From Tractidigestivibacter scatoligenes (lineage in GTDB: Bacteria > Actinomycetota > Coriobacteriia > Coriobacteriales > Atopobiaceae), in contig NZ_LOJF01000012.1 in the NCBI RefSeq assembly GCF_001494635.1, positions 1 through 64,000 on the forward strand: a stretch of DNA of 64,000 nucleotides. The letters run 5' to 3'. Below are positions 1 to 64,000 of this stretch, piece after piece; within the stretch, counting starts at the first letter, position 1; each line of letters begins with the position of its first letter. The position numbers were made by a program, and so were the translations under genes. The notes beneath the pieces were generated by a model, which ran no database searches, was not told where the DNA came from, and saw only the letters and a program-made list of their open reading frames with translations.

Positions 1-87
1 CGATCTTTCTCTGCTCAGCGCTGTGCATGCGGCTTCCTTCCTGTTCCGATTTGGTCCAGGATTCCCACCGCAGTCCCGTCTGAACAA

Positions 88-105
88 GTAACAAAAAATT
101 GTTAC
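88..105. promoter_or_regulatory. candidate operator palindrome upstream of azlCD
   Basis: A perfect inverted repeat, GTAACAA and TTGTTAC around AAAA, lies about 118 bp before the azlC start. A -10-like TACAAT follows at 152-157, but no convincing -35 is visible. It could be a repressor site; no regulator gene is adjacent. Nothing else is recognised in bases 1-222. Confidence 0.3.
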
Positions 106-222
106 CGCTCAACGGGCATATGAAACCACTCGGCGAGCGTATGCCCTGCGGTACAATTGTCCCCACTAAGTGCTGTTATCCGCGTGCCACTGCGCACGCG
201 AGATATTGCCCAAGGGGATTAC

Positions 223-975
223 GTGCAAGAAGCAACAAGAACAACCGCCCAGGAGGTCCTGGCGGCCGCTTGGCCGGTCATGCTCTCTTATGTGGCCGTG
301 GGACTCCCCTGCGGCGTGCTGGCCGCCAAGGCCGGCATGACGCCGCTTATGAACTTTGTCCTCAGCCTCACGTTTCTCTCGGGCGGCGGTCAGTTCATGA
401 TGAGCAACCTGTGGCTGGCAGGAACCCCTTTGCTCTCGATCATCGCCTCGGTGGCGGCCATCTCTACGCGCTTTGCACTCTACTCGGCGTCGCTCGCGCC
501 ATACCTCAAGCGCTTTGGACGCAGGCAGTCCCTTGCCATCGCGTGCTGCTACACCGAGGAGGCGTACGGCATCACGCTCTCGCGCCTTGCGTCGGGCGAC
601 GCATGGACGGCACGACACGCGCTTGGTCTCAACGTGTGCGTGCAGCTTACCTGGGCCGTGTCGTGCGCCGCCGGCGCCGCGCTTGGCTCTGTGGTCGACA
701 TCCCCACCGCCATCGCCGGCTTTGCGATGACCTCGCTCTTCATCTACCTGCTCTACGCTCAGCCCCGCACGCGCGGCACCGTCTGCGCCGCCTTGGGAGC
801 AGCGGTCACGGTTGCGCTCTGCAAGTGGAACGGGCTGGGCGGCGTGGCCGTGCCGCTTGCGGCGCTTATGGGCGTGGCCGCGGGGATGGCGTCCGGGCTT
901 GCGCCGCGACGGGGTAGCGACGGCGAGAAACCCGCCGCGCCCGCCGCGTCTGCCAAGGGTAGTGGCGCCCGATGA
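223..975 (+). CDS. azlC: AzlC family branched-chain amino acid exporter, large subunit
   Basis: A 250-residue membrane protein of the AzlC family, which together with AzlD exports branched-chain amino acids or analogues across the cytoplasmic membrane. The opening helix contains VAVGLPCGVLAAKAG, followed by the family-typical glycine-rich FLSGGGQFM segment near residue 65. An upstream ATG at 157 is in frame, but the GTG at 223 is preferred because AAGGGG stands six bases before it and homology-like sequence begins there. The stop codon overlaps the azlD start as ATGA, so the two are translationally coupled. The substrate is inferred from the family only. Confidence 0.85.
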   Translation: MQEATRTTAQEVLAAAWPVMLSYVAVGLPCGVLAAKAGMTPLMNFVLSLTFLSGGGQFMMSNLWLAGTPLLSIIASVAAISTRFALYSASLAPYLKRFGRRQSLAIACCYTEEAYGITLSRLASGDAWTARHALGLNVCVQLTWAVSCAAGAALGSVVDIPTAIAGFAMTSLFIYLLYAQPRTRGTVCAALGAAVTVALCKWNGLGGVAVPLAALMGVAAGMASGLAPRRGSDGEKPAAPAASAKGSGAR

Positions 976-1295
976 GCACCTCTCAGTTCCTAGTATTGTG
1001 GCTCTCCTCGTTTGCGTTTATTCTTGCCTGCCGCGTGGTGCCCGTGGTCGCGCTGCGCGGACGTCCCCTCTCGCCACGCGTGGTGGAGGCGCTGGGCTAC
1101 ATCCCGCCGGCCGCCTTTGCGGCGCTGGTCGCAAACGACCTGCTCTCCCCCAGCATGTTCGACGCCGGGCTGTGGGCGGGCCTCATGCCCCTGGTAGCGG
1201 CGGGCGTGGTGGCGCTTGTGGCGTGGCGCACGCGGTCAATGCTATGGTGCTGCGTGGCGGGAGTCGTGACGTACGTGCTGCTGTCGCTTGTGTAG
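972..1295 (+). CDS. azlD: AzlD family small membrane subunit
   Basis: A 107-residue, almost entirely hydrophobic protein with about four membrane segments and the short AzlD-typical RVVPVVALRGRPL loop after the first helix. AzlD proteins are the small partners of AzlC. The ATG overlaps the azlC stop by four bases, which fits an azlCD two-gene unit. The esterase gene begins 24 bp downstream and may be read through from the same transcript. Confidence 0.85.
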   Translation: MSTSQFLVLWLSSFAFILACRVVPVVALRGRPLSPRVVEALGYIPPAAFAALVANDLLSPSMFDAGLWAGLMPLVAAGVVALVAWRTRSMLWCCVAGVVTYVLLSLV

Positions 1296-1319
1296 CGGCG
1301 ATGGGACCGGGGGCGTGAC

Positions 1320-2057
1320 ATGGTTGAGCAGAGCTTTGAGGTCGAAGGCGCGAAGGCCACCCTTCGCGCGACGGAGCCACCGGCGAGCACGACCGACGCC
1401 TGGGCGCGCGTTCCTGTGGTCTACCTGCATGTCTTTGAGGGTGACGGCGCAGACGTGTGGCAGCGCCTGCGCGAGGGCGGCGAGCAGCCCATAGCCTTGG
1501 TGGCAATAGCGCCTAAGAGCTGGGACAATGACCTCACCCCGTGGCCGAGCCCGCCGGTGTTTCGTGGCGGCAGGCCCTACGAAGGGTTCGCCTTGTTACA
1601 GCTCGACCTGCTCGAACGCGAGATCATGCCACAGGCAGAGGCGCTTCTCGCCCAACACGGCATGGTGCCGTCCTTCTCGGCGCTTGCGGGCTATTCGTTG
1701 GCGGGACTCTTTGCCGCATGGGCGGCAACGCAGAGCAGCGCCTTCGAGCGCGTGGCTAGCGTCTCTGGCTCTCTGTGGTATCCGGACTTTGTCAAATACG
1801 TCGCAGGTAACAGGCCCAAGCCTGCCGTACAACGCGCGTACTTCTCGCTTGGTGATGCCGAGCCGCACACGCGCAACCGTGCCATGCGGTCCGTACTTGA
1901 AGACACGCGTCAGGTTGCGGAGAGATTCGAGCAATTGGGCGTCGTTACGCGTTTTGAGCTCAATCCCGGCAACCACTTTGTGGACGAGGACCTACGTACG
2001 GCGCGCGGCATCCGCTGGCTGCTAGATGACGGCACAAACGCCGCACCGGCGGACTAG
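1320..2057 (+). CDS. alpha/beta hydrolase, esterase (Fes/IroE-like)
   Basis: A 245-residue cytoplasmic alpha/beta hydrolase of the esterase-D / siderophore-esterase type. The nucleophile elbow is GYSLAGLFA near residue 125, where Ser is the catalytic residue; the conserved His lies in NPGNHFVDEDL near residue 220. No signal peptide is seen. The substrate cannot be read from the sequence: siderophore esterase and simple carboxylesterase are both possible. It follows azlD by 24 bp on the same strand. Its TAG stop overlaps the stop of the convergent MFS gene within CTAG, so no terminator separates the two genes. Confidence 0.7.
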   Translation: MVEQSFEVEGAKATLRATEPPASTTDAWARVPVVYLHVFEGDGADVWQRLREGGEQPIALVAIAPKSWDNDLTPWPSPPVFRGGRPYEGFALLQLDLLEREIMPQAEALLAQHGMVPSFSALAGYSLAGLFAAWAATQSSAFERVASVSGSLWYPDFVKYVAGNRPKPAVQRAYFSLGDAEPHTRNRAMRSVLEDTRQVAERFEQLGVVTRFELNPGNHFVDEDLRTARGIRWLLDDGTNAAPAD

Positions 2058-3469
2058 GCCGCCTGCACAGGCCGCGCGGTGACCCACGCCATCGACGCCA
2101 GGGGCACCACGGCCACGCACGCCAGAAGCAGGTACGCCTCGCGCGTGCCAACCATGGTTGCCCACGCCATGTCTGTGGCCCCCACCTGCGCCGCATTGAC
2201 CACGGTAGTCACGACGCTGGTACCGATTGCGCCTGCCAGCTGCTGCAGCGTGTTGATCACCGCGTTGCCGTCGGCCTTGATTGCTGCCGGCAGGAACGAG
2301 AGGGACTCGGTCATGGTGTTGCCCACCATGAGGCTCTGGCCAAAGGCAAAGCACACGTAGATGGCAATGGCCGGCGCCGTGGTCAGGCGCTTTGACAGCG
2401 CGGCAAAGAGAACCGTGCCAAGTAGGGCGCAGGTGGCGCCCACGAGGATGGGCCTTCTCGGCCCAAAGCGGTCCAGGATTTGGCCCGAGAGCGGCGCCAT
2501 GCAGGCGCCCACCACGCAGCCGGGCAGCAGGATCGATCCGGCCTCGGTCTCGCCGGTGTCCATCACAAGCTGCGAGTAGTTTGGGATGAGAAATGACAGC
2601 CCCAGCACAACAAACTGCAGGCAGACAAGGGCAACCACACCCATCACAAAGCGGCGCTGAGAGAAGACTGCAAGGGAGATGAGCGGGTGGTCTGCTCGCC
2701 TTTCTCGGCGTACAAACAGGACGAGAAGTACCACGAAGGCGGCTAGCAGGCAGAGCTCAGCGGGGCTGGTCCAGCCAAGGCTAGAGCCCAGATCGACGGC
2801 AAAGACCAGCGTGGCAAAGGACGCGGCAATGGCAAGCCAGCCGGGGACGTCGAAGGGGTCGCGCGAGACCTCGTGGCTCTGGCGGATGGAGAAGACGCCC
2901 AGGAGGAAGGCCACGCCCAGCACAGGCAGAAGCGCCGCGAAGATCATGCGCCATCCGTAGTTATCGGCAAGCCAGCCGCCCACGGAGGGGCCAACCGCCG
3001 GTGCCATGGCCGTGACCAGCGTACCGATGCCCATCATGACACCCATGTTCTTCTTGGGAGCCTGCTCGGTGATGATGTTGAACATGAGCGGAAGGGCGAT
3101 GCCCGTGCCCACGCCCTCGAGGATGCGGCCGCACAGAAGCATGGGGAACGAGATTGCAGTGAAGCCGCACACGATGCCGGCGATGTAGAAGCACATTGCC
3201 GCGATGAACACGCTACGGGTGCGGAAGCGCCTGTTGAGATAGGACGACGTGGGGACAACGGTGGCAAGAACCAGCAGGTAGGACGTGGTCATCCACTGGA
3301 CGGTCGAGGTGGTGATGCCGAACTCGGCCATGAGCGAGGGGAACGTGACGTTCATGGCGGTCTCGACGGTCACGCCGGAGAACGACATGATGCCGGCCGC
3401 GATGACCGACAGGACGAGACGAGCGTCGAGCATGCGCTCGAAGCTGCTTGCGGTGGTGCTTTCTTTCAT
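2054..3469 (-). CDS. MFS transporter, DHA2 (EmrB/QacA-type) family
   Basis: A 471-residue major facilitator of the 14-helix DHA2 drug:H+ antiporter group. The N-terminal motif around ITTSTVQWMTTSYLLV and the motif-C-like GPSVGGWLADNYGWRM near residue 160 are typical of EmrB/QacA/LfrA pumps. It is expected to export drugs, dyes or toxic metabolites from the inner membrane. It is monocistronic and convergent with the esterase, the two stop codons overlapping. A GGGAG ribosome site precedes the ATG. No local TetR or MarR regulator is adjacent. Confidence 0.85.
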   Translation of the reverse strand: MKESTTASSFERMLDARLVLSVIAAGIMSFSGVTVETAMNVTFPSLMAEFGITTSTVQWMTTSYLLVLATVVPTSSYLNRRFRTRSVFIAAMCFYIAGIVCGFTAISFPMLLCGRILEGVGTGIALPLMFNIITEQAPKKNMGVMMGIGTLVTAMAPAVGPSVGGWLADNYGWRMIFAALLPVLGVAFLLGVFSIRQSHEVSRDPFDVPGWLAIAASFATLVFAVDLGSSLGWTSPAELCLLAAFVVLLVLFVRRERRADHPLISLAVFSQRRFVMGVVALVCLQFVVLGLSFLIPNYSQLVMDTGETEAGSILLPGCVVGACMAPLSGQILDRFGPRRPILVGATCALLGTVLFAALSKRLTTAPAIAIYVCFAFGQSLMVGNTMTESLSFLPAAIKADGNAVINTLQQLAGAIGTSVVTTVVNAAQVGATDMAWATMVGTREAYLLLACVAVVPLASMAWVTARPVQAA

Positions 3470-3590
3470 GGGGCGACTCCCGGGATTGGCTAGTCCAGAC
3501 GGAAATGTCTCTGGTTCCGCTCGGGACAGTGGGAACTATAGCCAATGCGCGGGAGCCGCGCTTTCAGTTTCGCGCGGGGTGGCAGCGGCG

Positions 3591-4313
3591 CTAGGCCGGG
3601 TGCGCAGACGGGTCGGGCAGCTCACACACGTCCTCGAAGTGCGTAATTCCTGCGTAGGGGGCCAGCCGGGTATCTGCCATAAGGGTGTGGACGATGTCAG
3701 CGCTGTCCCAGTAGTGCATGGGGAAGAGCGCGCGGGTGCCTACCACATCCATAAAGGCTGCAATTCCAGCTGCGGGGTCTTTGAGGCGTGGGTCGAGCGG
3801 AACAAAGGCGAGGTCCACCGGACCGGAGGCAATGCGCGAGAGCTCCGTGCGGAAGAACTTCTCGGATGCGACGTTTTGGTCGGCCGGACGGCGCCACTGC
3901 CAGGAGTTGAGGTCGCCCGAGAAGTAGATTGAGGTTCCGCCAGCACGGACGAAGAATGCCACGCCCTCGTCGTTGGACTCGAGGGTCTGGACGGAGAGCG
4001 AGGTGGGGACTGCTCCTGCCGCTGCAGGCAGCTGCAGATTGTAGGACGCACGCGGCTCGACGGCGGTCACGTGGGCATCCGCCGGTGCGTCTGCTGCGAC
4101 GTCTTTATCCAGCACGTAGTGCGTGTTGGGGAACTGCTCGCGCAGCGGCCAGATGCAGCGGCCATAGTGGTCGGAGTGTTCGTGCGAGACAAACACCACA
4201 AGCGGAAGGTCGCGAGGAAGCTGGGGGAGCTCGCCTGTGTACCAGTCGAAGAGCAGCGTGCAGACGGGTAGTTCCACGGCAAAGCCGCTGTGGTAGATAT
4301 GCGTGACGCGCAT
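3591..4313 (-). CDS. MBL-fold metal-dependent hydrolase
   Basis: A 240-residue metallo-beta-lactamase-fold protein. The di-metal site is visible as VSHEHSDHYG (HxHxDH) near residue 45, the bridging Asp in FSGDLNSW near residue 130 and a late His in FPMHYWDSAD near residue 200. Such UlaG-like/YtnP-like proteins hydrolyse lactones, phosphodiesters or other small esters; the substrate is not evident. An in-frame ATG seven codons upstream exists, but the ATG at 4313 has GGAAAGGA at good spacing. It sits upstream of the MFS gene on the same strand, separated by about 120 bp. Confidence 0.75.
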   Translation of the reverse strand: MRVTHIYHSGFAVELPVCTLLFDWYTGELPQLPRDLPLVVFVSHEHSDHYGRCIWPLREQFPNTHYVLDKDVAADAPADAHVTAVEPRASYNLQLPAAAGAVPTSLSVQTLESNDEGVAFFVRAGGTSIYFSGDLNSWQWRRPADQNVASEKFFRTELSRIASGPVDLAFVPLDPRLKDPAAGIAAFMDVVGTRALFPMHYWDSADIVHTLMADTRLAPYAGITHFEDVCELPDPSAHPA

Positions 4314-4373
4314 GGATGGTCCTTTCCGGCGCACTACGTACTAGTGGGAACGATAACTGGGGAGCCGCGGGCG

Positions 4374-4898
4374 TCACTCAGCCCAGAAGACGCGGCCGTC
4401 CTTGCGCGCGGGTTGGGACTTCTCGGCGTCTGGGTAGCCAATCACCACGTGGCCAATGCCCTCGTAGTCGCCCTGCACGCCCAGGCTTGCCAGCAGCTCC
4501 TTGTAGCGAGGCTCCTCGAACTCCTCCTTGGCGCGGTGGATCCAGTGGCCGCCCAGACCAAGCGACTGCGCCGCAAGCAGCATGTTCTCGATGGTCGCCG
4601 AGCCATCGTACACGCGCGTGGGAACCGATGCGCTGGCGAGAACCACAAGGACGACGGGTGCGCCGTAGAACGGGTCCATGCCCTCGGGCGCCCCCATGAT
4701 GCGGCGGTTCTCCTCGGCAAGCTCGTCGCGAAGCTTGCGGTTGGTCACGGCAACGATGATGGGAGACTGCTTGTTCATGCCGGAGGGCGCCCAAAGGCCG
4801 GCCTCGATGACGCGCTCGACCAGCTCGCGCGCCACGGGAACCCGCTTGAACCTAGGGGTGCTGCGACGCTCACGGATGCACTTCTCGACCTCGTTCAT
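4374..4898 (-). CDS. nitroreductase family protein (FMN-dependent)
   Basis: A 174-residue protein of the FMN-dependent NAD(P)H nitroreductase family. The FMN-binding start (CIRERRSTPRFK) is at residues 7-18, then APSGMNKQSPIIVAV, and the C-terminal GHWIHRAKEEF and HVVIGYPDAEKS motifs are characteristic. Members reduce nitro compounds, quinones or flavins in the cytoplasm. The length is in the normal range for the short subfamily. The ATG at 4898 is chosen because GGAGG stands seven bases upstream; the frame is open further 5' but that extension reads as repeat DNA. Confidence 0.85.
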   Translation of the reverse strand: MNEVEKCIRERRSTPRFKRVPVARELVERVIEAGLWAPSGMNKQSPIIVAVTNRKLRDELAEENRRIMGAPEGMDPFYGAPVVLVVLASASVPTRVYDGSATIENMLLAAQSLGLGGHWIHRAKEEFEEPRYKELLASLGVQGDYEGIGHVVIGYPDAEKSQPARKDGRVFWAE

Positions 4899-5057
4899 GG
4901 CTCCTCCAATGCGGTTGGAAATTGCGCGGCCCGTCCTTGCTCGGCCTCGCTCTCCCATGTTCTTCCCAAACCAGCTCTTGATGTACCGTGGCAGCGTTGG
5001 CGAATGGCGTCGGGCGACCGGGACGCGATTTCCTCTCGGCAATCCCTCCCGTACCTT

Positions 5058-5131
5058 CCCGCTGCAGAGATGTGCCCTCCGGCGAGAAAAAGACGCCCGA
5101 GAGCCCCTTTTGTACGCACTTGCTGCCAAAA
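5058..5131 (-). repeat. R6-type hairpin repeat unit
   Basis: Read on the minus strand, this holds a GCAGC...CGTAC...AAAAGGGG start and then an imperfect hairpin with TTTTTCTCGCC between GC-rich arms. It matches the units at 10166-10353 and 48676-48843. It lies in the 419-bp gap between the nitroreductase start and crcB. Apart from this unit and the R2 half-copy next to it, no gene is seen in that gap. Confidence 0.45.
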
Positions 5132-5160
5132 CGGCCCACCGCGTTCCCCGTCCCCGTCCT

Positions 5161-5241
5161 CCGCTCTCAGCAGTTTCCGAGAGTCGGGCGCCGCGTTTGC
5201 CCATTGACGGGAATCGGTTTTAAGAAAAGGAGCCAATCTCC
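5161..5241 (-). repeat. R2 element, half copy
   Basis: On the minus strand it starts GGAGATTGGCTCCTTTTCTT, continues with an ACCGAT spacer, and reaches the core AATGGGCAAACG at offset 36. This is the same order and spacing as the full R2 element at 17626-17706. The partner arm at the 5161 end is not recognisable, so this is a decayed or truncated copy. Confidence 0.5.
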
Positions 5242-5246
5242 CCGAG

Positions 5247-5270
5247 CCAACAGTATTGGCTCTGGTCTGA
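5247..5270. terminator. hairpin downstream of crcB
   Basis: GAGCCAA and TTGGCTC form a 7-bp stem with a 5-base loop about 50 bp beyond the crcB stop codon. In the crcB direction it is followed by the GC-rich end and TTTTCTT of the neighbouring R2 arm, so the two together could stop crcB transcription. Confidence 0.35.
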
Positions 5271-5317
5271 GTCGGCGCGAGGCGGGCGTAACCAGTGCCT
5301 CAGCGCTGTTAGGCCCC

Positions 5318-5698
5318 CTACGCTGCCACCTGCTGGGCGAGAACCACCGCGCCCATGCCCAGGCCGGCGCTCAGCATCACGTACACCACGGCTACCAGCG
5401 GCTCACCACGCTGCACTAAGCCAACGCTTTCCAGCGCAAACGTCGAGAACGTGGTAAATCCACCGCACACACCCACCTTGAGGAAGAGGACGAGGCGCGA
5501 GTCAAGCTCGTGACCTGCGGCAACGGTGGCAACGATAAGCCCAATCACAAACGCGCCCACAATGTTGGTCACAAGCGTGGCAAGCGGGAATCCGGCGTCA
5601 CCCACGCTCTTGAACGGGGCAAGCGAGATAAAGTAGCGGGCGAGAGACCCAAGAGCTCCCCCGGCGCAGACGGCAAGGCAATCGAGCAGTGCAGGCAT
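5318..5698 (-). CDS. crcB: fluoride channel CrcB/Fluc
   Basis: A 126-residue, four-helix Fluc/CrcB membrane protein that exports fluoride as a dimer. Family signatures are GGALGSLARY at residues 13-22, TLVTNIVGAFVIG near residue 43 and GVCGGFTTFSTFALE near residue 80, which includes the pore GGFTTFST segment. The ATG at 5698 is the start of homology; the frame upstream is open but contains a riboswitch. Only a single crcB copy is seen, whereas many Gram-positive genomes encode two subunits in tandem, so this one may act as a homodimer. Regulation is expected through the fluoride riboswitch just upstream. Confidence 0.92.
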   Translation of the reverse strand: MPALLDCLAVCAGGALGSLARYFISLAPFKSVGDAGFPLATLVTNIVGAFVIGLIVATVAAGHELDSRLVLFLKVGVCGGFTTFSTFALESVGLVQRGEPLVAVVYVMLSAGLGMGAVVLAQQVAA

Positions 5699-5738
5699 GG
5701 TTGCGACCTTCCAGACGAGACGGGCGGCACGCCGCCCA

Positions 5739-5806
5739 ACGCAGAAGCCATCAGCGCCATGCGGTTCGGCGAGCGCGCCCGCCGGGGAGGCCTCATTCCC
5801 CAGCGG
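5739..5806 (-). promoter_or_regulatory. fluoride riboswitch (crcB RNA motif)
   Basis: On the minus strand the leader of crcB reads GGGGAATGAGGCCTCCCC, then a GC hairpin with GAACCGC, then GCTGATGGCTTCTGC. This order matches the crcB motif (RF01734-type) consensus. The loop GAGGCC can pair with GGCTTC to make the expected pseudoknot. A 7-bp hairpin GGGCGGC-GT-GCCGCCC at 5725-5740 follows and ends about 12 bases before the ribosome site GGAAGG. It could mediate termination or translational control. Confidence 0.85.
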
Positions 5807-5915
5807 GCAGCGTAGCACAGCCGGCGCCAGCCTACCCGCGCGGTCGCTCGTTCGCACGGCTTTCGCACCCCAAGCAACCCAGGCCCCGCGTTACCAAGCG
5901 TTTACACAACGACTC

Positions 5916-5945
5916 TTGCGACACGCGGGCCATCGGGCGTATAGT
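5916..5945 (+). promoter_or_regulatory. promoter of the Trp leader / ECF operon
   Basis: TTGCGA at 5916-5921 and TATAGT at 5940-5945 are separated by 18 bp and lie 59 bp before the leader peptide start. Transcription would begin near 5952, so the leader peptide and terminator would be in the 5' untranslated part of the operon mRNA. Confidence 0.5.
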
Positions 5946-6003
5946 TCCCGACAACAAGCACAGGCCGCCCACGCGGCCGGAACTCACGAGAGGAGCGCCA
6001 GAG

Positions 6004-6084
6004 ATGAACCGCATCGCCACTAACATCGCACGTACGTCCATGAACTGGTGGTGGCGCGATTCGCAAGCGGTCGGTCGATCGTGA
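6004..6084 (+). CDS. tryptophan-rich leader peptide (attenuator)
   Basis: A 26-codon ORF whose predicted peptide contains MNWWWRD at residues 13-19, with three consecutive TGG codons at 6046-6054. GAGAGGAG precedes its ATG by about nine bases. Four Trp-neutral codons later come RNA segments able to form alternative hairpins, then an intrinsic terminator at 6112-6147. This is the classical layout of ribosome-mediated attenuation: stalling at Trp codons when charged tRNA-Trp is scarce would favour an antiterminator. The first gene it would control is an ECF S component starting 130 bp further on. The peptide itself probably has no other function. Confidence 0.8.
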   Translation: MNRIATNIARTSMNWWWRDSQAVGRS

Positions 6085-6111
6085 GTCTCTCGCGCCATAA
6101 TTTCGCGAATT

Positions 6112-6147
6112 AAGAGGGCTCCCGGTTTGACCGGGGCCCTCTTTCTT
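6112..6147 (+). terminator. intrinsic terminator (Trp attenuator) before the ECF operon
   Basis: AAGAGGGC, a bulged T and CCCGG pair with CCGGGGCCCTCTT around a TTTGA loop, a 13-bp stem followed by TTTCTT. It lies between the Trp leader peptide and the first S-component gene. GAGTCTCT at 6083-6090, overlapping the leader stop codon, can pair with AGAGGGCTC at 6113-6121 and would then break this stem, so it is a plausible antiterminator. Confidence 0.8.
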
Positions 6148-6214
6148 GTGCAAGCACACCCTCTAAGCGATCTCAAACCACACACAGCGTCACCCAATCA
6201 GAAAGGAACCAACC

Positions 6215-6787
6215 ATGTCCGAGAACACCAACACCCAGCAGGCCCGCACCGTCACCTCCGAGGATCACGGAAAGCTCGACGTCCGCGCGCTGGTACTTCT
6301 CGCCGTGCTTCTCGCGGCAGGCTTCATCCTCAACTTCACCGTGGGCAAGGCCATCTCCAGCATCTCCGGCGGCATGATCAGCCCCGAGTTCATCATCTCG
6401 GCCTTCTGCCTCACCATCCTGGTCGTTCGTCCCAACGTCCCGCAGGCCCTGGTTATTGGCCTCATCTCTGCGGCCGTGATCCAGATCACCACGACCTCGC
6501 CCTTTGTTGACTTCGCCGCCGAGGGCGTGGCCGCCATGCTCATGGCCGTCATCGTGAGCGCCGGCATGCGCGGCAGCGCCAAGAAGATCGTCCCCGCCAT
6601 TGGCACCTTTGTCACCACCGTAGTCTCCGGCGTCATCTTCATGATCATCCGCATCGCCATGGTTGGCGCCGCTCAGCAGCTTGCCGCCGCCATGCTCCCC
6701 GTTGTCTTTGCGACCGCCGTCTTCAACGCCATTCTCGTCCAGGCGCTCTATATCCCCGTGTGCAAGGCCCTTAAGGTCAACGACTAA
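6215..6787 (+). CDS. ECF transporter S component, TrpP-like (tryptophan)
   Basis: A 190-residue membrane protein with about six helices after a 20-residue polar N-terminus. The first helix (LAVLLAAGFILNFTVG) and the segment PEFIISAFCLTILVVRPNVP followed by VIGLISAAVIQ resemble the tryptophan transporter TrpP/YhaG group of ECF substrate-binding subunits. It is the first gene after the Trp-codon attenuator, is followed 54 bp later by a paralogue, and then by the ECF ATPase and EcfT genes. Tryptophan as substrate is inferred from the family resemblance plus the leader. GAAAGGA precedes the ATG. Confidence 0.75.
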   Translation: MSENTNTQQARTVTSEDHGKLDVRALVLLAVLLAAGFILNFTVGKAISSISGGMISPEFIISAFCLTILVVRPNVPQALVIGLISAAVIQITTTSPFVDFAAEGVAAMLMAVIVSAGMRGSAKKIVPAIGTFVTTVVSGVIFMIIRIAMVGAAQQLAAAMLPVVFATAVFNAILVQALYIPVCKALKVND

Positions 6788-6841
6788 CCGCCCGTCCTCA
6801 ACCGTAGACCTCACCAGCAGCACAACCGAAAGGAGCCCACC

Positions 6842-7399
6842 ATGTCCGAGCAGAACGCAACCCAGGCACGCACCGTCAACACCACCGAGCACTCCGGCAA
6901 GGCCGACGTCTCCTCCCTCGTCCTTCTCGCCGTCCTTCTCGCCGCAGGCTTCATCCTCAACATGACCGTGGGCAACGCCCTTGCCATCGTAGGCATCAAG
7001 CCGCAGTTCATCATTGCCTCCTACGCGCTGGCAATCCTGCTCTCCAACGCCGGCTTTGGCCAGGCGGCCATCTTTGGCCTGGTCTCCGCCGCCGTCATCC
7101 AGCTCACCACCTCCATCCCCGGCCTCAACTTTGTGACCGAGCTCGTCGCCGCGCTGGTGATGTCCGCCCTCATCCGCCGCACCATCAAGATTGGCGGTCG
7201 TGACGTCACCCCGCTTGTCGCCGCCTTCGTGACCACGCTCGTCTCCGGCGCACTCTTCGCCGTGGCTGGCAACCTCATCATGGGCGCCGCACTGGCCACC
7301 GTGGTCGTGAAAATCCCTATCGTCCTGGGCACCGCAATCTTCAACGCCGTCGTAGTCCAGGCCCTCTACTTCCCCCTCAAGAAGGTCCTCAAGAAGTAG
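6842..7399 (+). CDS. ECF transporter S component, paralogue of the preceding gene
   Basis: A 185-residue protein clearly paralogous to the gene at 6215-6787: both begin MSE.N..QARTV, share LLAVLLAAGFILN, and have the same PQFIIASYALAIL and GLVSAAVIQLTTSIPG blocks. Two S components adjacent to one energising module may have the same ligand with different affinity, or related ligands (tryptophan and an indole or aromatic compound). GAAAGGAG stands before the ATG. Two R1 palindromes lie in the 139 bp between this gene and the ATPase gene. Confidence 0.75.
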   Translation: MSEQNATQARTVNTTEHSGKADVSSLVLLAVLLAAGFILNMTVGNALAIVGIKPQFIIASYALAILLSNAGFGQAAIFGLVSAAVIQLTTSIPGLNFVTELVAALVMSALIRRTIKIGGRDVTPLVAAFVTTLVSGALFAVAGNLIMGAALATVVVKIPIVLGTAIFNAVVVQALYFPLKKVLKK

Positions 7400-7421
7400 T
7401 TCGTCTACGATAGTGAACCGC

Positions 7422-7456
7422 ACGTGAGACAAAGGGACAGTCCCTTTGTCTCACGT
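7422..7456. repeat. R1 palindrome, copy 1
   Basis: A 16-bp perfect inverted repeat with a CAG loop; each arm holds GTGAGACAAAGGGA or its complement. It lies 22 bp after the second S-component stop. It can form the same hairpin on either strand but has no T tract. Confidence 0.9.
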
Positions 7457-7497
7457 ATGTGGCAGGGACGCTCCTTGCCTTCACCCCAGCATTGGTA

Positions 7498-7526
7498 TGA
7501 GACAAAGGGACTGTCCCTTTGTCTCA
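7498..7526. repeat. R1 palindrome, copy 2
   Basis: A 13-bp inverted repeat (TGAGACAAAGGGA arms, CTG loop) directly repeated 42 bp after copy 1. It ends one base before the CGAAAGG ribosome site of the ECF ATPase gene, so hairpin formation could limit translation or trim the transcript between S-component and ATPase cistrons. Confidence 0.9.
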
Positions 7527-7538
7527 CGAAAGGCTCTT

Positions 7539-9359
7539 ATGACCGCACGGGAAGAAAAGCCCATCATCGAGATGAGCCACGTCACGTTCTCCTACGACGC
7601 ACCAGCCGAGGGGGGCGCCGAGAACAGCGAGGACGCCGCGCTGCGCGACGTGTCGCTGAGCATTGGCGCGGGCGAGTTCGTAGGCGTGATTGGACCCTCG
7701 GGCGCCGGCAAGTCCACGCTCGCGTCCGTGATGTCGGGTGCCATCCCTCACCACTACCACGGCGCACTCTACGGCGCCACACTGGTCGACGGGCACGACA
7801 CCTGCGACGTGACGCTCACCGACATCTCGCAGGTAGTGGGCAGCGTCCTGCAGGACATCGACACCCAGATGGTGGCCTCGGTGGTCGAGGACGAGATGCT
7901 CTTTGGCCTGGAGAACTTTGGCGTCCCTCACGACCAGATCGAGGGGCGCATTGCCCAGACGCTTGAGACTGTGGGCATCTCCAACCTGCACGAACGCGAG
8001 ATAGCCACGCTCTCGGGCGGTCAGAAGCAGAAGGTGGCCATTGCCGCCATTCTCGCCATGCGCCCGCGCGTCCTGGTGCTCGACGAGCCCACGGCCGCGC
8101 TTGACCCCGCGTCGTCGACCCTTGTGTTTGACACACTGCGCAAGGTGCGCGAGGAGGGCGTCACCGTGGTGGTCATCGAGCAGAAGGTGGCGCTGCTCTC
8201 GGAGTACTGCGACCGCATCCTGGTGATGAGCAAGGGGTCGCTGGTGCTGGACGGCACGCCGCGCGAGGTCTTCTCGCACGGCGATGAGCTGCGGCGCATT
8301 GGCGTCGACAGCCCGCGCGTGGCACGCGTGTACAACTCGCTTGCAAAGGACGGCCTGGTTTCCGGCGCACCGTGCCTCACCGTGTCCGAGGCGGCGGAGG
8401 TCATATCTGGCCTGGTGCAGCCCGCGTCAAAGACGAGCTGCCACGTGGCAAGCGCCGAGGAGGGAGCACGCGAGGCGGGCTTCCGCGCGGGCTCCAAGCA
8501 CGTAGCAACGCCGCGCCCGCACGCCGAGGGCGCTCAGCCAGTGGTGAGCCTTGAGGACGTGAGCTTTGCGTACCCGGGCAGAACGGCATCCGTGGACCAC
8601 CTGGACATGCGGGTGTATCCCGGCGAGGTCGTGGGCATTGTGGGCCAGAACGGCGCCGGCAAGACCACGCTCACCAAGCTACTCAATGGCTTGCTGCGTC
8701 CCGCGTCGGGCACCGTGCGGATGGCTGGCCTCGACACGCACGAGGTTCCCACCAGCGCGATTGCCGCGCACTGCGCGACCCTTTTCCAGAACCCGGACTA
8801 CCAGCTGTGCAAGGACACCGTGCTCGAGGAGGTCGCGTTTGGCCTCACGCTCCAGGGCGTGGACGAGAGGGACGCGCGCGAGCGTGCCAGCGCGGTGATC
8901 GAGCACTTTGGGCTGCCCGCAGACGAGGCGCCCTTCTCGCTCTCGCGCGGCCAGCGGCAAATGGTGGCACTGGCATCCGTGGTGGTGATGGAGCCGGAGG
9001 TGGTGCTTCTCGACGAGCCTACGAGCGGCCTTGACTACCGCGAGTGCATGACCGTAATGGACACGGTAAGCAAGATGGCCGAGCGCGGCTGTGCAGTAAT
9101 CATGGTCTGCCACGACATGGAGGTCGTCTCGGACTTTGCCGAAAGGATCGTGGTCATGGCAAACGGGCGCATCCTCGACCGCGGCGGCACACTCGAGATG
9201 TTCTCCAACGCCAAGCTCATGCAGGAGGCAAGCGTGAGGGCGCCGCAGGTCATCGAGCTGTCCGAGGTTCTCGCACGCGATCTTTCGCCCGAGTTTGCCG
9301 GAATCAGCCAGGTCTCTGGCATAGTCGACCTCACCGAGGAGATGGTTCGCCGTGGTTAA
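7539..9359 (+). CDS. ECF transporter ATPase, fused EcfA-EcfA' (two NBDs)
   Basis: A 606-residue protein with two ABC ATPase domains, energising the ECF transporter with EcfT. NBD1 has Walker A GPSGAGKST at residues 52-60, signature LSGGQKQ and Walker B VLVLDEPTAALD. NBD2 has Walker A GQNGAGKTT, signature LSRGQRQ and Walker B VVLLDEPTSGLD. The H-loop His is present in NBD2 (VCHDMEV) but replaced in NBD1 (VIEQKVA), so the two sites are unequal. A 75-residue variable linker joins the domains. The ATG at 7539 is chosen over an in-frame extension lying inside the R1 palindromes because GAAAGG precedes it. It overlaps ecfT by eight bases. Confidence 0.9.
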   Translation: MTAREEKPIIEMSHVTFSYDAPAEGGAENSEDAALRDVSLSIGAGEFVGVIGPSGAGKSTLASVMSGAIPHHYHGALYGATLVDGHDTCDVTLTDISQVVGSVLQDIDTQMVASVVEDEMLFGLENFGVPHDQIEGRIAQTLETVGISNLHEREIATLSGGQKQKVAIAAILAMRPRVLVLDEPTAALDPASSTLVFDTLRKVREEGVTVVVIEQKVALLSEYCDRILVMSKGSLVLDGTPREVFSHGDELRRIGVDSPRVARVYNSLAKDGLVSGAPCLTVSEAAEVISGLVQPASKTSCHVASAEEGAREAGFRAGSKHVATPRPHAEGAQPVVSLEDVSFAYPGRTASVDHLDMRVYPGEVVGIVGQNGAGKTTLTKLLNGLLRPASGTVRMAGLDTHEVPTSAIAAHCATLFQNPDYQLCKDTVLEEVAFGLTLQGVDERDARERASAVIEHFGLPADEAPFSLSRGQRQMVALASVVVMEPEVVLLDEPTSGLDYRECMTVMDTVSKMAERGCAVIMVCHDMEVVSDFAERIVVMANGRILDRGGTLEMFSNAKLMQEASVRAPQVIELSEVLARDLSPEFAGISQVSGIVDLTEEMVRRG

Positions 9360-10098
9360 CGTGATCGACTACGTGCCGGGAGACACCCTGCTGCATCGGC
9401 TGAACCCCGTGACCAAGCTAGGCATTGCCGCGGCAATCATCATTGCGATTTTCCTGGCCGACACCTACCCCATGCTGCTAGGGCTTCTCGTCCTCACCTT
9501 TGCGCTGGGCGCCTACGCGCATGCCACGTCCAAGCTGGTCTCGCTGCTCAAGCTGCTTGTGCCGCTGGCGGTGGTGATGCTTCTGCTGCAGACGGCGTTT
9601 GTGCGCGGCGGCGCGCCCGTGTTTGCGTGGATGACCACGGAGGGCCTGGTCACGGGCAGCAAGGCATGCCTGCGCCTGATGGGCGTGGCGCTGCCGCTCA
9701 TCCTCATGCTGAGCGTGACCAAGCTCAACGACCTGGCAAACGCCTGCGTCGAGGTGCTGCACATTCCGTATCGCTACGCGTTCACGTTCACCACGGCGCT
9801 GCGCTTTGTGCCCGTGTTCAGCCAGGAGATGAACGCGATCATGGAGGCGCAGACCGCGCGTGGCGTTGAGTACGACACCAAGAACCCCATCCGCAAGCTG
9901 CAGCTCATGCTGCCGCTGTGCGTGCCGCTGCTGGTGAGCTCGGTGGGAAAGACCGACGCGACGGCGCTTGCCGCCGAGCAACGCGGCTTCTACCTGCGCA
10001 CGCGCGAGAGCAGCTACAAGCGCTACCCGATGGTGGGACGCGATGTGGTGGTGCTGGTTGCGTGCGCTGCGCTGGTGGTTGCCGGCGCGCTGCTGTAG
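9352..10098 (+). CDS. ecfT: ECF transporter transmembrane component EcfT
   Basis: A 248-residue membrane scaffold subunit of the CbiQ/EcfT family. The N-terminal DYVPGDTLLHRLNPVTKL segment is family-typical, and the two coupling-helix Arg motifs that contact the ATPases are visible as QTARGVEYD near residue 167 and AEQRGFYLR near residue 205. The GTG start overlaps the end of the ATPase gene and has GAGGAG upstream. It completes a full S-S-A/A'-T operon. The cluster of R6 hairpins begins about 70 bp downstream. Confidence 0.9.
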   Translation: MVNVIDYVPGDTLLHRLNPVTKLGIAAAIIIAIFLADTYPMLLGLLVLTFALGAYAHATSKLVSLLKLLVPLAVVMLLLQTAFVRGGAPVFAWMTTEGLVTGSKACLRLMGVALPLILMLSVTKLNDLANACVEVLHIPYRYAFTFTTALRFVPVFSQEMNAIMEAQTARGVEYDTKNPIRKLQLMLPLCVPLLVSSVGKTDATALAAEQRGFYLRTRESSYKRYPMVGRDVVVLVACAALVVAGALL

Positions 10099-10165
10099 GG
10101 GCAGCGGGGCGACGCGGTGGCGCGCGGTTCCGGCGGCGCGCGGTTCCGGCGGCGCCGGAGGGCCA

Positions 10166-10353
10166 GTTTCCGCAGCTACAGCGACCAAAACGCCCCCTCG
10201 GGCGTCAATTTGACGCCCGAGGGGGCATCTCGTACGGAATCCCGTCTAAAACCCTCGCTCGGGCGCCGTTTTCTCGCCCAAAGGCACGTTTCCGCAGCTA
10301 CAGCGTATAAAACCCTCCCTTCGGCGCCAGATTCTCGCCCGAGGGAGGGTTTT
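10166..10353. repeat. R6 tandem hairpin repeats (three units)
   Basis: Three successive units, each beginning near TTTCCGCAGCTACAGCG or TCGTACGG and containing an AAAAC-flanked GC hairpin, fill most of the 279-bp gap between ecfT and the convergent dehydrogenase gene. Two of the loops contain TTCTCGCC. The same unit design recurs near 5.1, 35.4 and 48.7 kb. Confidence 0.7.
10191..10226. terminator. 16-bp perfect hairpin after ecfT
   Basis: GCCCCCTCGGGCGTCA pairs perfectly with its complement across a 3-4-base loop. On the minus strand the stem is followed by GTTTTGG; on the plus strand there is no T tract. It is the first of the R6 hairpins and probably ends ECF operon transcripts together with the next ones. 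Confidence 0.6.
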
Positions 10354-10354
10354 C
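10309..10354. terminator. bidirectional terminator between ecfT and lactate dehydrogenase
   Basis: AAAACCCTCCCT and AGGGAGGGTTTT are the arms, with one bulge near the top, around a loop containing GATTCTCGCC. T runs follow on both strands. It lies 24 bp beyond the dehydrogenase stop and is well placed to stop both converging transcripts. Confidence 0.8.
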
Positions 10355-10377
10355 TTCACGCCGCCACCAAGAAGCCC

Positions 10378-11325
10378 CTAGAGTTTCTCGTCCAAACCAT
10401 GGAGCATGTTCGCGGACTTTTTCAGCGCCTCAAGCTCGTCCGGGAGGAGGTCAATCTCCACAATCTCCTTGGCGCCGGTGCTGTCGACAATCGTGGGCAC
10501 TGAGATAAACGTGTCGCGAATGCCGTACTGCCCGTCGAGGTACACCGAGACAGGCATGATGCGGTTCTCGTCAAAGAGAATCGACTTGGCTATGGACGCG
10601 GTGCTCGACGCAATGCCGTAGCAGGTGTTTCCCTTGCGGCTAAAGATGTCCCAGCCGGCCTGCACCGTGCGTTTGCGCAGCTCGTCGCGGGTGACACCGC
10701 GCGTACGCGAGGCGTTGTCGCGCAGGACGTCGTCCACGCGCTTGCCGCCGATGGTCGCGCTGTTCCACGAGACGATCTCCGAATCGCCGTGCTCGCCCAG
10801 CACGTAGGCCTCGACGCTGTTGGACGCCAAGTCATACATGTCCGACAACGCGCGGCACAGTCGCGCGGAGTCGAGGAAGGTACCAGAGCCAATGACGCGC
10901 TCGTGCGGCAAGCCAGAGACTTTCCAGGTGTAGTAGCTCATCACGTCGACGGGGTTCGACACCACCAGGAAGATACCGTCAAAGCCCGACGCCATGACCT
11001 GCTCGACCACCGAGCGCACCACGCCCAAGCTGGGCTTGAGCATCTCGAGGCGGTCGTTGGAGTCCTTGGGCATGGGCGCCGCCGCGGTGATAATGACAAT
11101 GTCCGCATCTGCGCACTCGCTGTAGTCACCGGCGTGCACATTGACGTTGCGGTTCATGAAGAAGACCGAGTCGCGCATGTCGAGCGCCTCGCCCACCGCG
11201 TGCTCGTGGTTCACGTCGATGAGGCACACGTCACCGCAAAGCCCCTGGTTAATGATGCTGAACGCGGTGGTGGACCCCACCTTGCCCGCGCCTACGATAA
11301 CGACCTTGGTGTCCTTGAAGCTCAT
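10378..11325 (-). CDS. ldh: L-lactate / L-2-hydroxyacid dehydrogenase
   Basis: A 315-residue cytoplasmic dehydrogenase of the LDH/MDH family. GAGKVG at residues 12-17 is the NAD-binding loop; Arg92, Asp152, Arg155 (GTFLDSAR) and the catalytic His179 (GEHGDSE) are in place. The usual lactate dehydrogenase specificity loop, AxQKPGETR, is replaced by AAPMPKDSNDR, one residue longer and without the Gln102 equivalent. It may therefore reduce a 2-keto acid other than pyruvate, or be a divergent LDH. The ATG at 11325 has AAAGGGGA upstream and gives the standard family length. Confidence 0.85.
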   Translation of the reverse strand: MSFKDTKVVIVGAGKVGSTTAFSIINQGLCGDVCLIDVNHEHAVGEALDMRDSVFFMNRNVNVHAGDYSECADADIVIITAAAPMPKDSNDRLEMLKPSLGVVRSVVEQVMASGFDGIFLVVSNPVDVMSYYTWKVSGLPHERVIGSGTFLDSARLCRALSDMYDLASNSVEAYVLGEHGDSEIVSWNSATIGGKRVDDVLRDNASRTRGVTRDELRKRTVQAGWDIFSRKGNTCYGIASSTASIAKSILFDENRIMPVSVYLDGQYGIRDTFISVPTIVDSTGAKEIVEIDLLPDELEALKKSANMLHGLDEKL

Positions 11326-11397
11326 GTGGTTCCCCTTTCTGGCTCGCGGGCGCTTGAGCTGCCGGGCAATGCCAGGGGCCAGCGCCACGCGACGAGC

Positions 11398-12012
11398 CTA
11401 GCCCCATGAGCAGACGCACTCAAGACCGCTCACGATTCCTTGCAGCATGAGCGCAACCGACATGCTGGGAGTTGCCTTTGCCAAATGGCATGCCTGCTCG
11501 GGCGAGTTGGGAACGTGCACAAAGCCGGCACGCGCCGTTGACTGGGATGCCGCAAGCGCATCAAGCACCGAGAAGAGCACCGCATTGCAAACGTAGGTCC
11601 CCGCGGAGTACGAAACGGCGGCAGGCACGCCGGCGTCGACCATCGCCTGTGCCATCGCACGAACGGGCAGCGTTGAGAAGTGTGCGTCCGGCGCGTCCGC
11701 CAGGAGGCGCGTTGCCTGGGGCTGCTCGCCGTCGTTGTCTGGGATGCGCGCATCTGCGTAGTTGATGCCCACGAACTCCGGCGTCACCTTGGCGCGACCG
11801 CCAGCCTGTCCCACGCAGAGCACGATGGAGGGGTTCTCGCGCTGGATTGCTTCAAGCACGGCGGCGGGCCCACGGCGGAAGGACACGGGAATGCACTCGC
11901 GCACCACCGCATGGCCGACGATGACCTGTGGGAGCGCCTTTACCACCTCCCATGAGGGGTTTGTTTTCTCGCCGCCAAAGGGCTCGAAACCCGTGACCAA
12001 GATCTTCTCCAT
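11398..12012 (-). CDS. pcp: pyroglutamyl-peptidase I
   Basis: A 204-residue cysteine peptidase that removes N-terminal pyroglutamate from peptides in the cytoplasm. The catalytic triad is in the canonical places: Glu79 in TPEF, Cys142 in SAGTYVCNAV and His166 in FVHVPNSPEQ. N-terminal VTGFEPFGGEKTNPS is typical. The ATG at 12012 with GAGAGG eight bases before is preferred to a GTG two codons upstream. Glu142-type neighbours indicate a normal, intact C15 family enzyme. It lies upstream of ldh on the same strand with a 72-bp gap. Confidence 0.92.
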   Translation of the reverse strand: MEKILVTGFEPFGGEKTNPSWEVVKALPQVIVGHAVVRECIPVSFRRGPAAVLEAIQRENPSIVLCVGQAGGRAKVTPEFVGINYADARIPDNDGEQPQATRLLADAPDAHFSTLPVRAMAQAMVDAGVPAAVSYSAGTYVCNAVLFSVLDALAASQSTARAGFVHVPNSPEQACHLAKATPSMSVALMLQGIVSGLECVCSWG

Positions 12013-12081
12013 GTGCACCGCCTCTCGTGGTTAATAGCTGCGCTCCACTTGGAACGTGAAACGCAGACACCCAACCACACT

Positions 12082-12276
12082 CTAGCGGTCGAAGGTAAAA
12101 ACAACGCTGACAAAAGGCTGCCAGCCACCGCGCTTCTTGGCTGCCCTGCGACGGTAGTTCTCCTCTGCCTCCTCGCGGTCTGCCTCGTCGCACATGCGCT
12201 TGTAGTCCTCGAAGTCGAGCTCTCCCCTGCGATACTGCTCGAGTGCCTCTTCCAGTTCGTCATCGGTGTAGCTCAT
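12082..12276 (-). CDS. small charged protein, SHOCT-like
   Basis: A 64-residue, strongly charged protein starting MSYTDDELEEALEQYRRGEL. The pattern of a short helix, a GEL/DF turn and a second helix resembles SHOCT-like oligomerisation domains, but the match is only by eye. An excellent AGGAGGT ribosome site precedes the ATG at 12276, which is why the longer open frame was not used. The gene sits 69 bp upstream of pcp on the same strand. Its function is unknown. Confidence 0.6.
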   Translation of the reverse strand: MSYTDDELEEALEQYRRGELDFEDYKRMCDEADREEAEENYRRRAAKKRGGWQPFVSVVFTFDR

Positions 12277-12426
12277 GGTGACCTCCTGACCTAGGGCCAA
12301 CGTGCCGAAGTCTCTGCCTCGGATTGTCTCGACTATATCCGACGGGCGCGACATAAATAAGGGCTTCAAGTTTGGACAACGTGAGGAGACGAGCATGCAC
12401 GCCATGTGCTGGGAATCACACGAGTT

Positions 12427-12538
12427 TTCGCCGTTTAGGGGCGCCTAACCGTTCGATTTTCGCGTCTAAATTTCAGTACCGCGCCATTTCGCCGGTTAAC
12501 CATCCCTAAACGTTCGGAAAATTCCTAAATGGCGAGAA
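12427..12538. repeat. R4 modular intergenic repeat, copy 1
   Basis: Module X (TTCGCCGTTTAGG...CCTAACCGTTCGA) runs forward from about 12427, and module Y lies reversed at about 12494-12538. Read on the minus strand, Y is TTCTCGCCATTTAGG, then CCGAACGTTTAGG and GGTTAACC. Both modules recur at 41282-41402. They occupy the otherwise empty 595-bp gap between the small gene and the LAL regulator; no further gene is seen there. Confidence 0.65.
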
Positions 12539-12871
12539 CACGCGGCATTGGCCCCGCGACAGACGGCGCGACAGACGGCCACGTCAACGCTGCCCTTGAC
12601 TCCCCTCGCCGACACGCCCTTCTCGACTGGCATCGCCTTTGGCAACACAGCAAGGAAGGCTAAGGGGCTTGCAGAGAACACCGCAGCAGGACTCGGGGCG
12701 CTCGGCCTGCAAAGATGCCCAGGCCTGGGAACCGCATTTCCCTCCGTTACTATTGGGCTTTGATGCGAATAGTTTCCGAATCTATGCTCGGTCGCCCTGT
12801 CCTACCATTGTCCGATGGCAGACGGCCGGGTATCCGTATGCCGTGCGAGAAAGGTAGGGGGATTCCATGGT

Positions 12872-15292
12872 GTGGCCAGCACCACAATGCACAGACGCCC
12901 AAGCTTGCGTGGGTGGTGGGCAGTCATGCTAGCCAAGGTTCCTCTCGAGCTCGACGAATACCTGTGGGCGCAATGGAAGTGCTCGCGCCTGGCCTTTGTC
13001 TATGCGCCACTCGGCTTTGGCAAGTCAGAGTTCGCGCACCGCATGCTCGAAGGCATGGACGTGCTTGAGGTGGACGCCGCCACAGTCGACGTCACCCAGG
13101 CAGTTACCGCAGAGGCTTCCAAGAAGCACGACGCTGTCCTTGTCGACAACATCCACGACGCCGTTTCCAACGCGCAGGGCGCTGCTCTGGCATCCGTTAT
13201 CTCCCGCTGCACGAGCACGCGCTTCGTCTTTCTCTCCCGCGCGCCCATGCCGGGCTGGTTCACGCCCTTCTTTGCCAAGGGCGAGCTTCTCATTGTCACG
13301 GCGGACGACCTCTTCTTCACCGACACCGACATCGCCCACCTGCTGTCGGCAAACGGAATTGCCTCCACGCCGGAGCTCGTCGAGCGCGTGGCGAACGCCT
13401 CCCAACGCTACCCCCTTGCCGTAGCTGCGGCGATAGCCCACATCCAGCGTGACGAGGTCTCCTCCTGGGAGGCCCCTCTGCGCGACGAGGTCATGGCTTA
13501 CTTTGAGGCGGAGTTCGAGAACCGCTTTGACGAGAAGACCCAGGACGTTTTGCTCCTGGTTCCACTCTTCGACACCATTGACGACGACCTCATTGTCCAC
13601 GCGCTGGGAGAGGACGAGGGCACGCGCCTCCTCGACGCCCTCCACCACGCAACGAGCTTCATCACGCGAGAAGGTCACACGTGGAAGGTCCGCGAGGGCA
13701 TGCTCAACTTCTGCAAGTGGGAGCGTGCCAGGCGCCGCAACGACGCCACCGTCACCGACATCGTCAACCGAGTCATTGAGTACTACGAATCCCAGGGCAA
13801 CTTCACGAGCGCCCTCGATCTGTGCTCGCGGCTTAGTGACGACGAGCGCATGCTTGCGATTCTCGAAGACCATGCGCGCCTCAATCCCGGCAGCGGCAGC
13901 TACTACGAGCTGGAGCACTACTACCACGAGCTGCCGGAAGACATTGTCCTCTCGTCTCCGCGCCTCATGCGCATCATGTCCATGCTGGATTCCATGGCAA
14001 TGTGCATCGCGGACTCGGAACGCTGGTACACGAGGCTCGAGGAGTACGCAAAGGCGCCGGAGAGAACCTCGGAGGAGCGCCGCACCGCCGAGTCCTACCT
14101 GGCATTTCTTGACATCTCGCTACCACACCGGCATCTCACGAACATCGTCGCTGCCGTGGGGGCGCTGGCCAAGCTGCACGCGAGTGACAACCCCGAGCTT
14201 GTGCCCTCGGTGACGAGCGGCCTGCCGAGCGTCATAAACGGCGGGCGAGACCTTAGTCCCTGGACCCCCTCCGATGACCTCACGGCCCGAGCAATGAGCA
14301 GAATCGTTGGCAACGCGCTGGGGCGCCTGGGTGTGGGCATTGTGGAGATTGGCCTCTGCGAGAGCAAGTTCGAGAAGGGCGGGGACGTCACCCCCTACCT
14401 CGCGCGCGTCAGCGCCACGCTCCCCAAGATCCGGCGCGACGGAGACCAGGCGCTCGAGTTCGCCGCCGTTGGCATTCAGTGCCGCTGCCTCATCGACCAG
14501 GGGAACATCCGCCAGGCGCTCTCCCTTCTCGACTCGCTGCGCCGGCGCCTCTCGCAGGAAGAGAGCCCGGAGGCCAGGCGCATCCTCAAGAACCTCGCGG
14601 CGCTGCGCTGTCGCATGTGGCTGCGGCTAGGCGAGACGGAGCGCACGCACGCATGGCTCGAGGAGAACGCGCCCGATCTCTCCGAGCGGCTGTTCTACAT
14701 GGACCGCTACGTCTATCTCACCGTGTACCAGGCGTTCATCGCGGAGGGTCGCTACACGGAAGCGCGAATGCTCATGGCCGCTCTCAGCGAGTACCTCATG
14801 GCGTGCGATAGGGTTATCGACACCATCCACTACGACGTTCTCACGGCAATCGCGCACTGGCGCAGCGGCCAGCAGGAGTGGGAGCAGTGGATGACGCGCG
14901 CCCTGGCGCGGGCAAACTACTACGGGTACGCACAAACGATCACGCAGTACGGCGGCGCAGTGCTGCCGCTTCTGCTGGAGCTCTTGGAGCGCGAGGGCAC
15001 GGGCAAGGCCGAGAAGGAGCAGCTCGCGCGGCTGGTAAAGAGCGCCCGGATGCAGGCGTCACACTATCCCAAGTACCTGGAAGCCGCGGGCGGTCTCGCC
15101 GACCCTCTCACCGAAACCGAGCTGCAGGTGCTGCGCCTCATCTGCCAGGACAAGAGCAATGCCGAGATTGGCGAGCTTCTCGGCATCAAGCTGCCCACGG
15201 TGAAGACGCACGTGAGCCATATCCTCACCAAGCTGCGCGTGAGCCGCCGCGCACAGGCGGCAAGCGAGGCACGGCGGTTGCGGCTGGTGTAG
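12872..15292 (+). CDS. LAL-type transcriptional regulator, MalT/LuxR family
   Basis: An 806-residue single-polypeptide regulator with an N-terminal ATPase-like domain, a long helical repeat region and a C-terminal LuxR helix-turn-helix. The P-loop is degenerate (APLGFGKSE near residue 35). The HTH starts LTETELQVLRLICQDKSNAE and ends with VKTHVSHILTKLRVSRR. Family members (MalT, AlkS) sense a small ligand and activate adjacent or distant promoters. The start is uncertain: the GTG at 12872 has GTAGGGGGA just upstream, while ATGs at 12815, 12887 and 12926 are also in frame without a good ribosome site. No obvious target operon is linked. Confidence 0.8.
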   Translation: MASTTMHRRPSLRGWWAVMLAKVPLELDEYLWAQWKCSRLAFVYAPLGFGKSEFAHRMLEGMDVLEVDAATVDVTQAVTAEASKKHDAVLVDNIHDAVSNAQGAALASVISRCTSTRFVFLSRAPMPGWFTPFFAKGELLIVTADDLFFTDTDIAHLLSANGIASTPELVERVANASQRYPLAVAAAIAHIQRDEVSSWEAPLRDEVMAYFEAEFENRFDEKTQDVLLLVPLFDTIDDDLIVHALGEDEGTRLLDALHHATSFITREGHTWKVREGMLNFCKWERARRRNDATVTDIVNRVIEYYESQGNFTSALDLCSRLSDDERMLAILEDHARLNPGSGSYYELEHYYHELPEDIVLSSPRLMRIMSMLDSMAMCIADSERWYTRLEEYAKAPERTSEERRTAESYLAFLDISLPHRHLTNIVAAVGALAKLHASDNPELVPSVTSGLPSVINGGRDLSPWTPSDDLTARAMSRIVGNALGRLGVGIVEIGLCESKFEKGGDVTPYLARVSATLPKIRRDGDQALEFAAVGIQCRCLIDQGNIRQALSLLDSLRRRLSQEESPEARRILKNLAALRCRMWLRLGETERTHAWLEENAPDLSERLFYMDRYVYLTVYQAFIAEGRYTEARMLMAALSEYLMACDRVIDTIHYDVLTAIAHWRSGQQEWEQWMTRALARANYYGYAQTITQYGGAVLPLLLELLEREGTGKAEKEQLARLVKSARMQASHYPKYLEAAGGLADPLTETELQVLRLICQDKSNAEIGELLGIKLPTVKTHVSHILTKLRVSRRAQAASEARRLRLV

Positions 15293-15324
15293 CATGCCGG
15301 CTGCGGCTGGCAGGCGCCTGGGAG

Positions 15325-15396
15325 TCGCCACACATTCGGCGTTCGAATCTGTGGCGACCTGCGCGGGTCACACATTCGCGTGCGAACCTGTAGCGA
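15325..15396. repeat. R3 double-hairpin repeat, copy 1
   Basis: Two imperfect palindromes in tandem. The first has TCGCCACA and TGTGGCGA as outer arms with ATTCG/CGAAT inside; the second contains CACACATTCG and CGAACCTGT. The CGACCTGCGCGGGTCACA linker between them is identical to that of the copy at 23285-23354. It lies between convergent genes. Confidence 0.8.
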
Positions 15397-15430
15397 GAAG
15401 CGCCTGTCGCGCTAGAAGCGCCTGTCGCCG

Positions 15431-16204
15431 TCACTCAAACGCGTAGCTGGTCATCGATATCGCGCCAAGGTTGCGAACGTCATTGAAGACCTCGGGCTTC
15501 TCGCCCTCGGACGCTCCGAGCACCGTGAGCAGTGGCAGGTAGTGCTCGGGCGTTGGCACCGCGTAGGTCGCGTACGGCAGCCGCTGGTAATTGATGACCT
15601 TCTCGTCGTCGCGCGCCTCCACGGCCGAGCGCACCGCAGCGTCGAACTCGCTGCAGGCCTTGGTGCCTGCGGGGTTATCCCACTCGACCTCGCGCAGGTT
15701 GTGCACCACATTGCCGCTCCCCAGCACCACAAAGCCCTCGTCGCGCAAAGGGGCCAGGCGCCGGCCCAGATCGTAGGCGTAGCGCGCGTCGCCAAGCGCG
15801 TTCACCGAGAGCTCCACCACAGGCACGTTGGCCGCGGGCAGCATGTGGTGGAGCGGGGTCCACACGCCGTGGTCGATGCCCCAGGTGTCGTCCACCTCCA
15901 CATCGCTGCCGAGAAGCTCCTGCACGCGCGCCGTAAGGTCCGCGTTGCCAGCGGGACGATACTTGATGGCGTAGAGCTCCGGCGGGAAGCCGTACATGTC
16001 GTTCACCTGGCGCGGTGTGGGGTCGCTCTGCACCAGCGTGCCACGCGAGAACCAGTGCGCAGAGACGGCGAGAATCGCGCGAGGCGCATCTGTCAGGATC
16101 TTCTCGCCCATCGCGCGAAGGCCGCGCGCCACCTCGTCGTCGCGGAGCGCCATCATGGGGTCGCCGTGACCCACGAACACTGACATCTGCCTCTTGTCTG
16201 CCAT
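15431..16204 (-). CDS. class III extradiol ring-cleavage dioxygenase (LigB/DODA, YgiD-like)
   Basis: A 257-residue LigB-fold dioxygenase of the 4,5-DOPA dioxygenase/YgiD group. Metal-ligand positions are seen as VFVGHGDPMM near residue 10, AVSAHWFS near residue 45 and LGSGNVVHNL near residue 165; a further conserved His lies in TPEHYLPLL near residue 220. It would open aromatic catechol rings in the cytoplasm; the physiological substrate is unknown. The ATG at 16204 with GGAGGA upstream is the most likely start. It is convergent with the LAL gene, the R3 repeat lying between them. Confidence 0.85.
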   Translation of the reverse strand: MADKRQMSVFVGHGDPMMALRDDEVARGLRAMGEKILTDAPRAILAVSAHWFSRGTLVQSDPTPRQVNDMYGFPPELYAIKYRPAGNADLTARVQELLGSDVEVDDTWGIDHGVWTPLHHMLPAANVPVVELSVNALGDARYAYDLGRRLAPLRDEGFVVLGSGNVVHNLREVEWDNPAGTKACSEFDAAVRSAVEARDDEKVINYQRLPYATYAVPTPEHYLPLLTVLGASEGEKPEVFNDVRNLGAISMTSYAFE

Positions 16205-16429
16205 ATTGTCCTCCATCGCTACTAGGTATCTTATTTGTACCTGTCCTCTGGCATTCATGCTACTCGCCGAGAAATGCCATGCAAGAGGTATCTTTTGGCA
16301 TACCAGGTGAAGGCGCGGGCTGCCAGGGACCGCAGCGACCAAAACCAGCGCCGCCCACCCTGGTCAGACGCGATTCTCGGCACTACAATAAGGCCAGCTA
16401 TATACCCCACCCCCGTAATGGAGGCACCG

Positions 16430-17362
16430 ATGAGAGACATCCAAGACACGTGCAAGATCGCCGTGGTGCAGTCGCGACCCCGGCCGTTTGACCGCGACGC
16501 CTGCCTGGCGGGGGCCCTCGATGCCATCCGGCGTGTGGCCGAGGAGCGCCCCAGTGACCTGGTGGTCCTGCCCGAGCTGCTCATCCCGGGCTACCCGCAT
16601 GGCCTGACCTTTGGCTTTGTGGTTGGCGCGCGCGAGCCCGGCAGCAAGGAGCTGTGGAAGCGCTACTACGACGGCTCGGTTGTGGTGGGTGGTCCCGAGA
16701 CCGAGGCAATTGCCGCCGCGGCGCGTGAGACGGGAGTTTGGGTGAGCGTAGGCGTCTCGGAGCGCGATGCCACCTCGGGCACGCTCTATAACACCAACCT
16801 GGTATTTGCGCCAGACGGCCACCTTGACGCATGGCATCGCAAGCTCAAGCCCACCGGCGCCGAGCGCCTGGTGTGGGGCGACGCGCAGGATCACTACTTC
16901 CCCGTGAGCCAGACGCCGTGGGGTCCCATGGGCACGCTCATCTGCTGGGAGAACTACATGCCGCTTGCCCGCGCTGCGCTCTACCAGAAGGGCGTGGCCA
17001 TCTACCTGGCCCCCAACACCAATGGCAACCCCGAGTGGCAGGCAACGGTGGAGCACATCGCCATCGAAGGCCGCTGCTTTGTGGTGAACTGCGCCCCCTA
17101 CCTGGTTCGCGACGACTACCCCGCAGACCTTCTCGCCTTGCCCGAGGTGGCGCGCCTACCCGAGGTGGTATATCGCGGCGGCTCAAGCGTGGTCGACCCG
17201 TTTGGCCACCCGGTGCCCGGCGCCGAGCCGCTGTGGGACACTGACGGCATTCTCTACGCAACGCTCGACATGCAGCAGGTACCGGCGTCCAAGTGGGAAT
17301 TTGACCCCGTGGGCCACTACGCGCGCCCCGACGCCGTGCGCCTCGAGGTGAACGACATCTAG
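16430..17362 (+). CDS. nitrilase (aliphatic/aryl nitrilase branch)
   Basis: A 310-residue enzyme of the nitrilase superfamily, branch 1. The Glu-Lys-Cys triad is Glu49 (VLPELLIPG), Lys138 (WHRKLKPT) and Cys172 (LICWENYMPLA). The LICWEN signature and RKLKPTGAER are typical of nitrilases and cyanide hydratases rather than of amidases. It would convert nitriles such as indole-acetonitrile or phenyl-type nitriles to acids. GGAGG precedes the ATG at 16430; an open extension upstream has no ribosome site. It stands alone between the divergent dioxygenase gene and a repeat cluster. Confidence 0.88.
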   Translation: MRDIQDTCKIAVVQSRPRPFDRDACLAGALDAIRRVAEERPSDLVVLPELLIPGYPHGLTFGFVVGAREPGSKELWKRYYDGSVVVGGPETEAIAAAARETGVWVSVGVSERDATSGTLYNTNLVFAPDGHLDAWHRKLKPTGAERLVWGDAQDHYFPVSQTPWGPMGTLICWENYMPLARAALYQKGVAIYLAPNTNGNPEWQATVEHIAIEGRCFVVNCAPYLVRDDYPADLLALPEVARLPEVVYRGGSSVVDPFGHPVPGAEPLWDTDGILYATLDMQQVPASKWEFDPVGHYARPDAVRLEVNDI

Positions 17363-17371
17363 CGTCCGGCG

Positions 17372-17422
17372 CGGGATTGAGTTACCGGGCAACAGAATTC
17401 CATTGCCCGTCAACTCCATCCC
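17372..17422. repeat. R5 palindromic repeat, copy 1
   Basis: CGGGATTGAGTTACCGGGCAA and its near-complement TTGCCCGTCAACTCCATCCC are separated by about 10 bases containing GAATTCC. It begins 10 bp after the nitrilase stop and may act as its terminator, though no T tract follows. A second copy lies at 23231-23272. Confidence 0.75.
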
Positions 17423-17448
17423 GCCATCAACCGCCGACCTTCTCGCCA

Positions 17449-17532
17449 CGAATTATTGCGCGTTATTCCTGAGAATTTACAGCTCAACTGGCCATATGTC
17501 GCTACAGCGAGAAATATCGCGCAATAATTTCG
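17449..17532. repeat. R2 element, copy C
   Basis: An 84-bp element bounded by CGAATTATTGCGCG and its imperfect complement CGCGCAATAATTTCG. The core AACTGGCCATATG starts at offset 37. It aligns over its whole length with the reverse complement of copy D at 17811-17894. Confidence 0.75.
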
Positions 17533-17625
17533 GCGGGATAGGATAAGAGGGGCTATCGCAGAGCAAGGCGACACACGCCCGTCCCTAAGGTTCGTACCAG
17601 CCCCAGCTGCTCCATCCCTCTTTAC

Positions 17626-17706
17626 GGAGAATAGCTCCTTTTCTTAATACCGATACCGGCTAACTGGGCAAATGTCACCAGCGTTTAAGAAAAGGAGCTA
17701 TTCTCC
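17626..17706. repeat. R2 element, copy A
   Basis: An 81-bp element with 22-bp perfect terminal inverted repeats, GGAGAATAGCTCCTTTTCTT plus AA and their complement. The core AACTGGGCAAATG starts at offset 36. Its arms are unrelated to those of copies C and D, while core and spacing are shared. Confidence 0.85.
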
Positions 17707-17810
17707 AATCCAGTCCAAGTTGATTGGGGGCAAGGCCCTAGGTGAGCCATGGGCTGCGTGTGTCGCCCACGCTGTCGCGCTCCACCCATGCTGTCTCGCG
17801 TTGCATCCTT

Positions 17811-17894
17811 CGAATTTATTGCACGTTATTTCTCGCCATTACGGCATTTGACCAGTTGGCCCATGAAATCTCAGGAATAACGCGCAATAATTCG
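17811..17894. repeat. R2 element, copy D (inverted)
   Basis: An 84-bp element inverted relative to copy C, with outer arms TTATTGCACGTTATTTC and GAATAACGCGCAATAA. On the minus strand its core reads AACTGGTCAAATG at offset 37. The 706 bp from 17363 to 18068 contain R5, R2-C, R2-A and R2-D and no believable gene; the last 170 bp are GC-rich without a recognised feature. Confidence 0.75.
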
Positions 17895-18068
17895 CAGTGG
17901 AGACGCCGGCGGGCGCGGCGGAAGCGTCGGCGAGTGCGGCAAAGGCCGCCGGCGGAGACGCCAGCAGGACTCTCCTGACGCCGGCAGGCCCCTCTCGTAC
18001 GCGCTTGCCGCAACAACGCACGCTTCGGCATCGCGCGCAGAGAATGGCGGAACGCCTGGTGCCCCACA

Positions 18069-18695
18069 CTACCCGCGGTAGTAGTACACCGCAATCTGCG
18101 TGCGGTTGCGCAGCCCCAGCTTGGCGAGAATGGACGAGATGTGATTGCGCACCGTGCCCTCGCTCATATAGAGCGCGGCGGCAACCTCCGCGTTGCTCAT
18201 CCCGTCGGCAATGGCGCGCACCACCTCGCGCTCGCGCTCGGTAAGGCCGCGCATCTCGGGCTCCTCTCGTCTCGGTCGCGCGCCATCGACCGAGAGCGCC
18301 GTCGCCCGCGCAAGCACCTCGCCCTCGAGCACACTCTGGCCAGCCATCACGGACCGCAGCGCCGAAGCGATGGTCGCCACGTCCTGCTTGATGAGGTAGC
18401 CACGCGCGCCCAGCCGCAGTGCACGCACAATGTAGTCATCGTCGGAGAACGTGGTGAGAAAGACCACCCGCGCCGCGGGATCGGCGGCCAGGATCTTCTC
18501 GGCAGCGCTCAGTCCGTCTCCGCCAGGCATCTGGATGTCCATGAGCACCACGTCGGGCTTGCACGCCGAGAAGAGCGAGGCGGCCTCCTCCCCGCTTGTC
18601 CCCGTGCCCGCAACCTCGATGTCCGGCTCCGCGGAGAGAATGGTCGCCAGCGAGCGCACCACAATGGCGTCGTCGTCCACCACGATGACCCTCAT
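18069..18695 (-). CDS. NarL/LuxR-type response regulator
   Basis: A 208-residue two-component response regulator. The receiver has the acidic pair in VVDDD at residues 5-9, the phospho-acceptor Asp in VLMDIQMPGGDG near residue 53, and the conserved Lys in LIKQD near residue 103. The LuxR-type HTH runs from LTEREREVVRAIADGMSNAE to NRTQIAVYYYR at the C-terminus. Its ATG overlaps the stop of the kinase gene (ATGA), so the pair is translationally coupled. The divergent ABC exporter genes are the obvious targets. Confidence 0.93.
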   Translation of the reverse strand: MRVIVVDDDAIVVRSLATILSAEPDIEVAGTGTSGEEAASLFSACKPDVVLMDIQMPGGDGLSAAEKILAADPAARVVFLTTFSDDDYIVRALRLGARGYLIKQDVATIASALRSVMAGQSVLEGEVLARATALSVDGARPRREEPEMRGLTEREREVVRAIADGMSNAEVAAALYMSEGTVRNHISSILAKLGLRNRTQIAVYYYRG

Positions 18696-19789
18696 GCCTG
18701 CCCCTTCCTGGGAATCGACGCAAACACCGAGAAGCGCCGCCCGTCCGACTTCACCAGCAGCGTACCGCCAAGCCCCTCCACGCGCTCGCGCATGCCGCGC
18801 AGGCCCATGCCGCGCCCCTCGAGGCCGGTCACGTCTGCGGGCACGTCGCCGTCGTTCTCGACGCGCAGCTGCCAGATACCGGGAAGCCCCGCAACCCGCA
18901 CCGCCGCATGGCCGGCGTGCGCATGGCGGGCCGCGTTCGTGAGCGCCTCGCGCGTCACGGCAACCAGGCAGCGGCTCACCTCGGAGGACGGCGCAACCTC
19001 AAAGTCGCAGTCCACGGCCACGTGCGCAATTCCGCTCTGGCCGGCAAGCCGGTTGAGCTCCACGCCCACGTCAAGAGCGGAGTCCTCCAGTGCATGGACG
19101 CTCGTGCGCATGGAGGTAAGCGCCTCGCCCAGACCGTCCGAAAGCTCGCCAAGCTCCTCGACGGCGGTGGCGTCATCGCGGTGCACCACCTTGAGCGCCT
19201 CCACTTCGAGCACCAGCCGGGTAAGCTGGTGGCCCACGGAGTCGTGGATCTCTCGCGCGATGCGCGTGCGCTCGGCCAGAGCGGCGGCGTGGGACTCGTA
19301 CGCGCGCGCGTCCTCAAGCTCGCGGTTCTTCTCGCGCAGATCAATGACCTTGTCCTGAAGGTCGTCCTGCAGTCCGTGGAGCTCGCGCTCAAGCCCAACG
19401 GCACGCCCGCACCGCCACGAGAGCACCATCGAGCACGCAACCAGGGCGAGAAGAACCGCCGCCGTGGTCGCGGGCACACCGGCCGCCCACACCCACGCAG
19501 TGCAGCACGGCGCCACCGCCAACGCCCAGCGCGAGCGAATGCGGGGCAGGTCGTAGCAGGTAAGCGGCAGCGCCACCCACGCCCCCGGCACCAGCGCCGC
19601 CAGCGCGCACGCCACGCAGCACACCGCCGCAGCGGCAGCTGACCAGCGCTCGCACACAAGCTCGAAGCACGCACCCGCACCCACGGCAACGAGCAGCGCC
19701 ACCACGCGCACGGCATCCACCGAGCCTGCCAGCACCACAAGTGCCAGACAGGCGAGAAGCACCACGCACTTGTCGGCAATTCTCTCCAT
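18692..19789 (-). CDS. sensor histidine kinase (HisKA_3, DesK/LiaS type)
   Basis: A 365-residue membrane kinase. About four hydrophobic helices fill residues 5-130 with no sizeable extracellular domain, followed by a coiled coil and the HisKA_3 box ERTRIAREIHDSVGHQL, where His is the phosphorylated residue. The ATPase domain shows EALTNAARHAHA and GRGMGLRGMRERV. Kinases of this intramembrane-sensing kind often respond to cell-envelope stress and control linked ABC transporters. The ATG at 19789 starts the first membrane helix; an open extension upstream is less likely. It pairs with the response regulator at 18069. Confidence 0.9.
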   Translation of the reverse strand: MERIADKCVVLLACLALVVLAGSVDAVRVVALLVAVGAGACFELVCERWSAAAAAVCCVACALAALVPGAWVALPLTCYDLPRIRSRWALAVAPCCTAWVWAAGVPATTAAVLLALVACSMVLSWRCGRAVGLERELHGLQDDLQDKVIDLREKNRELEDARAYESHAAALAERTRIAREIHDSVGHQLTRLVLEVEALKVVHRDDATAVEELGELSDGLGEALTSMRTSVHALEDSALDVGVELNRLAGQSGIAHVAVDCDFEVAPSSEVSRCLVAVTREALTNAARHAHAGHAAVRVAGLPGIWQLRVENDGDVPADVTGLEGRGMGLRGMRERVEGLGGTLLVKSDGRRFSVFASIPRKGQA

Positions 19790-19852
19790 GGCCGCAATTA
19801 TACGGACGCCAGGCGCGCCGCCGCAGCTCTTGCCCCCAGCCGGCAAAACCCA

Positions 19853-19864
19853 TGACATTTGTCA
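19853..19864. promoter_or_regulatory. candidate response-regulator site in the kinase/ABC divergent region
   Basis: TGACATTTGTCA is a 12-bp inverted repeat located 64 bp before the kinase start and 90 bp before the ABC ATPase start. A site between divergently read regulator and transporter genes is where a NarL-type regulator would be expected to bind. No clear -35/-10 pair is seen. Confidence 0.35.
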
Positions 19865-19953
19865 CGCCCCACCGGCGCAACCGGTGACGTCGCTCACTTC
19901 CCACGCGCCGCCCACCACGCGACACTTTCACCAGGCAGACGAGAGGAGCCGGC

Positions 19954-20907
19954 ATGGCGTCTAACGAGGCGGTCGTTCGCATTCGCAACCTGGTCAAGCG
20001 CTACGGGGAGCTGGTGGCGGTGGACCACCTGTCGCTGGACATCGCTCCCGGCGAGGTCTTTGGGCTTCTCGGCCCCAACGGCTCGGGCAAGACCACGACC
20101 ATCAACTGCATCCTGCAGCTCCTCTCGTACGACCACGGAGAGATCGAGCTCTTTGGCCAGCCCATGCGCCCCACCAGCTACCAGCTCAAACGCCGCATTG
20201 GCGTGGTTCCGCAGGAGGTCGCCGTCTTTGACGAGCTCACCGTACGCGAGAACGTGGACAGCTTCTGCGCGCTCTACGTGAGAGACCGCGCGCGCCGCCG
20301 CGAGCTGGTCGACGCCGCAATCGACTTTGTGGGGCTCCAGAAATTCGAGGACTTTCGCCCCAAGAAGCTCTCCGGCGGCCTGCTTAGGCGCCTCAACATT
20401 GCCTGTGGCATCGCGCACCGGCCCGAGCTCATCATCATGGACGAGCCCACCGTGGCCGTAGACCCGCAGAGCCGCGAGTCGATCCTCTCGGGCATCGAGC
20501 GCCTAAACGCCGAAGGCACCACCGTGATCTACACCTCGCACTACATGGAGGAGGTCGAGCGGCTCTGCTCGCGCATCATGATTATGGACCACGGCCGCAG
20601 CGTTGCCAGCGGCACCGCCGACGAGCTCAAAGGCATGATCGGCACGGGCGAGAAGGTCTCCGTCGAGGTGGGCGAAATGGACGAGGCGACCCTCGAGCGC
20701 GTGAGGTCCCTCCCCCACGTGCGCTCCGCCGAGGTGGATGCGGGCATGCTGCGCGTGCAGTGTGCCTCGGGCGCGCACAACCTGGCAGACGTCCTGGGCG
20801 TGCTGGCGGAGAACGGCCTCTCATACGGGCGCGTGCTTTCCGAACCGCCTACCTTGAACGACGTCTTCCTCGAGATCACCGGTCGCGCGCTGCGCGATGA
20901 GGCATAG
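19954..20907 (+). CDS. ABC-2 type exporter, ATP-binding protein
   Basis: A 317-residue ABC ATPase of the DrrA/multidrug group. Walker A is LLGPNGSGKTTT near residue 42, the Q-loop QEVAV near residue 88, the signature KLSGGLLRRL near residue 135 and Walker B ELIIMDEPTVAVD. A C-terminal extension of about 90 residues follows the H-loop (YTSHYMEE). GAGAGGAG precedes the ATG. It heads a three-gene unit with two ABC-2 permeases and is divergent from a two-component system that probably controls it. Confidence 0.92.
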   Translation: MASNEAVVRIRNLVKRYGELVAVDHLSLDIAPGEVFGLLGPNGSGKTTTINCILQLLSYDHGEIELFGQPMRPTSYQLKRRIGVVPQEVAVFDELTVRENVDSFCALYVRDRARRRELVDAAIDFVGLQKFEDFRPKKLSGGLLRRLNIACGIAHRPELIIMDEPTVAVDPQSRESILSGIERLNAEGTTVIYTSHYMEEVERLCSRIMIMDHGRSVASGTADELKGMIGTGEKVSVEVGEMDEATLERVRSLPHVRSAEVDAGMLRVQCASGAHNLADVLGVLAENGLSYGRVLSEPPTLNDVFLEITGRALRDEA

Positions 20908-20916
20908 GGGGCAGCA

Positions 20917-22086
20917 ATGCTTGCAAGCCTTAGGGCCAGCGTGCTCTCGCTCGCGCGCGACAAGGCGCTCCTCGTGTGGACGCTGGCCTTCCCCATCATC
21001 ATGACCCTCATCTTCATGGGCATGTTCTCGGGAATCCAGGACGCCTACACCACCGTGGGCTCCACGCTGGGCGTGGTGCGCGACAAGAACTATTCGGCCG
21101 CCATGGGCCTGGATGAGACGATTCAGGCCATCTCTGACCCCACCTCGAGCGACCACATCTGCAACGTGACCTACTACGAAAGCGCGGCAGACGCCGAGGC
21201 TGCCGCCAATGCGACCGAGGTAGATGCCTATCTCACCGTGGACGCGGAGGGCGCGCCGCAGCTCCACGTGACCAACGCGAGCCTCTCCGAGAACGGCACT
21301 CTCCCCACCTCGGTCCTTGCCGAAATCCTGGACACCTACCAGCACACACGCGCGGCGGCCGAGAAGGTCGCGGCCACGCGGCCGGAGCTTCTCGCCACGG
21401 GCGAGGCCATCGGCGCCTTCACCGAGAGCGCCGTCCAGACGGTGCGGCTCACGGCAACCAAGAACCCGCCCAGCCCCGACGCGCGCTACTACTACGCGCT
21501 TCTCGCCATGGCCGCGGGTATGGGGGCAACCGCCGCCATGGTGTCGGTGCGGAGGCTCCTTCCCACTGCAGGGCCGCTTGGCGCCAGGCAGGCGCTTGCT
21601 GCCGTGCCCCGCTGGCGCATGCTTGTGGGCGCGCTTCTCGGCGCGTGGCTCTGCGAGTTTGCGTGCCTACTGGTGGCGGCTCTCTTCATGTGGGGCGTGG
21701 CGGGCGTCTCGTTTGGAAACGACGCCTCTGGCGTGGTGGTTGCCCTTGCGGCGTCCTCGCTCATGGCGTGCGCGGCAGGCACTCTCTGCGGGACCGTCAC
21801 CCGCATGGAGACGAGCATGATATCCGGCATCACCTGCCTGCTCTCGCTCTTCACAGGCCTCTATGGCACGGCATCACAGCAGCTCGCAGACACCATCGAG
21901 ACCTCCGTACCAGCCCTTGCGCACGCAAACCCCCTCTGGCAAACAACCAACAGCTTCTATGCGCTGCTCTACTACGACACGCCCGACGCCTTTCTCGAGA
22001 GCGTTGCCGCACTGCTGATAATGACGCTCGTGTTTCTCGCCCTGGCGTCTTTCCGCCTGAGGAGGACCTCGTATGACCACCTTTAG
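20917..22086 (+). CDS. ABC-2 type exporter permease 1
   Basis: A 389-residue membrane protein of the ABC-2 permease family. One helix near residue 25 (LAFPIIMTLIFMGMF) is followed by a roughly 150-residue extracytoplasmic domain and then five to six helices, the usual layout of exporters for drugs, peptides or envelope compounds. It starts 9 bp after the ATPase gene and its 3' end overlaps the next permease gene by 14 bp. The exported substrate is unknown. Confidence 0.88.
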   Translation: MLASLRASVLSLARDKALLVWTLAFPIIMTLIFMGMFSGIQDAYTTVGSTLGVVRDKNYSAAMGLDETIQAISDPTSSDHICNVTYYESAADAEAAANATEVDAYLTVDAEGAPQLHVTNASLSENGTLPTSVLAEILDTYQHTRAAAEKVAATRPELLATGEAIGAFTESAVQTVRLTATKNPPSPDARYYYALLAMAAGMGATAAMVSVRRLLPTAGPLGARQALAAVPRWRMLVGALLGAWLCEFACLLVAALFMWGVAGVSFGNDASGVVVALAASSLMACAAGTLCGTVTRMETSMISGITCLLSLFTGLYGTASQQLADTIETSVPALAHANPLWQTTNSFYALLYYDTPDAFLESVAALLIMTLVFLALASFRLRRTSYDHL

Positions 22087-23272
22087 GACCTACCTCAAGA
22101 TCTTCCTCTCGCATCGGGTCTACATTGCCATCTACCTGGTCATGCTTTCGCTTGTGGGCGTGGTCATCGGACTTTCCGCGTACTCTGGCAACACTGGCGA
22201 GTTCCAGGTTGCGCCGGCAAACGTTGCCGTGATCGACCGCGACGGCTCTGAGCTCTCCGCCGCGCTGGCGCAGCACGTACTTCAGGGCAACAACCAAGTG
22301 CAGGTGGCGGATGAGAAGCGCGCCATCCAAGACGCCGTAGCGCGCGACCAGGTGAGCTACCTGCTCGTTATTCCCGAGGGATGGGGCGAGGGGCTGCTCG
22401 ACGCCGCGCGGCAGGGCACGCAGGCACCGGACCTGGAGACCTACGTGTCGTACTACTCGAGCATGGGACGCCTGCTGGACATCGAGGTCACCGGCTATGC
22501 CGACGGTCTTTATGGCATGGCATCCACGCTTGGCGGCAGTGCTGAAGACGTGATTGACGCCACGGACGCCGCATGGGAGGGCTCCACCCAAGTGAGCATG
22601 ATTGAGCAGGCCGCGTCGCCCTTGCCCACGAGCATCGTCACGGCAGCGGAGTTTGCCTCGTACCCCATCTTCTCGAGCGCGATGGTCTGCATTGCGGTGC
22701 TCATGTCCTCCGTGGGACGCAGGCCGGTACGCGACCGCAGGCTCGCCTCGCCCGAGCCCGGCCGCGTGCGCAACCTGGCGTTGTTCGGTGCCTGCGTGGC
22801 GATCGCCCTTATCGCCTGGGCGTGGAACTTTGGGCTTGAGGTGGCGGTGCTGGGCGGCTCTGCGCTGGCAAACTCGCCCGTGCAGCTGGCGCTTGTGGGG
22901 GCGGCGCTTCTCGTCTACGCGCTGGTATCGGCGAGCATTGGCTTTCTTGCGGGGCAGCTTGGCGTGAGCGAGAACGCCGCCAACGCGCTGGCGAACATCC
23001 TGGGCATGGTGATGTCATTTCTTGGCGGGGCGTGGACGGGTCTCTCGCTTCTGCCGGACGAGCTTCTCGCCGTGGCGCACTTCACCCCGGCATACTGGGT
23101 GACGCTGGTGGTGGAAGGCGCTGCCGGCATGGGCGAGGTGAGCACCGCGACCGTGTTGCCGCTTGTGGGGAACCTGGGCATCTGCGCCCTGTTCGGCGTG
23201 GCCGCCGTCCTGGTAGGCCTGGCGCTGGGACGGGATTCAGTTACCGGGCAACGGGATTCCATTGCCGGGTGA
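22073..23272 (+). CDS. ABC-2 type exporter permease 2 (C-terminus formed by an R5 repeat)
   Basis: A 399-residue ABC-2 permease paralogous in layout to its upstream neighbour: helix at residues 10-40, large outer domain, then a helical half. The final 13 residues, RDSVTGQRDSIAG, are encoded by a copy of intergenic repeat R5 (23231-23272), which also supplies the stop codon. The repeat therefore seems to have inserted at the original gene end and replaced its last codons. The two permeases probably form a heterodimer with the ATPase at 19954. Confidence 0.88.
   Translation: MTTFRTYLKIFLSHRVYIAIYLVMLSLVGVVIGLSAYSGNTGEFQVAPANVAVIDRDGSELSAALAQHVLQGNNQVQVADEKRAIQDAVARDQVSYLLVIPEGWGEGLLDAARQGTQAPDLETYVSYYSSMGRLLDIEVTGYADGLYGMASTLGGSAEDVIDATDAAWEGSTQVSMIEQAASPLPTSIVTAAEFASYPIFSSAMVCIAVLMSSVGRRPVRDRRLASPEPGRVRNLALFGACVAIALIAWAWNFGLEVAVLGGSALANSPVQLALVGAALLVYALVSASIGFLAGQLGVSENAANALANILGMVMSFLGGAWTGLSLLPDELLAVAHFTPAYWVTLVVEGAAGMGEVSTATVLPLVGNLGICALFGVAAVLVGLALGRDSVTGQRDSIAG
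23231..23272. repeat. R5 palindromic repeat, copy 2 (inside CDS end)
   Basis: CGGGATTCAGTTACCGGGCAA followed by a partial complement, CATTGCCGGGTGAA. It matches R5 copy 1 at 17372-17422 in 19 of the first 20 positions. It encodes the last residues of the upstream permease. Confidence 0.75.
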
Positions 23273-23284
23273 AGCGGTGAAAAG

Positions 23285-23354
23285 CGCAACACATTCGTCG
23301 TTCGAATCTGTATCGACCTGCGCGGGTCACACATTCGGGTTCGAACGTGTGGCG
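23285..23354. repeat. R3 double-hairpin repeat, copy 2
   Basis: CACATTCGTCGTTCGAATCTG, the linker CGACCTGCGCGGGTCACA, then CATTCGGGTTCGAACGTG. The order and most bases match copy 1 at 15325-15396. It lies between the convergent ends of the ABC permease and prfC genes. Confidence 0.8.
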
Positions 23355-23372
23355 GGCACAGGTGCCCACGCG

Positions 23373-24986
23373 CTAGAAGGTGACGTTGCCAAACTCCGAG
23401 AGCTGCAGGTCGGGGTTGTGCTCGATGGCCCAGTCCAGGTTCCAGTCGCTCGTGAACAGCAGCAGGCGGCCGCCGCGCATGTCCTCCACGCGGCACGTCT
23501 CGCGCGTGAGCTTGAGCGTGCGCACGTCCAGCTCGTCGGGCGAGTTCTGGATCCAGCGGATGATCGAGTACGGCAGCGACGTCCTGCTCACCTCGACGTG
23601 GTACTCGCTTCTAAGGCGCTGCTCCAGCACCTCAAACTGCAGCACGCCCACGGCGCCCACAATCACGCTCTCCAGGCCGGTGCCCAGCTCGCGGAAAATC
23701 TGGATCGCGCCCTCCTGCGCCAGTTCCTCCATGCCCTTCACGAACTGCTTGCGCTTGAGGGTGTCCACCTGCGTGATGCGGGCGAAGTGCTCGGGCGCAA
23801 AGGTGGGGATGGGCGGGTACTGCACGCGCATGCCCGGCGCGCAGATGGTGTCGCCAATCGAGAAGAGGCCCGGGTCGAAGAGGCCCACGATATCACCAGC
23901 GTAGGCCTCGTCCACGGTGGCGCGGTCGTCTGCCATCATCGCCGTACCGGTTGCAAGCTTGATGGTTCGGTCGCCCTGCACGTGGTAGGCGTCCATGCCG
24001 CGCTCAAACTTCCCCGAGCAGATGCGCACAAACGCGATGCGGTCGCGGTGCCGACGGTCCATGTTGGCCTGGATCTTGAAGACGAAGCCCGAGAACTCGT
24101 CGCGCGAGGGTTCCACCGGCTCGCCGCTCAGCGTGTCGGTATAGGAGAGCGGCGGCGGGGCCAGGCGCAGGAAGTCCTTGAGGAACGGCTCCACGCCAAA
24201 GTTGGTGAGAGCCGAGCCAAAGAACACCGGGGTCAGACGCCCGTGACGCACGGCATCGAGGTCAAACTCGTTGTCCGCGCCATCGAGCAGCTCGATGTCG
24301 TCCATCAGGTTCTTGTGGTTCTCCTCGCCGATAAGCTCATCCAGCGCGGGATCGCCCAGCTCGGCCTCGATCTCGCCCACCTTCTTGGTGGCGTTAGCGT
24401 GGCCGTCGCCCTCGAACGCAATGACGCGGCGAGAATTGCGGTCAAAGACGCCCTTGAAGTTGCGGCCCGAGCCAATGGGCCAGGTCATGGGGTAGGTTCC
24501 AATCCCCAGGACGTCCTCGATCTCCTCCATGAGGTCGAAGGGGTCGCGCGTGTCGTGGTCGAGCTTGTTCACAAAGGTGAAGATGGGGATGTGGCGCAGC
24601 GTGCAGACCTTGAAGAGCTTGATGGTCTGGGCCTCGACGCCCTTCGCGCCGTCGATGACCATGACCGCCGCGTCCGCCGCCATGAGCGTGCGGTAGGTGT
24701 CCTCGGAGAAGTCCTGGTGACCGGGGGTGTCAAGGATGTTCACGCAGGCGCCGTCATAGGTGAACTGCAGGACGGAGGAGGTCACGGAGATGCCGCGCTC
24801 CTTCTCGATGTCCATCCAGTCAGAGACCGCGTGGCGCGCGCTGGCCTTGCCCTTGACCGAGCCCGCCGTCTGGATGCTGCCGGTGTAGAGCAGGAGCTTC
24901 TCGGTGAGCGTTGTCTTGCCGGCGTCCGGGTGCGAGATTATGGCAAAGGTGCGCCGCGAGGCCACCTGTTCCGCAATGCTAGGCAT
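23373..24986 (-). CDS. prfC: peptide chain release factor 3
   Basis: A 537-residue translational GTPase that recycles class I release factors from terminated ribosomes. G1 is SHPDAGKTTL at residues 18-27, the switch region includes EKERGISVTSSV, G3 is DTPGHQDFS and G4 is NKLDHDTRDP. Downstream domains have the RF3-typical GRNFKGVFDRN insertion and the C-terminal YSIIRWIQN and TSDWNLDWA stretches. Length and start agree with the family. It is read toward the ABC operon, with R3 between the two stops. Confidence 0.95.
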   Translation of the reverse strand: MPSIAEQVASRRTFAIISHPDAGKTTLTEKLLLYTGSIQTAGSVKGKASARHAVSDWMDIEKERGISVTSSVLQFTYDGACVNILDTPGHQDFSEDTYRTLMAADAAVMVIDGAKGVEAQTIKLFKVCTLRHIPIFTFVNKLDHDTRDPFDLMEEIEDVLGIGTYPMTWPIGSGRNFKGVFDRNSRRVIAFEGDGHANATKKVGEIEAELGDPALDELIGEENHKNLMDDIELLDGADNEFDLDAVRHGRLTPVFFGSALTNFGVEPFLKDFLRLAPPPLSYTDTLSGEPVEPSRDEFSGFVFKIQANMDRRHRDRIAFVRICSGKFERGMDAYHVQGDRTIKLATGTAMMADDRATVDEAYAGDIVGLFDPGLFSIGDTICAPGMRVQYPPIPTFAPEHFARITQVDTLKRKQFVKGMEELAQEGAIQIFRELGTGLESVIVGAVGVLQFEVLEQRLRSEYHVEVSRTSLPYSIIRWIQNSPDELDVRTLKLTRETCRVEDMRGGRLLLFTSDWNLDWAIEHNPDLQLSEFGNVTF

Positions 24987-25097
24987 GTGCTTCCCATCTT
25001 GTTTCTATGCAACTGACCTCGCGTATTGTAGCTAACACAGGGCAGTGTGCGCCGCATTGCACAAAATGCCGAGACGGACGAGGGCTGGCGGGTGGGC

Positions 25098-26297
25098 CTA
25101 GGACCCCGAGATCATTCGCCTGATTCCTTGGATATCGGAAATCTGCTCAAGTACCGCGAGGATGGCATCCGACTGGTAGTACTCCCCACGCCTCTTATTG
25201 CCCATGGGGCGAAGCATGCCGTACTCGCATGCCCTTCCCACGAGCGTCGACGCCGCGCGAGGGGAGATTGCGAGCTCGCGTGCGACAAACGCAATGTCTA
25301 CGACCGGCTGGCGGACAAGCAGAGGCGGCAGCTTCCGAATGCTCGAGCCCTGGCGCTCGTTCATGACCGAGTCCCACTCTTCGAGAATAGCATCCAACTC
25401 ACGAGAGGCTCGGTACCCCACTTGGCAGGAAAGCTCCAAGGCGTCGGCAAGCCGAGAAACAACGGTTGCTACGTCGCCCTGCTGGTAGCGTGTTATCGAT
25501 TCCATGTAGGCATCAACGTTGTGGAGGAGTCCCGCTGACACCGGCAGGGTTGCGTACTTTAGCACGCCCTCGTCACGAAGCACCTTGTGAATGAGCGCGC
25601 GACCGGTTCTGCCGTTGCCGTCGACAAACGGGTGGGTCGTCTCCAGTTGCGCATGGATAATTGCCGCCTTCGCCACCGAACCGACGTCTCCGCGCGCCGC
25701 GAACTCCGACAAATCCTCCAGGAGCCCCGGGACGCGCTCTGCCACCGGCGGAACGAAGGAGGCTCCATGCGGACTGTACGGCGTGCCTCCAATCCAGACC
25801 TGCTCGCTGCGTATCTCTCCCCCAAACGTTTGCCCCCCTCGGTTCATGAGGGCCTCGTGAATCGAGCAGATTCCCTCCGCCGAGATGCCATCGGGCAGGC
25901 TCAGCGCCCTGTTCATGGCGGCAATGTTGCCGGCTATGAGGCGAGCATTGGCCGGGGCACCGTCGGACAGCTCCGCCAGGGCGACATTGCGGGCGCTTGA
26001 GGTGAGTCTCTCGATCTGAGAGCTTGCCGACGACTCGCTCCGGAGAAGCAGGGTTGGCAGCTGGTATCCCCTGGCTCGCTGCTCGCCATCAAAGCGGGCG
26101 AGGAGGACGAGCACTTCCTGGATGCGCGTCTCGACCTCCGGAGGGAGGACGACCTCGCACCTCGCGATAAACGGAGGAACCGCTGCCTGGTAGGTGTTGT
26201 CAATCCTTCTGCGCATGGTCTTCGAGACACCCTCAAGCGCATCTGGATCGAAGTGCCAAGGCACCGTCTCGAATGTCACGCATGGCCAGCTGCTCAT
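25098..26297 (-). CDS. Fic family protein with C-terminal winged helix
   Basis: A 399-residue Fic-domain protein. The catalytic motif HPFVDGNGRTGR is intact at about residues 222-233, so AMP or UMP transfer to Tyr/Thr/Ser of a target is expected. An N-terminal S-S-Q-I-E motif near residues 92-96 matches the [S/T]xxxE inhibitory helix of class II (self-inhibited) Fic proteins. The C-terminal 80 residues (ELAISPRAASTLVGRACEYG) look like a winged helix, fitting DNA binding. The ATG at 26297 is chosen; no ideal ribosome site is seen and a TTG at 26330 is in frame. A 14-bp palindrome overlies its promoter. Confidence 0.88.
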   Translation of the reverse strand: MSSWPCVTFETVPWHFDPDALEGVSKTMRRRIDNTYQAAVPPFIARCEVVLPPEVETRIQEVLVLLARFDGEQRARGYQLPTLLLRSESSASSQIERLTSSARNVALAELSDGAPANARLIAGNIAAMNRALSLPDGISAEGICSIHEALMNRGGQTFGGEIRSEQVWIGGTPYSPHGASFVPPVAERVPGLLEDLSEFAARGDVGSVAKAAIIHAQLETTHPFVDGNGRTGRALIHKVLRDEGVLKYATLPVSAGLLHNVDAYMESITRYQQGDVATVVSRLADALELSCQVGYRASRELDAILEEWDSVMNERQGSSIRKLPPLLVRQPVVDIAFVARELAISPRAASTLVGRACEYGMLRPMGNKRRGEYYQSDAILAVLEQISDIQGIRRMISGS

Positions 26298-26331
26298 GTG
26301 GGAACCGCCACTCGCTTCTCCTTGGGACAAT

Positions 26332-26363
26332 TAACGGAAGTGAATTAATATTCACTTCCGTTA
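26332..26363. promoter_or_regulatory. perfect operator palindrome upstream of fic
   Basis: TAACGGAAGTGAAT and ATTCACTTCCGTTA flank TAAT, a 14-bp perfect inverted repeat. On the fic strand a -10-like TATACT at 26371-26366 directly precedes it, so it covers the expected transcription start. The Fic protein's own winged helix is a candidate ligand. Confidence 0.7.
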
Positions 26364-26467
26364 TCAGTATACAAAAGAAGCGAGTCACAAAACAGCAGGA
26401 CTTGATCCTTGAACTGCCACCGAACGTCCGTCGTGCCATACTGGGGCAAATGCAAAGGGAGGCACGC

Positions 26468-26713
26468 ATGACGAGAAGCACGAGCATTGCAGACACCACG
26501 CGCGAGGAGCGCATCCAGATCGTAGCCGAGGCGCTTGCCTGGGGCGACGACTGCGGTGATTGCTCGCTTGACGCCTGCGGCATCGACAAGTTCTACCAGC
26601 CCTACATTGACGGCGAGCTTGAGCTGGCGGAGCTCAACATGGCCCGCGCGAGCACGACCTACGTGCTGGGTGACGCGGACCGCGGAGAGCGTGGCACCAG
26701 CTGCGTCATGTAA
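26468..26713 (+). CDS. small protein, possibly VbhA-like, divergent from fic
   Basis: An 81-residue protein with GGGAGG upstream of the ATG. The segment TREERIQIVAEALAWG followed by a Cys-rich CGDCSLDACG and FYQPYIDGELELAELN vaguely recalls the helix-loop-GE helix pattern of VbhA-type Fic antitoxins. The inhibitory [S/T]xxxE motif is absent, however. It is divergent from the Fic gene and shares its upstream region. No confident family was recognised; the Fic connection is a guess from position and pattern. Confidence 0.55.
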   Translation: MTRSTSIADTTREERIQIVAEALAWGDDCGDCSLDACGIDKFYQPYIDGELELAELNMARASTTYVLGDADRGERGTSCVM

Positions 26714-26750
26714 GACAAACAGCACGCAATGCCAGTCGAGGAGAACAAGC

Positions 26751-27074
26751 ATGGAGCTAAGCGAGGCGCAACGACAGTCCGTCGCGATTCGCGCACGCTA
26801 TCATGAGCTTGAACGCCAGATCCACGGTTCCGAATGGACGGTCGAGGAGGACGCGCTCGCCTTTCTCACCGACGCGGGCCTAGTAGGGCGACTGATTATG
26901 GACGAGGAGGGTCGCTGGCCCTCATCCGGCGACGCCACCCTTCCCGCAAAGATCGGCGAGTGCGTGTGGTGGCTCGCGGTCCTGGCGGAGCGCACGGGGC
27001 TGAGCCTCGACGAGTGCGTGGGGGAATTCCTTGCCGAGAGGCAGCGCAGCCTAGGCATTGAGGATGCGTCATAG
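26751..27074 (+). CDS. small helical protein, weakly MazG-like
   Basis: A 107-residue acidic helical protein. GECVWWLAVLAERTGLSLDE resembles the last two helices of MazG-like nucleotide pyrophosphohydrolases (GDVLWYLA...LGLSLEE), but the metal-binding ExxE motif is not convincing. AGGAG stands before the ATG. It starts 37 bp after the preceding small gene and 24 bp before the AlkD-like gene, so the three are likely one operon. No function is assigned. Confidence 0.5.
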   Translation: MELSEAQRQSVAIRARYHELERQIHGSEWTVEEDALAFLTDAGLVGRLIMDEEGRWPSSGDATLPAKIGECVWWLAVLAERTGLSLDECVGEFLAERQRSLGIEDAS

Positions 27075-27098
27075 CGCAGCTTGCGGAGGGCGGTTCCC

Positions 27099-27803
27099 AT
27101 GCAGTGGGTCGAGGACAGGCTGCGCGAGCTAGCCGACAAGGACGGACAGTACCGGGAGTTCAACGCCCGAGTAGTTGCAACGGCGGACCCTGCAACCATG
27201 CTGGGCGTCCGGGTGCCCAAGCTACGCCGTCTTGCGCGGGAGGTCTCTCGCTCGGGCGACCGTGACGCGTTTCTCGCCGAGCTGCCCCACCGCTGGTACG
27301 AGGAGTACCTGGTTCACGCCTTTGTGCTTAACGAGACGAGCGAGGTCGCCGACGCGGTGCGCCTGTTGGATGCACTTCTCCCCTTTGTGGACAACTGGTG
27401 CGTGTGCGACGCGCTCAACCCACGCGCATTCCACAACGAAAAGGCCCTGGGCGGGCAACAGCAAGAGGTTCTGTTGCCTCTCGCCCAGCGTTGGATGGCC
27501 TCGGAACACACCTTCACCAGGCGCTTTGGCGTATCGATCCTCATGCGCGACCTTCTCGGCGAGGGTTTTCACCCCTCGCAGCTGCGCCTGGCCGTGGCCG
27601 CGGACAACGGCGAGTACTACGTGCGCATGATGATCGCCTGGTACCTGGCGGAGGCGCTCGTTCCCCATGAGGAGGACGCCCTGGAGGCCATTGCGTCGTC
27701 CGAGCTTGATCCGCAGCTTCGGCGCATGGCCATCCGCAAGGGAATCGAGAGCCTGCGCGTGCCCGCAGAGACCAAGGACGCGCTGCGCCGTCTGCGGAGG
27801 TAG
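27099..27803 (+). CDS. DNA alkylation repair protein, AlkD-like HEAT-repeat family
   Basis: A 234-residue all-helical protein of the AlkD family, whose HEAT-like repeats bind alkylated DNA and release 3- or 7-alkylated bases. The pattern MLGVRVPKLRRLAREVSR near residue 37, HRWYEEYLVHAFVL and the strongly conserved FVDNWCVCDAL near residue 107 are family-typical. The C-terminal YVRMMIAWYLAEAL is also conserved. The ATG at 27099 has GGAGGG eight bases before it. It lies at the end of a short plus-strand gene group. Confidence 0.85.
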   Translation: MQWVEDRLRELADKDGQYREFNARVVATADPATMLGVRVPKLRRLAREVSRSGDRDAFLAELPHRWYEEYLVHAFVLNETSEVADAVRLLDALLPFVDNWCVCDALNPRAFHNEKALGGQQQEVLLPLAQRWMASEHTFTRRFGVSILMRDLLGEGFHPSQLRLAVAADNGEYYVRMMIAWYLAEALVPHEEDALEAIASSELDPQLRRMAIRKGIESLRVPAETKDALRRLRR

Positions 27804-27832
27804 GTGCGGTATCTGCGCCGCCTGCGAACCGC

Positions 27833-27913
27833 GGAGAATATCGCTCTCTCTTAAAACTGGCACACCTCAACTGGGAAAACGCTGCGGCCGTTTCAGAGAA
27901 AGCGATATTCTCC
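27833..27913. repeat. R2 element, copy B
   Basis: An 81-bp element with GGAGAATATCGCTCTCTCTT at one end and GAGAAAGCGATATTCTCC at the other, two mismatches in the arms. The core AACTGGGAAAACG starts at offset 36, as in copy A. It begins 30 bp after the AlkD-like gene, within a 349-bp gap that otherwise holds only the hairpin at 28095. Confidence 0.75.
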
Positions 27914-28094
27914 GACTCTTGCCAGGGATAAGTCTGGCCCTCCCTGCCATTTTCCAGTGGATGAATCCGGCTCCCCGTAGTCTTTCCCGGGCTTCCGGCG
28001 TGACCTCGTGTTCAAAAATTGCGAAGGAGCGACACCGTAGGGTCACTTTTCTACGTACTAGCCGCGAACACCGCACCTCTGGCGCCAGCAAACA

Positions 28095-28119
28095 GCCCCG
28101 GGCCGCACGGACCCGGGGC
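28095..28119. terminator. hairpin between alkD-like and lipoprotein genes
   Basis: GCCCCGGG and CCCGGGGC around a 9-base loop. On the minus strand TGTTTGCT follows, so it could end the lipoprotein transcript, whose stop is 34 bp away. Confidence 0.5.
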
Positions 28120-28152
28120 CAACCCCCAACGCAAGCACGCGGCGAACGCACA

Positions 28153-29019
28153 CTAGAAGGCAAACGGATACTCGCCCAGCGTGTCGTACGTATCGTCATC
28201 GTAGACCTCGATAACGCCCTCGACGTTCACCAGCTGGTCAAGGCTCGCAACGTCATTGTCGCTAAACCACATGAAGCACTCGGCGTACTTCCCGGGCTGA
28301 ATTGTTTCTACCAGCCCAGGATCCACCATCTTGCCGTCAACCGAGAACGTTCCGTACTGGGCGATGGCGGTGACGGACTTGTCGGACTTGTTCGTGATCT
28401 TGAGCGTATAGCCCGGATCGCCAGCCCAGTCGGCCTTCTTGTCGACAATCTCAATCGTGCAGATGTCATCGTCGGCAATGGTCAGCCCAATGGGAACAAC
28501 AGCCTCTTCGCCACCGTCAACCACCGTGGTCCCGTTATCCGTACTCGTTGGCGTTTCGGTACCGCCCGTGGTGGCGCCACCGCTGGTCGCCGCGGCGCCG
28601 CTCGAACCAGCACCACCCGAGCTCGCGGCCACCGTTCCCTTCTCGAATTGCATCTTTGTGCCGTCCGACTCCAGGGTCAGGACGCCATTGTCGAGCTTGG
28701 CAGGAACGCTCTGCCCCTCGATGGTGAACGTGGCCTCAGAGGCGCTCTTTGCCTCCCAGGTACCAGACATCTCCTCGCCCATTACGTTCATCGAGAAGGT
28801 CTTGTCCTCCTTGACGCTCATCGTAACACTCAGGCCCATGTCCTCCATGAGCTTGATGTCATCGGCGCTGGTAGCCTCGCCGTTCTCCTCCATGCCCACG
28901 AGCTTCCAGTCGCCAACGTAGTTCTTGGCCGCGTCTCCGCCGCCCGCGCAGCCCGCCAGCACGAGGCAGAGCGCGAACACCGACGCCAGCATGGCCACCC
29001 ATTTCTTCCTGATACTCAC
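28153..29019 (-). CDS. secreted lipoprotein, DUF5105-like layout
   Basis: A 288-residue lipoprotein: charged start SIRKKW, hydrophobic core and lipobox LAGC near residue 22, so it is anchored on the outer face of the membrane. The mature part has a lipocalin-like region with paired strands (residues 30-115), a Gly/Ser/Thr-rich linker near residues 130-165, and a second domain with TLKITNKSDKSVTA typical of extracytoplasmic Ig-like domains. The start is a GTG; 29019 and 29025 are equally possible, both after AGAAGGGA. No partner is evident, and the family assignment is tentative. Confidence 0.7.
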   Translation of the reverse strand: MSIRKKWVAMLASVFALCLVLAGCAGGGDAAKNYVGDWKLVGMEENGEATSADDIKLMEDMGLSVTMSVKEDKTFSMNVMGEEMSGTWEAKSASEATFTIEGQSVPAKLDNGVLTLESDGTKMQFEKGTVAASSGGAGSSGAAATSGGATTGGTETPTSTDNGTTVVDGGEEAVVPIGLTIADDDICTIEIVDKKADWAGDPGYTLKITNKSDKSVTAIAQYGTFSVDGKMVDPGLVETIQPGKYAECFMWFSDNDVASLDQLVNVEGVIEVYDDDTYDTLGEYPFAF

Positions 29020-29081
29020 TTCCACCACTTCCCTTCTGCTCTCCAATGGCGCCGTGCACCACAACTCCCCAAGCCAGATTC

Positions 29082-29816
29082 CTATGCGCCCATGGCCCCG
29101 CCGCAGTACTCGCAGCGGCCGTTGGCGTCCGGGATGGTCGTCGCGCCGCAGAACGGGCAGGTACGCGCCGTCTTTGGCGCCGAGGCGGCAGCGACCTTCT
29201 CGCGCTCGCTCTCGCGCAGCTGCGTGAGGGCATCGCGAATCTCGCCCGCCTGCCGCTCTGCCTCGCGGAACTCCACCGAGTTGCGCTCCTCGATCCGGTA
29301 GTCGTTCACCTTGAACGTGATCGAGTCGTAGTAGGGGACGTTCACGTGAATGGTCACGTAGACGTCGTAGTCGATGTCGTAGCGAGGCGGGTCGTAGCTG
29401 TGCTGCTCGCCGTCCTTGTCCTTCCAGTGAAGCTCGGTGCGGCTCTCGCGCGTCTCGGTGTCACAGCCCGTGACCTGCGAGAAGTCCAGCACGTCCGGGT
29501 TCGCGTCACGCCAGCGCGAGACCGAGGTCACCAGGAAGCGGCCGGCGTCCTCGTCCAGGAGCACCTTGGTGTCGCAGCCCAGCGTGCGCGTGACGTTGAA
29601 GGCGTCCACGCGCGCCTTGTTGGCCTCGCGCCAGTCGAGCTGCTCGCGGATCTGGTCGACCGTCGAGCGGCGCCTGTCGCTGAAGAACGGCGAGAGCTTA
29701 TTGGCACACTCCTTGCAGAGGTTGCCGTCCTCGAGCTTGCGGTTGCCGAGAAGCCCAATCTCTCCGCCGCAGATGCTGCAGGTCTTCTTCTCGAACATCT
29801 TTCCGAACAGTCCCAT
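29082..29816 (-). CDS. DUF4428 protein with C-terminal zinc ribbon
   Basis: A 244-residue cytoplasmic protein. The N-terminal DUF4428 zinc finger reads CSICGGEIGLLGNRKL then CKECANKLSP at residues 12-45. A middle beta-rich domain follows, and a second four-Cys ribbon, CPFCGATTIPDANGRCEYCG, ends the protein. GGAAAGGAG precedes the ATG at 29816. DUF4428 proteins are often near SPFH/virion-core-like proteins; here one lies 4 kb away at 34133. It is upstream of the lipoprotein gene on the same strand. The molecular role is unknown. Confidence 0.8.
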   Translation of the reverse strand: MGLFGKMFEKKTCSICGGEIGLLGNRKLEDGNLCKECANKLSPFFSDRRRSTVDQIREQLDWREANKARVDAFNVTRTLGCDTKVLLDEDAGRFLVTSVSRWRDANPDVLDFSQVTGCDTETRESRTELHWKDKDGEQHSYDPPRYDIDYDVYVTIHVNVPYYDSITFKVNDYRIEERNSVEFREAERQAGEIRDALTQLRESEREKVAAASAPKTARTCPFCGATTIPDANGRCEYCGGAMGA

Positions 29817-29953
29817 GGTCGCCTCTCCTTTCCACCTCTCACGATTGCCTGCGTCCCCAACACCCGTCACCACAGATTGTGTCGCGAGCCCTCCGCGCAC
29901 AGAAGTGCCCCGCGGCCCATCCGGAACCGCGGGGCATGATGCGACGTCCAAAA

Positions 29954-29982
29954 TGAGACAAAGGGACTGTCCCCTTGTCTCA
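29954..29982. repeat. R1 palindrome, copy 3
   Basis: TGAGACAAAGGGACTGTCCC and the near-perfect remainder of the palindrome (one mismatch). Its last three bases are the TGA stop codon of the response-regulator gene on the minus strand, so the repeat abuts or created that gene's end. Confidence 0.9.
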
Positions 29983-30594
29983 CATCCCGGGGACGATGAG
30001 GCCGTTGGAGACGGCGTGCACCGCCAGGCGCAGGATGTTGTCGTAACCGGTCTTGGCGAGAATCTCCGAGATGTGCCGCTTGACCGTTCCCTCGCTGAGG
30101 TAGAGTTCCGCGGCTATTTCCTTTCTCGTCTTTGACTCGCACACCAGGCGAAGGATGTCTATCTCCACCGGGGTAAGCTCCACGCCGTCGGGGATGATTC
30201 GCTGCTTGGAGAGCGGGAACGTGGAGTAGCCCTCCATGGTCGAGCGAATGATGCCGAGAAGTTCGCCCGTCCCAACGTTCTTGTAGACGAAGCTGTCCAC
30301 GCCCGCCTCGCGCGCACGCTCGACAAACGTAATCTCGGGAAGCCCCGTCATCACAACCACCCGAACGTCAGGCAACTCCTCCTTGATGAGGCGCGCCGCC
30401 ACGATGCCACTCGAATCGTTCTCGGTGCACACGTCGAGAAGCGCGCAGGTAGCGCCGGCGCGTCGCGTTGCCTCCAGGGCATCCGCGGCATTGGCGAGAG
30501 ACGCCACAACCTCCATGTCCTGCTGCGCGTTGATGGTGCAGGCAAGCGAGTCCCGAAGCATCGCCTGGTCCTCTACAAGCACGATGCGGATCAT
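29980..30594 (-). CDS. NarL/LuxR-type response regulator
   Basis: A 204-residue response regulator. The receiver carries VEDQ at residues 7-10, the phospho-acceptor Asp in CALLDVCTEND near residue 54 and Lys in VYKNVGTGE near residue 104. The HTH starts LTPVEIDILRLVCESKTRKE and contains VKRHISEILAKTGYDN. Its ATG overlaps the kinase stop (ATGA). It is the last gene of a three-gene sensory operon read leftward. The stop codon lies inside an R1 palindrome. Confidence 0.9.
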   Translation of the reverse strand: MIRIVLVEDQAMLRDSLACTINAQQDMEVVASLANAADALEATRRAGATCALLDVCTENDSSGIVAARLIKEELPDVRVVVMTGLPEITFVERAREAGVDSFVYKNVGTGELLGIIRSTMEGYSTFPLSKQRIIPDGVELTPVEIDILRLVCESKTRKEIAAELYLSEGTVKRHISEILAKTGYDNILRLAVHAVSNGLIVPGM

Positions 30595-32102
30595 GCGCGC
30601 CCCCTTTCATCCTGGGTTTCTGAGGTGAATGCCTGGTCCTCTGAGCCGAGCGCGCCGGCCCACGCCTCCGATACCGTGCCATCTTCACTCGCCGGCAACA
30701 CGACCTCGACGGAGAAGGGTGGCCCAGCGCTCACGTCAAACGAGGCGCCCACAGCCGCGGCAATCCGCCGCATGCCGGGAATGCCCGTGCCCTCGACAAT
30801 TTCCTCTGGCACACAGCCGTCGTTGGTCACACTCAACGCCACCGCACCGCCAGGGCCTCGACAGACTCTCACGTCCACGCGGCGCGCCTGGGCGTGCTTC
30901 GCGGCGTTGGTCACCGCCTCGAGGACTATCTCCGCAAACGCGCGGGCCACCGTCTCGTCCGACGGAAGCTCGCCCACCACCCGAACCTCCACGCCCACAA
31001 GCGAGAAGGCGCTGCAGATGGACTCCAGGCCAGCACTTGCGGCAGGCAGGTCCGTCTCGGCAAGGTCATCCACGATGCTGTTGAGAAGCCCCGTGACCTG
31101 CTTAAGCGTCCGCGGGTCGTCGCGGTCGTCCTCGAGGAAGCGATGGAGTATCGAGAGGCGCGAGCCGATGGTGTCGTGCACGCGCGCCTTCATGCGCATG
31201 ATTGCCTCGGCCTCGGCCACCTTGCGGACCTGCTGCATCGACGCGCGCAGCTCCTCGTTCGCCGCCTCCAGGAGCCGGTTGACGCTCTCCAAACGCGCGT
31301 TGATCGCCACCTCCTCGGTCACGTCGAGCGCCATGATGCGTCTGCAGCGACGCTTTCGCAGCACCACCGTATCGCGCACAAAGAGGCGGGCCGTCTGAGA
31401 GTCAGTCTCAATGATCAGACGGTCATGGTCCACCTCCCTGGCATGGGACTCGAGCCGCCCCCACAGTCCACGGGCTTCCGCAAGGTCCGTCGCAAGACCC
31501 AACGACGTGAGGCTCCCACGCATGGCGTCGTTCATGAAGAGAACCTCGCCACGCTCGCTTACCCACATCACGCCCTCGGGCAGGGCGTCCAGGGCATCTA
31601 CGAGCGAGAGGCGCGAGACCGAGGTCTTGCTGTCGCGAACGTCAAGTGCCAGCAATGCAAGGACGCGCGCCGCGAAGAACGAGACGTCTGCGATCAGGAG
31701 CAGCGAGGAGCCCTCCCCCATTGCCGCGATGACCGGCGGTGTACAGCAGGCGAGAAGCGCCACCTCCGCCGCCATCCAGGGACGACGCAGGCGAATGGCA
31801 CACACGCCTCCCAGCACGGCGGTAAGGGCGTTTGCCCAGAGCAGCACCTCCACGCCAAGGAGCATGGGATGCAGCCACAGAAGGATGGCGCCTTGGTTCT
31901 CCAGCGCTGAATTCGACACAGCGCAGACAAAGAGCAGGTGGATGGCGAGCATGACCTCATACCAAACGCGAAGCCAACGCAATCTGCCGTCCTGTTGTAC
32001 CGAGGCATAGCACGCGTGGACGGTCTGACCAGCGGTGAGAAGGTAGGAGATCCCACAGATAACCATGAGCGTCGAGGCCCTCATCGAGAAGAGATGGTTC
32101 AC
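30591..32102 (-). CDS. membrane sensor histidine kinase
   Basis: A 503-residue kinase. Five or six hydrophobic helices occupy residues 5-165, followed by a PAS-like region (ALDALPEGVMWVSERGEVLF near 190) and a coiled coil. The dimerisation box KARVHDTIGSRLSILHRFL near residue 315 provides the phospho-His. The ATPase domain shows LEAVTNAAKHAQARR, and the G box is reduced to EGTGIPGMRRI. The GTG start overlaps the preceding gene's stop (GTGA), so translation of all three operon genes is coupled. The signal is unknown. Confidence 0.85.
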   Translation of the reverse strand: MNHLFSMRASTLMVICGISYLLTAGQTVHACYASVQQDGRLRWLRVWYEVMLAIHLLFVCAVSNSALENQGAILLWLHPMLLGVEVLLWANALTAVLGGVCAIRLRRPWMAAEVALLACCTPPVIAAMGEGSSLLLIADVSFFAARVLALLALDVRDSKTSVSRLSLVDALDALPEGVMWVSERGEVLFMNDAMRGSLTSLGLATDLAEARGLWGRLESHAREVDHDRLIIETDSQTARLFVRDTVVLRKRRCRRIMALDVTEEVAINARLESVNRLLEAANEELRASMQQVRKVAEAEAIMRMKARVHDTIGSRLSILHRFLEDDRDDPRTLKQVTGLLNSIVDDLAETDLPAASAGLESICSAFSLVGVEVRVVGELPSDETVARAFAEIVLEAVTNAAKHAQARRVDVRVCRGPGGAVALSVTNDGCVPEEIVEGTGIPGMRRIAAAVGASFDVSAGPPFSVEVVLPASEDGTVSEAWAGALGSEDQAFTSETQDERGRA

Positions 32103-33931
32103 TTGTCCCCGCCTCCTCCCCGCGCAGCATCTCCCACAGGCATGCGAATCGCTGCGTTGAGCGAGGTTGGGGACAGCTCAAGGGAGAGGGTGCCGCGGGA
32201 ACCCTTGAGGTCTTCTCGCAGGCTCGCCGCTGCGGCCTCCAAACGCGCCGCGTCCATCTGTGCCACGTCCAGTGCCGCCCGCATCTCAACGTGCCTCTCG
32301 TCACCGCTCACAAAGAGCATGAGAATCGGGTCGACAGCAAAGAGCGCAACGGAGGCCACGTCGTACAGGCAGTCGTAGAGCACGCTCACCACCGCGGAGG
32401 GAAGCTCGCCATCCAAGTTCACCACTGCCGCACAGTCAACGCCAATGGAGCGCAGGTCAGATGCCGTCTCGTTAAAGACGAGCTGCAGGCGGTCGCGGTC
32501 GAACTCGGGATTGCTCCTCTCGGAGAGGACCAGGGCACCCTTGCGCTTGCAATAGGCCACGAGGAGCTTGACCTCGGTGAGCATGTCCCGCCTTTGCGCA
32601 CGCTCATCCGCCTCGCTCCCCTTTGGCAGCGCAGCGAGAAGCTCACGCATGTGGCTCACCTTGTCCGAGATGGACCCTTCAATACTGCTGAGCAGGCGTT
32701 CCTCGCTCTCGAGGCGCCACAGCTCGCGACGGACGCCGCTCTCGTGCCGAAGGACCTCGTTGCTTCTCCGCAGGCGCTCCTGACGCGCGGTAAGAACGCG
32801 GCGCCGCTCGTCCAGGAGGGCCACGTCCTCGCCGAGAAGCGCCGCCCCGCCACTCACCCCGTAGACCTTGAAGAGCGTGTGCGGAATGGCGGAGGTCCTG
32901 AACCTCGTGACCCTGTCATGCGTCCGTGACTGGGCGACTCGTAACGTGAGGTCGAAGACGGGAGCAGGCACCGGACCGGCCGAATTGGTGGCAAAGGCAA
33001 CCGAGCCGTCTCGGTCGACGACTTTGAGGTCGAGGGGAAGGCGCGAGAAGGCCTCGCCATACCACGAGTACGACGGCAGGAGGCCAAGATCTAGCGCAAG
33101 CTCCAGAAGCATCACCACTATGAGGGAGTAGTTGAGGGAGAAGTTCGTCTTGATGGCAAGCTCGTTGCGCAGCGCGTACATGAGGCAGTAGGCAACAAAG
33201 GGAACTGCCGTCATGACGAGAAGTGCGATGACGCCGTGCAGCCGCCGACGCGACGCGGCAAAGAGAAGAGCAAAGAAGCCCAGGTACTCCGCAGCATAGA
33301 CCGCCACCGCAAGCCAGTAGCCCCAGTTGTAGATGTAGGCCTCCTGCCAGTCTGACCTCGAGATGTCAACAGAGAAGACCTGCAGGTGCATGCCGTTGGT
33401 GAGCACCAAGGCAATGATTGCGGCGCTTGTCGCCCAGGCAACCCGTCGCAGGAATACAGCCCAGGGCCTGGCATCCAGAGCCGCCGCGCGCAGAGCGCAC
33501 AGCAGGCAGAGCAATGGAATGAACGTCATGGGCACGTAGTAGAGGTACCAGAGAAAAGCAATGAGCTGAGGGCTATTGATGGGACACCGATACTTGATGA
33601 GCACGTCGAGCATCCATAGGCCAACGAGCAGCGCCACGCCCTTGAGGCAGTGGCGAATCTGCGCGTCCGAGCACCGCATGTGGACAGAGAAGCCCCAGAG
33701 CGCTGCTGCCGGAGCCATGAGAATCATGAATCCCGAGGTGGCAGATGGCCCCACGCTGTAGGAATCCGGCGGTCGGAAGGGAGACCAGCGCAGGAGCATG
33801 GCGCTGCCCGGCTTGGGCGAGGGCATGCTGCCAAACACCTGCATGGCGAGGAGGGCCAGGCACAGGAGGACCCCTCCGGCGCATGCGCCGGCGATAACCT
33901 TTCGCGCAAACGTGTCATCAGACCTGCTCAC
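32099..33931 (-). CDS. 7TM sensor protein with degenerate kinase-like C-terminus
   Basis: A 610-residue protein with one N-terminal helix, then about seven helices (residues 65-300) resembling the 7TM input domain of histidine kinases, then a PAS-like segment and a long coiled coil. No normal H box or N/G boxes are present; instead there is DMLTEVKLLVAYCKRKGALV, a segment found in a group of 7TM signalling proteins with atypical ATPase domains. It could act as a receptor for the kinase encoded immediately downstream. GTG at 33931 is chosen because GGGAGGGGGC precedes it; the frame is open to 34060. Confidence 0.75.
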   Translation of the reverse strand: MSRSDDTFARKVIAGACAGGVLLCLALLAMQVFGSMPSPKPGSAMLLRWSPFRPPDSYSVGPSATSGFMILMAPAAALWGFSVHMRCSDAQIRHCLKGVALLVGLWMLDVLIKYRCPINSPQLIAFLWYLYYVPMTFIPLLCLLCALRAAALDARPWAVFLRRVAWATSAAIIALVLTNGMHLQVFSVDISRSDWQEAYIYNWGYWLAVAVYAAEYLGFFALLFAASRRRLHGVIALLVMTAVPFVAYCLMYALRNELAIKTNFSLNYSLIVVMLLELALDLGLLPSYSWYGEAFSRLPLDLKVVDRDGSVAFATNSAGPVPAPVFDLTLRVAQSRTHDRVTRFRTSAIPHTLFKVYGVSGGAALLGEDVALLDERRRVLTARQERLRRSNEVLRHESGVRRELWRLESEERLLSSIEGSISDKVSHMRELLAALPKGSEADERAQRRDMLTEVKLLVAYCKRKGALVLSERSNPEFDRDRLQLVFNETASDLRSIGVDCAAVVNLDGELPSAVVSVLYDCLYDVASVALFAVDPILMLFVSGDERHVEMRAALDVAQMDAARLEAAAASLREDLKGSRGTLSLELSPTSLNAAIRMPVGDAARGGGGDK

Positions 33932-34132
33932 GCGGGTGCCCCCTCCCACTCGCGCCTCAATGGCGGCCCATAACCCCATTTTAGTCGCGCCGGATACCGC
34001 GCTTTGGGTCGCGTGGCCAACGTTCGGCAGGCGTTTTGGGACGTTCGGTAATTCCGCCATCGGGGCATGCGAATCACCCTGATGGTGAGGGCGACCGTGC
34101 CCAACGGAAATAACGACGAAGGAGCGTGAACC

Positions 34133-35410
34133 ATGGGACTTCTGAGAGCTGGAATAGGTGCCGTGGGCGGGGTTCTCGCCGACTCCTGGCGCGAATACTT
34201 CTACTGCGACTCGCTTGACGCGAATACCCTCGCGGTCAAGGGACGCAAGAGGGTTTCGGCGCAGGGACGCTCGTCGAACACGCGCGGCGAAGACAACATC
34301 ATCTCGAACGGATCCATCATCGCCGTGAACGAGGGTCAGTACATGATCATCGTGGAGCAGGGCGCGGTGGTCGAGGCGTGCGGCGAGCCCGGCGAGTTTG
34401 TGTTCGACAGCTCAACAGAGCCAAGCCTCTTCTTTGGCGAGGGTAGCTCGCTCGGCGAGAGGATACGGGCGTCGTTCGAGCGCGTGGGCACACGCTTCTC
34501 GTTTGGCGGTGACACGGGCAAGGACCAGCGCGTCTACTTCTTCAACGCCAAGGAGATTGTGGGCAACAAGTACGGGACAGCCGCTCCGGTGCCCTTCCGC
34601 GTGGTGGACAACAACATCGGGCTGGACGTGGACATCTCCGTGCGCTGCAACGGCGAGTACTCCTACCGAATAGTCGACCCGCTCATGTTCTACAAGAACG
34701 TGTCCGGCAACGTCGAGCAGCCCTACACGCGCGACAAAATCGACTCGCAGCTCAAAAGCGAACTGCTCACCGCGCTGCAGCCGGCGTTTGCGCGCATCTC
34801 GGCCATGGGCGTACGCTACTCGGCGGTGCCCGCGCACACGAAGGAGCTGGCTCAGGCCCTCAACGAGGAGCTCTCCGAGTCCTGGGGGCAGATGCGCGGC
34901 ATCGAGGTGGCGGCGTTTGGCGTGAACTCCATTGTTGCCTCTCCCGAGGACGAGGCAATGATCAAGGAGCTGCAGAAGGCCGCAGTAATGCGCGATCCCA
35001 CGATGGCAGCGGCAACCCTGGCGGCATCGCAGGCGGATGCCATGCGCATGGCGGCATCCAACAGCGCCGGCGCGGCGATGGGGTTCATGGGCATGGGGAT
35101 GGCCAACGCCATGGGCGGAGGCATGAACATGCAGGGGCTCTACGGCATGGGTGTCGGCGGCCGCGCCGCGGGAGGCGGTCCGTCGTCGGGTACGCCGAGC
35201 GGCGCCGCGGGCGCGGCATCGGCGGGCGGCTCGGGCACGGCGGCGGGCGCGGGGACCTGGACTTGCTCGTGCGGCGCCCAAAACACCGGTCGCTTCTGCG
35301 GCAACTGCGGAAGCCCCAGGCCCCAGCCGGCTGACGGGCCGTGGACCTGCTCGTGCGGCGCCCAGAACACCGGGCGCTTCTGCGGCAACTGCGGTAGCCC
35401 GCGCCCGTAA
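34133..35410 (+). CDS. SPFH/virion-core-like protein with two zinc ribbons
   Basis: A 425-residue protein. Residues 20-290 form an SPFH (band 7)-like region of the YdjI/virion core protein type, with NGSIIAVNEGQYMIIVEQG near 60 and QLKSELLTALQPAFARIS near 205. A Gly/Ala/Met-rich low-complexity stretch covers 300-375. The C-terminus has two nearly identical zinc ribbons, TCSCGAQNTGRFCGNCGSP, separated by five residues. Such proteins form membrane-associated or filamentous assemblies in stress responses. GAAGGAG precedes the ATG. It is divergent from the sensory operon and followed by a terminator. Confidence 0.85.
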   Translation: MGLLRAGIGAVGGVLADSWREYFYCDSLDANTLAVKGRKRVSAQGRSSNTRGEDNIISNGSIIAVNEGQYMIIVEQGAVVEACGEPGEFVFDSSTEPSLFFGEGSSLGERIRASFERVGTRFSFGGDTGKDQRVYFFNAKEIVGNKYGTAAPVPFRVVDNNIGLDVDISVRCNGEYSYRIVDPLMFYKNVSGNVEQPYTRDKIDSQLKSELLTALQPAFARISAMGVRYSAVPAHTKELAQALNEELSESWGQMRGIEVAAFGVNSIVASPEDEAMIKELQKAAVMRDPTMAAATLAASQADAMRMAASNSAGAAMGFMGMGMANAMGGGMNMQGLYGMGVGGRAAGGGPSSGTPSGAAGAASAGGSGTAAGAGTWTCSCGAQNTGRFCGNCGSPRPQPADGPWTCSCGAQNTGRFCGNCGSPRP

Positions 35411-35439
35411 GCGACGCGCGGCGTGCCACTTGCAACAAC

Positions 35440-35474
35440 GAGCCCTCCGGCGCCGGATTGACGCCGGAGGGCTC
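35440..35474. terminator. intrinsic-type hairpin after the SPFH gene (R6-like)
   Basis: GAGCCCTCCGGCG and its perfect complement around a 9-base loop, preceded by a CACTTGCAACAACG stretch like R6 units. An R1 palindrome follows at 35485. It would end transcripts from the SPFH gene and from the convergent glyoxalase-like gene. Confidence 0.7.
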
Positions 35475-35484
35475 ACTTCGAAAA

Positions 35485-35513
35485 TGAGACAAAGGGACAG
35501 TCCCTTTGTCTCA
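35485..35513. repeat. R1 palindrome, copy 4
   Basis: TGAGACAAAGGGA, CAG, and the perfect complement. It lies between convergent genes, 13 bp from the glyoxalase-like stop codon. Confidence 0.9.
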
Positions 35514-35526
35514 TGTGCCGCGGTCC

Positions 35527-35901
35527 CTACGCCTTCGCGGGGATAATCTCGATCCGCTGGCCCTCGGGGTCGGCGATGAAGTAGAGCCCCATCGCGTGGT
35601 TCTCGAAGACGATGCAGCCCATCTCCTCGTGCAGGCGGTGGAAGGCGTCGTAGTCGTCGACCTCAAACGCAATGTGGGTGTCATCGCCGCCGTTGGCGTA
35701 GGGCTCAGTACGCCCGCGGTTCCACGTAAGCTCCAGCTGGAACGGCGACGCGTCGTTCTCCATAAACGTGTTGGTCCACGAGCCGTCCTCGGGGCCCATT
35801 TCCCTCACCACGTGGAAGCCAAGCGCCTTCTCGTAAAACGCAATGGTCTTCTCCTTGTCCAGAACATGCGTGCAGCGATGGACAAACTTTGCCTTCGTGA
35901 T
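35527..35901 (-). CDS. glyoxalase/lactoylglutathione lyase-like protein, no canonical start codon
   Basis: A VOC-superfamily protein of about 124 residues: FVHRCTHVLDKEKTIAFYEK at the start, ELTWNRGR and THIAFEVDDYDAFH in the middle, YFIADPEGQRIEII at the end. His, Glu and His/Glu metal ligands of glyoxalase I are in their usual positions. The puzzle is the start: AAGGAGG is present, but the codon where Met is expected (35901-35899) reads ATC, then ACG, and no ATG, GTG or TTG follows in frame near it. Upstream the frame stays open without homology. It may use a rare ATC/ACG start or be silenced by a point mutation. Confidence 0.75.
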   Translation of the reverse strand: MTKAKFVHRCTHVLDKEKTIAFYEKALGFHVVREMGPEDGSWTNTFMENDASPFQLELTWNRGRTEPYANGGDDTHIAFEVDDYDAFHRLHEEMGCIVFENHAMGLYFIADPEGQRIEIIPAKA

Positions 35902-36001
35902 TGCCTCCTTCGAAGAACGCGAACGCGGACGCGAGCACCGGCCCGCGTCCGCCCTCGTACTAACTCGATCTAGGATACCAGCGGCAAGCGCCGCGCACGC
36001 G

Positions 36002-37183
36002 CTATCGGTTGGCGAGCCTCTTGCTGAACGACGTATCGGAGTGGCGCGCCCACACCACGTAGACAATCACGCTCAGGACGCAGGCGAGAGACACGATCGA
36101 CCACATGGCCGAGTAGCCCAGCCCCGTGATGAGCGAGCCCGCGATGCCGCCACCCAGGCCATACCCAATGTCATACCCGCAGAGGAACGTCGAGTTGGCG
36201 GAGCCGCGCGTCTCCTCCGTCGAGGTGTGCACAGCCATCGACTGCAGCGACGGCTCGAGGCCACCAAAGGCGTAGCCCGCGAGCACAGCCGAGAGGATAT
36301 ACGTCACGGCGTTGGGCACAAATGCCAAAAGCAGGAACGCCGCGAGCATGGCTGCGTTGCAGGAGTAGACGAAGAACGCCTCACCTCGCTGGTCAACCAG
36401 CTTGCCCAGCGTAATGCGCACCAGAAGCAGCATCGCGGACATCACGAGGAAGTAGATCGAGCCCGAAGGCAGCGAGGCCTCGGAGGCAAAGATTGCCACG
36501 AAGTTCTCGAGCGCACCAAAGGTGAACATGAAGATGAGCATGGTCACCGTAGCAGGCAGCGAGTCACGGTTGATGATGGTGCGCAGGTCGAGCTTCTTCT
36601 TGGGAACGTCGACCTTGGGCGCGCGCACAAACGCAAACAGCACAAGGCCCAGGCCAGCAATGACGGCAGCCACGGCGTAAAGCGCGTTGAAGCCAAAGCC
36701 CTCCATGAGCGAGAGGCCAAGCGCCGGCGCCATGCCAAAGTAGCCCATGCCCTCGGCAAAGCGTGGACGGCAAATCACGTCGGACGCCACGGTAGCGGTA
36801 GTCGAGTTGGAGAACGACAGGCCGACGCCGTGCATCATGCGGATGGCAATCGCCACGGACAGCACGGGGACAAACACATAGCCCAGCGGCGCCAGGCCCA
36901 TGAGGACAAGGCCAACGACAAGTGCTGCCCTACGGACGCCGTTGTCGAGCCACCAGCCCACAAACGGCCTGATAATCACGGCCACAAACGAGAAGGCCGC
37001 CGCGCAGATGCCCGCCACGGCCTCGGTGCCGCCAAGGCTCTGGATGTAGAACGGAAAGGTCGAGAGGCTCATGATGTGGTTGGTGAAGACGCACAGGTTC
37101 ACCAAGATGATAAGAACCAGGTCACGCGTCCACAGCTTGGGCTCGCCCTTGCCCTTCGCGGCAGCAGTTGTTGCTTCTGACAA
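36002..37183 (-). CDS. MFS transporter, sugar/aromatic efflux-like
   Basis: A 393-residue 12-helix major facilitator. After a polar tail (SEATTAAAKGKGEPKL) come helices with FVGWWLDNGVRRAALVVG, the motif-A region, near residue 75, and SNSTTATVASDVICRPRFAE near residue 130. The closest families are the YfcJ/YwoG-like and SetA-like exporters; the substrate is not evident. The start is a TTG at 37183 with AGGAGGG eight bases before it; no ATG is present in frame near that ribosome site. A monocistronic gene. Confidence 0.85.
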   Translation of the reverse strand: MSEATTAAAKGKGEPKLWTRDLVLIILVNLCVFTNHIMSLSTFPFYIQSLGGTEAVAGICAAAFSFVAVIIRPFVGWWLDNGVRRAALVVGLVLMGLAPLGYVFVPVLSVAIAIRMMHGVGLSFSNSTTATVASDVICRPRFAEGMGYFGMAPALGLSLMEGFGFNALYAVAAVIAGLGLVLFAFVRAPKVDVPKKKLDLRTIINRDSLPATVTMLIFMFTFGALENFVAIFASEASLPSGSIYFLVMSAMLLLVRITLGKLVDQRGEAFFVYSCNAAMLAAFLLLAFVPNAVTYILSAVLAGYAFGGLEPSLQSMAVHTSTEETRGSANSTFLCGYDIGYGLGGGIAGSLITGLGYSAMWSIVSLACVLSVIVYVVWARHSDTSFSKRLANR

Positions 37184-37362
37184 AAAAATCCCTCCTAGAC
37201 GGGTCGAGAATGACCGTCCAGCGGGATTCGATCGTGCATGATGCGCGGAAGCGTCACGGCTGGACGGCGTAGCCATCAATTGGACTTACGCCGTGCGGCA
37301 GCTCATTGACGTAGTGCAGTATAGCCGAGAAGCGCGGGAACGGGCGAGAAAGTCGTGCTGCG

Positions 37363-38436
37363 TTAATCCGCGCTCGCACCATTGGCCTGGTGCCTCTGCG
37401 GCTTGGCGACGTCGATGCTCCCCTCGCCGGGAGACCAGTATCCCAGCTTGACCCCGCGCTGGTAGACGGCGACCGCCTTGGCAAAGTAGCCACGCGCGTT
37501 GAGGTGGGTCCAGTCGGACCGCAGCTGCTTTGAGATGCATCCCAGGCGGGCGTCCGCCACGTCCTCCTCGGTGGGCGTGAGACCCGAGATCTCGAGCCCG
37601 TGCTTGATGAGAAAGACGCGCATGTTGATGAAGTGGTCGCCAAACGCCTCGCGAAGCGCGGCCTCCCAGTTGGTCTCGCGCGGGGCGTAGTCCTCCGTAA
37701 AGGGGACCTGGCTCGTATCGCCTACCGAGGTGCCCGGGTCGTCGGTATCGCCCAGGATGAGGTAGTCCTCGCAGCCAGAGCGCTCGATCATCGCGCGGTA
37801 CTGGTCGATAAGAACCTGGTAGTCGTTGTTCCAGCCGCCATTGCTGCCAATCTCGAGCACGAGGATGTCGCCGGTGTGCTGCTCGCCCTCCTCGATGACG
37901 TCGGGGTCGATGTGGCTTACGGGCTGATCGTCGGCGTCGTCCGCGTCCGCGTCGTCGTCCGCGTCGTTGGCGCCGGCGTCGTCCGCGGCGTTGGCGTCGT
38001 CCGCATCCGCGACTTCCACGCTCTGCTCGGCCGCCTCAAGCTCCTCCCACGTGAGACCGCCCTGCATGGCGGCAATCTCCGCTGAGGTGGCACCGGCAAC
38101 GCCAAAGTTGTAGGTGTCGAGCCCCGTGAGCTGCGAAAGAACCTGCGGATACGACTGGTAGCTGGTATCGTACAGCTCCCGGTCCGCAAGCGAGACGAGC
38201 GCCCCTTCGTCGGTGTCCGCGCCCACGCCCTGGGTCATGCTGTCGCCCCAGCAGACAATCTCGCGCGTATCGTCGTCGCTGGTACCGGGGTAATAGCGCC
38301 AATCGAGGTCGGACTCGGCCTGAGCGTCCCCGCCCACCGCATCCGACGAGGTTTCGTCGTTCGTGGGGAACTGTCGGCAGCCCGCGAGCGAGGCCACAAG
38401 CACGGCGGCGATAGCGACAATGCCAAGCCTCTTCAC
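37363..38436 (-). CDS. SGNH/GDSL hydrolase lipoprotein with acidic insert
   Basis: A 357-residue exported lipoprotein: KRLGIVAIAAVLVASLAGC is the signal with its lipobox. The SGNH esterase blocks are seen as VCWGDSMTQGVGA near residue 62 (Ser nucleophile), GSNGGWNN (block III) and DWTHLNARGY near residue 325 (Asp/His). A 30-residue Asp/Ala tract, rich in DADD units, interrupts the domain near residues 145-175. It probably deacylates cell-wall or extracellular glycans or lipids. GTG at 38436 is the start, with GGAGG at seven bases. Confidence 0.8.
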   Translation of the reverse strand: MKRLGIVAIAAVLVASLAGCRQFPTNDETSSDAVGGDAQAESDLDWRYYPGTSDDDTREIVCWGDSMTQGVGADTDEGALVSLADRELYDTSYQSYPQVLSQLTGLDTYNFGVAGATSAEIAAMQGGLTWEELEAAEQSVEVADADDANAADDAGANDADDDADADDADDQPVSHIDPDVIEEGEQHTGDILVLEIGSNGGWNNDYQVLIDQYRAMIERSGCEDYLILGDTDDPGTSVGDTSQVPFTEDYAPRETNWEAALREAFGDHFINMRVFLIKHGLEISGLTPTEEDVADARLGCISKQLRSDWTHLNARGYFAKAVAVYQRGVKLGYWSPGEGSIDVAKPQRHQANGASAD

Positions 38437-38566
38437 AAGCACACCTCCCCCTCGCGAAACCCCTTCCAACGTACAGAAGGATAGCCGCGTGAAAGGGAGG
38501 TGTAAGGAATTCACACGTTACATACCCGTAGCTAAAACCGCGCCCATCGCGGACGCCGCCGCCTCG

Positions 38567-39136
38567 CTACATCTCGCTGCCGGACTCGGCCTGAAGCGGC
38601 GTCGCATCCGAGCCCTTCTCGGCCTTCGTCTCTCCCACATGCGAGAAGCACTTTGCGAACACCAGGCGCGAGACGGGACCTGCCGCGAAGAGGTTCCACA
38701 GGAGCGCCATCGGGAAGTTCTTGATGAGCGTCCCCACCCAGATGGCGGGGAGCTGCACCACAGGCATGCCAGCAAGAATGACGTTGAAGAGTATGCTCGC
38801 AACCAGGCTCATCGTGGGGCACATGATGAGGACGGTGCAGCAGGAGCGAATGGTCCCCTGGATGAAGGCGCTGTCGCGCTTGGAGTCGGTGAGGCGAGCC
38901 GCCAGCGCCGCGCCGCCGCGCGTACCCCGCAGATTCGAGAACAGGAACACGAAGAGCCACATATACGAGGCCTCGACCAGAGCACCCAGGAAGACATCGT
39001 TGGTCATGTTGGAGAAACCGCCGGGCATAGTGGGGATGCCCATCTTCCATGCCACGTTGTAGACCTCCATCCCGTAGGCCATGGTGACGGACATGAGAAT
39101 CCCAAAGATGACTCCCTGTACCTTGTTCTTTGGCAT
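38567..39136 (-). CDS. DUF2798 membrane protein 1
   Basis: A 189-residue four-helix membrane protein beginning MPKNKVQGVIFGILMSVTMA. It has tandem DUF2798-like hairpins: FGILMSVTMAYGMEVYNV in the first half and TIRSCCTVLIMCPTMSLVAS in the second. A paralogue with the same MPKN start is at 49025. The function is unknown. GAGAGGAG precedes the ATG at 39136. A strong intrinsic terminator stands only 43 bp upstream of the start in the same orientation, suggesting transcript-level control. Confidence 0.8.
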   Translation of the reverse strand: MPKNKVQGVIFGILMSVTMAYGMEVYNVAWKMGIPTMPGGFSNMTNDVFLGALVEASYMWLFVFLFSNLRGTRGGAALAARLTDSKRDSAFIQGTIRSCCTVLIMCPTMSLVASILFNVILAGMPVVQLPAIWVGTLIKNFPMALLWNLFAAGPVSRLVFAKCFSHVGETKAEKGSDATPLQAESGSEM

Positions 39137-39178
39137 GCCTTGCTCCTCTCCGCCGCGCTGGTGCCAGGCGCGCGACAC

Positions 39179-39218
39179 AAAAAATGCGTGCGGCCGCCCA
39201 GCAGGGGCAACCGCACGC
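39179..39218 (-). terminator. intrinsic terminator in the leader of the DUF2798 gene
   Basis: On the minus strand GCGTGCGGTTGCCC pairs with GGGCGGCCGCACGC and is followed by ATTTTTTG. It lies 200 bp after the map stop but only 43 bp before the DUF2798 start. Another large hairpin (39238-39277) and a small one precede it, which would suit an attenuator or an unknown riboswitch. Confidence 0.75.
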
Positions 39219-39416
39219 TTTGCTAACTACACCTTTTCGCCGCGGGGATGGCATTGTGGGGCATCCTGCCCGCGGCGGCTTTGCGCTACACGCAAGGAAA
39301 ACCATAGCACGAGCGTCGCACCGCGCGACAAAATCAACACGTGGCGGCCTGGACGGCTGTTCGAAACCCCCGCGCTAGCCAGGAGCGCCAATTTACGTTC
39401 GGAATCAGGGGCCCAG

Positions 39417-40301
39417 CTACCAAGACAGCAGCTCGTACCCGTCCTCGGTGACCACCAGCTGGACCTCCCACTGGGCGGAATCCGAGCCGTCTGCCGTGCG
39501 CACGATCCAGCCGTTGGCCTTGTCGGTCGTGATGTCGGGCGCGCCTGCGTTGACCATGGGCTCGATGGTGAAGCACATGCCAGGCACCAGGATGGGGCCG
39601 GTACCGCGCTCGGAGACAAAGCTCACGAACGGATCCTCGTGGAACTCGCGACCAATGCCATGGCCGCCGTACTCCTCAACCACGGTGTAACCGGCCTCGC
39701 GGCACAGCTCGTTCACCGCCGCACCCACGTCGCCCAGGTGCCCCCAGGGGCGCACGGCCGCAAGGCCAGCCTCGACGGACTTTTTGCAAGTCTCGACCAG
39801 GCGCCGGCGCTCGTCAGAGACCTCGCCAATGCAGTACATGCGGCTGGAGTCCGAGAAGTACCCGCCCTTGATGGTGGACATGTCAACGTTGATGATGTCG
39901 CCATCCTGAAGGACGTCCTTCTCGTTGGGGAAGCCGTGGCAGATAACGTCGTTGATCGAGGTGCACACGCTGTAGGGATAGCCCTCGAAGTTGAGATCTG
40001 CCGAGACGGCATCGTGCGCCGAGAGGTATTCCTCTACCCACCGGTTGATGTCCATGGTCGAGACACCTGCGGCGATGTGCTCGCCAACGTAGTCGAGGAC
40101 GCCCATGTTGACGGCGGCCGACGCCTTGATGCCCTCGATGTCTGCGGCGGTCTTGAGGAGCGAGCGGGGCAGGATCTCCTCGCCGTCAAGGTACAGGCGC
40201 TCCATGCGCTCGTCCGCAGGGCCGTGGCACTTCTTGTACTTGCGACCGCTCCCGCACCAGCAGGGGTCGTTGCGCCCGGGAACGGGCAGCCTGTCAAACA
40301 T
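39417..40301 (-). CDS. map: methionine aminopeptidase with N-terminal SEC-C zinc motif
   Basis: A 294-residue type Ic methionine aminopeptidase. The N-terminus has a SEC-C motif, GRNDPCWCGSGRKYKKCHG (residues 9-27), that may bind zinc and the ribosome. The peptidase core has the metal ligands: Asp in INVDMSTIKGG and YFSDSSRM, His in YGGHGIGREFHED, Glu in FTIEPMVN and the last Glu in QWEVQLVVTEDG. It removes the initiator Met from new proteins in the cytoplasm. Start ATG with GGGAGAA upstream. Confidence 0.95.
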   Translation of the reverse strand: MFDRLPVPGRNDPCWCGSGRKYKKCHGPADERMERLYLDGEEILPRSLLKTAADIEGIKASAAVNMGVLDYVGEHIAAGVSTMDINRWVEEYLSAHDAVSADLNFEGYPYSVCTSINDVICHGFPNEKDVLQDGDIINVDMSTIKGGYFSDSSRMYCIGEVSDERRRLVETCKKSVEAGLAAVRPWGHLGDVGAAVNELCREAGYTVVEEYGGHGIGREFHEDPFVSFVSERGTGPILVPGMCFTIEPMVNAGAPDITTDKANGWIVRTADGSDSAQWEVQLVVTEDGYELLSW

Positions 40302-40486
40302 CGCGATTCTCCCATCGGGTCGAGCTTGGTTACCGTTTCAACGATACCCTCGCAGGGCGCCTGCCGACGCCGGGATTGCAAGTTAGACTAATCTAATCAC
40401 ACCGTTTCGAGGGTGGATGACCGGGCCACCAAGGCGCCCGACACGCAGCTGGTGAAAAAGCTTAGTCATAACGTCGTAATCCATGC

Positions 40487-40648
40487 TGCCCTGCCCGAAA
40501 TTTGCGGTTGACGGCCCTATTTTGGCGAATCGACGAGTACGAAACATCTAACTTTTTGCGGAGCCGCAGGTAGGAGAATGGCACTTGTGGGGTGATACTA
40601 AGCGAAACCCCGATTTTGGGCCGGCAACCGCAAATTTTGGGCAGGACA
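40487..40648. repeat. R7: 162-bp MITE-like element with long terminal inverted repeats
   Basis: TGCCCTGCCCGAAATTTGCG plus GTTGACGGCCC at one end and its near-complement (GGGCCGGCAACCGCAAATTT then TGGGCAGGACA) at the other. The arms are about 33 bp with three mismatches, 90 bp apart. It fills the middle of the 494-bp gap between map and merR; the rest of this gap holds only the merR promoter region. No target-site duplication is seen. Confidence 0.6.
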
Positions 40649-40760
40649 CCCCGCTCGGAGGCTTTTCGCGTCGGTTGGTGGCAACATGACCCCAGGAACA
40701 ACGCCAGAAAGAAGAAGACGCAAGTTTGTAAGCGCCTCGAACCCATTGTAAAATCTCTAT

Positions 40761-40771
40761 CTGACTTTAGG
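40761..40771 (-). promoter_or_regulatory. MerR-type regulator site, shared with the alcohol dehydrogenase promoter
   Basis: On the minus strand CCTAAAGTCAG, identical to the 11-mer at 50258-50268. It lies 25 bp before the merR start and is likely bound by that protein. Confidence 0.6.
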
Positions 40772-40795
40772 TTTATGTATCTCGGGAGGCGACAC

Positions 40796-41248
40796 ATGTA
40801 CACCATAGGCCAGGTGTCGCAGATGTTCGATTTGCCCATGTCCACTCTGCGTTACTACGACAAGATGGGGCTTCTCCCCGGTCTGGCGCGCACGTCGGGC
40901 CCCCGCCGTTTTGACGAGGAACAGCTGGAAGCACTACGCGTAATCGAGTGCCTCAAGCGCTCCGGGCTGGAGATTCGTGACATCAAGAAGTTCATGGATT
41001 GGTGCCAGGAGGGGCCCGGTACGTACGCCGACCGGCTGGAGCTCTTCCGCAAACAGAGGCGCGAAGTAGACGAGAAGATCGCCGAGCTGGAGCGCACGCG
41101 CGCAATGCTCAGCTGGAAGTGCTGGTACTACGGCAAGGCCTGCGAGCAAGGCAACGAAGACTTTGCGGCCAACCTTCCCGAGGACCTTCCCGAGGATGGC
41201 CGTCGCCTGTGGTACGCCGCGCACAGCAAGACGGACGAGAACGCCTAG
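40796..41248 (+). CDS. MerR family regulator (AdhR/NmlR-like)
   Basis: A 150-residue MerR protein. The winged helix is MYTIGQVSQMFDLPMSTLRY followed by YDKMGLLPGLAR; then come the wing motif GPRRFDEEQLEALRVIECLK and a dimerisation coiled coil ending near residue 110. C-terminal WKCWYYGKACEQGNE has the Cys placing common in the AdhR/YhdM group that responds to aldehydes. GGGAGG precedes the ATG at 40796. Its promoter and that of the Fe-alcohol dehydrogenase at 50.3 kb share CCTAAAGTCAG, suggesting autoregulation and a common regulon. Confidence 0.85.
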   Translation: MYTIGQVSQMFDLPMSTLRYYDKMGLLPGLARTSGPRRFDEEQLEALRVIECLKRSGLEIRDIKKFMDWCQEGPGTYADRLELFRKQRREVDEKIAELERTRAMLSWKCWYYGKACEQGNEDFAANLPEDLPEDGRRLWYAAHSKTDENA

Positions 41249-41281
41249 CGGCATGAAGACCTTCGGTCGCCGTAGCCGCGG

Positions 41282-41402
41282 ATTCTCGCCAGTTAGGAAA
41301 AATCCGAACGTTTAAGCCGGGTTAACCGTCCAATATCAGCGACACCGCTGGTAAGGCGCGCAGCTTCGCCATTTAAGGCGGGCTAACCGTTCGAGATTCG
41401 CG
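41282..41402. repeat. R4 modular intergenic repeat, copy 2
   Basis: Module Y forward at 41282-41328 (TTCTCGCCAGTTAGG, CCGAACGTTTAAG, GGTTAACCG) and module X forward at 41365-41402 (TTCGCCATTTAAGG, GGCTAACCGTTCGA). The order and relative orientation differ from copy 1. No gene is seen in this 345-bp gap between merR and yhbY. Confidence 0.65.
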
Positions 41403-41593
41403 CCTTCAGATTCGACGAGGGGAGCAACCCGGCCGCTTCCTTCTCGACATTGCCACCGCAGCGCATCGTGCACGCTTTGAGGGGAACAGAGGGGCAAGCT
41501 CCTTTCGGCGCCCGCGCGTGGTAACCTGCCGTATCGTTATTACCAGCGATAGCCCCGCATTTAGAAGCCCTGCGCTTCAACACAGGAGGAACC

Positions 41594-41893
41594 ATGGAAC
41601 TCACCGGCCGTCAGATTCGCCAGCTCCGCAGCATGGCCAACCGACTCGAGGCGACCATCGGCGTTGGCAAGGCCGGTATTACGGACGCCGTTGTGCGCCA
41701 GACCAACTCCGCTCTTGAGGCAAACGAGCTGGTCAAGTGCTCGGTTCAGGGCACTTCGGGCATGGATACCCGCGAAGCGGCAACCGCGCTCGCCCGCCCC
41801 ACGCACGCCCAGGTGGTCCAGGTAATCGGCCACAAGTTCGTGCTCTATCGCACTTCTCAGCGCGAGGACATCGAGCACATCCAGCTGGTGTAG
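41594..41893 (+). CDS. yhbY: ribosome assembly RNA-binding protein YhbY
   Basis: A 99-residue CRM-domain protein that associates with pre-50S ribosomal subunits. The GxxG-type loop is GVGKAGIT at residues 23-30, and the C-terminal VQVIGHKFVLYRTS is family-typical. Its length equals that of E. coli YhbY. CAGGAGG stands seven bases before the ATG. It is a single gene, convergent with the flavin-reductase gene 36 bp downstream. Confidence 0.9.
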   Translation: MELTGRQIRQLRSMANRLEATIGVGKAGITDAVVRQTNSALEANELVKCSVQGTSGMDTREAATALARPTHAQVVQVIGHKFVLYRTSQREDIEHIQLV

Positions 41894-41929
41894 GAGCAAG
41901 AGCGGCCATCGACGCGGCCTCCCGCAGAC

Positions 41930-42463
41930 CTACATCGTGTACGCGGCCACAACCTCGCCGTAGTAGGCGATGTGCATGTCGCGGTTGGAATCGCAGTTGG
42001 TGCTCGGCACGTCCTCTGGATAGAAGCGCGCAAGGATGTCCGCCGGCAGGGCCTTGCGGTCCTGGAGCTGGTGATGCACGACACGGCACTCAAGGGTAAG
42101 GGCGGTCTCCGCAATCGCTGGCACGGACACAACCTGAGGCTCTACCGTGTGCAGCCCCAGCTCAGCGATCTTATCGATGTCGCGACCAGTGATGCTTCCT
42201 GCGCGGGCGAGAATCCTACGGTCAAAGCCCTCTCCCGGCACGCCAATGGTGAACTCGCCCGTCTCGTCCAGCAGCGTACGGGTAAAGCGGCCCTCGCGCA
42301 CGAAGGTGACAAACACCGGCCGCGCCCACTCCACGCCCAGCGTACCCCACGAGATGGTCATGGTATTGACCTTCCCGTGCGCCGCGCTGGTGAGCAGCAC
42401 GCCTCTGTTGACGGCGGTCAGGATTCCGCCTGCGTGCTCCAGCACATCAATCTTCTCGCCCAT
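41930..42463 (-). CDS. flavin reductase-like (FMN-binding) protein
   Basis: A 177-residue protein of the flavin reductase domain family. GGILTAVNRGVLLTSAAHGK starts the split beta-barrel, followed by NTMTISWGTLGVEWARPVF, which matches the FMN-binding segment. EFTIGVPGEGFDRRIL fits the family's F-x-x-N/G pattern. It probably reduces FMN with NAD(P)H or binds FMN for another redox reaction. The ATG at 42463 with AAGGGGGAG upstream is the start; the long open frame beyond it lies opposite the kinase gene and is not coding. Confidence 0.85.
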   Translation of the reverse strand: MGEKIDVLEHAGGILTAVNRGVLLTSAAHGKVNTMTISWGTLGVEWARPVFVTFVREGRFTRTLLDETGEFTIGVPGEGFDRRILARAGSITGRDIDKIAELGLHTVEPQVVSVPAIAETALTLECRVVHHQLQDRKALPADILARFYPEDVPSTNCDSNRDMHIAYYGEVVAAYTM

Positions 42464-42676
42464 GAAATCACTCCCCCTTGGTAGGTCCCGCAGCAAGGCG
42501 CCTGGGGGACAGATTGGAACTGCCACGGTTATACCCAGGCGCCGGGCTCCAGCTCCTTGCAACAACGCAAGCGACAGTGCATATTGGGAGGCGAGCGCCG
42601 CCCGGCTATCAACGCGCCGATACCGGAGTAGCCGCCCCATCCTCCCCGACGGCAATGACGAGAGGAACGCGCACCA

Positions 42677-44167
42677 ATGACGTCGAGGCAGACCATCCGC
42701 CACAGGCTCCTTGTCTCCAACGTAATCATGGTCGTGGTGCCAGTCCTCGTGACGGCACTCGTTGGCGTGGCATGTCTCGTCGTGATGCTCAACACTGCCA
42801 GCCACAAGGGCCTGGGGCTCGACAGCGAAAGCGACTTCTGCTGGGCGGCCACCACGGCAGCGGAGCTTGTCGAGAACACCGTGGGCGACACCTCGCCGGC
42901 GTCAGCCTCGTATGACGGCGTCACCTCCCTCCTCCAGGGGCAGGGCCTTGACCTCGCCGTCATTGAGGACGGGCGTGCCGTCTTCTCCACCAGTGGCGTC
43001 ACGGGAACGGACCTCTCGCTCGCGCTTGCCGCCAGCGCCACAGGCGAAAGCCCCGTCACGATGCGCTCGGGCGAGCGCATGGCGTTCCTCAAGGCAGAGA
43101 CCTCCAGTGACGGCACGACGAGCTACCAGGTCGCCGTGTTTGGCTCGCTCACCGAGGTCGCAGACGGCACCATCAAGCACATGGCCGCAGCCAGCGCCTT
43201 CATCCTGGCGCTCACCGCCGCTGGCTCGGTCCTTCTCGTGAATCGCTTCTGCCACCGCTACGTGTTCGACCGCATCGAGTGGTCGCTTGGGCACCTTGAG
43301 GAAGGCGTCCGGCAGCTCTCCGCCGGCAACCTCTCCTACCGCATCCACTACGACCGCGACGACGAGTTCCGCCCCATCGCAGACTCGTTTGACCACATGG
43401 CCGCCCAGCTTCAGGCATCCGAGGAGCGACAGCAGCGCGACCAGCGGAGCCGCCAGGAGCTCATCGCGTGCATCTCGCACGACCTGCGCTCGCCGCTCAC
43501 CTCAATCCGCGGCTACGCCGAGGGGCTAAGGGACGGCATTGCCACGACGCCCCAGATGCGCGAGCGCTACGCCACGCGCCTCGCCTCCAAGGCCGAGGAG
43601 ATGGACGGCCTGGTATCCGAGCTGTTCACGTTCTCCAAGCTTGACCTTGGGGACTTTCCGCACGAGGAGCGCCCCGTGCGCGTGGACACGTTCCTGCAAG
43701 GCGTCCTAAGCGACCTTGCGCCGGAACTTGAGCGCACGGGCACCACGTTATCCCAGGTGGACCTGACCCCCGCAACGGTGCTCGCAGACGAGCGCCTCCT
43801 GAGACAGGCAGTGTCAAACGTGCTGCTCAACGTTTCACGCCACGCGCCTGGCGCTGCGGTCTCGGTCCGCACGGGCATCACCACGGACGGAAGCCGCGTG
43901 CGGGTAGTGATAGCCGACAACGGCCCCGGTGTGCCTGCGGAGTCGCTCGGGCGCATCTTTGACGTGTTCTACCGCACCGACCCGTCGCGCACGGCAACGT
44001 CCGGCGGCAGCGGCCTTGGCCTGGCCATTGTCCAGCGCGCCATGCGGGCGATGGGCGGTGATGCCACGGTGGAGAACGTCGTGCCGCACGGGCTGCGCAT
44101 AACTCTCACGCTGCGCACAACAGACACGCCGGCCAAGGAGCACGGCACGGAGGGGGCTCCCGCATGA
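42677..44167 (+). CDS. sensor histidine kinase (OmpR-type partner)
   Basis: A 496-residue kinase with two membrane helices (residues 10-38 and about 175-195) around a 135-residue outer sensor domain, then HAMP (HLEEGVRQLSAGNLSYRI). HisKA follows: LIACISHDLRSPLTSIRGYA, with His as the phosphorylated residue. The ATPase domain has NVLLNVSRHA, VIADNGPGVP, FDVFYRTDPS and GGSGLGLAIV. It overlaps the response-regulator gene by ATGA. The stimulus is unknown; cell-envelope or antimicrobial signals are common for this group. Confidence 0.92.
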   Translation: MTSRQTIRHRLLVSNVIMVVVPVLVTALVGVACLVVMLNTASHKGLGLDSESDFCWAATTAAELVENTVGDTSPASASYDGVTSLLQGQGLDLAVIEDGRAVFSTSGVTGTDLSLALAASATGESPVTMRSGERMAFLKAETSSDGTTSYQVAVFGSLTEVADGTIKHMAAASAFILALTAAGSVLLVNRFCHRYVFDRIEWSLGHLEEGVRQLSAGNLSYRIHYDRDDEFRPIADSFDHMAAQLQASEERQQRDQRSRQELIACISHDLRSPLTSIRGYAEGLRDGIATTPQMRERYATRLASKAEEMDGLVSELFTFSKLDLGDFPHEERPVRVDTFLQGVLSDLAPELERTGTTLSQVDLTPATVLADERLLRQAVSNVLLNVSRHAPGAAVSVRTGITTDGSRVRVVIADNGPGVPAESLGRIFDVFYRTDPSRTATSGGSGLGLAIVQRAMRAMGGDATVENVVPHGLRITLTLRTTDTPAKEHGTEGAPA

Positions 44168-44886
44168 GCAAGATCTTGATTGTTGAGGACGACAAGGACA
44201 TCGCCGAGCTCGAGCGCGACTATCTCGAGGCAAGCGGCTTTGACACCGCGATTGCCCCAGACGGACGCCGAGGTCTCTCGCTTGCACGAAGCGGTGGCTT
44301 TGACCTGGTCATACTCGACCTCATGCTGCCTGGTGAAGACGGCCTTTCCGTGTGCCGGTCAATCCGCGAGCGCTCTGGCGTCCCCATCATCATGGTGACC
44401 GCGCGCAGCGAGGACATCGACGTAATCCGCGGCCTTGGAACCGGCGCCAACGACTACGTGACCAAGCCCTTCTCGCCCAGCGTGCTCGTGGCGCGCGTGA
44501 AGGCGTGCCTCGCCAGCGCCGAGCGCGCGAGCAATGCGGCCGCGCCAGCCGTCGATACAAACAAGCCCCAGGTAGACGACATTGTGTTTGGCGATGTGCG
44601 CATCTGCCCGGCTTCGCACGTCGTGCGCGTGGCGGACAGCGAGGTTGCGCTCACCAACCGCGAGTACGAGCTGCTGCTGTTCCTCGCGCAGAGACCGGAC
44701 ACCGTCTTTAGCCGGCAGGCCCTCTACCAGCGCGTATGGGGCGAGGACGCCGTGGGCGATGGCTCAACGGTCACGGTGCACGTGAACAGGCTGCGCGAGA
44801 AGCTCGAGCGCAATCCCGCGAACCCAACGCTCATCCAGACCGTGCGTGGCGCGGGCTACATCCTGCGCTCCAATGACAACATGTAG
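44164..44886 (+). CDS. OmpR/PhoB family response regulator
   Basis: A 240-residue DNA-binding response regulator. Receiver: VEDDKD at residues 7-12, phospho-acceptor in VILDLMLPGEDG near residue 53, and Lys in YVTKPFSP near residue 102. The C-terminal winged helix includes LTNREYELLLFLAQRPDTVF and TVHVNRLREKLE and ends in VRGAGYIL. It is coupled to the kinase by a 4-bp overlap. The DedA gene follows 122 bp downstream and is a possible target. Confidence 0.95.
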   Translation: MSKILIVEDDKDIAELERDYLEASGFDTAIAPDGRRGLSLARSGGFDLVILDLMLPGEDGLSVCRSIRERSGVPIIMVTARSEDIDVIRGLGTGANDYVTKPFSPSVLVARVKACLASAERASNAAAPAVDTNKPQVDDIVFGDVRICPASHVVRVADSEVALTNREYELLLFLAQRPDTVFSRQALYQRVWGEDAVGDGSTVTVHVNRLREKLERNPANPTLIQTVRGAGYILRSNDNM

Positions 44887-45008
44887 CCCGCCTCGCGTTT
44901 AGCCAGCGTTTATCTTTGCGTGCCGGGGCGTTTAGCGCGCTTCCTTAGCATGTGTTGCTGCCAACAAGCCAACGGGGTGCCACCGCGGCACTACGCTAAG
45001 GAGCAATT

Positions 45009-45656
45009 ATGCAGGGATTCGTCCTTTCCTTTGTCGCGCAATACGGCTACCTTGCCCTCTCCGCGCTCATCTTTCTCGAGAACGTCTTCCCGCCCATACC
45101 CAGCGAGGCCATCCTGCCGGCAGCCGGTTTCATGTCGAGTATTGGCTCGCTCTGGCTTCCCGCGACCATCCTCGCAGCAACCATTGGCTCGCTCCTTGGG
45201 GCATACGTCCTGTACGGCATTGGGCGAGTCCTCAGCCAAGAGCGCCTTGAGCGCCTCATGGGCACCAAGCCCCTGCGTATGCTTGGCTCCGAGCCCGCAG
45301 ACGTATCGAGCGCCATCGGATGGTTTAGGAAGCACGGGCAGGTAAGCGTGCTAGCATGCCGCTGCATTCCCGTGGTGCGCAGCCTCATCTCAATCCCCGC
45401 CGGCACCTCCGGCATGGGCGTTGCGCGCTTCTCGGCCTACACCTTCCTTGGCTCGCTCGCATGGAACACCGTGCTCTGCACGCTTGGCTACGCCGCAGGA
45501 TCTGCCTGGGAGAGCGCCTCGGCCAACGCCACGCAGGCCATCGACGTGATGACCCTTATCGTGATTGGGGCCATTGTCGTTGCACTGGCGCTCTTGGTGG
45601 CAAAGCGCGCGGTCCCCGCAATAAGGAACGCCGTGCGCTCCGAGGGCGCCGAGTAG
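45009..45656 (+). CDS. DedA family membrane protein
   Basis: A 215-residue DedA/VTT-domain membrane protein. The hallmark ENVFPPIPSEAILPAAG is at residues 20-36 and the second conserved stretch RCIPVVRSLISIPAG near residue 120; both contain the charged residues needed for function. Family members (UptA, YngC) recycle undecaprenyl phosphate or other lipid carriers across the membrane. AAGGAG precedes the ATG. It is just downstream of a two-component system and convergent with arsR. Confidence 0.88.
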   Translation: MQGFVLSFVAQYGYLALSALIFLENVFPPIPSEAILPAAGFMSSIGSLWLPATILAATIGSLLGAYVLYGIGRVLSQERLERLMGTKPLRMLGSEPADVSSAIGWFRKHGQVSVLACRCIPVVRSLISIPAGTSGMGVARFSAYTFLGSLAWNTVLCTLGYAAGSAWESASANATQAIDVMTLIVIGAIVVALALLVAKRAVPAIRNAVRSEGAE

Positions 45657-45677
45657 GCCGTGAAGGACGAGACGAGA

Positions 45678-45998
45678 CTACTCGCCGGCACCGCAGCCGC
45701 TGCATGAGCACCGGTCCCCGTGAACAGATGGCGTGGCAAGTTCCGAGAAGAACCCTGCAAGTTTTGCAGCCGCGCCGGCGTCAATCGAGTAGTGGCACCA
45801 ACGTCCTTCTCGCCTGCAGCGCACCAGTCCGCAGTCGCAGAGCACCTTCATGTGGTGGGAGAGCGTGGGCTGTGAGATCTTGAGCCCGGAAAGCAGATCG
45901 CACGCGCACACCTCCCCGCATGCGCCCACCATGCGCACGATGGCAAGGCGGTTCTCGTCCGCCAGAGCCTTGAACATTCTTGCGTCAACCGCGCTCAT
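45678..45998 (-). CDS. arsR: ArsR family arsenic-responsive repressor
   Basis: A 106-residue ArsR/SmtB winged-helix repressor. The metal-sensing motif EVCACDLL at residues 29-36 corresponds to the ELCVCDL motif of arsenical sensors, and KISQPTLSHHMKVLCDCGLV is the recognition helix region. The C-terminus is Cys-rich (CSCSGCG) and may add a metal ligand. As(III) would release it from DNA. Its start overlaps arsC by 14 bp; it is the last gene of acr3-arsC-arsR. Repeated TTGACA/ATCGATA sites upstream of acr3 are its likely operators. Confidence 0.9.
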   Translation of the reverse strand: MSAVDARMFKALADENRLAIVRMVGACGEVCACDLLSGLKISQPTLSHHMKVLCDCGLVRCRREGRWCHYSIDAGAAAKLAGFFSELATPSVHGDRCSCSGCGAGE

Positions 45999-46428
45999 CA
46001 GCGCCCCCCTCGCCTAATCGCTCGGCATCCATTCTCGCACGGAGGTCGGCAAGGTGAGCAAGGATGTCTTGTGCGCAGGCCTCGTATCCGCCCTTGGGTC
46101 CACCCATTGGGTCGGCAAGACCCCAATCCTCACGGTGCGCACACGGAAGCGAAGGGCACGCGACGCCACAGCCCATGGTCACCAGCCAGTCGACGCGAGG
46201 GGGTAGCTCCCAGAGAGACTTTGGGCGCAGGGAGTCGATGAGCTGCGACGCGACCCCGCGACGAGAGAGCTCCTCCAAAGCACCTGCGTCAACGCGATCC
46301 GCCGGACTGGTCCCCGCCGAGAGGAACGTGGCCCTCCCGGGCATAAGGGTCTGGGCCAGCGCCTGCGCCATCTGGCTGCGACAGGCGTTGTGCGTGCAGA
46401 CAAAGGCGACAATTGGGGTGTCCATCAT
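45985..46428 (-). CDS. arsC: arsenate reductase ArsC (LMW-phosphatase type)
   Basis: A 147-residue arsenate reductase of the low-molecular-weight phosphatase fold. The P-loop is VCTHNACRSQMAQ with Cys11 as nucleophile; a second pair of Cys lies in GCGVACPSLPC near residues 87-97, matching the Cys82/Cys89 shuttle of thioredoxin-linked enzymes. The following EDWGLADPMGG carries the conserved Asp. It reduces arsenate to arsenite for export by Acr3. Its ATG overlaps the acr3 stop (ATGA). Confidence 0.92.
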   Translation of the reverse strand: MMDTPIVAFVCTHNACRSQMAQALAQTLMPGRATFLSAGTSPADRVDAGALEELSRRGVASQLIDSLRPKSLWELPPRVDWLVTMGCGVACPSLPCAHREDWGLADPMGGPKGGYEACAQDILAHLADLRARMDAERLGEGGADERG

Positions 46429-47576
46429 GCGCGCTCCTTCTCGGCGCCCTGTCCCACCGAGAAGGGCATGTCGTCCTCAGGCCACGAGCAATGTCGCCGC
46501 ATTGCCAGCGCGGCGTTCACCAAGAGGATGAGCGAGGGGACCTCGATGAGAGGCCCAACAACCGCCGCAAACGCTTCGCCCGAGCCCAGGCCAAACGTAG
46601 CCACCGCCACGGCAATCGCAAGCTCAAAGTTGTTGCCGGTTGCGGTAAAGGCGATGGCGCTCGTCTGCGGGTACGAGAAACCCGCCGCATGCGCAACCGC
46701 AAAACTCGAGAAGAACATCACCGCAAAGTAGATGACCAGGGGAATTGCGATACGAACCGCATCGAGCGGAAGCTGCACGATCTGACGGCCCTTGAGCGAG
46801 AACATGAGGATGATGGTCGCGAGAAGTGCCACAAACGAGACGGGCGAGATGCGCGGGAGAAACACGCCCTCGTACCAGTCGCGACCCTTTGCGCGCTCAA
46901 GTGCCAGGCGCCCCAGAGCGCCCGCAGCGAAGGGAATCCCCAGGTAGAAGGCAACCGTTCCGGCCACGTCTCCCACAGAGAGGCTCACGGTCACAACCGG
47001 CGCCCCCACAAGAGACGTGAGCTGCGTCGCAAAGAGCCATGCCATGGGGCCGTAGAGCAGCACCTGAAGAATGGCGTTGACGGCGACAAAGCCGGCGCAC
47101 CACTCCGTGTCACCGCCGGCGAGGCCGTTCCACACGATGACCATGGCGATGCAGGGCGCAATGCCAATGAGAATGAGCCCCGTCATGTAGTCCGGCTGGT
47201 CGCGCAGGAAGGTGGTCGCCAGCACAAACATAAGCAGCGGGCCAATAACGGCGCAGAACAGGAGCATGATTCCCAAGGCCCGTGCGTTCCGAAACACGCG
47301 AGGCAGCTCTGCGTAGCGAACCTTTGCGAGCGGCGGATACAGCATGAGCATCATGCAAATGGCAAGCGGGACGTTTGTGGTGCCTACCGAAATTGAATTA
47401 AGCGCATCGGAGACGCCCGGAGCCACGGCACCAAGCAGGATGCCAGCGGCCATGGCGAGGAAGATCCACAGCGTGAGGAGCCGGTCCCGCACTCCCAGAC
47501 GCGCTGCGGTTCCCGCAGAAGGAGCCGTGACTTCCGATGACGCGCCAGCGATGTTTGCGCTTGTTTCTCTCGCCAT
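46425..47576 (-). CDS. acr3: arsenite efflux permease Acr3
   Basis: A 383-residue, ten-helix arsenite carrier of the ACR3 family. Conserved stretches include FLAMAAGILLGAVAPGV near residue 36 and GIAPCIAMVIVWNGLAGGD near residue 140, which holds the conserved Cys, and FTATGNNFELAIAVA near residue 315. It extrudes As(III)/Sb(III) driven by the membrane potential. It heads acr3-arsC-arsR, with AAGGA before the ATG. The operator region lies 50-110 bp upstream. Confidence 0.93.
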   Translation of the reverse strand: MARETSANIAGASSEVTAPSAGTAARLGVRDRLLTLWIFLAMAAGILLGAVAPGVSDALNSISVGTTNVPLAICMMLMLYPPLAKVRYAELPRVFRNARALGIMLLFCAVIGPLLMFVLATTFLRDQPDYMTGLILIGIAPCIAMVIVWNGLAGGDTEWCAGFVAVNAILQVLLYGPMAWLFATQLTSLVGAPVVTVSLSVGDVAGTVAFYLGIPFAAGALGRLALERAKGRDWYEGVFLPRISPVSFVALLATIILMFSLKGRQIVQLPLDAVRIAIPLVIYFAVMFFSSFAVAHAAGFSYPQTSAIAFTATGNNFELAIAVAVATFGLGSGEAFAAVVGPLIEVPSLILLVNAALAMRRHCSWPEDDMPFSVGQGAEKERA

Positions 47577-47621
47577 TGCCTAGTCCTTTCGCCCAGAGGC
47601 CTTGGAGGAGCGCCACGTGGG

Positions 47622-47682
47622 TTATATCGATATATGTCAATGCATCTCTGATAGTAGGCTTGTATCGATAATTGTCAATCTA
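47622..47682 (-). promoter_or_regulatory. acr3 promoter with two ArsR-like operator repeats
   Basis: On the minus strand two copies of ATTGACA followed by TATCGATA lie 40 bp apart (ATTGACAATTATCGATA and ATTGACATATATCGATA). The upstream copy supplies a -35 TTGACA with TACTAT as -10 at about 17 bp. This arrangement fits a repressor covering the promoter twice. Confidence 0.7.
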
Positions 47683-47733
47683 TTGTGAGAGAATCGCGCC
47701 ACAACGAACACGCCGATCCCATGCGCACCAGCG

Positions 47734-48459
47734 TTACGCGTAACGACGGGCAATGGAAAGCGCGAGGCCCACGTAACTCTCGCCAAAGAGCACGCAATGC
47801 AGAAGCACCGGCACCAGCTGGTGGATGCCCACGCGATCGCGCCATCCGTCTGCCAGCGGCGACACATCGTTGTAGGCGGCGAGAAAATCGTCCAGGTACG
47901 CGCAGCCAAAGAGCTGGAGCATGGCGAGGTCGGTCTCGGCGTGGCCGCCCGACGCCATGGGGTCGATAAGCGCGGCGCCAGTAGCGGCGGTACGGGAGCC
48001 TTCGGCTGCCCAGAGGAGATTGCCAGCCCAGAGGTCGCCGTGGATGCGCGAGCAGCGATGCCCCCGGCTGTGGACAAGCTCCGGTTCTGGAGAGTCGAAG
48101 TCCCCTGCCGCCATGCGATCGGCCACGTGGGTAAGAAGACGTGCCTCCGAAGCGTCTACCAGGCCGTCATTGCGAATCGTGCGCAGGTGAGGCATCACGC
48201 GTGACGTAGCACAGACGGCGCCCCAGCTCTTGGTGGCTTCGGTTGGCTCGGCAGGCACCACGGGCGTGAGAGAGCGGCCAATCACGTAGCCGTCGCCATT
48301 CCAGTCCGGCGGCGGGCACCCATACCACGACGCTCCGGCAGCATGCGTGCGTGCGAGAGCGGCACCGGCGAGACGGGCCTTCTCGCGCGTGGGCGCGCCC
48401 TCCTCAATGCGCTCCTCAAGCAGACGATGGGCGCCTGCCTCCACAACGCGAGAGCACAC
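47734..48459 (-). CDS. fructosamine kinase family protein, 5' end disrupted
   Basis: From the GTG at 48459 a 241-residue protein with the fructosamine-3-kinase/aminoglycoside phosphotransferase catalytic loop RIHGDLWAGNLLW (near residue 150) and ALIDPMASGGHAETDLAML. FN3K enzymes phosphorylate glycated amines for repair. In-frame sequence continues upstream with family-like residues (FEKRDENPRSDLTGEAAGLR) to about 48560, but has no ATG/GTG/TTG before a stop. An ATG at 48590 in another frame would join it if one G of a six-G tract were absent. So the gene is either frameshifted at that tract or starts late with a truncated N-lobe. Confidence 0.65.
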   Translation of the reverse strand: MCSRVVEAGAHRLLEERIEEGAPTREKARLAGAALARTHAAGASWYGCPPPDWNGDGYVIGRSLTPVVPAEPTEATKSWGAVCATSRVMPHLRTIRNDGLVDASEARLLTHVADRMAAGDFDSPEPELVHSRGHRCSRIHGDLWAGNLLWAAEGSRTAATGAALIDPMASGGHAETDLAMLQLFGCAYLDDFLAAYNDVSPLADGWRDRVGIHQLVPVLLHCVLFGESYVGLALSIARRYA

Positions 48460-48675
48460 AAGGCCACCGTCCTTCTCGGCCTCGCCGAGCCAGCGCAGGC
48501 CAGCCGCCTCACCCGTGAGGTCTGACCGCGGGTTCTCGTCTCTCTTCTCAAAGGTTTCGAACGTCTGGACCGCCCCCCAGCAGCGTACGCATTTTCACGC
48601 GCTTCTAGCTTGCATCATGGAGCGGGTTAAGGGTACGGGATTCTCATCTTCGCTCACGAGGGTCGCGACGCAATT

Positions 48676-48843
48676 GCAGAAACCCTCGCTGTGGCGTCGT
48701 TTTGGCGCCACAGGGGCAGCTCCAGCAGCAACTCCGCACGTAGCCCCCGCTGTGGCGTCAAATCGTCGCCACAGGGCGCATTCCCGCAGCGACTCCGTAC
48801 GAAACCCCCGCTCCGACGCCAACCGCGGCGCAACAACGCCACC
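48676..48843. repeat. R6 tandem hairpin repeats (three units)
   Basis: Three units of the form GCAGCAACTCCGCACGTAGC, each continuing into a hairpin such as CTGTGGCG...CGCCACAG. The units at 48725 and 48784 are the most alike. They recall the R6 cluster at 10166-10353. They occupy the gap between the fructosamine-kinase-like gene and DUF2798 gene 2; no other gene is seen there. Confidence 0.65.
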
Positions 48844-48978
48844 TCCCCCGCCGCCGACACCCAACAAAAACCTATGAAGAGTTTGTCCGCGTCGCAAACC
48901 GCGCCCCCTTGGCAGGGCGCGAGACATGCTAGGGTCTTTGGGACACAACTCATTGCAGGTATCCTTGGAAACGCACAC

Positions 48979-49019
48979 CCTCCCGGTGATAACGAACAAC
49001 ACTGCATCAACCCGGGAGG
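48979..49019 (+). promoter_or_regulatory. hairpin sequestering the ribosome site of DUF2798 gene 2
   Basis: CCTCCCGG at 48979-48986 pairs perfectly with CCGGGAGG at 49012-49019, which contains the GGGAGG ribosome site five bases before the ATG. A 25-base loop separates them. The mRNA could thus hide its own ribosome site, and a ligand, protein or temperature could open it. Confidence 0.55.
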
Positions 49020-49024
49020 TTTAC

Positions 49025-49528
49025 ATGCCGAAAAACCGCATCCAGACTGCTATCTTCACCCTCATGATGGTTCTTGTCATGGTGTATGGGATGATCTGCT
49101 ACAACATCACGCTCGAGGTCGGCGGCCTGTCCAACTTCGTCTTTGTCGAGGCCCTGCCCGAGCTTGCCTTTATGGGACCAATCGCATTTCTTCTCGACAT
49201 GCTCGTGGTCTCCCCCATTGCGTCACGTCATGCGGCAAAGCTAGTTGGCCCGCGTCCCCAGACGCCCTTTGCGATGGTCGCCGCAATCTCCGCGCTAAGC
49301 GTCCAGCTTATGTGCCCGCTCATGAGCCTCGCTGCCACGCTGATCATCAAGCGCCCGGCCAACGTCAATATTCTCGCGACGTGGATCCAGACTACCATCC
49401 TCAACCTGCCCATGGCCTTCTTCTGGCAGTTCTTTGTCGCGGGGCCAATCGTGCGCGGGGTCTTTGGCGCCCTGTTTGGCGAGAAGCGCGAGGCCGCAGG
49501 CAACGCCGCGGAACAGGCAGCACGATAG
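49025..49528 (+). CDS. DUF2798 membrane protein 2
   Basis: A 167-residue four-helix membrane protein, paralogous to the one at 38567: the start MPKNRIQTAIFTLMMVLVMV, the VYGMICYNITLEVGG turn, the LMCPLMSLAAT helix and the LNLPMAFFWQFFVAGPIVR end have close counterparts there. Tandem DUF2798 hairpins are present. The function is unknown. The ribosome site is inside an 8-bp stem. It stands alone, facing the convergent rpiB gene. Confidence 0.8.
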   Translation: MPKNRIQTAIFTLMMVLVMVYGMICYNITLEVGGLSNFVFVEALPELAFMGPIAFLLDMLVVSPIASRHAAKLVGPRPQTPFAMVAAISALSVQLMCPLMSLAATLIIKRPANVNILATWIQTTILNLPMAFFWQFFVAGPIVRGVFGALFGEKREAAGNAAEQAAR

Positions 49529-49636
49529 CCCTCTTGCCGCAGACGTCGGCAGGTCCTCGCTGAGAAACACCGCAAAGCTCCAAGCATCACCCAGTGGCGC
49601 CGCCGGCCCTAGCCGACAGCGCCACATGTCAACGCT

Positions 49637-50080
49637 TTACTGCTCGTCCTCGATTGCGGAAATCTTCGCAATGCGACGGACGTGGCGCTCATCGCCGCTG
49701 AACGGCGTATCGAGGAACGTGTCCACGATCTTGAGCGCAAGGCCAGGGCCGGTCACGCGCGCGCCCATCGTGAGGATGTTGGCGTCGTTGTGCTGGCGCG
49801 TGGCCTCGGCCGAGAAGCAGTCGCCGCACAGCGCCGCGCGGATGCCCTTGAACTTGTTGGCAACAATGGAGACGCCAATGCCGGTACCGCAGATGATGAT
49901 GCCGCGGTCACACTCGCCGCTCTGAACCGCGCGCGCAACCTTGGCTGCATAGTCCGGGTAGTCAACGGATTCGGTGCTGTACGTGCCAAAGTCCTTGTAC
50001 TGAAAACCAAGCTTGTCCAGGTGTGCCTTGACCTCCTGGAGGAGCTCGAAACCACCGTGGTCACAGCCCAAAGCAATCAT
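49637..50080 (-). CDS. rpiB: ribose-5-phosphate isomerase B family
   Basis: A 147-residue RpiB/LacAB sugar-phosphate isomerase. ALGCDHGGFELLQEVKAHL starts the protein, the active-site Cys lies in ICGTGIGVSI near residue 65, and TRQHNDANILTMGAR near residue 98 has the His and Arg that handle the phosphate. It interconverts ribose-5-phosphate and ribulose-5-phosphate (or an allose/galactose analogue). Length and start are normal. It is divergent from the alcohol dehydrogenase and shares its 256-bp upstream region. Confidence 0.92.
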   Translation of the reverse strand: MIALGCDHGGFELLQEVKAHLDKLGFQYKDFGTYSTESVDYPDYAAKVARAVQSGECDRGIIICGTGIGVSIVANKFKGIRAALCGDCFSAEATRQHNDANILTMGARVTGPGLALKIVDTFLDTPFSGDERHVRRIAKISAIEDEQ

Positions 50081-50253
50081 GTCTCATCCTTCCCTCGTTG
50101 TTGGGGCCAGCCGACGGGAAGCGTCGGCCAGGCGACATCTCATAGTACGACTGGAAACCAGGGGATACCGCTCCAAACGTACGCCGCCACGGTAATGCCC
50201 CACATGTTCGCCGCTCCGCAAAGCCTGCCGCAGCAATTCTCATACAAATGCTC

Positions 50254-50285
50254 TTGACCTAAAGTCAGGTTTAAATAGTACAACA
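50254..50285 (+). promoter_or_regulatory. MerR-type promoter of the Fe-alcohol dehydrogenase
   Basis: TTGACCTAAAGTCAGGTTTA contains an ACCT...AGGT dyad between a -35 TTGACC and a -10 candidate TACAAC at 19-bp spacing, the elongated spacing typical of MerR-activated promoters. CCTAAAGTCAG is shared with the merR promoter at 40761. Confidence 0.6.
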
Positions 50286-50336
50286 GCAATCGAGAAGGGC
50301 ATCCATCTCAGGAAAGCCCACGGCGAGAGGAGCACC

Positions 50337-51503
50337 ATGCTCGGCAACTTTACCTACCACAACCCGGTCCGCGTCCACTTTGGTCCGGACTCCCTCGACC
50401 AGCTCCACGACGAGCTCGCGGAGTACGGTCCCAACGTCATGCTCACCTACGGCGGCGGGTCCATCAAGCGATCCGGCCTCTACGACAAAATCATCGCCAT
50501 TCTCACCGCCGCGGGGAAGAACGTGTTCGAGGTCCCCGGCGTCATGAGCAACCCCACCGTCCAGAAGCTGGACGAAGGTCGCAAGGTCGCCCGCGATAAC
50601 GACGTCGACCTCATCCTCGCGGTGGGCGGCGGCTCGGTGATCGACTACGCGAAAGGCGTCTCCGTGAGCGCCTGGTACGACGGCGACGCGTGGGAGAAGT
50701 TCTACCTCAAGATGGAGAACCCCGACGGCAGGATCATCCCCGTGGGCGACATCCTCACGATGAGCGGCACCGGCTCCGAGATGAACGCCGGCTCCGTCAT
50801 CACCAACCACGAGCAGGGCCTCAAGATCGGCCACGTCTTTGGCCCCGAGGTGATGCCCAGGTTTGCCATCGTGAACCCCGAGCTCACCTTCACGGTCCCG
50901 GACTACCAGATGCGCTCCGGCATCTACGACGCCTTCAACCACATCTGCGAGCAGTACTTCTCCGGCACGGACGACAACACCTCAGACTACATGGCCGAGG
51001 GCCTCATGCGCAGCCTCGTGCACGCAAGCCGCATCGCCGTTAAGGACCCCACCAACTACGAGGCCCGCTCCAACATTTCCTGGGTCTGCACCTGGGCGCT
51101 CAACACGGCCATCGCCTGCGGCAAGGCGACCGACTGGGAGGTCCACATGATCGGCCAGGCCGTGGGCGCCCTCACCGATGCCACGCACGGCATGACGCTC
51201 TCTGCCGTAAGCCTGCCCTACTACCGCCTGGTCATGCCCTATGGCGTTGAGAAGTTCGCCCGCTTCGCGCGTGTGGTGTGGAACGTGGACGATGCCGGCA
51301 AGTCCGAGCTCGAGGTGGCCCAGGCCGGCCTCGAGGCCATGAGCGCGTGGATGGACGAGATTGGCGTGGTCAAGCACCTGAGCGAGCTCGGCTTCACTGA
51401 GGACATGATCGACGATGCCGTAAAGGGCACCTTCATCCTCACCGGCGGCTACCATCCCCTGACCCCGGACGAGGTCGCGCAGATCCTCCGCGAGAGCATG
51501 TAG
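50337..51503 (+). CDS. iron-dependent alcohol dehydrogenase (YqhD/BdhA-like)
   Basis: A 388-residue group III alcohol dehydrogenase. NADPH-binding GGGSIKRSGLYDKI near residue 39 and GGGSVIDYAKG near residue 97 are typical of YqhD/butanol dehydrogenases. Metal ligands are the Asp in FNHICEQYF/MRSGIYDAF, His in DAFNHICEQ and His residues of GQAVGALTDATHGMTL. It reduces aldehydes to alcohols in the cytoplasm. GAGAGGAG precedes the ATG. Regulation by an AdhR/NmlR-like MerR protein is suggested by its promoter. Confidence 0.92.
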   Translation: MLGNFTYHNPVRVHFGPDSLDQLHDELAEYGPNVMLTYGGGSIKRSGLYDKIIAILTAAGKNVFEVPGVMSNPTVQKLDEGRKVARDNDVDLILAVGGGSVIDYAKGVSVSAWYDGDAWEKFYLKMENPDGRIIPVGDILTMSGTGSEMNAGSVITNHEQGLKIGHVFGPEVMPRFAIVNPELTFTVPDYQMRSGIYDAFNHICEQYFSGTDDNTSDYMAEGLMRSLVHASRIAVKDPTNYEARSNISWVCTWALNTAIACGKATDWEVHMIGQAVGALTDATHGMTLSAVSLPYYRLVMPYGVEKFARFARVVWNVDDAGKSELEVAQAGLEAMSAWMDEIGVVKHLSELGFTEDMIDDAVKGTFILTGGYHPLTPDEVAQILRESM

Positions 51504-52090
51504 CAGTCCTTCTCGTCTAGGCCCAGTTCGGAGGGGACAACCTGCCTGAGCATGTCAAAAAAGCGCGACTTGTACGTCGCGGATGACTTGATCTCGATGG
51601 CTCTTACAGGCTTCAGGCCCCTCCGAACCACAAGGTCTATCTCGCGCTTCTTGGCGTCCCTCCAATACGAGAGCTCGGGCTTGGAGCCAAGCGCATAACC
51701 GGCCTTCAGGACCTCGGCAACGATGGCCGTTTCGAACAGCGCGCCTCTAAACTCACTGAGGAGCAGCTCATCGGCTGAGCGAATTCCCATGAGGTAGGCA
51801 GCAAGACCCGTGTCCAGAAAATAGAGCTTCGGGGTCTTGGTAAGACTCTTGTTCCTGTTGCTAAAGAAGGGCTCGAGCAGGTAGATGATTCCGCTGGTCT
51901 CAAGCACTGACAGCCATTCGCGAACGGTGTTCGTCGCAATGCCACAGTCGGATGCCAGGCTGCTTATATTCAGACGCTGCCCAGTGCGCAATGCACAAAG
52001 CTGCAAGAACGTCGTGAACTCCCGCACCTTGCGAACGCCAAGCTCCCTGCGGACGTCACACTCAACATAGGTCTGGACATAGCCTCCACT
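51449..52090 (-). pseudogene. remnant of an AAA ATPase with DUF4143 domain
   Basis: The readable protein is about 210 residues and corresponds only to the C-terminal DUF4143 half of an AAA_14/DUF4143 ATPase. TYVECDVRRELGVRKVREFT and FLQLCALRTGQRLNISSLAS match the linker and winged helix, and YWRDAKKREIDLVVRRG is the PD-(D/E)XK-like core. The ATPase domain with Walker A is missing, and no start codon is present before the homology near 52090. The last codons overlap the 3' end of the alcohol dehydrogenase on the other strand, so both ends are broken. It marks the start of a more accessory region. Confidence 0.75.
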
Positions 52091-52120
52091 GGAAGCAGCG
52101 CCGTGCCCAGCTATGGGACG

Positions 52121-53494
52121 CTACGCCGCACGCGTGTCCTTCTTGACCAGCGTCTCCGTGGGATGCAGCACCAGCAGCAGGACGATGATGCAGGCACAGT
52201 TGATGCCCAGGCTGATGGGATAGATGTTCATGATGGTCTGGAACGTGTGGCTGGCAGGGAACACGACCGCAATCCAGAAGAAGCGCAGGCCGCAGATGAC
52301 GATCATGGTGGTCAGCGCCGGCGGCGTGGACATGCCAAACCCGCGCAGGTAGCCGCTGATGGCCTCGTAGACCATGCTGAACGCGTAGGCCGGAAATATG
52401 GTGCACAGACGCATGTAGCCGTACTGCACCACGGCGGAATCCGGGTTTATGAGCCCCAGCACCTGCCGGCCCAAAAACACCGCGAAGGCTATCAGCAAGG
52501 CTGCCGCGATGGCGCCCTCCCCCAGGCACACGCCCATGGTCTTCCGGCACCGCCCGTAGTTGCGTGCGCCTCGGTTCTGCCCCACGAACGTGGTGCATGC
52601 CTGGCTGAACGAGTTCAGCAGGCTGTAGCACACGAACTCGATGTTCATGCCGGCGCTGGAGGCGGCCATGACCTCGGTGCCCAGGCTGTTGATGGCACCT
52701 TGGATCACGATGTTGGCGATGGAGAACACGGCGCTCTGGATGCCGGCGGGAAGGCCTATCTGCACGATGGTGCGCAGGCTCTTCCGGTCCACGCACAGGC
52801 GGTGCGGGTCTATGCGCACCGGCGAGTCCAGATGCAGCAGACGAACGAACAGCAGCACCGCGATGGCGGTGTAGCACAGGTCGGTGGCGATAGCTGATCC
52901 GACCACGCCCCAACCGAACACGCCAATGAACAGCAGGTCCAGCACCACGTTCAGCACCGCCGAGAGGCCCAGCGCCTGCATGGGGAGCCGCGCGTCGCCG
53001 TCCGCGCGAAGTATCGCCGCCTCGAAGTTGTACAGCAGGATTGACGGCATGCCAAGCAGGAACACCCGCAGGAAGAGGACCGCGTCGGGCAGCGTCTCGG
53101 GCGGAACCTGCAAAAGAACCAGCACCGGCTGCGCCACCAGCTCGCCCAACACGATTACCGCCAGGCCCGCCAGCGCCATCAGGATGGAGGTGTGCGCCGC
53201 CCTCGACGCCGCCTCGTGGTCGCCAGCGCCCAGAGCGCTGGCGACCGTGACGTTGGTACCCAGCGAGATGCCCACGAACAGTACGATGATCAGACTCGTG
53301 ATCTGGGTGTTCGCTCCCACCGCAGCCATGCCTATGGTGCCCTCGGGACCCATCAGGCGGCCAATCATCACGGTGTCAATCAGGCTGCTGAGCTGCTCCA
53401 GGATGCTCGTAAGGGCGACCGGTATGGCGAAGCGCAGCACGTTCGTCCAGAGGTTTCCCGTCAGGAACTGTATCTCGTGATGCTTTCTTGCCAA
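52121..53494 (-). CDS. MATE family efflux transporter
   Basis: A 457-residue 12-helix MATE exporter (NorM/DinF-like). IPVALTSILEQLSSLIDTVM near residue 25 and the second-half equivalent IGLPAGIQSAVFSIANIVIQ near residue 240 show the internal duplication. It exports cationic drugs or metabolites with Na+ or H+. The start is a TTG at 53494 with GGAGGG before it; an ATG just upstream is out of frame. An 18-bp hairpin (53509-53547) lies immediately before the ribosome site. It is read in the same direction as the two aldo/keto reductase genes upstream. Confidence 0.9.
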   Translation of the reverse strand: MARKHHEIQFLTGNLWTNVLRFAIPVALTSILEQLSSLIDTVMIGRLMGPEGTIGMAAVGANTQITSLIIVLFVGISLGTNVTVASALGAGDHEAASRAAHTSILMALAGLAVIVLGELVAQPVLVLLQVPPETLPDAVLFLRVFLLGMPSILLYNFEAAILRADGDARLPMQALGLSAVLNVVLDLLFIGVFGWGVVGSAIATDLCYTAIAVLLFVRLLHLDSPVRIDPHRLCVDRKSLRTIVQIGLPAGIQSAVFSIANIVIQGAINSLGTEVMAASSAGMNIEFVCYSLLNSFSQACTTFVGQNRGARNYGRCRKTMGVCLGEGAIAAALLIAFAVFLGRQVLGLINPDSAVVQYGYMRLCTIFPAYAFSMVYEAISGYLRGFGMSTPPALTTMIVICGLRFFWIAVVFPASHTFQTIMNIYPISLGINCACIIVLLLVLHPTETLVKKDTRAA

Positions 53495-53508
53495 GGCATT
53501 CCCTCCAC

Positions 53509-53547
53509 ACAGCCGGGACCACCCGCGTTGCGGATGGTCCCGGCTGT
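53509..53547 (-). terminator. hairpin between aldo/keto reductase and MATE genes
   Basis: ACAGCCGGGACCA and TGGTCCCGGCTGT with a short inner CCG/CGG pairing. There is no T tract in either direction. It lies between the reductase stop and the MATE ribosome site, so it could lower MATE expression relative to the genes upstream. Confidence 0.5.
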
Positions 53548-53572
53548 CTCATATGTATCGAGTCGCCCTATA

Positions 53573-54421
53573 TTACGCCTGCTGGGAGTAGTCGTTGGGG
53601 CCCCAGACCCACGCCGGCGCCTCGTCGGGAACGGTGTAGTACGGCTTCTGGGGAATCCAGTTGATTGCGGCCATCTCGTCGTCCGTGAGCTTGAAGTCGA
53701 AGATGTCCGCGTTGTCCGCCATGTGTTGCGGGTTCAGCGTCTTCGGGAACACGACGTTGCCCTCCTGCATGTGCCAGCGCAGGATGATCTGCGCGGCAGT
53801 CTTGCCGTACTTCTCGCCCAGCTCCTTGAAGACGGGCATCGCCAGCAGCTCCTTGTCGCCGTGACCCAACGGGTACCAGCCCTCCCACACAAAGTGCTCG
53901 TCGGCAAAGGCGGCCTTGAGCGAGTGCTGGTTCCAGCGCGGGTTGATCTCCACCTGGATGACGGCGGGCCTGATGGTCGCGACGTCCAGGATCTGGCGAA
54001 TCTTGCGCTCGTTGAAGTTCGACAGGCCAATGCTGCGGACCTTGCCCTCGCGCACGGCCTCCTCCATGGCGCGCCAGCCGTCGACGTACTCGCCGTAGGG
54101 CTGGTGGAAGAGGAGAAGATCGAGGTAGTCCATGTCCAGGCGCTCCAAGGTCGCGTCGATGGCTGCCTTGCACTTCTGGTACGGGTAGTCCTGCGGGAAC
54201 AGCTTGGACGTCACGAAGAGGTCCTCGCGCTTGGCGCCAGAGGCCTTGATGGCCTTGCCCACGGCCACCTCGTTGTAGTAGGCGTTCGCGGTATCGATGT
54301 GGGTGTAGCCGGCGGCGATGGCCTCGGACAGGTGCTTCTCGACGTCGGCCGAGCTCATCTGGAACACGCCATAGCCGAGCTGGGGAATCTTGTTGCCGTC
54401 GTTCATGGTCAGGTACTGCAT
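53573..54421 (-). CDS. aldo/keto reductase 1
   Basis: A 282-residue AKR-family TIM barrel. The tetrad is Asp and Tyr in HIDTANAYYNE (near residues 45-50), Lys in FVTSKLFPQD near residue 72 and His in LLLFHQPYGEY near residue 105. The NADPH-site end FPKTLNPQHMADN near residue 230 is also typical. It reduces small aldehydes or ketones such as methylglyoxal. GGAGG stands before the ATG at 54421. The sister gene lies 39 bp upstream, making a likely operon controlled by the divergent LysR regulator. Confidence 0.9.
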   Translation of the reverse strand: MQYLTMNDGNKIPQLGYGVFQMSSADVEKHLSEAIAAGYTHIDTANAYYNEVAVGKAIKASGAKREDLFVTSKLFPQDYPYQKCKAAIDATLERLDMDYLDLLLFHQPYGEYVDGWRAMEEAVREGKVRSIGLSNFNERKIRQILDVATIRPAVIQVEINPRWNQHSLKAAFADEHFVWEGWYPLGHGDKELLAMPVFKELGEKYGKTAAQIILRWHMQEGNVVFPKTLNPQHMADNADIFDFKLTDDEMAAINWIPQKPYYTVPDEAPAWVWGPNDYSQQA

Positions 54422-54460
54422 GGATGCCTCCACTTAGGAAGTTACTTCTTTTATTGTGTG

Positions 54461-55321
54461 CTACGCCTGCTTGGGCTCGTTCGCAAAGAGGCCCATGAGC
54501 CAGGCGACGGTCTTGGGGTCACGGTGGTCCAGGACGACCGACTTGTCCGCGTCCATCCGCGCGATCCTGTCCCTGTCCTCGTCCGTCAGCTCAAAGTCGA
54601 ACACGTCGAAGTTCTGCTCCATACGCTCCTTGTGGACGGACTTGGGGATAACGATGACGCCCAGGTCCATGAGGTAGCGAAGCGCCACCTGCGCCACGGT
54701 CTTGCCGTGCCCCTGGCTGATGGCCGTCAGGATCGGATCCCTAAAGAAGCCGTTCGCGCCCTCCGCGAATGGGCTCCACGCCTCGTGCGCGATGTCCAGG
54801 TCCTCCATGACCTGATGGTTCTGGCGCTGCTGCCAGTACACGTGCGTCTCGACCTGGTTCACCATGGGCTTGATGCGAGCGAACGTACTGAGGTCCAGGA
54901 TGCGGTTGAAGTCGAAGTTGCTGACGCCGATGGCGCGGACCTTGCCCTGCTCGTATGCCTTCTCGAGGTCGCGGTAGGCGCCGTAGTAGTCGCCATAGGC
55001 CTGATGCAACAGCATGAGGTCCAGGTAGTCCGTCCCCAGCCTGCGCAGCGACTCGTCGATCGAGCGCATCGTGTTGCCCTCGCCGAAGTTCGTGACCCAC
55101 ACCTTGCTCGTGATGAACAACTCGTCACGCGGCACGCCGGATTTCGCGACGGCGGAGCCGACGCCCTCCTCGTTGCCGTAGGCCTGCGCCGTGTCAATCA
55201 GGCGGTATCCGCAGTCGATGGCGTCCAGGACGCAGCGTTCCGTCTGGGGGCTGTCGATCTGGTACACGCCGTAGCCCAGTATGGGCATCCGGACCCCGTT
55301 GTATAGCCGCCTGTACTCCAT
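54461..55321 (-). CDS. aldo/keto reductase 2
   Basis: A 286-residue AKR enzyme, paralogous to its neighbour. Tetrad: LIDTAQAYGNEEGVG, ITSKVWV and LMLLHQAYGDYY; the cofactor motif is IPKSVHKERMEQN. The exact start is uncertain: ATG at 55321 has only a closely spaced GAAGGG, and a TTG at 55336 is also in frame. It stands between an SDR remnant and aldo/keto reductase 1 on the same strand; all three are divergent from a LysR gene. Confidence 0.88.
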   Translation of the reverse strand: MEYRRLYNGVRMPILGYGVYQIDSPQTERCVLDAIDCGYRLIDTAQAYGNEEGVGSAVAKSGVPRDELFITSKVWVTNFGEGNTMRSIDESLRRLGTDYLDLMLLHQAYGDYYGAYRDLEKAYEQGKVRAIGVSNFDFNRILDLSTFARIKPMVNQVETHVYWQQRQNHQVMEDLDIAHEAWSPFAEGANGFFRDPILTAISQGHGKTVAQVALRYLMDLGVIVIPKSVHKERMEQNFDVFDFELTDEDRDRIARMDADKSVVLDHRDPKTVAWLMGLFANEPKQA

Positions 55322-55368
55322 GCCCTTCTCACCCAATCCCTTCGCCCGAACGAAGCGTCGCCCGCTTG

Positions 55369-55503
55369 TTAGAAGTCGGTGCCGTCACTGATGTCCTTCC
55401 AGAGTTTGATCTCGGTCATGCGGTCCTCGAGCGTCTTGCACTCGACCTCGACCATGCCCTTGCCCAGACCGCTCGACGCGCCCGTGATAAGCCATGTCCT
55501 CAT
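55369..55503 (-). pseudogene. internally deleted short-chain dehydrogenase remnant
   Basis: A 44-codon ORF whose first 17 residues, MRTWLITGASSGLGKGM, are the NAD(P)-binding start of a short-chain dehydrogenase. The last 27 residues, ending EIKLWKDISDGTDF, look like the extreme C-terminus of the same family. The whole catalytic middle (about 220 residues, with the YxxxK motif) is missing, and the two ends are joined in frame. It is a deletion relic; as a peptide it should have no SDR activity. Confidence 0.75.
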
Positions 55504-55630
55504 TGCGCTACCAACCCTCTCGCCGTTGCGCCTCTCTGTGTTCGCTATACAGATTACGGATTGAAAGCCTAGGAGTACAATGCCGAGAAGAGCAGTTGGT
55601 ATTCGTGGCATGCATAGTATGGAGAAGAAC

Positions 55631-56470
55631 GTGGAACTCGAGCAGCTGCGCCAGCTCGTCGCCATCGCGCAGACGGGCACCATGTCGAAGGCCGCGGAGG
55701 CGCTGCACGTCTCGCAGCCCTCCATCAGCAGGGGCATGCACGCCCTGGAGACCGAGCTCGGGCAGGAGCTCTTCACCCACACGCGCAACCGTGTCACGCT
55801 GAACGACGCCGGCGCCATCGCACTCGACGGGGCGCGCAAGGTGCTTGCGGACGTGGACGTGATGCGGGGCAACCTGGACGAGCATGCCAAGCGCATGCGG
55901 ACCATCCGGCTGGGCACCGTGGCCCCGGCGCCGATGTGGCTGCTCACCCAACGCACCGTAACGGCTTACCCGGGCACGATTTTCTCGACCGAATACATGG
56001 CGGAGCAGGACCTCGAGCGCGCGCTGCTCGACCGCAGCGTGGACGTTGCAGTCCTGATTCGCCCCCTGGGTTTGCCGAGCATCAGGACGCAGCAGCTGAT
56101 GACGGAGAGCCTTTCGGTCGAGATGCCCCCCGACTGCAATCTGGCGGGGCGCGACCACGTGACCTGGGACGACCTGAACGGCCTCCCCTTCCTGGTGCTG
56201 GAGTCCATCGGCTTCTGGATGGACGTCGTGCGAGAGAAGCTGCCCGACTCGCAGGTCATCGTGCAACAGGACCCGCAGGTCCTGGACCAGCTGATTGGCT
56301 CGTCGGACCTGTTCAACTTCGTGACGGAGGCCTCGCAGGCGATACATCCCGAGCGAAATCGCGCGCGCGTCCCCATCTGGGACACCGGCGCCAGCGCCAC
56401 GTACTTTGCCGCGTGCCTGAGCGATTCCAGCGAGCAGGTCACGCGCGTACTCGACCTGTTTAAAGAATAG
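55631..56470 (+). CDS. LysR family transcriptional regulator 1
   Basis: A 279-residue LysR-type regulator. The N-terminal HTH is LEQLRQLVAIAQTGTMSKAA then EALHVSQPSISRGMHALETE; the effector domain begins near residue 90 (RTIRLGTVAPAP). The GTG at 55631 is chosen with GGAGAAG upstream; an ATG four codons earlier is possible. It is divergent from the SDR remnant and two aldo/keto reductases, which are its expected targets. A strong terminator follows the gene. Confidence 0.9.
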   Translation: MELEQLRQLVAIAQTGTMSKAAEALHVSQPSISRGMHALETELGQELFTHTRNRVTLNDAGAIALDGARKVLADVDVMRGNLDEHAKRMRTIRLGTVAPAPMWLLTQRTVTAYPGTIFSTEYMAEQDLERALLDRSVDVAVLIRPLGLPSIRTQQLMTESLSVEMPPDCNLAGRDHVTWDDLNGLPFLVLESIGFWMDVVREKLPDSQVIVQQDPQVLDQLIGSSDLFNFVTEASQAIHPERNRARVPIWDTGASATYFAACLSDSSEQVTRVLDLFKE

Positions 56471-56474
56471 AGAG

Positions 56475-56521
56475 AACCCGCCGCGCCTCCGTGCATGGAG
56501 GTGCGGCGGGCTCGATTTTTT
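56475..56521 (+). terminator. intrinsic terminator after LysR 1
   Basis: CCCGCCGC plus GCCTCC pair with GGAGGT plus GCGGCGGG around a six-base loop, followed by CTCGATTTTTT. Confidence 0.88.
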
Positions 56522-56564
56522 GGGAGTCTATATGGGCGGCCGGCAGCGAGTGTCGCCGAAGGCT

Positions 56565-57314
56565 TTAGCCCAGCTGCTCGTAGACATGGGTGTCGACGGG
56601 CTCCAGCCACTCGGCGCTGGCACCCTCGGCGGGCACGGCCAGCGCGATGTGCTGGAACCACGAGTCCGCCGCGGCACCGTGCCAGTGCTTGACCTCGGGC
56701 TGGATGCTCACCACGTCGCCCGGCTTCAGCTCCTGCGCGGGCTTGCCCCACTCCTGGTACCAGCCGCGACCGGCGATGCAGATGAGCACCTGGCCACCCT
56801 TGTGGTGGATGTGCCAGTTGTTGCGGCAGCCTGGCTCGAAGGTCACGTTGGCGGCACCCAGCTGAGGGTCGCCCAGCGGGGCCAACCAGCTGTTGCCCAC
56901 GAAGTACTGGGCGTAGGCAGTGTTGGGCTCGCCCTTGGGGAAATCCTTGGAAAGGCCCGACGGGTCGGCAATGCGCACGTCATCCTGAGCCACGGGCTCG
57001 TCGTCCTTCCAGACCTCCTTGGCCAGGTTGAAGGCTGCCCAGCCCTTGGGCCAGCCACTGTACATGGTGGCATGCGTGATGATGGCTGCCGCCTCGGCGC
57101 GCGTGACACCGTGGTTACGCGCGTTCTCCAGGTGGTAGCGCAGCGAGCTGTCGGTGATGCCCTGCGAAATCAGGGCCACGATGGTGACGATGCACTTGGT
57201 CTTGGTGGAGATGGCCTCCTGGTCCCACACCTCGCCAAAGAGCACGTCGTCGTTGAGGTGCGCGAACATGGGGGCAAACTCGCCCAGTGCGTTCCTGCCT
57301 GCCGTCTGCTTCAT
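56565..57314 (-). CDS. carboxymuconolactone decarboxylase-cupin fusion protein
   Basis: A 249-residue two-domain protein. Residues 1-110 are an AhpD/CMD-like helical domain (TKCIVTIVALISQGITDSSL, NHGVTRAEAAAIITHAT) that lacks the CxxC of AhpD. Residues 130-245 are a cupin: WHIHHKGGQVLICIAGRGWY and LKPGDVVSIQPEVKHWHGA hold the metal-binding His residues. Such fusions occur beside flavodoxins, aldo/keto reductases and LysR genes and are thought to act on small oxidised carbonyls or quinones. It follows the flavodoxin gene by 12 bp... read leftward, its start lies upstream of the flavodoxin stop by that distance. Confidence 0.88.
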   Translation of the reverse strand: MKQTAGRNALGEFAPMFAHLNDDVLFGEVWDQEAISTKTKCIVTIVALISQGITDSSLRYHLENARNHGVTRAEAAAIITHATMYSGWPKGWAAFNLAKEVWKDDEPVAQDDVRIADPSGLSKDFPKGEPNTAYAQYFVGNSWLAPLGDPQLGAANVTFEPGCRNNWHIHHKGGQVLICIAGRGWYQEWGKPAQELKPGDVVSIQPEVKHWHGAAADSWFQHIALAVPAEGASAEWLEPVDTHVYEQLG

Positions 57315-57326
57315 GTCAGTTCCTCC

Positions 57327-57824
57327 TTATGCCAGGGCGGCCACGCGGCCAGCCCAATCCGTAACCTTGCGCGGGTCCGTCACCATGCGGTCGCCGCCGT
57401 CGGACCCAAACGTGACCGTGAGCGGCTCGGCAATCCGCGCGCCCTCGGCCAGCCCCGCGATGTCATCCAGCGTGGAGCCCGCCCATCCGGCGCAGGTCGA
57501 GAAGGGCACAACGACCTTGCCGTTCCACTTCCGCGAGTTCAACAGCGTACGAACTGCAGGCGCCATGGTGTACCACCAGGTGGGCGTGCCCACGGCAATC
57601 ACGTCGTAGTCCGCCGGATCGTGCTTCAGCGGCTGCAGCTCGGGCTCGAAGCCCGCCTCGACCTCGCGCTTGCCCTGGTCGACAGTCGTGTCGTAGTCCT
57701 CGGGGTAGAGCACGGCGGTCTCGATGCGCTCAACATCGGCGCCGCAGGCATCCGCAAGCTCCTTCGCCACGCGCTCCGTGTTGCCGTTCGACCAGCTGTA
57801 GTACAGGACCAAAACCCGTCCCAT
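57327..57824 (-). CDS. flavodoxin
   Basis: A 165-residue flavodoxin of the long/NAD(P)H-independent electron-carrier type found in anaerobes. The FMN phosphate loop is VLYYSWSNGNTERVA at residues 6-20, and the isoalloxazine contacts are GTPTWWYTMAP near residue 84 and FSTCAGWAG near residue 115. The ATG at 57824 has GGAGG upstream. It is the first gene of a two-gene unit with the CMD-cupin gene. The divergent partner region toward the toxin-antitoxin pair is AT-richer than its surroundings. Confidence 0.9.
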   Translation of the reverse strand: MGRVLVLYYSWSNGNTERVAKELADACGADVERIETAVLYPEDYDTTVDQGKREVEAGFEPELQPLKHDPADYDVIAVGTPTWWYTMAPAVRTLLNSRKWNGKVVVPFSTCAGWAGSTLDDIAGLAEGARIAEPLTVTFGSDGGDRMVTDPRKVTDWAGRVAALA

Positions 57825-58065
57825 GGGCACCTCCACTGTGGTTGCGTCGTCGGGCGCACGGCCCTTCTTGCTAGCTACTACGGTAGAGACAAGAGCTGGC
57901 AATGTGAAATGCCTATGTACGTGATTTTGTCATACGTTCTATTTATTTCTACTGATAAGAATCCAGTACCTAGACTGGTAGCCAGACGAGGCAACTACTC
58001 GGCCGATGCCGTAGGGAGACCTGTCACGACACCAGGATTGACCTCCAAGATACACCCAATAGACA

Positions 58066-58085
58066 TACAATGAGTATACATTGTA
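58066..58085. promoter_or_regulatory. operator of the toxin-antitoxin pair
   Basis: TACAATG and CATTGTA around AGTATA, 26 bp before the antitoxin start. RelB/DinJ-type antitoxins repress their own operon through such palindromes. The rest of the gap 57825-58065 is AT-richer and holds no recognised gene. Confidence 0.6.
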
Positions 58086-58110
58086 CTAAGGATAGTTGAT
58101 GGGAGGAATC

Positions 58111-58365
58111 ATGTCGGAAGCAAGGCTAAGCATACGAACGGACCCTAACCTCAAGAAGCAGGCACAGGAGCTTTTCAACCAGATGGGGTTCGATATCTCT
58201 ACGGCGGTCAACATCTTCCTCCGCCAGTCGGTTCATGACCAGGCCCTTCCCTTCAGGCCTTCAGTCGAGGATCCCGACAGCATAGAGGCTCGCCGCCAGG
58301 CTGAAGCCGGTGAGGGCAAGCGTTACGCATCCGTATCCGACCTGATGGCAGACTTGGATGCTTAG
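58111..58365 (+). CDS. RelB/DinJ family antitoxin
   Basis: An 84-residue antitoxin with the ribbon-helix-helix start MSEARLSIRTDPNLKKQAQE and FNQMGFDISTAVNIFLRQS, which is diagnostic for DinJ/RelB. The C-terminal part (SIEARRQAEAGEGKRYASVS) would wrap the toxin. GGGAGG precedes the ATG at 58111. It overlaps the toxin gene by 8 bp. Confidence 0.9.
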   Translation: MSEARLSIRTDPNLKKQAQELFNQMGFDISTAVNIFLRQSVHDQALPFRPSVEDPDSIEARRQAEAGEGKRYASVSDLMADLDA

Positions 58366-58636
58366 GTCCATCCGTGCGTTGCCCATATTCGAGCGAGACA
58401 TAAAGAAACTTCGCAAGAAGCATTTCGACATGGCACTGCTCCAGGATGCAATCACAGCACTGTTCGAGGAGGACGAGTCCACGCTCGTTAGGCTGCGAGA
58501 CCATGCGCTCAAGGGCAACTGGAAGGGTTACCGGGAGCTGCACATTGATGCCGATTGGCTGCTCATCTACCAGGTCGAGAGAGAAGAATTGGAGCTCGTT
58601 TTGGTCAGGTCGGGCTCACACGATAGTCTCCTGTAG
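58358..58636 (+). CDS. YafQ family mRNA interferase toxin
   Basis: A 92-residue RelE-superfamily toxin of the YafQ group. IKKLRKKHFDMALLQDAITA, then RDHALKGNWKGYRELHI and the end DWLLIYQVEREELELVLVRS, with a final GSHDSL, match YafQ; the catalytic His residues are those of DHAL, ELHI and SHDSL. It would cleave mRNA on the ribosome when free of its antitoxin. It forms a complete two-gene module with the preceding gene. Confidence 0.9.
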   Translation: MLRSIRALPIFERDIKKLRKKHFDMALLQDAITALFEEDESTLVRLRDHALKGNWKGYRELHIDADWLLIYQVEREELELVLVRSGSHDSLL

Positions 58637-58722
58637 GTGCTTTCTCTTGTTGGCATCGGCCTTCGAAGGACCCCCAGCTAGCGAAACAATCCCTCTATCT
58701 ACTTTTAAAATGAGGCATTGCC

Positions 58723-59607
58723 ATGGAGCTACGAACCCTGAAATACTTCCTCGCCGTCGCGCGCGAGCAGAACATGACCGAGGCCGCCAACGTCCTGCAC
58801 GTGACGCAGCCCACGCTGTCGCGCCAGATGGCCGACCTGGAGCGCGAGCTGGGGTGCACCCTCTTTGTGCGCACGAATCGCGCAACCATGCTGACTGCGG
58901 ACGGCATGCGCCTGCGCCAGCGCGCCGAGGAGATCCTGCAGCTGGTGCAGCAGACCGAGGACGAGATGGGCACCAAGCGCGAAGTCGCAGGCGTCGTACG
59001 CATCGGCGCGGGCGAGACCCAGGCCATGCGCGTTCTGACCGATGCCTTTGCCGAGCTGCGTCGCAACCACCCGCGCGTGACCTGCCAGCTCTACACCGGC
59101 AACGCCGACGCCGTGGAGGAGCGCCTGGAGCGCGGCCTTGTGGACTTTGCCCTGATGATCGAACCCGTAAACGTGGAGAAGTACGACCACCTAGAGCTGC
59201 CGGCGCGCGACACCGTGGGGGTCGTGGTGGGAACGCACAGCCCCTGGGGCATGCTGGACGCGGTGACGCCGCAGACTCTGGTACAGATGCCACTTCTCGT
59301 AAGCTCGCGCACCACGCACCAAACGTTTGATCTTGCAACCTGGTCAAACGGCCTCGTCAAACCGGGACAGCTGAACGTCGTGGGCACCTTCGACCTGATT
59401 GGAAACGCCGCGCTCCTGGCAGAGGCGGGCACCGCATGCGTGCTGGGCATCGACCACCTGCCGGAGCTGCAGACCAGCAGACTGCGCTTCCTGCCGCTTG
59501 AGCCCGCCCTCACCACCGGGTCCGTGGTCGCGTGGAAGCGGCACAGGATCTTCTCGCCCGCATGCGAGGCGTTCCTGGAACAGCTGCGGGCCACGCTGGA
59601 GCAGTGA
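58723..59607 (+). CDS. LysR family transcriptional regulator 2
   Basis: A 294-residue LysR-type regulator with the HTH MELRTLKYFLAVAREQNMTE then AANVLHVTQPTLSRQMADLE and an effector domain starting VAGVVRIGAGETQAM near residue 88. It is read from the toxin-antitoxin side toward the AAA ATPase gene, with which it is convergent (9 bp between stops). No divergent enzyme gene is adjacent, so its targets are not obvious; the redox cluster at 53-58 kb is a possibility. Confidence 0.9.
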   Translation: MELRTLKYFLAVAREQNMTEAANVLHVTQPTLSRQMADLERELGCTLFVRTNRATMLTADGMRLRQRAEEILQLVQQTEDEMGTKREVAGVVRIGAGETQAMRVLTDAFAELRRNHPRVTCQLYTGNADAVEERLERGLVDFALMIEPVNVEKYDHLELPARDTVGVVVGTHSPWGMLDAVTPQTLVQMPLLVSSRTTHQTFDLATWSNGLVKPGQLNVVGTFDLIGNAALLAEAGTACVLGIDHLPELQTSRLRFLPLEPALTTGSVVAWKRHRIFSPACEAFLEQLRATLEQ

Positions 59608-59616
59608 CTGCGCCGA

Positions 59617-60747
59617 CTACGCCCCGTAGCGCGCGAGGATGTCGGCACGGTGCTGCAGCAGGTACTCGCGCATGAACGGGATCGAGAACGCCACGAACCC
59701 CGGCGCCGTGCTCTCGATTATCTGCCGCTCGATCAGGATCCTGCGGTACGTGTTGGCGCTTGGTGCCGGCATGCCCATGCGCTTGGCGATCTCTGACGTG
59801 GATGACGCGCCCTCGTCCTCGGTCATCGCAAGCAGGTAGTCCACAGCAGGTTTTGTCAGTCCGGATATGGCCGTCTCCAAGACCGACGAGCCAAACTCCT
59901 GCAGCGCAATCTCGGAGCCACGCCTGGCATCCGCCAGCGTGATGGTGACGGATTCCCGCGAGTGTCGCCGTCCTTCTCGCCAGACGTAGTAGCCGACCAG
60001 CTGGATCAGGTATGCGTAGCCATGCGACTGCCCGGCCGCGTAGGCAAGCGCGTCGTCATCGATGTGCAGGCCCGACGCCTCGATCGTCTTCCTGAGTGCG
60101 CGGGCGACCTCGTCCGTTGGGATGCTGGCAAGCTCCTCCGCCTTCGCACGTCGCAGGAACGTGATCCCCTCGCCGTTCAGGAGGTCAAGCACCCCCGTGG
60201 TGATGCCCGCAAACAGCAGGCCGATGTCCTGCTGCTCCCGAACCATGTACTGGACGCTCGTGGCTATGGTTGCCATCTCCTCGTGGGAGGCGTCCTGCAC
60301 CTCGTCCACGGTTATCAGCAGGCCCGAGCCGTGCTTGGTGAGCGAGCGCGTCGCGCGGGTCAGCACCTCCCGGAACGACAGCTCCTCCGCCGCGCCACCA
60401 AGATGCGCCTCCGCGGAAACGACGGGAAGCGAGATCTTGATGTCGAGCGACCTGAGCTGCGTGTCGTGTGCAAGCTGCTCCTGGATGGAAGCACAGAGCG
60501 GCTCCCTGCCCGACACGTTGACCACCGTCCAGCCACGGTCAGTGGCGATGTCACCCAGCTGGGTGAGAAGAACGGTCTTTCCCGAGCCTCCCAAACCCGT
60601 AATTCTCATGAGGCGACTCGGGGCACCAGGCCCTTTGTCCAAACCATCAACGAAATCATCGATTACGCCCTCGCGGCCAATGAGCACGGGCGGAGTCATG
60701 CCGGCCGTAGGCTTGAACGGGTTTATCAACTTCAGCGGCTTGGGCAT
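59617..60747 (-). CDS. AAA ATPase with C-terminal winged helix
   Basis: A 376-residue ATP-binding protein. Walker A is ITGLGGSGKTVLLTQL near residue 52, Walker B GLLITVDEVQDA near residue 145, and the C-terminal GASSTSEIAKRMGMPAPSAN suggests a winged helix. It resembles the Orc1/Cdc6-like or ATPase-domain (AAA_16) stand-alone proteins often present in accessory regions of Actinobacteria and Firmicutes. Its role is unknown; MoxR/STAND-like regulation or plasmid functions have been suggested for relatives. GGAGGAG precedes the ATG at 60747. Confidence 0.75.
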   Translation of the reverse strand: MPKPLKLINPFKPTAGMTPPVLIGREGVIDDFVDGLDKGPGAPSRLMRITGLGGSGKTVLLTQLGDIATDRGWTVVNVSGREPLCASIQEQLAHDTQLRSLDIKISLPVVSAEAHLGGAAEELSFREVLTRATRSLTKHGSGLLITVDEVQDASHEEMATIATSVQYMVREQQDIGLLFAGITTGVLDLLNGEGITFLRRAKAEELASIPTDEVARALRKTIEASGLHIDDDALAYAAGQSHGYAYLIQLVGYYVWREGRRHSRESVTITLADARRGSEIALQEFGSSVLETAISGLTKPAVDYLLAMTEDEGASSTSEIAKRMGMPAPSANTYRRILIERQIIESTAPGFVAFSIPFMREYLLQHRADILARYGA

Positions 60748-60797
60748 GAGCTCCTCCCTTGCATTTGAATTGCACATGGGTACGGATGCTGTACTCG

Positions 60798-61643
60798 CTA
60801 TCCGATATGCGCCACCCAATGAGCCAAATCCAGACCCACGGAGACACCCCAAACGTGAAGCTCGGGAAGCACGGGCAGCGACCGCGGGTTAAAGCCGCAA
60901 GCAATAAGGCAGATCAGCATCAGTACGCCACCCACCGCGGCAACTACCAAGGCCACCAGCAGACAGGGCTTCCAAAAGCCTGCATTGCGTTGCCACCACG
61001 ATCCCACGTGGGCAGGTTGATACCCCGCATCCGCCTGGTCGCCTCTTGCCACTCGGACAAAAAAGTGTTTTAGCCAACGTGCATATTTTCCCGTCAGACG
61101 AGCAAGCTGACCCGAGCACATCGCCATTACGGGCATGAGAGCTATGCCCACACCGCACAGTAACAGTCCTACGCCACACGAATAAATCCCCGTCAGTGAA
61201 ACGCCTGCCGTTAGCCCCTCTACCAGTGCCGCAATGCCAACACCGCCCATAAGGAGCAACGTGACGTCGACTACCCACACGGCCGCGATTACGCACCAAA
61301 TCATTGCGTAGACTGCAACAGCCAAGAGGGCCAAACCGGCAGCCAAGGGAACCCAAGCAACGGCGCCCAATATCAGTAGCACTATCACCAGTATGGTGCG
61401 CTCCCTGCTCTGACGCACCCCTGCCACTGCCCGGCGCGCTGGAGGCAAGCTTTCCACGACCGAAGCGCAAGCGTCCCTAACGTCACCTAAGTGGGCAACA
61501 GCTTCCGCTTCGGTCATGCCGTCCTCTATGCAATCATCCAGTGCCTCCGCATAGAACTCTCGGGCCTCCTGCACGTCCTTCTTTGAAACTCCTTGGTTGC
61601 GAAGCTTGTCACAAAGCTGAGCCAGCCATTCGTCCCTCGTCAT
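60798..61643 (-). CDS. DUF1700 (HAAS-type) membrane protein
   Basis: A 281-residue protein with an N-terminal cytoplasmic helical domain (MTRDEWLAQLCDKLRNQGVS, EAEAVAHLGD near residue 45), the HAAS signature of DUF1700 proteins, followed by at least five membrane helices. HAAS domains bind PadR-type regulators, and this gene overlaps a padR gene by four bases. Probably a membrane sensor or sequestering partner of PadR. It is the second gene of the pair. Confidence 0.85.
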   Translation of the reverse strand: MTRDEWLAQLCDKLRNQGVSKKDVQEAREFYAEALDDCIEDGMTEAEAVAHLGDVRDACASVVESLPPARRAVAGVRQSRERTILVIVLLILGAVAWVPLAAGLALLAVAVYAMIWCVIAAVWVVDVTLLLMGGVGIAALVEGLTAGVSLTGIYSCGVGLLLCGVGIALMPVMAMCSGQLARLTGKYARWLKHFFVRVARGDQADAGYQPAHVGSWWQRNAGFWKPCLLVALVVAAVGGVLMLICLIACGFNPRSLPVLPELHVWGVSVGLDLAHWVAHIG

Positions 61644-61954
61644 CGCCGAGCACCTTCCCTCACGTAGTTCAGCACGTCCTCTATCTGGTCCGCATCGGCT
61701 GCAAACGACTGCAGTTGTTGCCGCCCTTCATCTGTCAGCGAGTAATACTTTCGCAAGCGACCGTTGTGCTCCTTCGAGTACTCCCGCAGCGCGCCTTGTT
61801 TTGACAGGCGGCGCAGGATTGGGTACAGGGTGGACTCAGATAGCGCCAGCGTCTGCGGCACGTCTTTTATGATTTGGTAGCCATACGAATCGCCATGCGC
61901 CAAAGCCGCTAGGACGCATACATCCAAAAGCCCTCGTTTCATTTGAGCTTGCAT
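61640..61954 (-). CDS. PadR family transcriptional regulator
   Basis: A 104-residue PadR-type repressor. KRGLLDVCVLAALAHGDSYG then YQIIKD and LSESTLYPILRRLSKQGALR form the winged helix; YYSLTDEGRQQLQSF is the typical C-terminal stretch. It overlaps its DUF1700 partner gene by ATGA. Two palindromes of the TATGTATTGCATAG type upstream are its probable autoregulatory operators. Confidence 0.92.
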   Translation of the reverse strand: MQAQMKRGLLDVCVLAALAHGDSYGYQIIKDVPQTLALSESTLYPILRRLSKQGALREYSKEHNGRLRKYYSLTDEGRQQLQSFAADADQIEDVLNYVREGARR

Positions 61955-62035
61955 CTTTTCGCCTCCTCTGGCGCTGGAATAGACTCACCTCGTCCTGTCG
62001 ACCGAACCGTAAGAGCCAATCCCTCGTCATATATA

Positions 62036-62087
62036 CTATGCATTGCATAATGTGCTGCTGAGAACGATACTATGTATTGCATAGCAT
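62036..62087. promoter_or_regulatory. two PadR-type operators
   Basis: ACTATGCATTGCATAATG at 62036-62053 and ACTATGTATTGCATAGCA at 62070-62087 are two copies of one dyad 34 bp apart, 80-130 bp upstream of padR. They probably cover its promoter. The remaining 250 bp up to 62343 show no recognised feature. Confidence 0.65.
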
Positions 62088-62343
62088 ATTGTCAACGATA
62101 ATTCCCCTGATTGGATCTAGGAAAGAAGTGCTCCGCCGAGAATGGTGGACGTATCAGAGTATTAACTGCCTGCAGCAAGGCCGCATGCAGAATAGCCCCG
62201 CTCCCCTCGGCTCTGGTATTCCCACACATGGTATGAGAGTTCCGAGTACAGATGGGAAGCAGGGCCTTTGTGTTTGTCGACACGCTTACGTATGGGCAAA
62301 TAGCGCCAACTTTAGTCCGGCTAGCTCGTAGCGCGCAGAACCT

Positions 62344-63174
62344 TTAGCTCAGGCGCTCGCGAACGGCAGAGAGCGCTTCGGCGGCGTCGCAGTCCAAAAG
62401 AACGCTCTGCCGCTCCAGCTGCGAGGGCGCCAGCATTTCTCCCTTGTTCAGCTGCACGTAGGTGGCATGGCGGTTCTGGGAGGCCAGCTTCCAGAACGGG
62501 TACTTTATGATGACCGGCGTGTTGCCGCCCACGCCAACCTCCAGAAGCACGATGCGATCGCGTCGATGCTCGCGCAGGAAGTCGTCGTAGCGCTTGGCCG
62601 CCGCATGCCAGCCCTCGTCCTCCACAAATGTGTCGTCGCAGCGCAGGTTGAGGGACATGGGTGCGCCGCAACGCGGGCAGCGCGGCACCAGTTCGCTGGG
62701 AACGCGCAGGTCGCTCTGCCGCTCTGCCATCTGGCGCACCAGCTCCTCATTGTCGTAGGTGGCCTGGTGGCAGGGCTTGGAGCACTGCAGCAAGCCGTAG
62801 TCGCCCTGCGTATAGAACAGCCGGTCGTGGTCGATGCCGGCGCGCTGGAACTGGTGGTCCACGTTGGTGGTCAGCACAAAGTACTCGCGTCCGCGCAGCA
62901 TGTGGAGCAGGTCAAGGTACGGCTGGCCCACAGGGCAGTCGTAGCGGTTGAGCAGAATCGAGCGGCTCCACCATGCCCAGAGCGACTCCTCGTCCGGAAA
63001 GGGATAGAACCCGCCGGAGTACATGTCCGTTATGCCATATGCGTCGCGGAAGTCCGCAAAGTTGTCGTCAAAGCGCTTTCCCGCGTACGCGAAGCCCGCA
63101 GCGGTCGAGAGGCCCGCACCCGCGCCCACCAAGATGGCGTCGGCATCGCGCACCGCGTCCGCAATCCTATCCAC
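62344..63174 (-). CDS. class M sirtuin (SirTM), protein ADP-ribosyltransferase
   Basis: A 276-residue sirtuin of the macrodomain-linked class M. ILVGAGAGLSTAAGFAYAG at the start and VLTTNVDHQFQRAG are the NAD-binding motifs. The catalytic His of deacetylating sirtuins is replaced by Gln in YTQGDYGLLQC, as described for SirTMs, and a four-Cys zinc module (CSKPC and PRCPRCGAP) is present. SirTMs ADP-ribosylate a lipoylated carrier protein (GcvH-L). GTG at 63174 overlaps the macrodomain stop by 8 bp and begins at the homology; a start at 63228 would give a 54-bp larger overlap. Confidence 0.88.
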   Translation of the reverse strand: MDRIADAVRDADAILVGAGAGLSTAAGFAYAGKRFDDNFADFRDAYGITDMYSGGFYPFPDEESLWAWWSRSILLNRYDCPVGQPYLDLLHMLRGREYFVLTTNVDHQFQRAGIDHDRLFYTQGDYGLLQCSKPCHQATYDNEELVRQMAERQSDLRVPSELVPRCPRCGAPMSLNLRCDDTFVEDEGWHAAAKRYDDFLREHRRDRIVLLEVGVGGNTPVIIKYPFWKLASQNRHATYVQLNKGEMLAPSQLERQSVLLDCDAAEALSAVRERLS

Positions 63175-63976
63175 GCACCCCGAGAAGCCCCCGGTAGATG
63201 TCGTAATCCACTGGCTTGAAAACATCAAAGATCACCTTCATCTTGCTGTTGGTCTGTCTCTTCCAGTCGCGCACCGTGGCCACGGCCACCTGCGCGGCCT
63301 CGCGGTTGGGGTAGCCAAACTCCCCCGTTGATATGCAGCAGAACGCCAGGCTGGCGAGCCCCCGCTCGTGCGCCAGCTCCAGGCAGGACGTGTAGCAGCT
63401 ATCCAGCAGCGCACGGTCATGCGGCGAGGGAATAGCGCCGCCCACGGTGGGACCCACCGTATGCAGCACGTGCGCAGCGGGAAGGTTGTAGCCGGGCGTT
63501 ATCTTTGCTCGACCCGTGGGCTCCTTGTGTCCCTGCGCGGCCATCTGGCGCGCGCACTCCAGCCGCATCTGGATGCCCGCGTACGTCTGGATGGCGTTGT
63601 CGATGCAGCGGTGGTTGGGCACAAAGCAGCCCAGCATCTGGCTGTTAGCCGCGTTGACGATGCCGTCCGCCGCAAGCCGGGTGATGTCGCCGCGCCACAC
63701 GGCGATGCCCTCGGGCGAGAAGGACATGTCCTTCTCGCCCACGGCACCACCGCGCTCGGCCAGGCGCTCCCGCAGGTACGCGTCCTGCACGCGCAGCAGC
63801 TCGGGGTCTGCCGGCTCGGGCGGTCGCACGTTCACGAGGGCCCTCAGCAGCAGCCGCTGGCCCTCCGCGTCGTCTGACACGTCGGGGGTGTCGCCGCCCC
63901 AGGCCCTTCTTTCCTCCTCGAGCGCACGGATGAGCCAGACCCTGCGCTCGTCCTGCGTCATGTCCTTCTCCGCCAT
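63167..63976 (-). CDS. zinc-binding macrodomain ADP-ribosyl hydrolase
   Basis: A 269-residue protein with an N-terminal helical extension of about 85 residues and a MacroD-like domain. GDITRLAADGIVNAANSQM near residue 98 binds ADP-ribose, and the following C117-H122-C124 pattern in GCFVPNHRCIDNA matches the zinc-dependent macrodomain group. VLHTVGPTVGGA and SISTGEFGYP-like CCISTGEFGYP complete the fold. It reverses ADP-ribosylation by SirTM, whose gene follows and overlaps it. AAGGGG precedes the ATG. Other members of this operon type (gcvH-L, lplA2) would lie beyond the right edge. Confidence 0.9.
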   Translation of the reverse strand: MAEKDMTQDERRVWLIRALEEERRAWGGDTPDVSDDAEGQRLLLRALVNVRPPEPADPELLRVQDAYLRERLAERGGAVGEKDMSFSPEGIAVWRGDITRLAADGIVNAANSQMLGCFVPNHRCIDNAIQTYAGIQMRLECARQMAAQGHKEPTGRAKITPGYNLPAAHVLHTVGPTVGGAIPSPHDRALLDSCYTSCLELAHERGLASLAFCCISTGEFGYPNREAAQVAVATVRDWKRQTNSKMKVIFDVFKPVDYDIYRGLLGVRG

Positions 63977-64000
63977 GTGGTGCCCCTTCCTCCCTCGCGG

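Follow-up and report, generated by a model that had tools for sequence, protein, structure and literature searches.

In the trpL leader of Escherichia coli, tandem Trp codons are combined with a 1:2, 2:3 and 3:4 pairing logic and a default terminator, and the leader described here shares all of these features, but it has three Trp codons, an antiterminator predicted to take in the terminator loop together with the foot of strand 4, and targets in uptake and salvage. The E. coli tnaCAB operon, which includes a Trp permease gene, is also preceded by a Trp-containing leader peptide; however, it is induced by high free tryptophan in a Rho-dependent manner, that is, with the opposite sign. Within the Actinobacteria, trp attenuators are known on the trp operons and trpS of Corynebacterium and Streptomyces, where the leader peptide likewise has two or three UGG codons and is accompanied by a GC-rich terminator and an antiterminator (Seliverstov et al., 2005, PMC1262725). 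Those attenuators precede biosynthesis or tRNA synthetase genes, whereas here an ECF importer, an NSS transporter and TrpB2 are the targets, and the sequence motifs differ.

Trp T-boxes, which act by antitermination in response to tRNA-Trp charging, occur in other phyla on genes for NSS transporters and trpB-like proteins (PMC2494555) and on trpX of Streptococcus suis, where they control a Trp uptake system (PMC9382623). The gene types are thus the same or comparable, but T-boxes bind the tRNA directly without a leader peptide, which takes their place here. In Firmicutes, His leader-peptide attenuators lie on the his operon and/or the hisZYX transporter (PMC9413887), and leader-peptide attenuation may therefore include an amino-acid transporter, although in that case the amino acid is histidine, the phylum is another one and the transporter is a classical ABC system. 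The open-licence literature searched yielded no description of leader-peptide attenuation acting on an ECF importer or occurring in Coriobacteriia, in agreement with the first-pass annotation, which had called a Trp attenuator on an ECF uptake operon apparently undescribed; the mechanism is classical, and the targets and the lineage appear undescribed.

The leader occupies 300 nt in Tractidigestivibacter scatoligenes (family Atopobiaceae; genome 2.47 Mb, 99.9% complete), with a divergent crcB gene on one side and an ECF operon on the other. Tractidigestivibacter montrealensis and Olsenella sp. kh2p3 are among the near relatives of this species in its genus. The window, that is, the whole stretch of DNA analysed, is 64,000 nt long, and the parts of the leader and operon given below lie on its forward strand. 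Each of the elements that the first-pass annotation had claimed here was found again. The promoter, TTGCGA-18-TATAGT at 5916-5945, is kept across the genus and is the sole promoter-like place in 5700-7600 by consensus scan (two overlapping readings, with 0.3 expected by chance). A conserved Shine-Dalgarno sequence, GAGAGGAG at 5988-5995, is followed after 8 nt by the ATG at 6004 of a 26-codon leader ORF (6004-6084, stop at 6082-6084), conserved in orthologues, which encodes MNRIATNIARTSMNWWWRDSQAVGRS* and contains NWWW; the three tandem Trp codons (TGGTGGTGG, 6046-6054) are the predicted stall site. Only the length of the intrinsic terminator had to be corrected, from 13 to 14 bp: in the fold, 6112-6119 and 6121-6126 pair with 6130-6143 ahead of TTTCTTG, and this conserved hairpin with its T tract (6112-6148) stands before the first gene. 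Taken together with a co-varying antiterminator that excludes the terminator and a 1:2 helix that overlaps the Trp codons, this arrangement is best explained by a ribosome-mediated transcription attenuator that would sense charged tRNA-Trp and control a dedicated tryptophan ECF importer, a reading to which we give a probability of about 0.9.

Downstream lie two TrpP-like S components, as had been claimed, each with a PF17099 match that spans nearly the whole profile: S1 (6215-6787) scores 25.5 bits, just below the cut-off of 27.2, and S2 (6842-7399) scores 33.5 bits, above it. They are followed by EcfA and EcfA', which form one fused protein of 606 aa (EcfA-A', 7539-9359; TIGR04520 and TIGR04521 above cut-off), and by EcfT, the transmembrane coupling component (9352-10098; CbiQ, PF02361). 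The genes for S, A, A' and T are thus all in one operon, as in dedicated (group I) ECF systems, and in a separate collection EcfA and EcfT adjoin S1 at 42 of 45 named loci. We infer that S1, S2, EcfAA' and EcfT make up a dedicated ECF importer with tryptophan as its substrate. The gap between S2 and EcfA also holds two copies (7426-7452 and 7499-7525) of a 27-nt palindrome, GAGACAAAGGGAC[A/T]GTCCCTTTGTCTC, which occurs at 51 genomic places, with none for the reversed control, and is a REP-like dispersed hairpin.

From this arrangement we infer leader translation, stalling, the termination outcome, the tryptophan response and read-through. With ample tryptophan, the ribosome would pass the three Trp codons and reach the stop at 6082, where, given the general size of a ribosome, it would cover roughly 6065-6095 and leave GGTCGA and TCGCGCC unable to pair; with the 5' strand of the antiterminator covered, the 6112-6143 hairpin would form and transcription would stop short of S1. 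If charged tRNA-Trp runs low, the ribosome would stall on 6046-6054 and mask segment 1 (6051-6059), freeing segment 2 and GGTCGATCG to form one long hairpin of 6072-6094 with 6104-6133, which would take up the terminator 5' arm, the loop and the first bases of the 3' arm, so that the operon would be read. Without translation, the 1:2 helix would form and the terminator would be the default.

Conservation was followed by seeking the S1 gene and reading the upstream DNA, in 60 relatives and then in 397 Coriobacteriales genomes. Ninety-seven leaders could be extracted before S1 orthologues, with NWWW or a close form (WW(W)) almost always nine codons from the stop; they also carry a terminator, whose loop and 3' arm hold GACCGG. 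An alignment across Coriobacteriia, proposed by the first-pass annotation as a check, accordingly came out in its favour, as nearly all of the 97 leaders carry WWW with a terminator and the helices co-vary. In the separate collection, TGGTGGTGG lies within 500 nt upstream at 43 of the 45 named loci. A covariance model, R1, found matches in 162 of the 397 genomes at E<=0.01 and in 137 at E<=1e-8, and it matched 127 of the 133 S1-bearing genomes of two families: strong matches were obtained for all 64 in the Collinsella family, one of them at E 1.3e-8, and for 63 of the 69 in the window's family. The weak tail of R1 is a mix of real TrpB2-type leaders and some chance matches; three weak matches (L194, L202, L205) were rejected as leaders. 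No convincing match was found outside Coriobacteriales, and those at E about 0.002 among 316 genomes searched elsewhere in the phylum were treated as chance. Because the same leader precedes orthologues in well over 100 genomes, a chance origin of the putative attenuator is excluded.

A few S-bearing genomes (G025, G102, G108) gave no R1 match. One of them, G025, has a WWW leader with a terminator but of wholly different sequence (L027). In this leader ACTCTGA, located past the stop, is able to pair with TCAGAGT in the terminator 5' arm and loop, judged by eye to be the same design.

The R1 matches that do not precede S1 fell into two more leader classes. In the genus of Slackia isoflavoniconvertens, the leaders precede an NSS-family transporter (PF00209), whose best PDB sequence match (for L117) is 4us3, which we take to be the Trp-binding transporter MhsT; this target is MhsT/TnaT-like. 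In several families, AWWW-type leaders stand before the gene for a TrpB-like enzyme that belongs to the TrpB2 group, with TIGR01415 and NF009057 above cut-off and with tryptophan synthase beta chains as best PDB matches. The first-pass view of an attenuator on a Trp ECF operon is therefore supported as to that operon but too narrow, as the device also stands before NSS and TrpB2 genes, and it is best read as a putative regulon in which Trp attenuation governs uptake and salvage.

The 1:2 helix joins segment 1 (6051-6059), which overlaps the third Trp codon, to segment 2 (6090-6098), which pairs either with segment 1 or within the antiterminator; both segments are defined by folding and by compensatory changes. 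Five of its seven pairs change on both sides, with 25 such cells against 9.8 in shuffles, and its own-versus-swapped pairing energy gives z -6.5, statistics that ignore phylogeny; it is 81.7% paired, compared with at most 52.2% when slid. In Collinsella relatives, for example, TGGCGCGA:TCGCGCC becomes TGGCGTGA:TCACGCC, and similar exchanges are seen elsewhere.

To find the antiterminator, the RNA beyond a ribosome stalled at the Trp codons was folded with the 3' arm of the terminator still incomplete. The antiterminator is a single hairpin of -24.8 kcal/mol in which the 5' strand, CGGTCGATCG.GAGTCTC.TCGCG (6072-6094; fold and own-versus-swapped test), pairs through CGGTCGATCG, GAGTC, TC and TCGCG with CGCGA, GA, GGCTC, CGG and TTGACCG of the 3' strand (6104-6133; fold and pairing tests), which comprises CGCGA, the terminator 5' arm, the loop and the first 3'-arm bases. 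The invariant GGTCRA of the 5' strand, near the leader stop, thereby finds its pairing partner in the loop of the terminator and at the foot of the 3' arm. It had been suggested that a stretch at the leader stop, GAGTCTCT, can pair with the 5' arm of the terminator; GAGTCTC does so, but it forms just the central part of a longer helix that extends beyond GAGTCTCT to the terminator loop and 3' arm.

The core of this helix is 91.2% paired, compared with at most 45.4% when slid, and GGT pairs with the terminal ACC in the minimum-energy fold of 76 of 79 distinct sequences. Own-versus-swapped energies give z -4.3 in trpP, -3.4 in trpB2 and -9.1 pooled, with phylogeny ignored, and in the pooled set the own pairs beat all 5000 permutations. 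The mean energy is -9.7 kcal/mol for own pairs, -5.3 for trpP leaders with trpB2 terminators and -6.3 for the reverse. TrpB2 leaders achieve the same pairing with other sequences, namely CGGGTTATCG:CGGTAATCCG, CGGATTA:TAATCCG, CGGGTCTC:GAGATCCG and CGGACTGA:TCAGTTCCG. Own-versus-swapped pairing that includes these leaders is the strongest evidence that the predicted loop-capturing antiterminator is real. GGTC:GACC itself is nearly invariant, and the core helix is supported mainly by the flanking positions and the divergent TrpB2 leaders. Swapping longer strands of 18 nt by 26 nt gave no signal (z -0.5), because shared sequence dominates and bulges shift between clades, and the antiterminator claim is therefore based on the upper portion of the helix.

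A short, Trp-rich leader might also suggest arrest as in TnaC, in which the nascent peptide would bind free tryptophan, the ribosome would stall at the stop and the downstream RNA would be altered, and tnaCAB with its permease gene offers a precedent. The leader peptides here do end in G-R/Q-x. However, of the 97 leaders, 95 use GGT for the Gly, compared with 4 of 92 Gly codons of the operon, and 74 continue with CGA, compared with 0 of 56 operon Arg codons, so that what is conserved at the C-terminus is just an RNA motif written in rare codons. In L023 and L104 this motif reads GGT TGA, which cuts the ORF short, with the RNA motif running on; in Slackia relatives, most NSS leaders have their stop three codons past WWW, leaving CGGTCGATCG outside the ORF; and the residues between WWW and the stop vary freely. 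The conserved C-terminal peptide and stop position of a TnaC-type leader are thus absent. Because of this codon usage and of the relatives whose stop precedes the motif, the constraint on the leader end is on RNA and not on peptide, as an antiterminator would demand, and a TnaC-like arrest peptide was rejected as very unlikely.

It is very unlikely that the terminator is a constitutive early one, with the Trp-rich ORF setting a basal level or reporting general translation without tryptophan-specific control, given that mutually exclusive, co-varying helices are placed exactly for gating by a ribosome at the Trp codons and that TrpB2 and NSS genes are preceded by the same design, again with three Trp codons in every case. 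Control of the T-box or TRAP type in place of ribosome-mediated attenuation has precedents in the Trp T-boxes of other phyla and in TRAP, which controls trpP in Bacillus. However, the Rfam matches listed for 5880-6260 up to E<=10 include no T-box and are weak and irrelevant, and no Rfam family, T-box and Trp leader included, reaches gathering score in the window. With the comparison covering the Rfam models, control of the T-box or TRAP type is rated extremely improbable. Ribosome-mediated attenuation thus remains the preferred reading.

The physiology of these bacteria is consistent with a role in acquisition. No IGPS/TrpC gene was found in the window genome, and just 1 of the 64 S1-bearing Collinsella-family genomes has one; TrpC absence was used in place of TrpA. 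TrpA matches in the window genome (L109, L110; G000:C9:582494-584703) were taken as paralogues, as this TrpA-like TIM-barrel gene lies not in a trp operon but in a nucleoside-uptake-like, BtpA-like cluster with no other trp genes. Most Coriobacteriia gut bacteria seem to be without tryptophan synthesis, and one genome survey places Collinsella and Olsenella among the chief tryptophan auxotrophs of Actinobacteria, predicting that they make up 41.6% of these (PMC10665431). In eight relatives with a trp operon (among L213-L221), no Trp-rich leader of the same kind was found before trpE; one ORF there (L220) has two separate W codons and is unremarkable. Because TrpC is missing and the biosynthetic trp operons examined have no such leader, the switch seems to serve acquisition and not synthesis.

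Overall, we consider it probable that this is an order-wide regulon for acquisition only (ECF, NSS and TrpB2 indole salvage), not biosynthesis, in mostly Trp-auxotrophic gut bacteria, with the first ECF importer under leader-peptide attenuation and an antiterminator that takes up not only the terminator 5' arm but also the loop and the 3' foot. Such a regulon would provide codon-level evidence that TrpP-like ECF importers, the NSS transporter and TrpB2 enzymes serve tryptophan, the first-pass annotation having drawn on the same codons for the importer, and a prediction of how Collinsella, Olsenella and their relatives respond to gut tryptophan supply. It would also mean that in Coriobacteriia leader-peptide attenuation does the job that T-boxes do elsewhere, and with R1 there is now a covariance model for a family that Rfam does not contain. 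Finally, in two genomes (L124, L126) trpB2, an S component and an ECF ATPase lie in one run, where the S component and the ATPase form one ORF of 505 aa downstream of trpB2 (1915-3429 in L126, and likewise in L124), an apparent S-A fusion.
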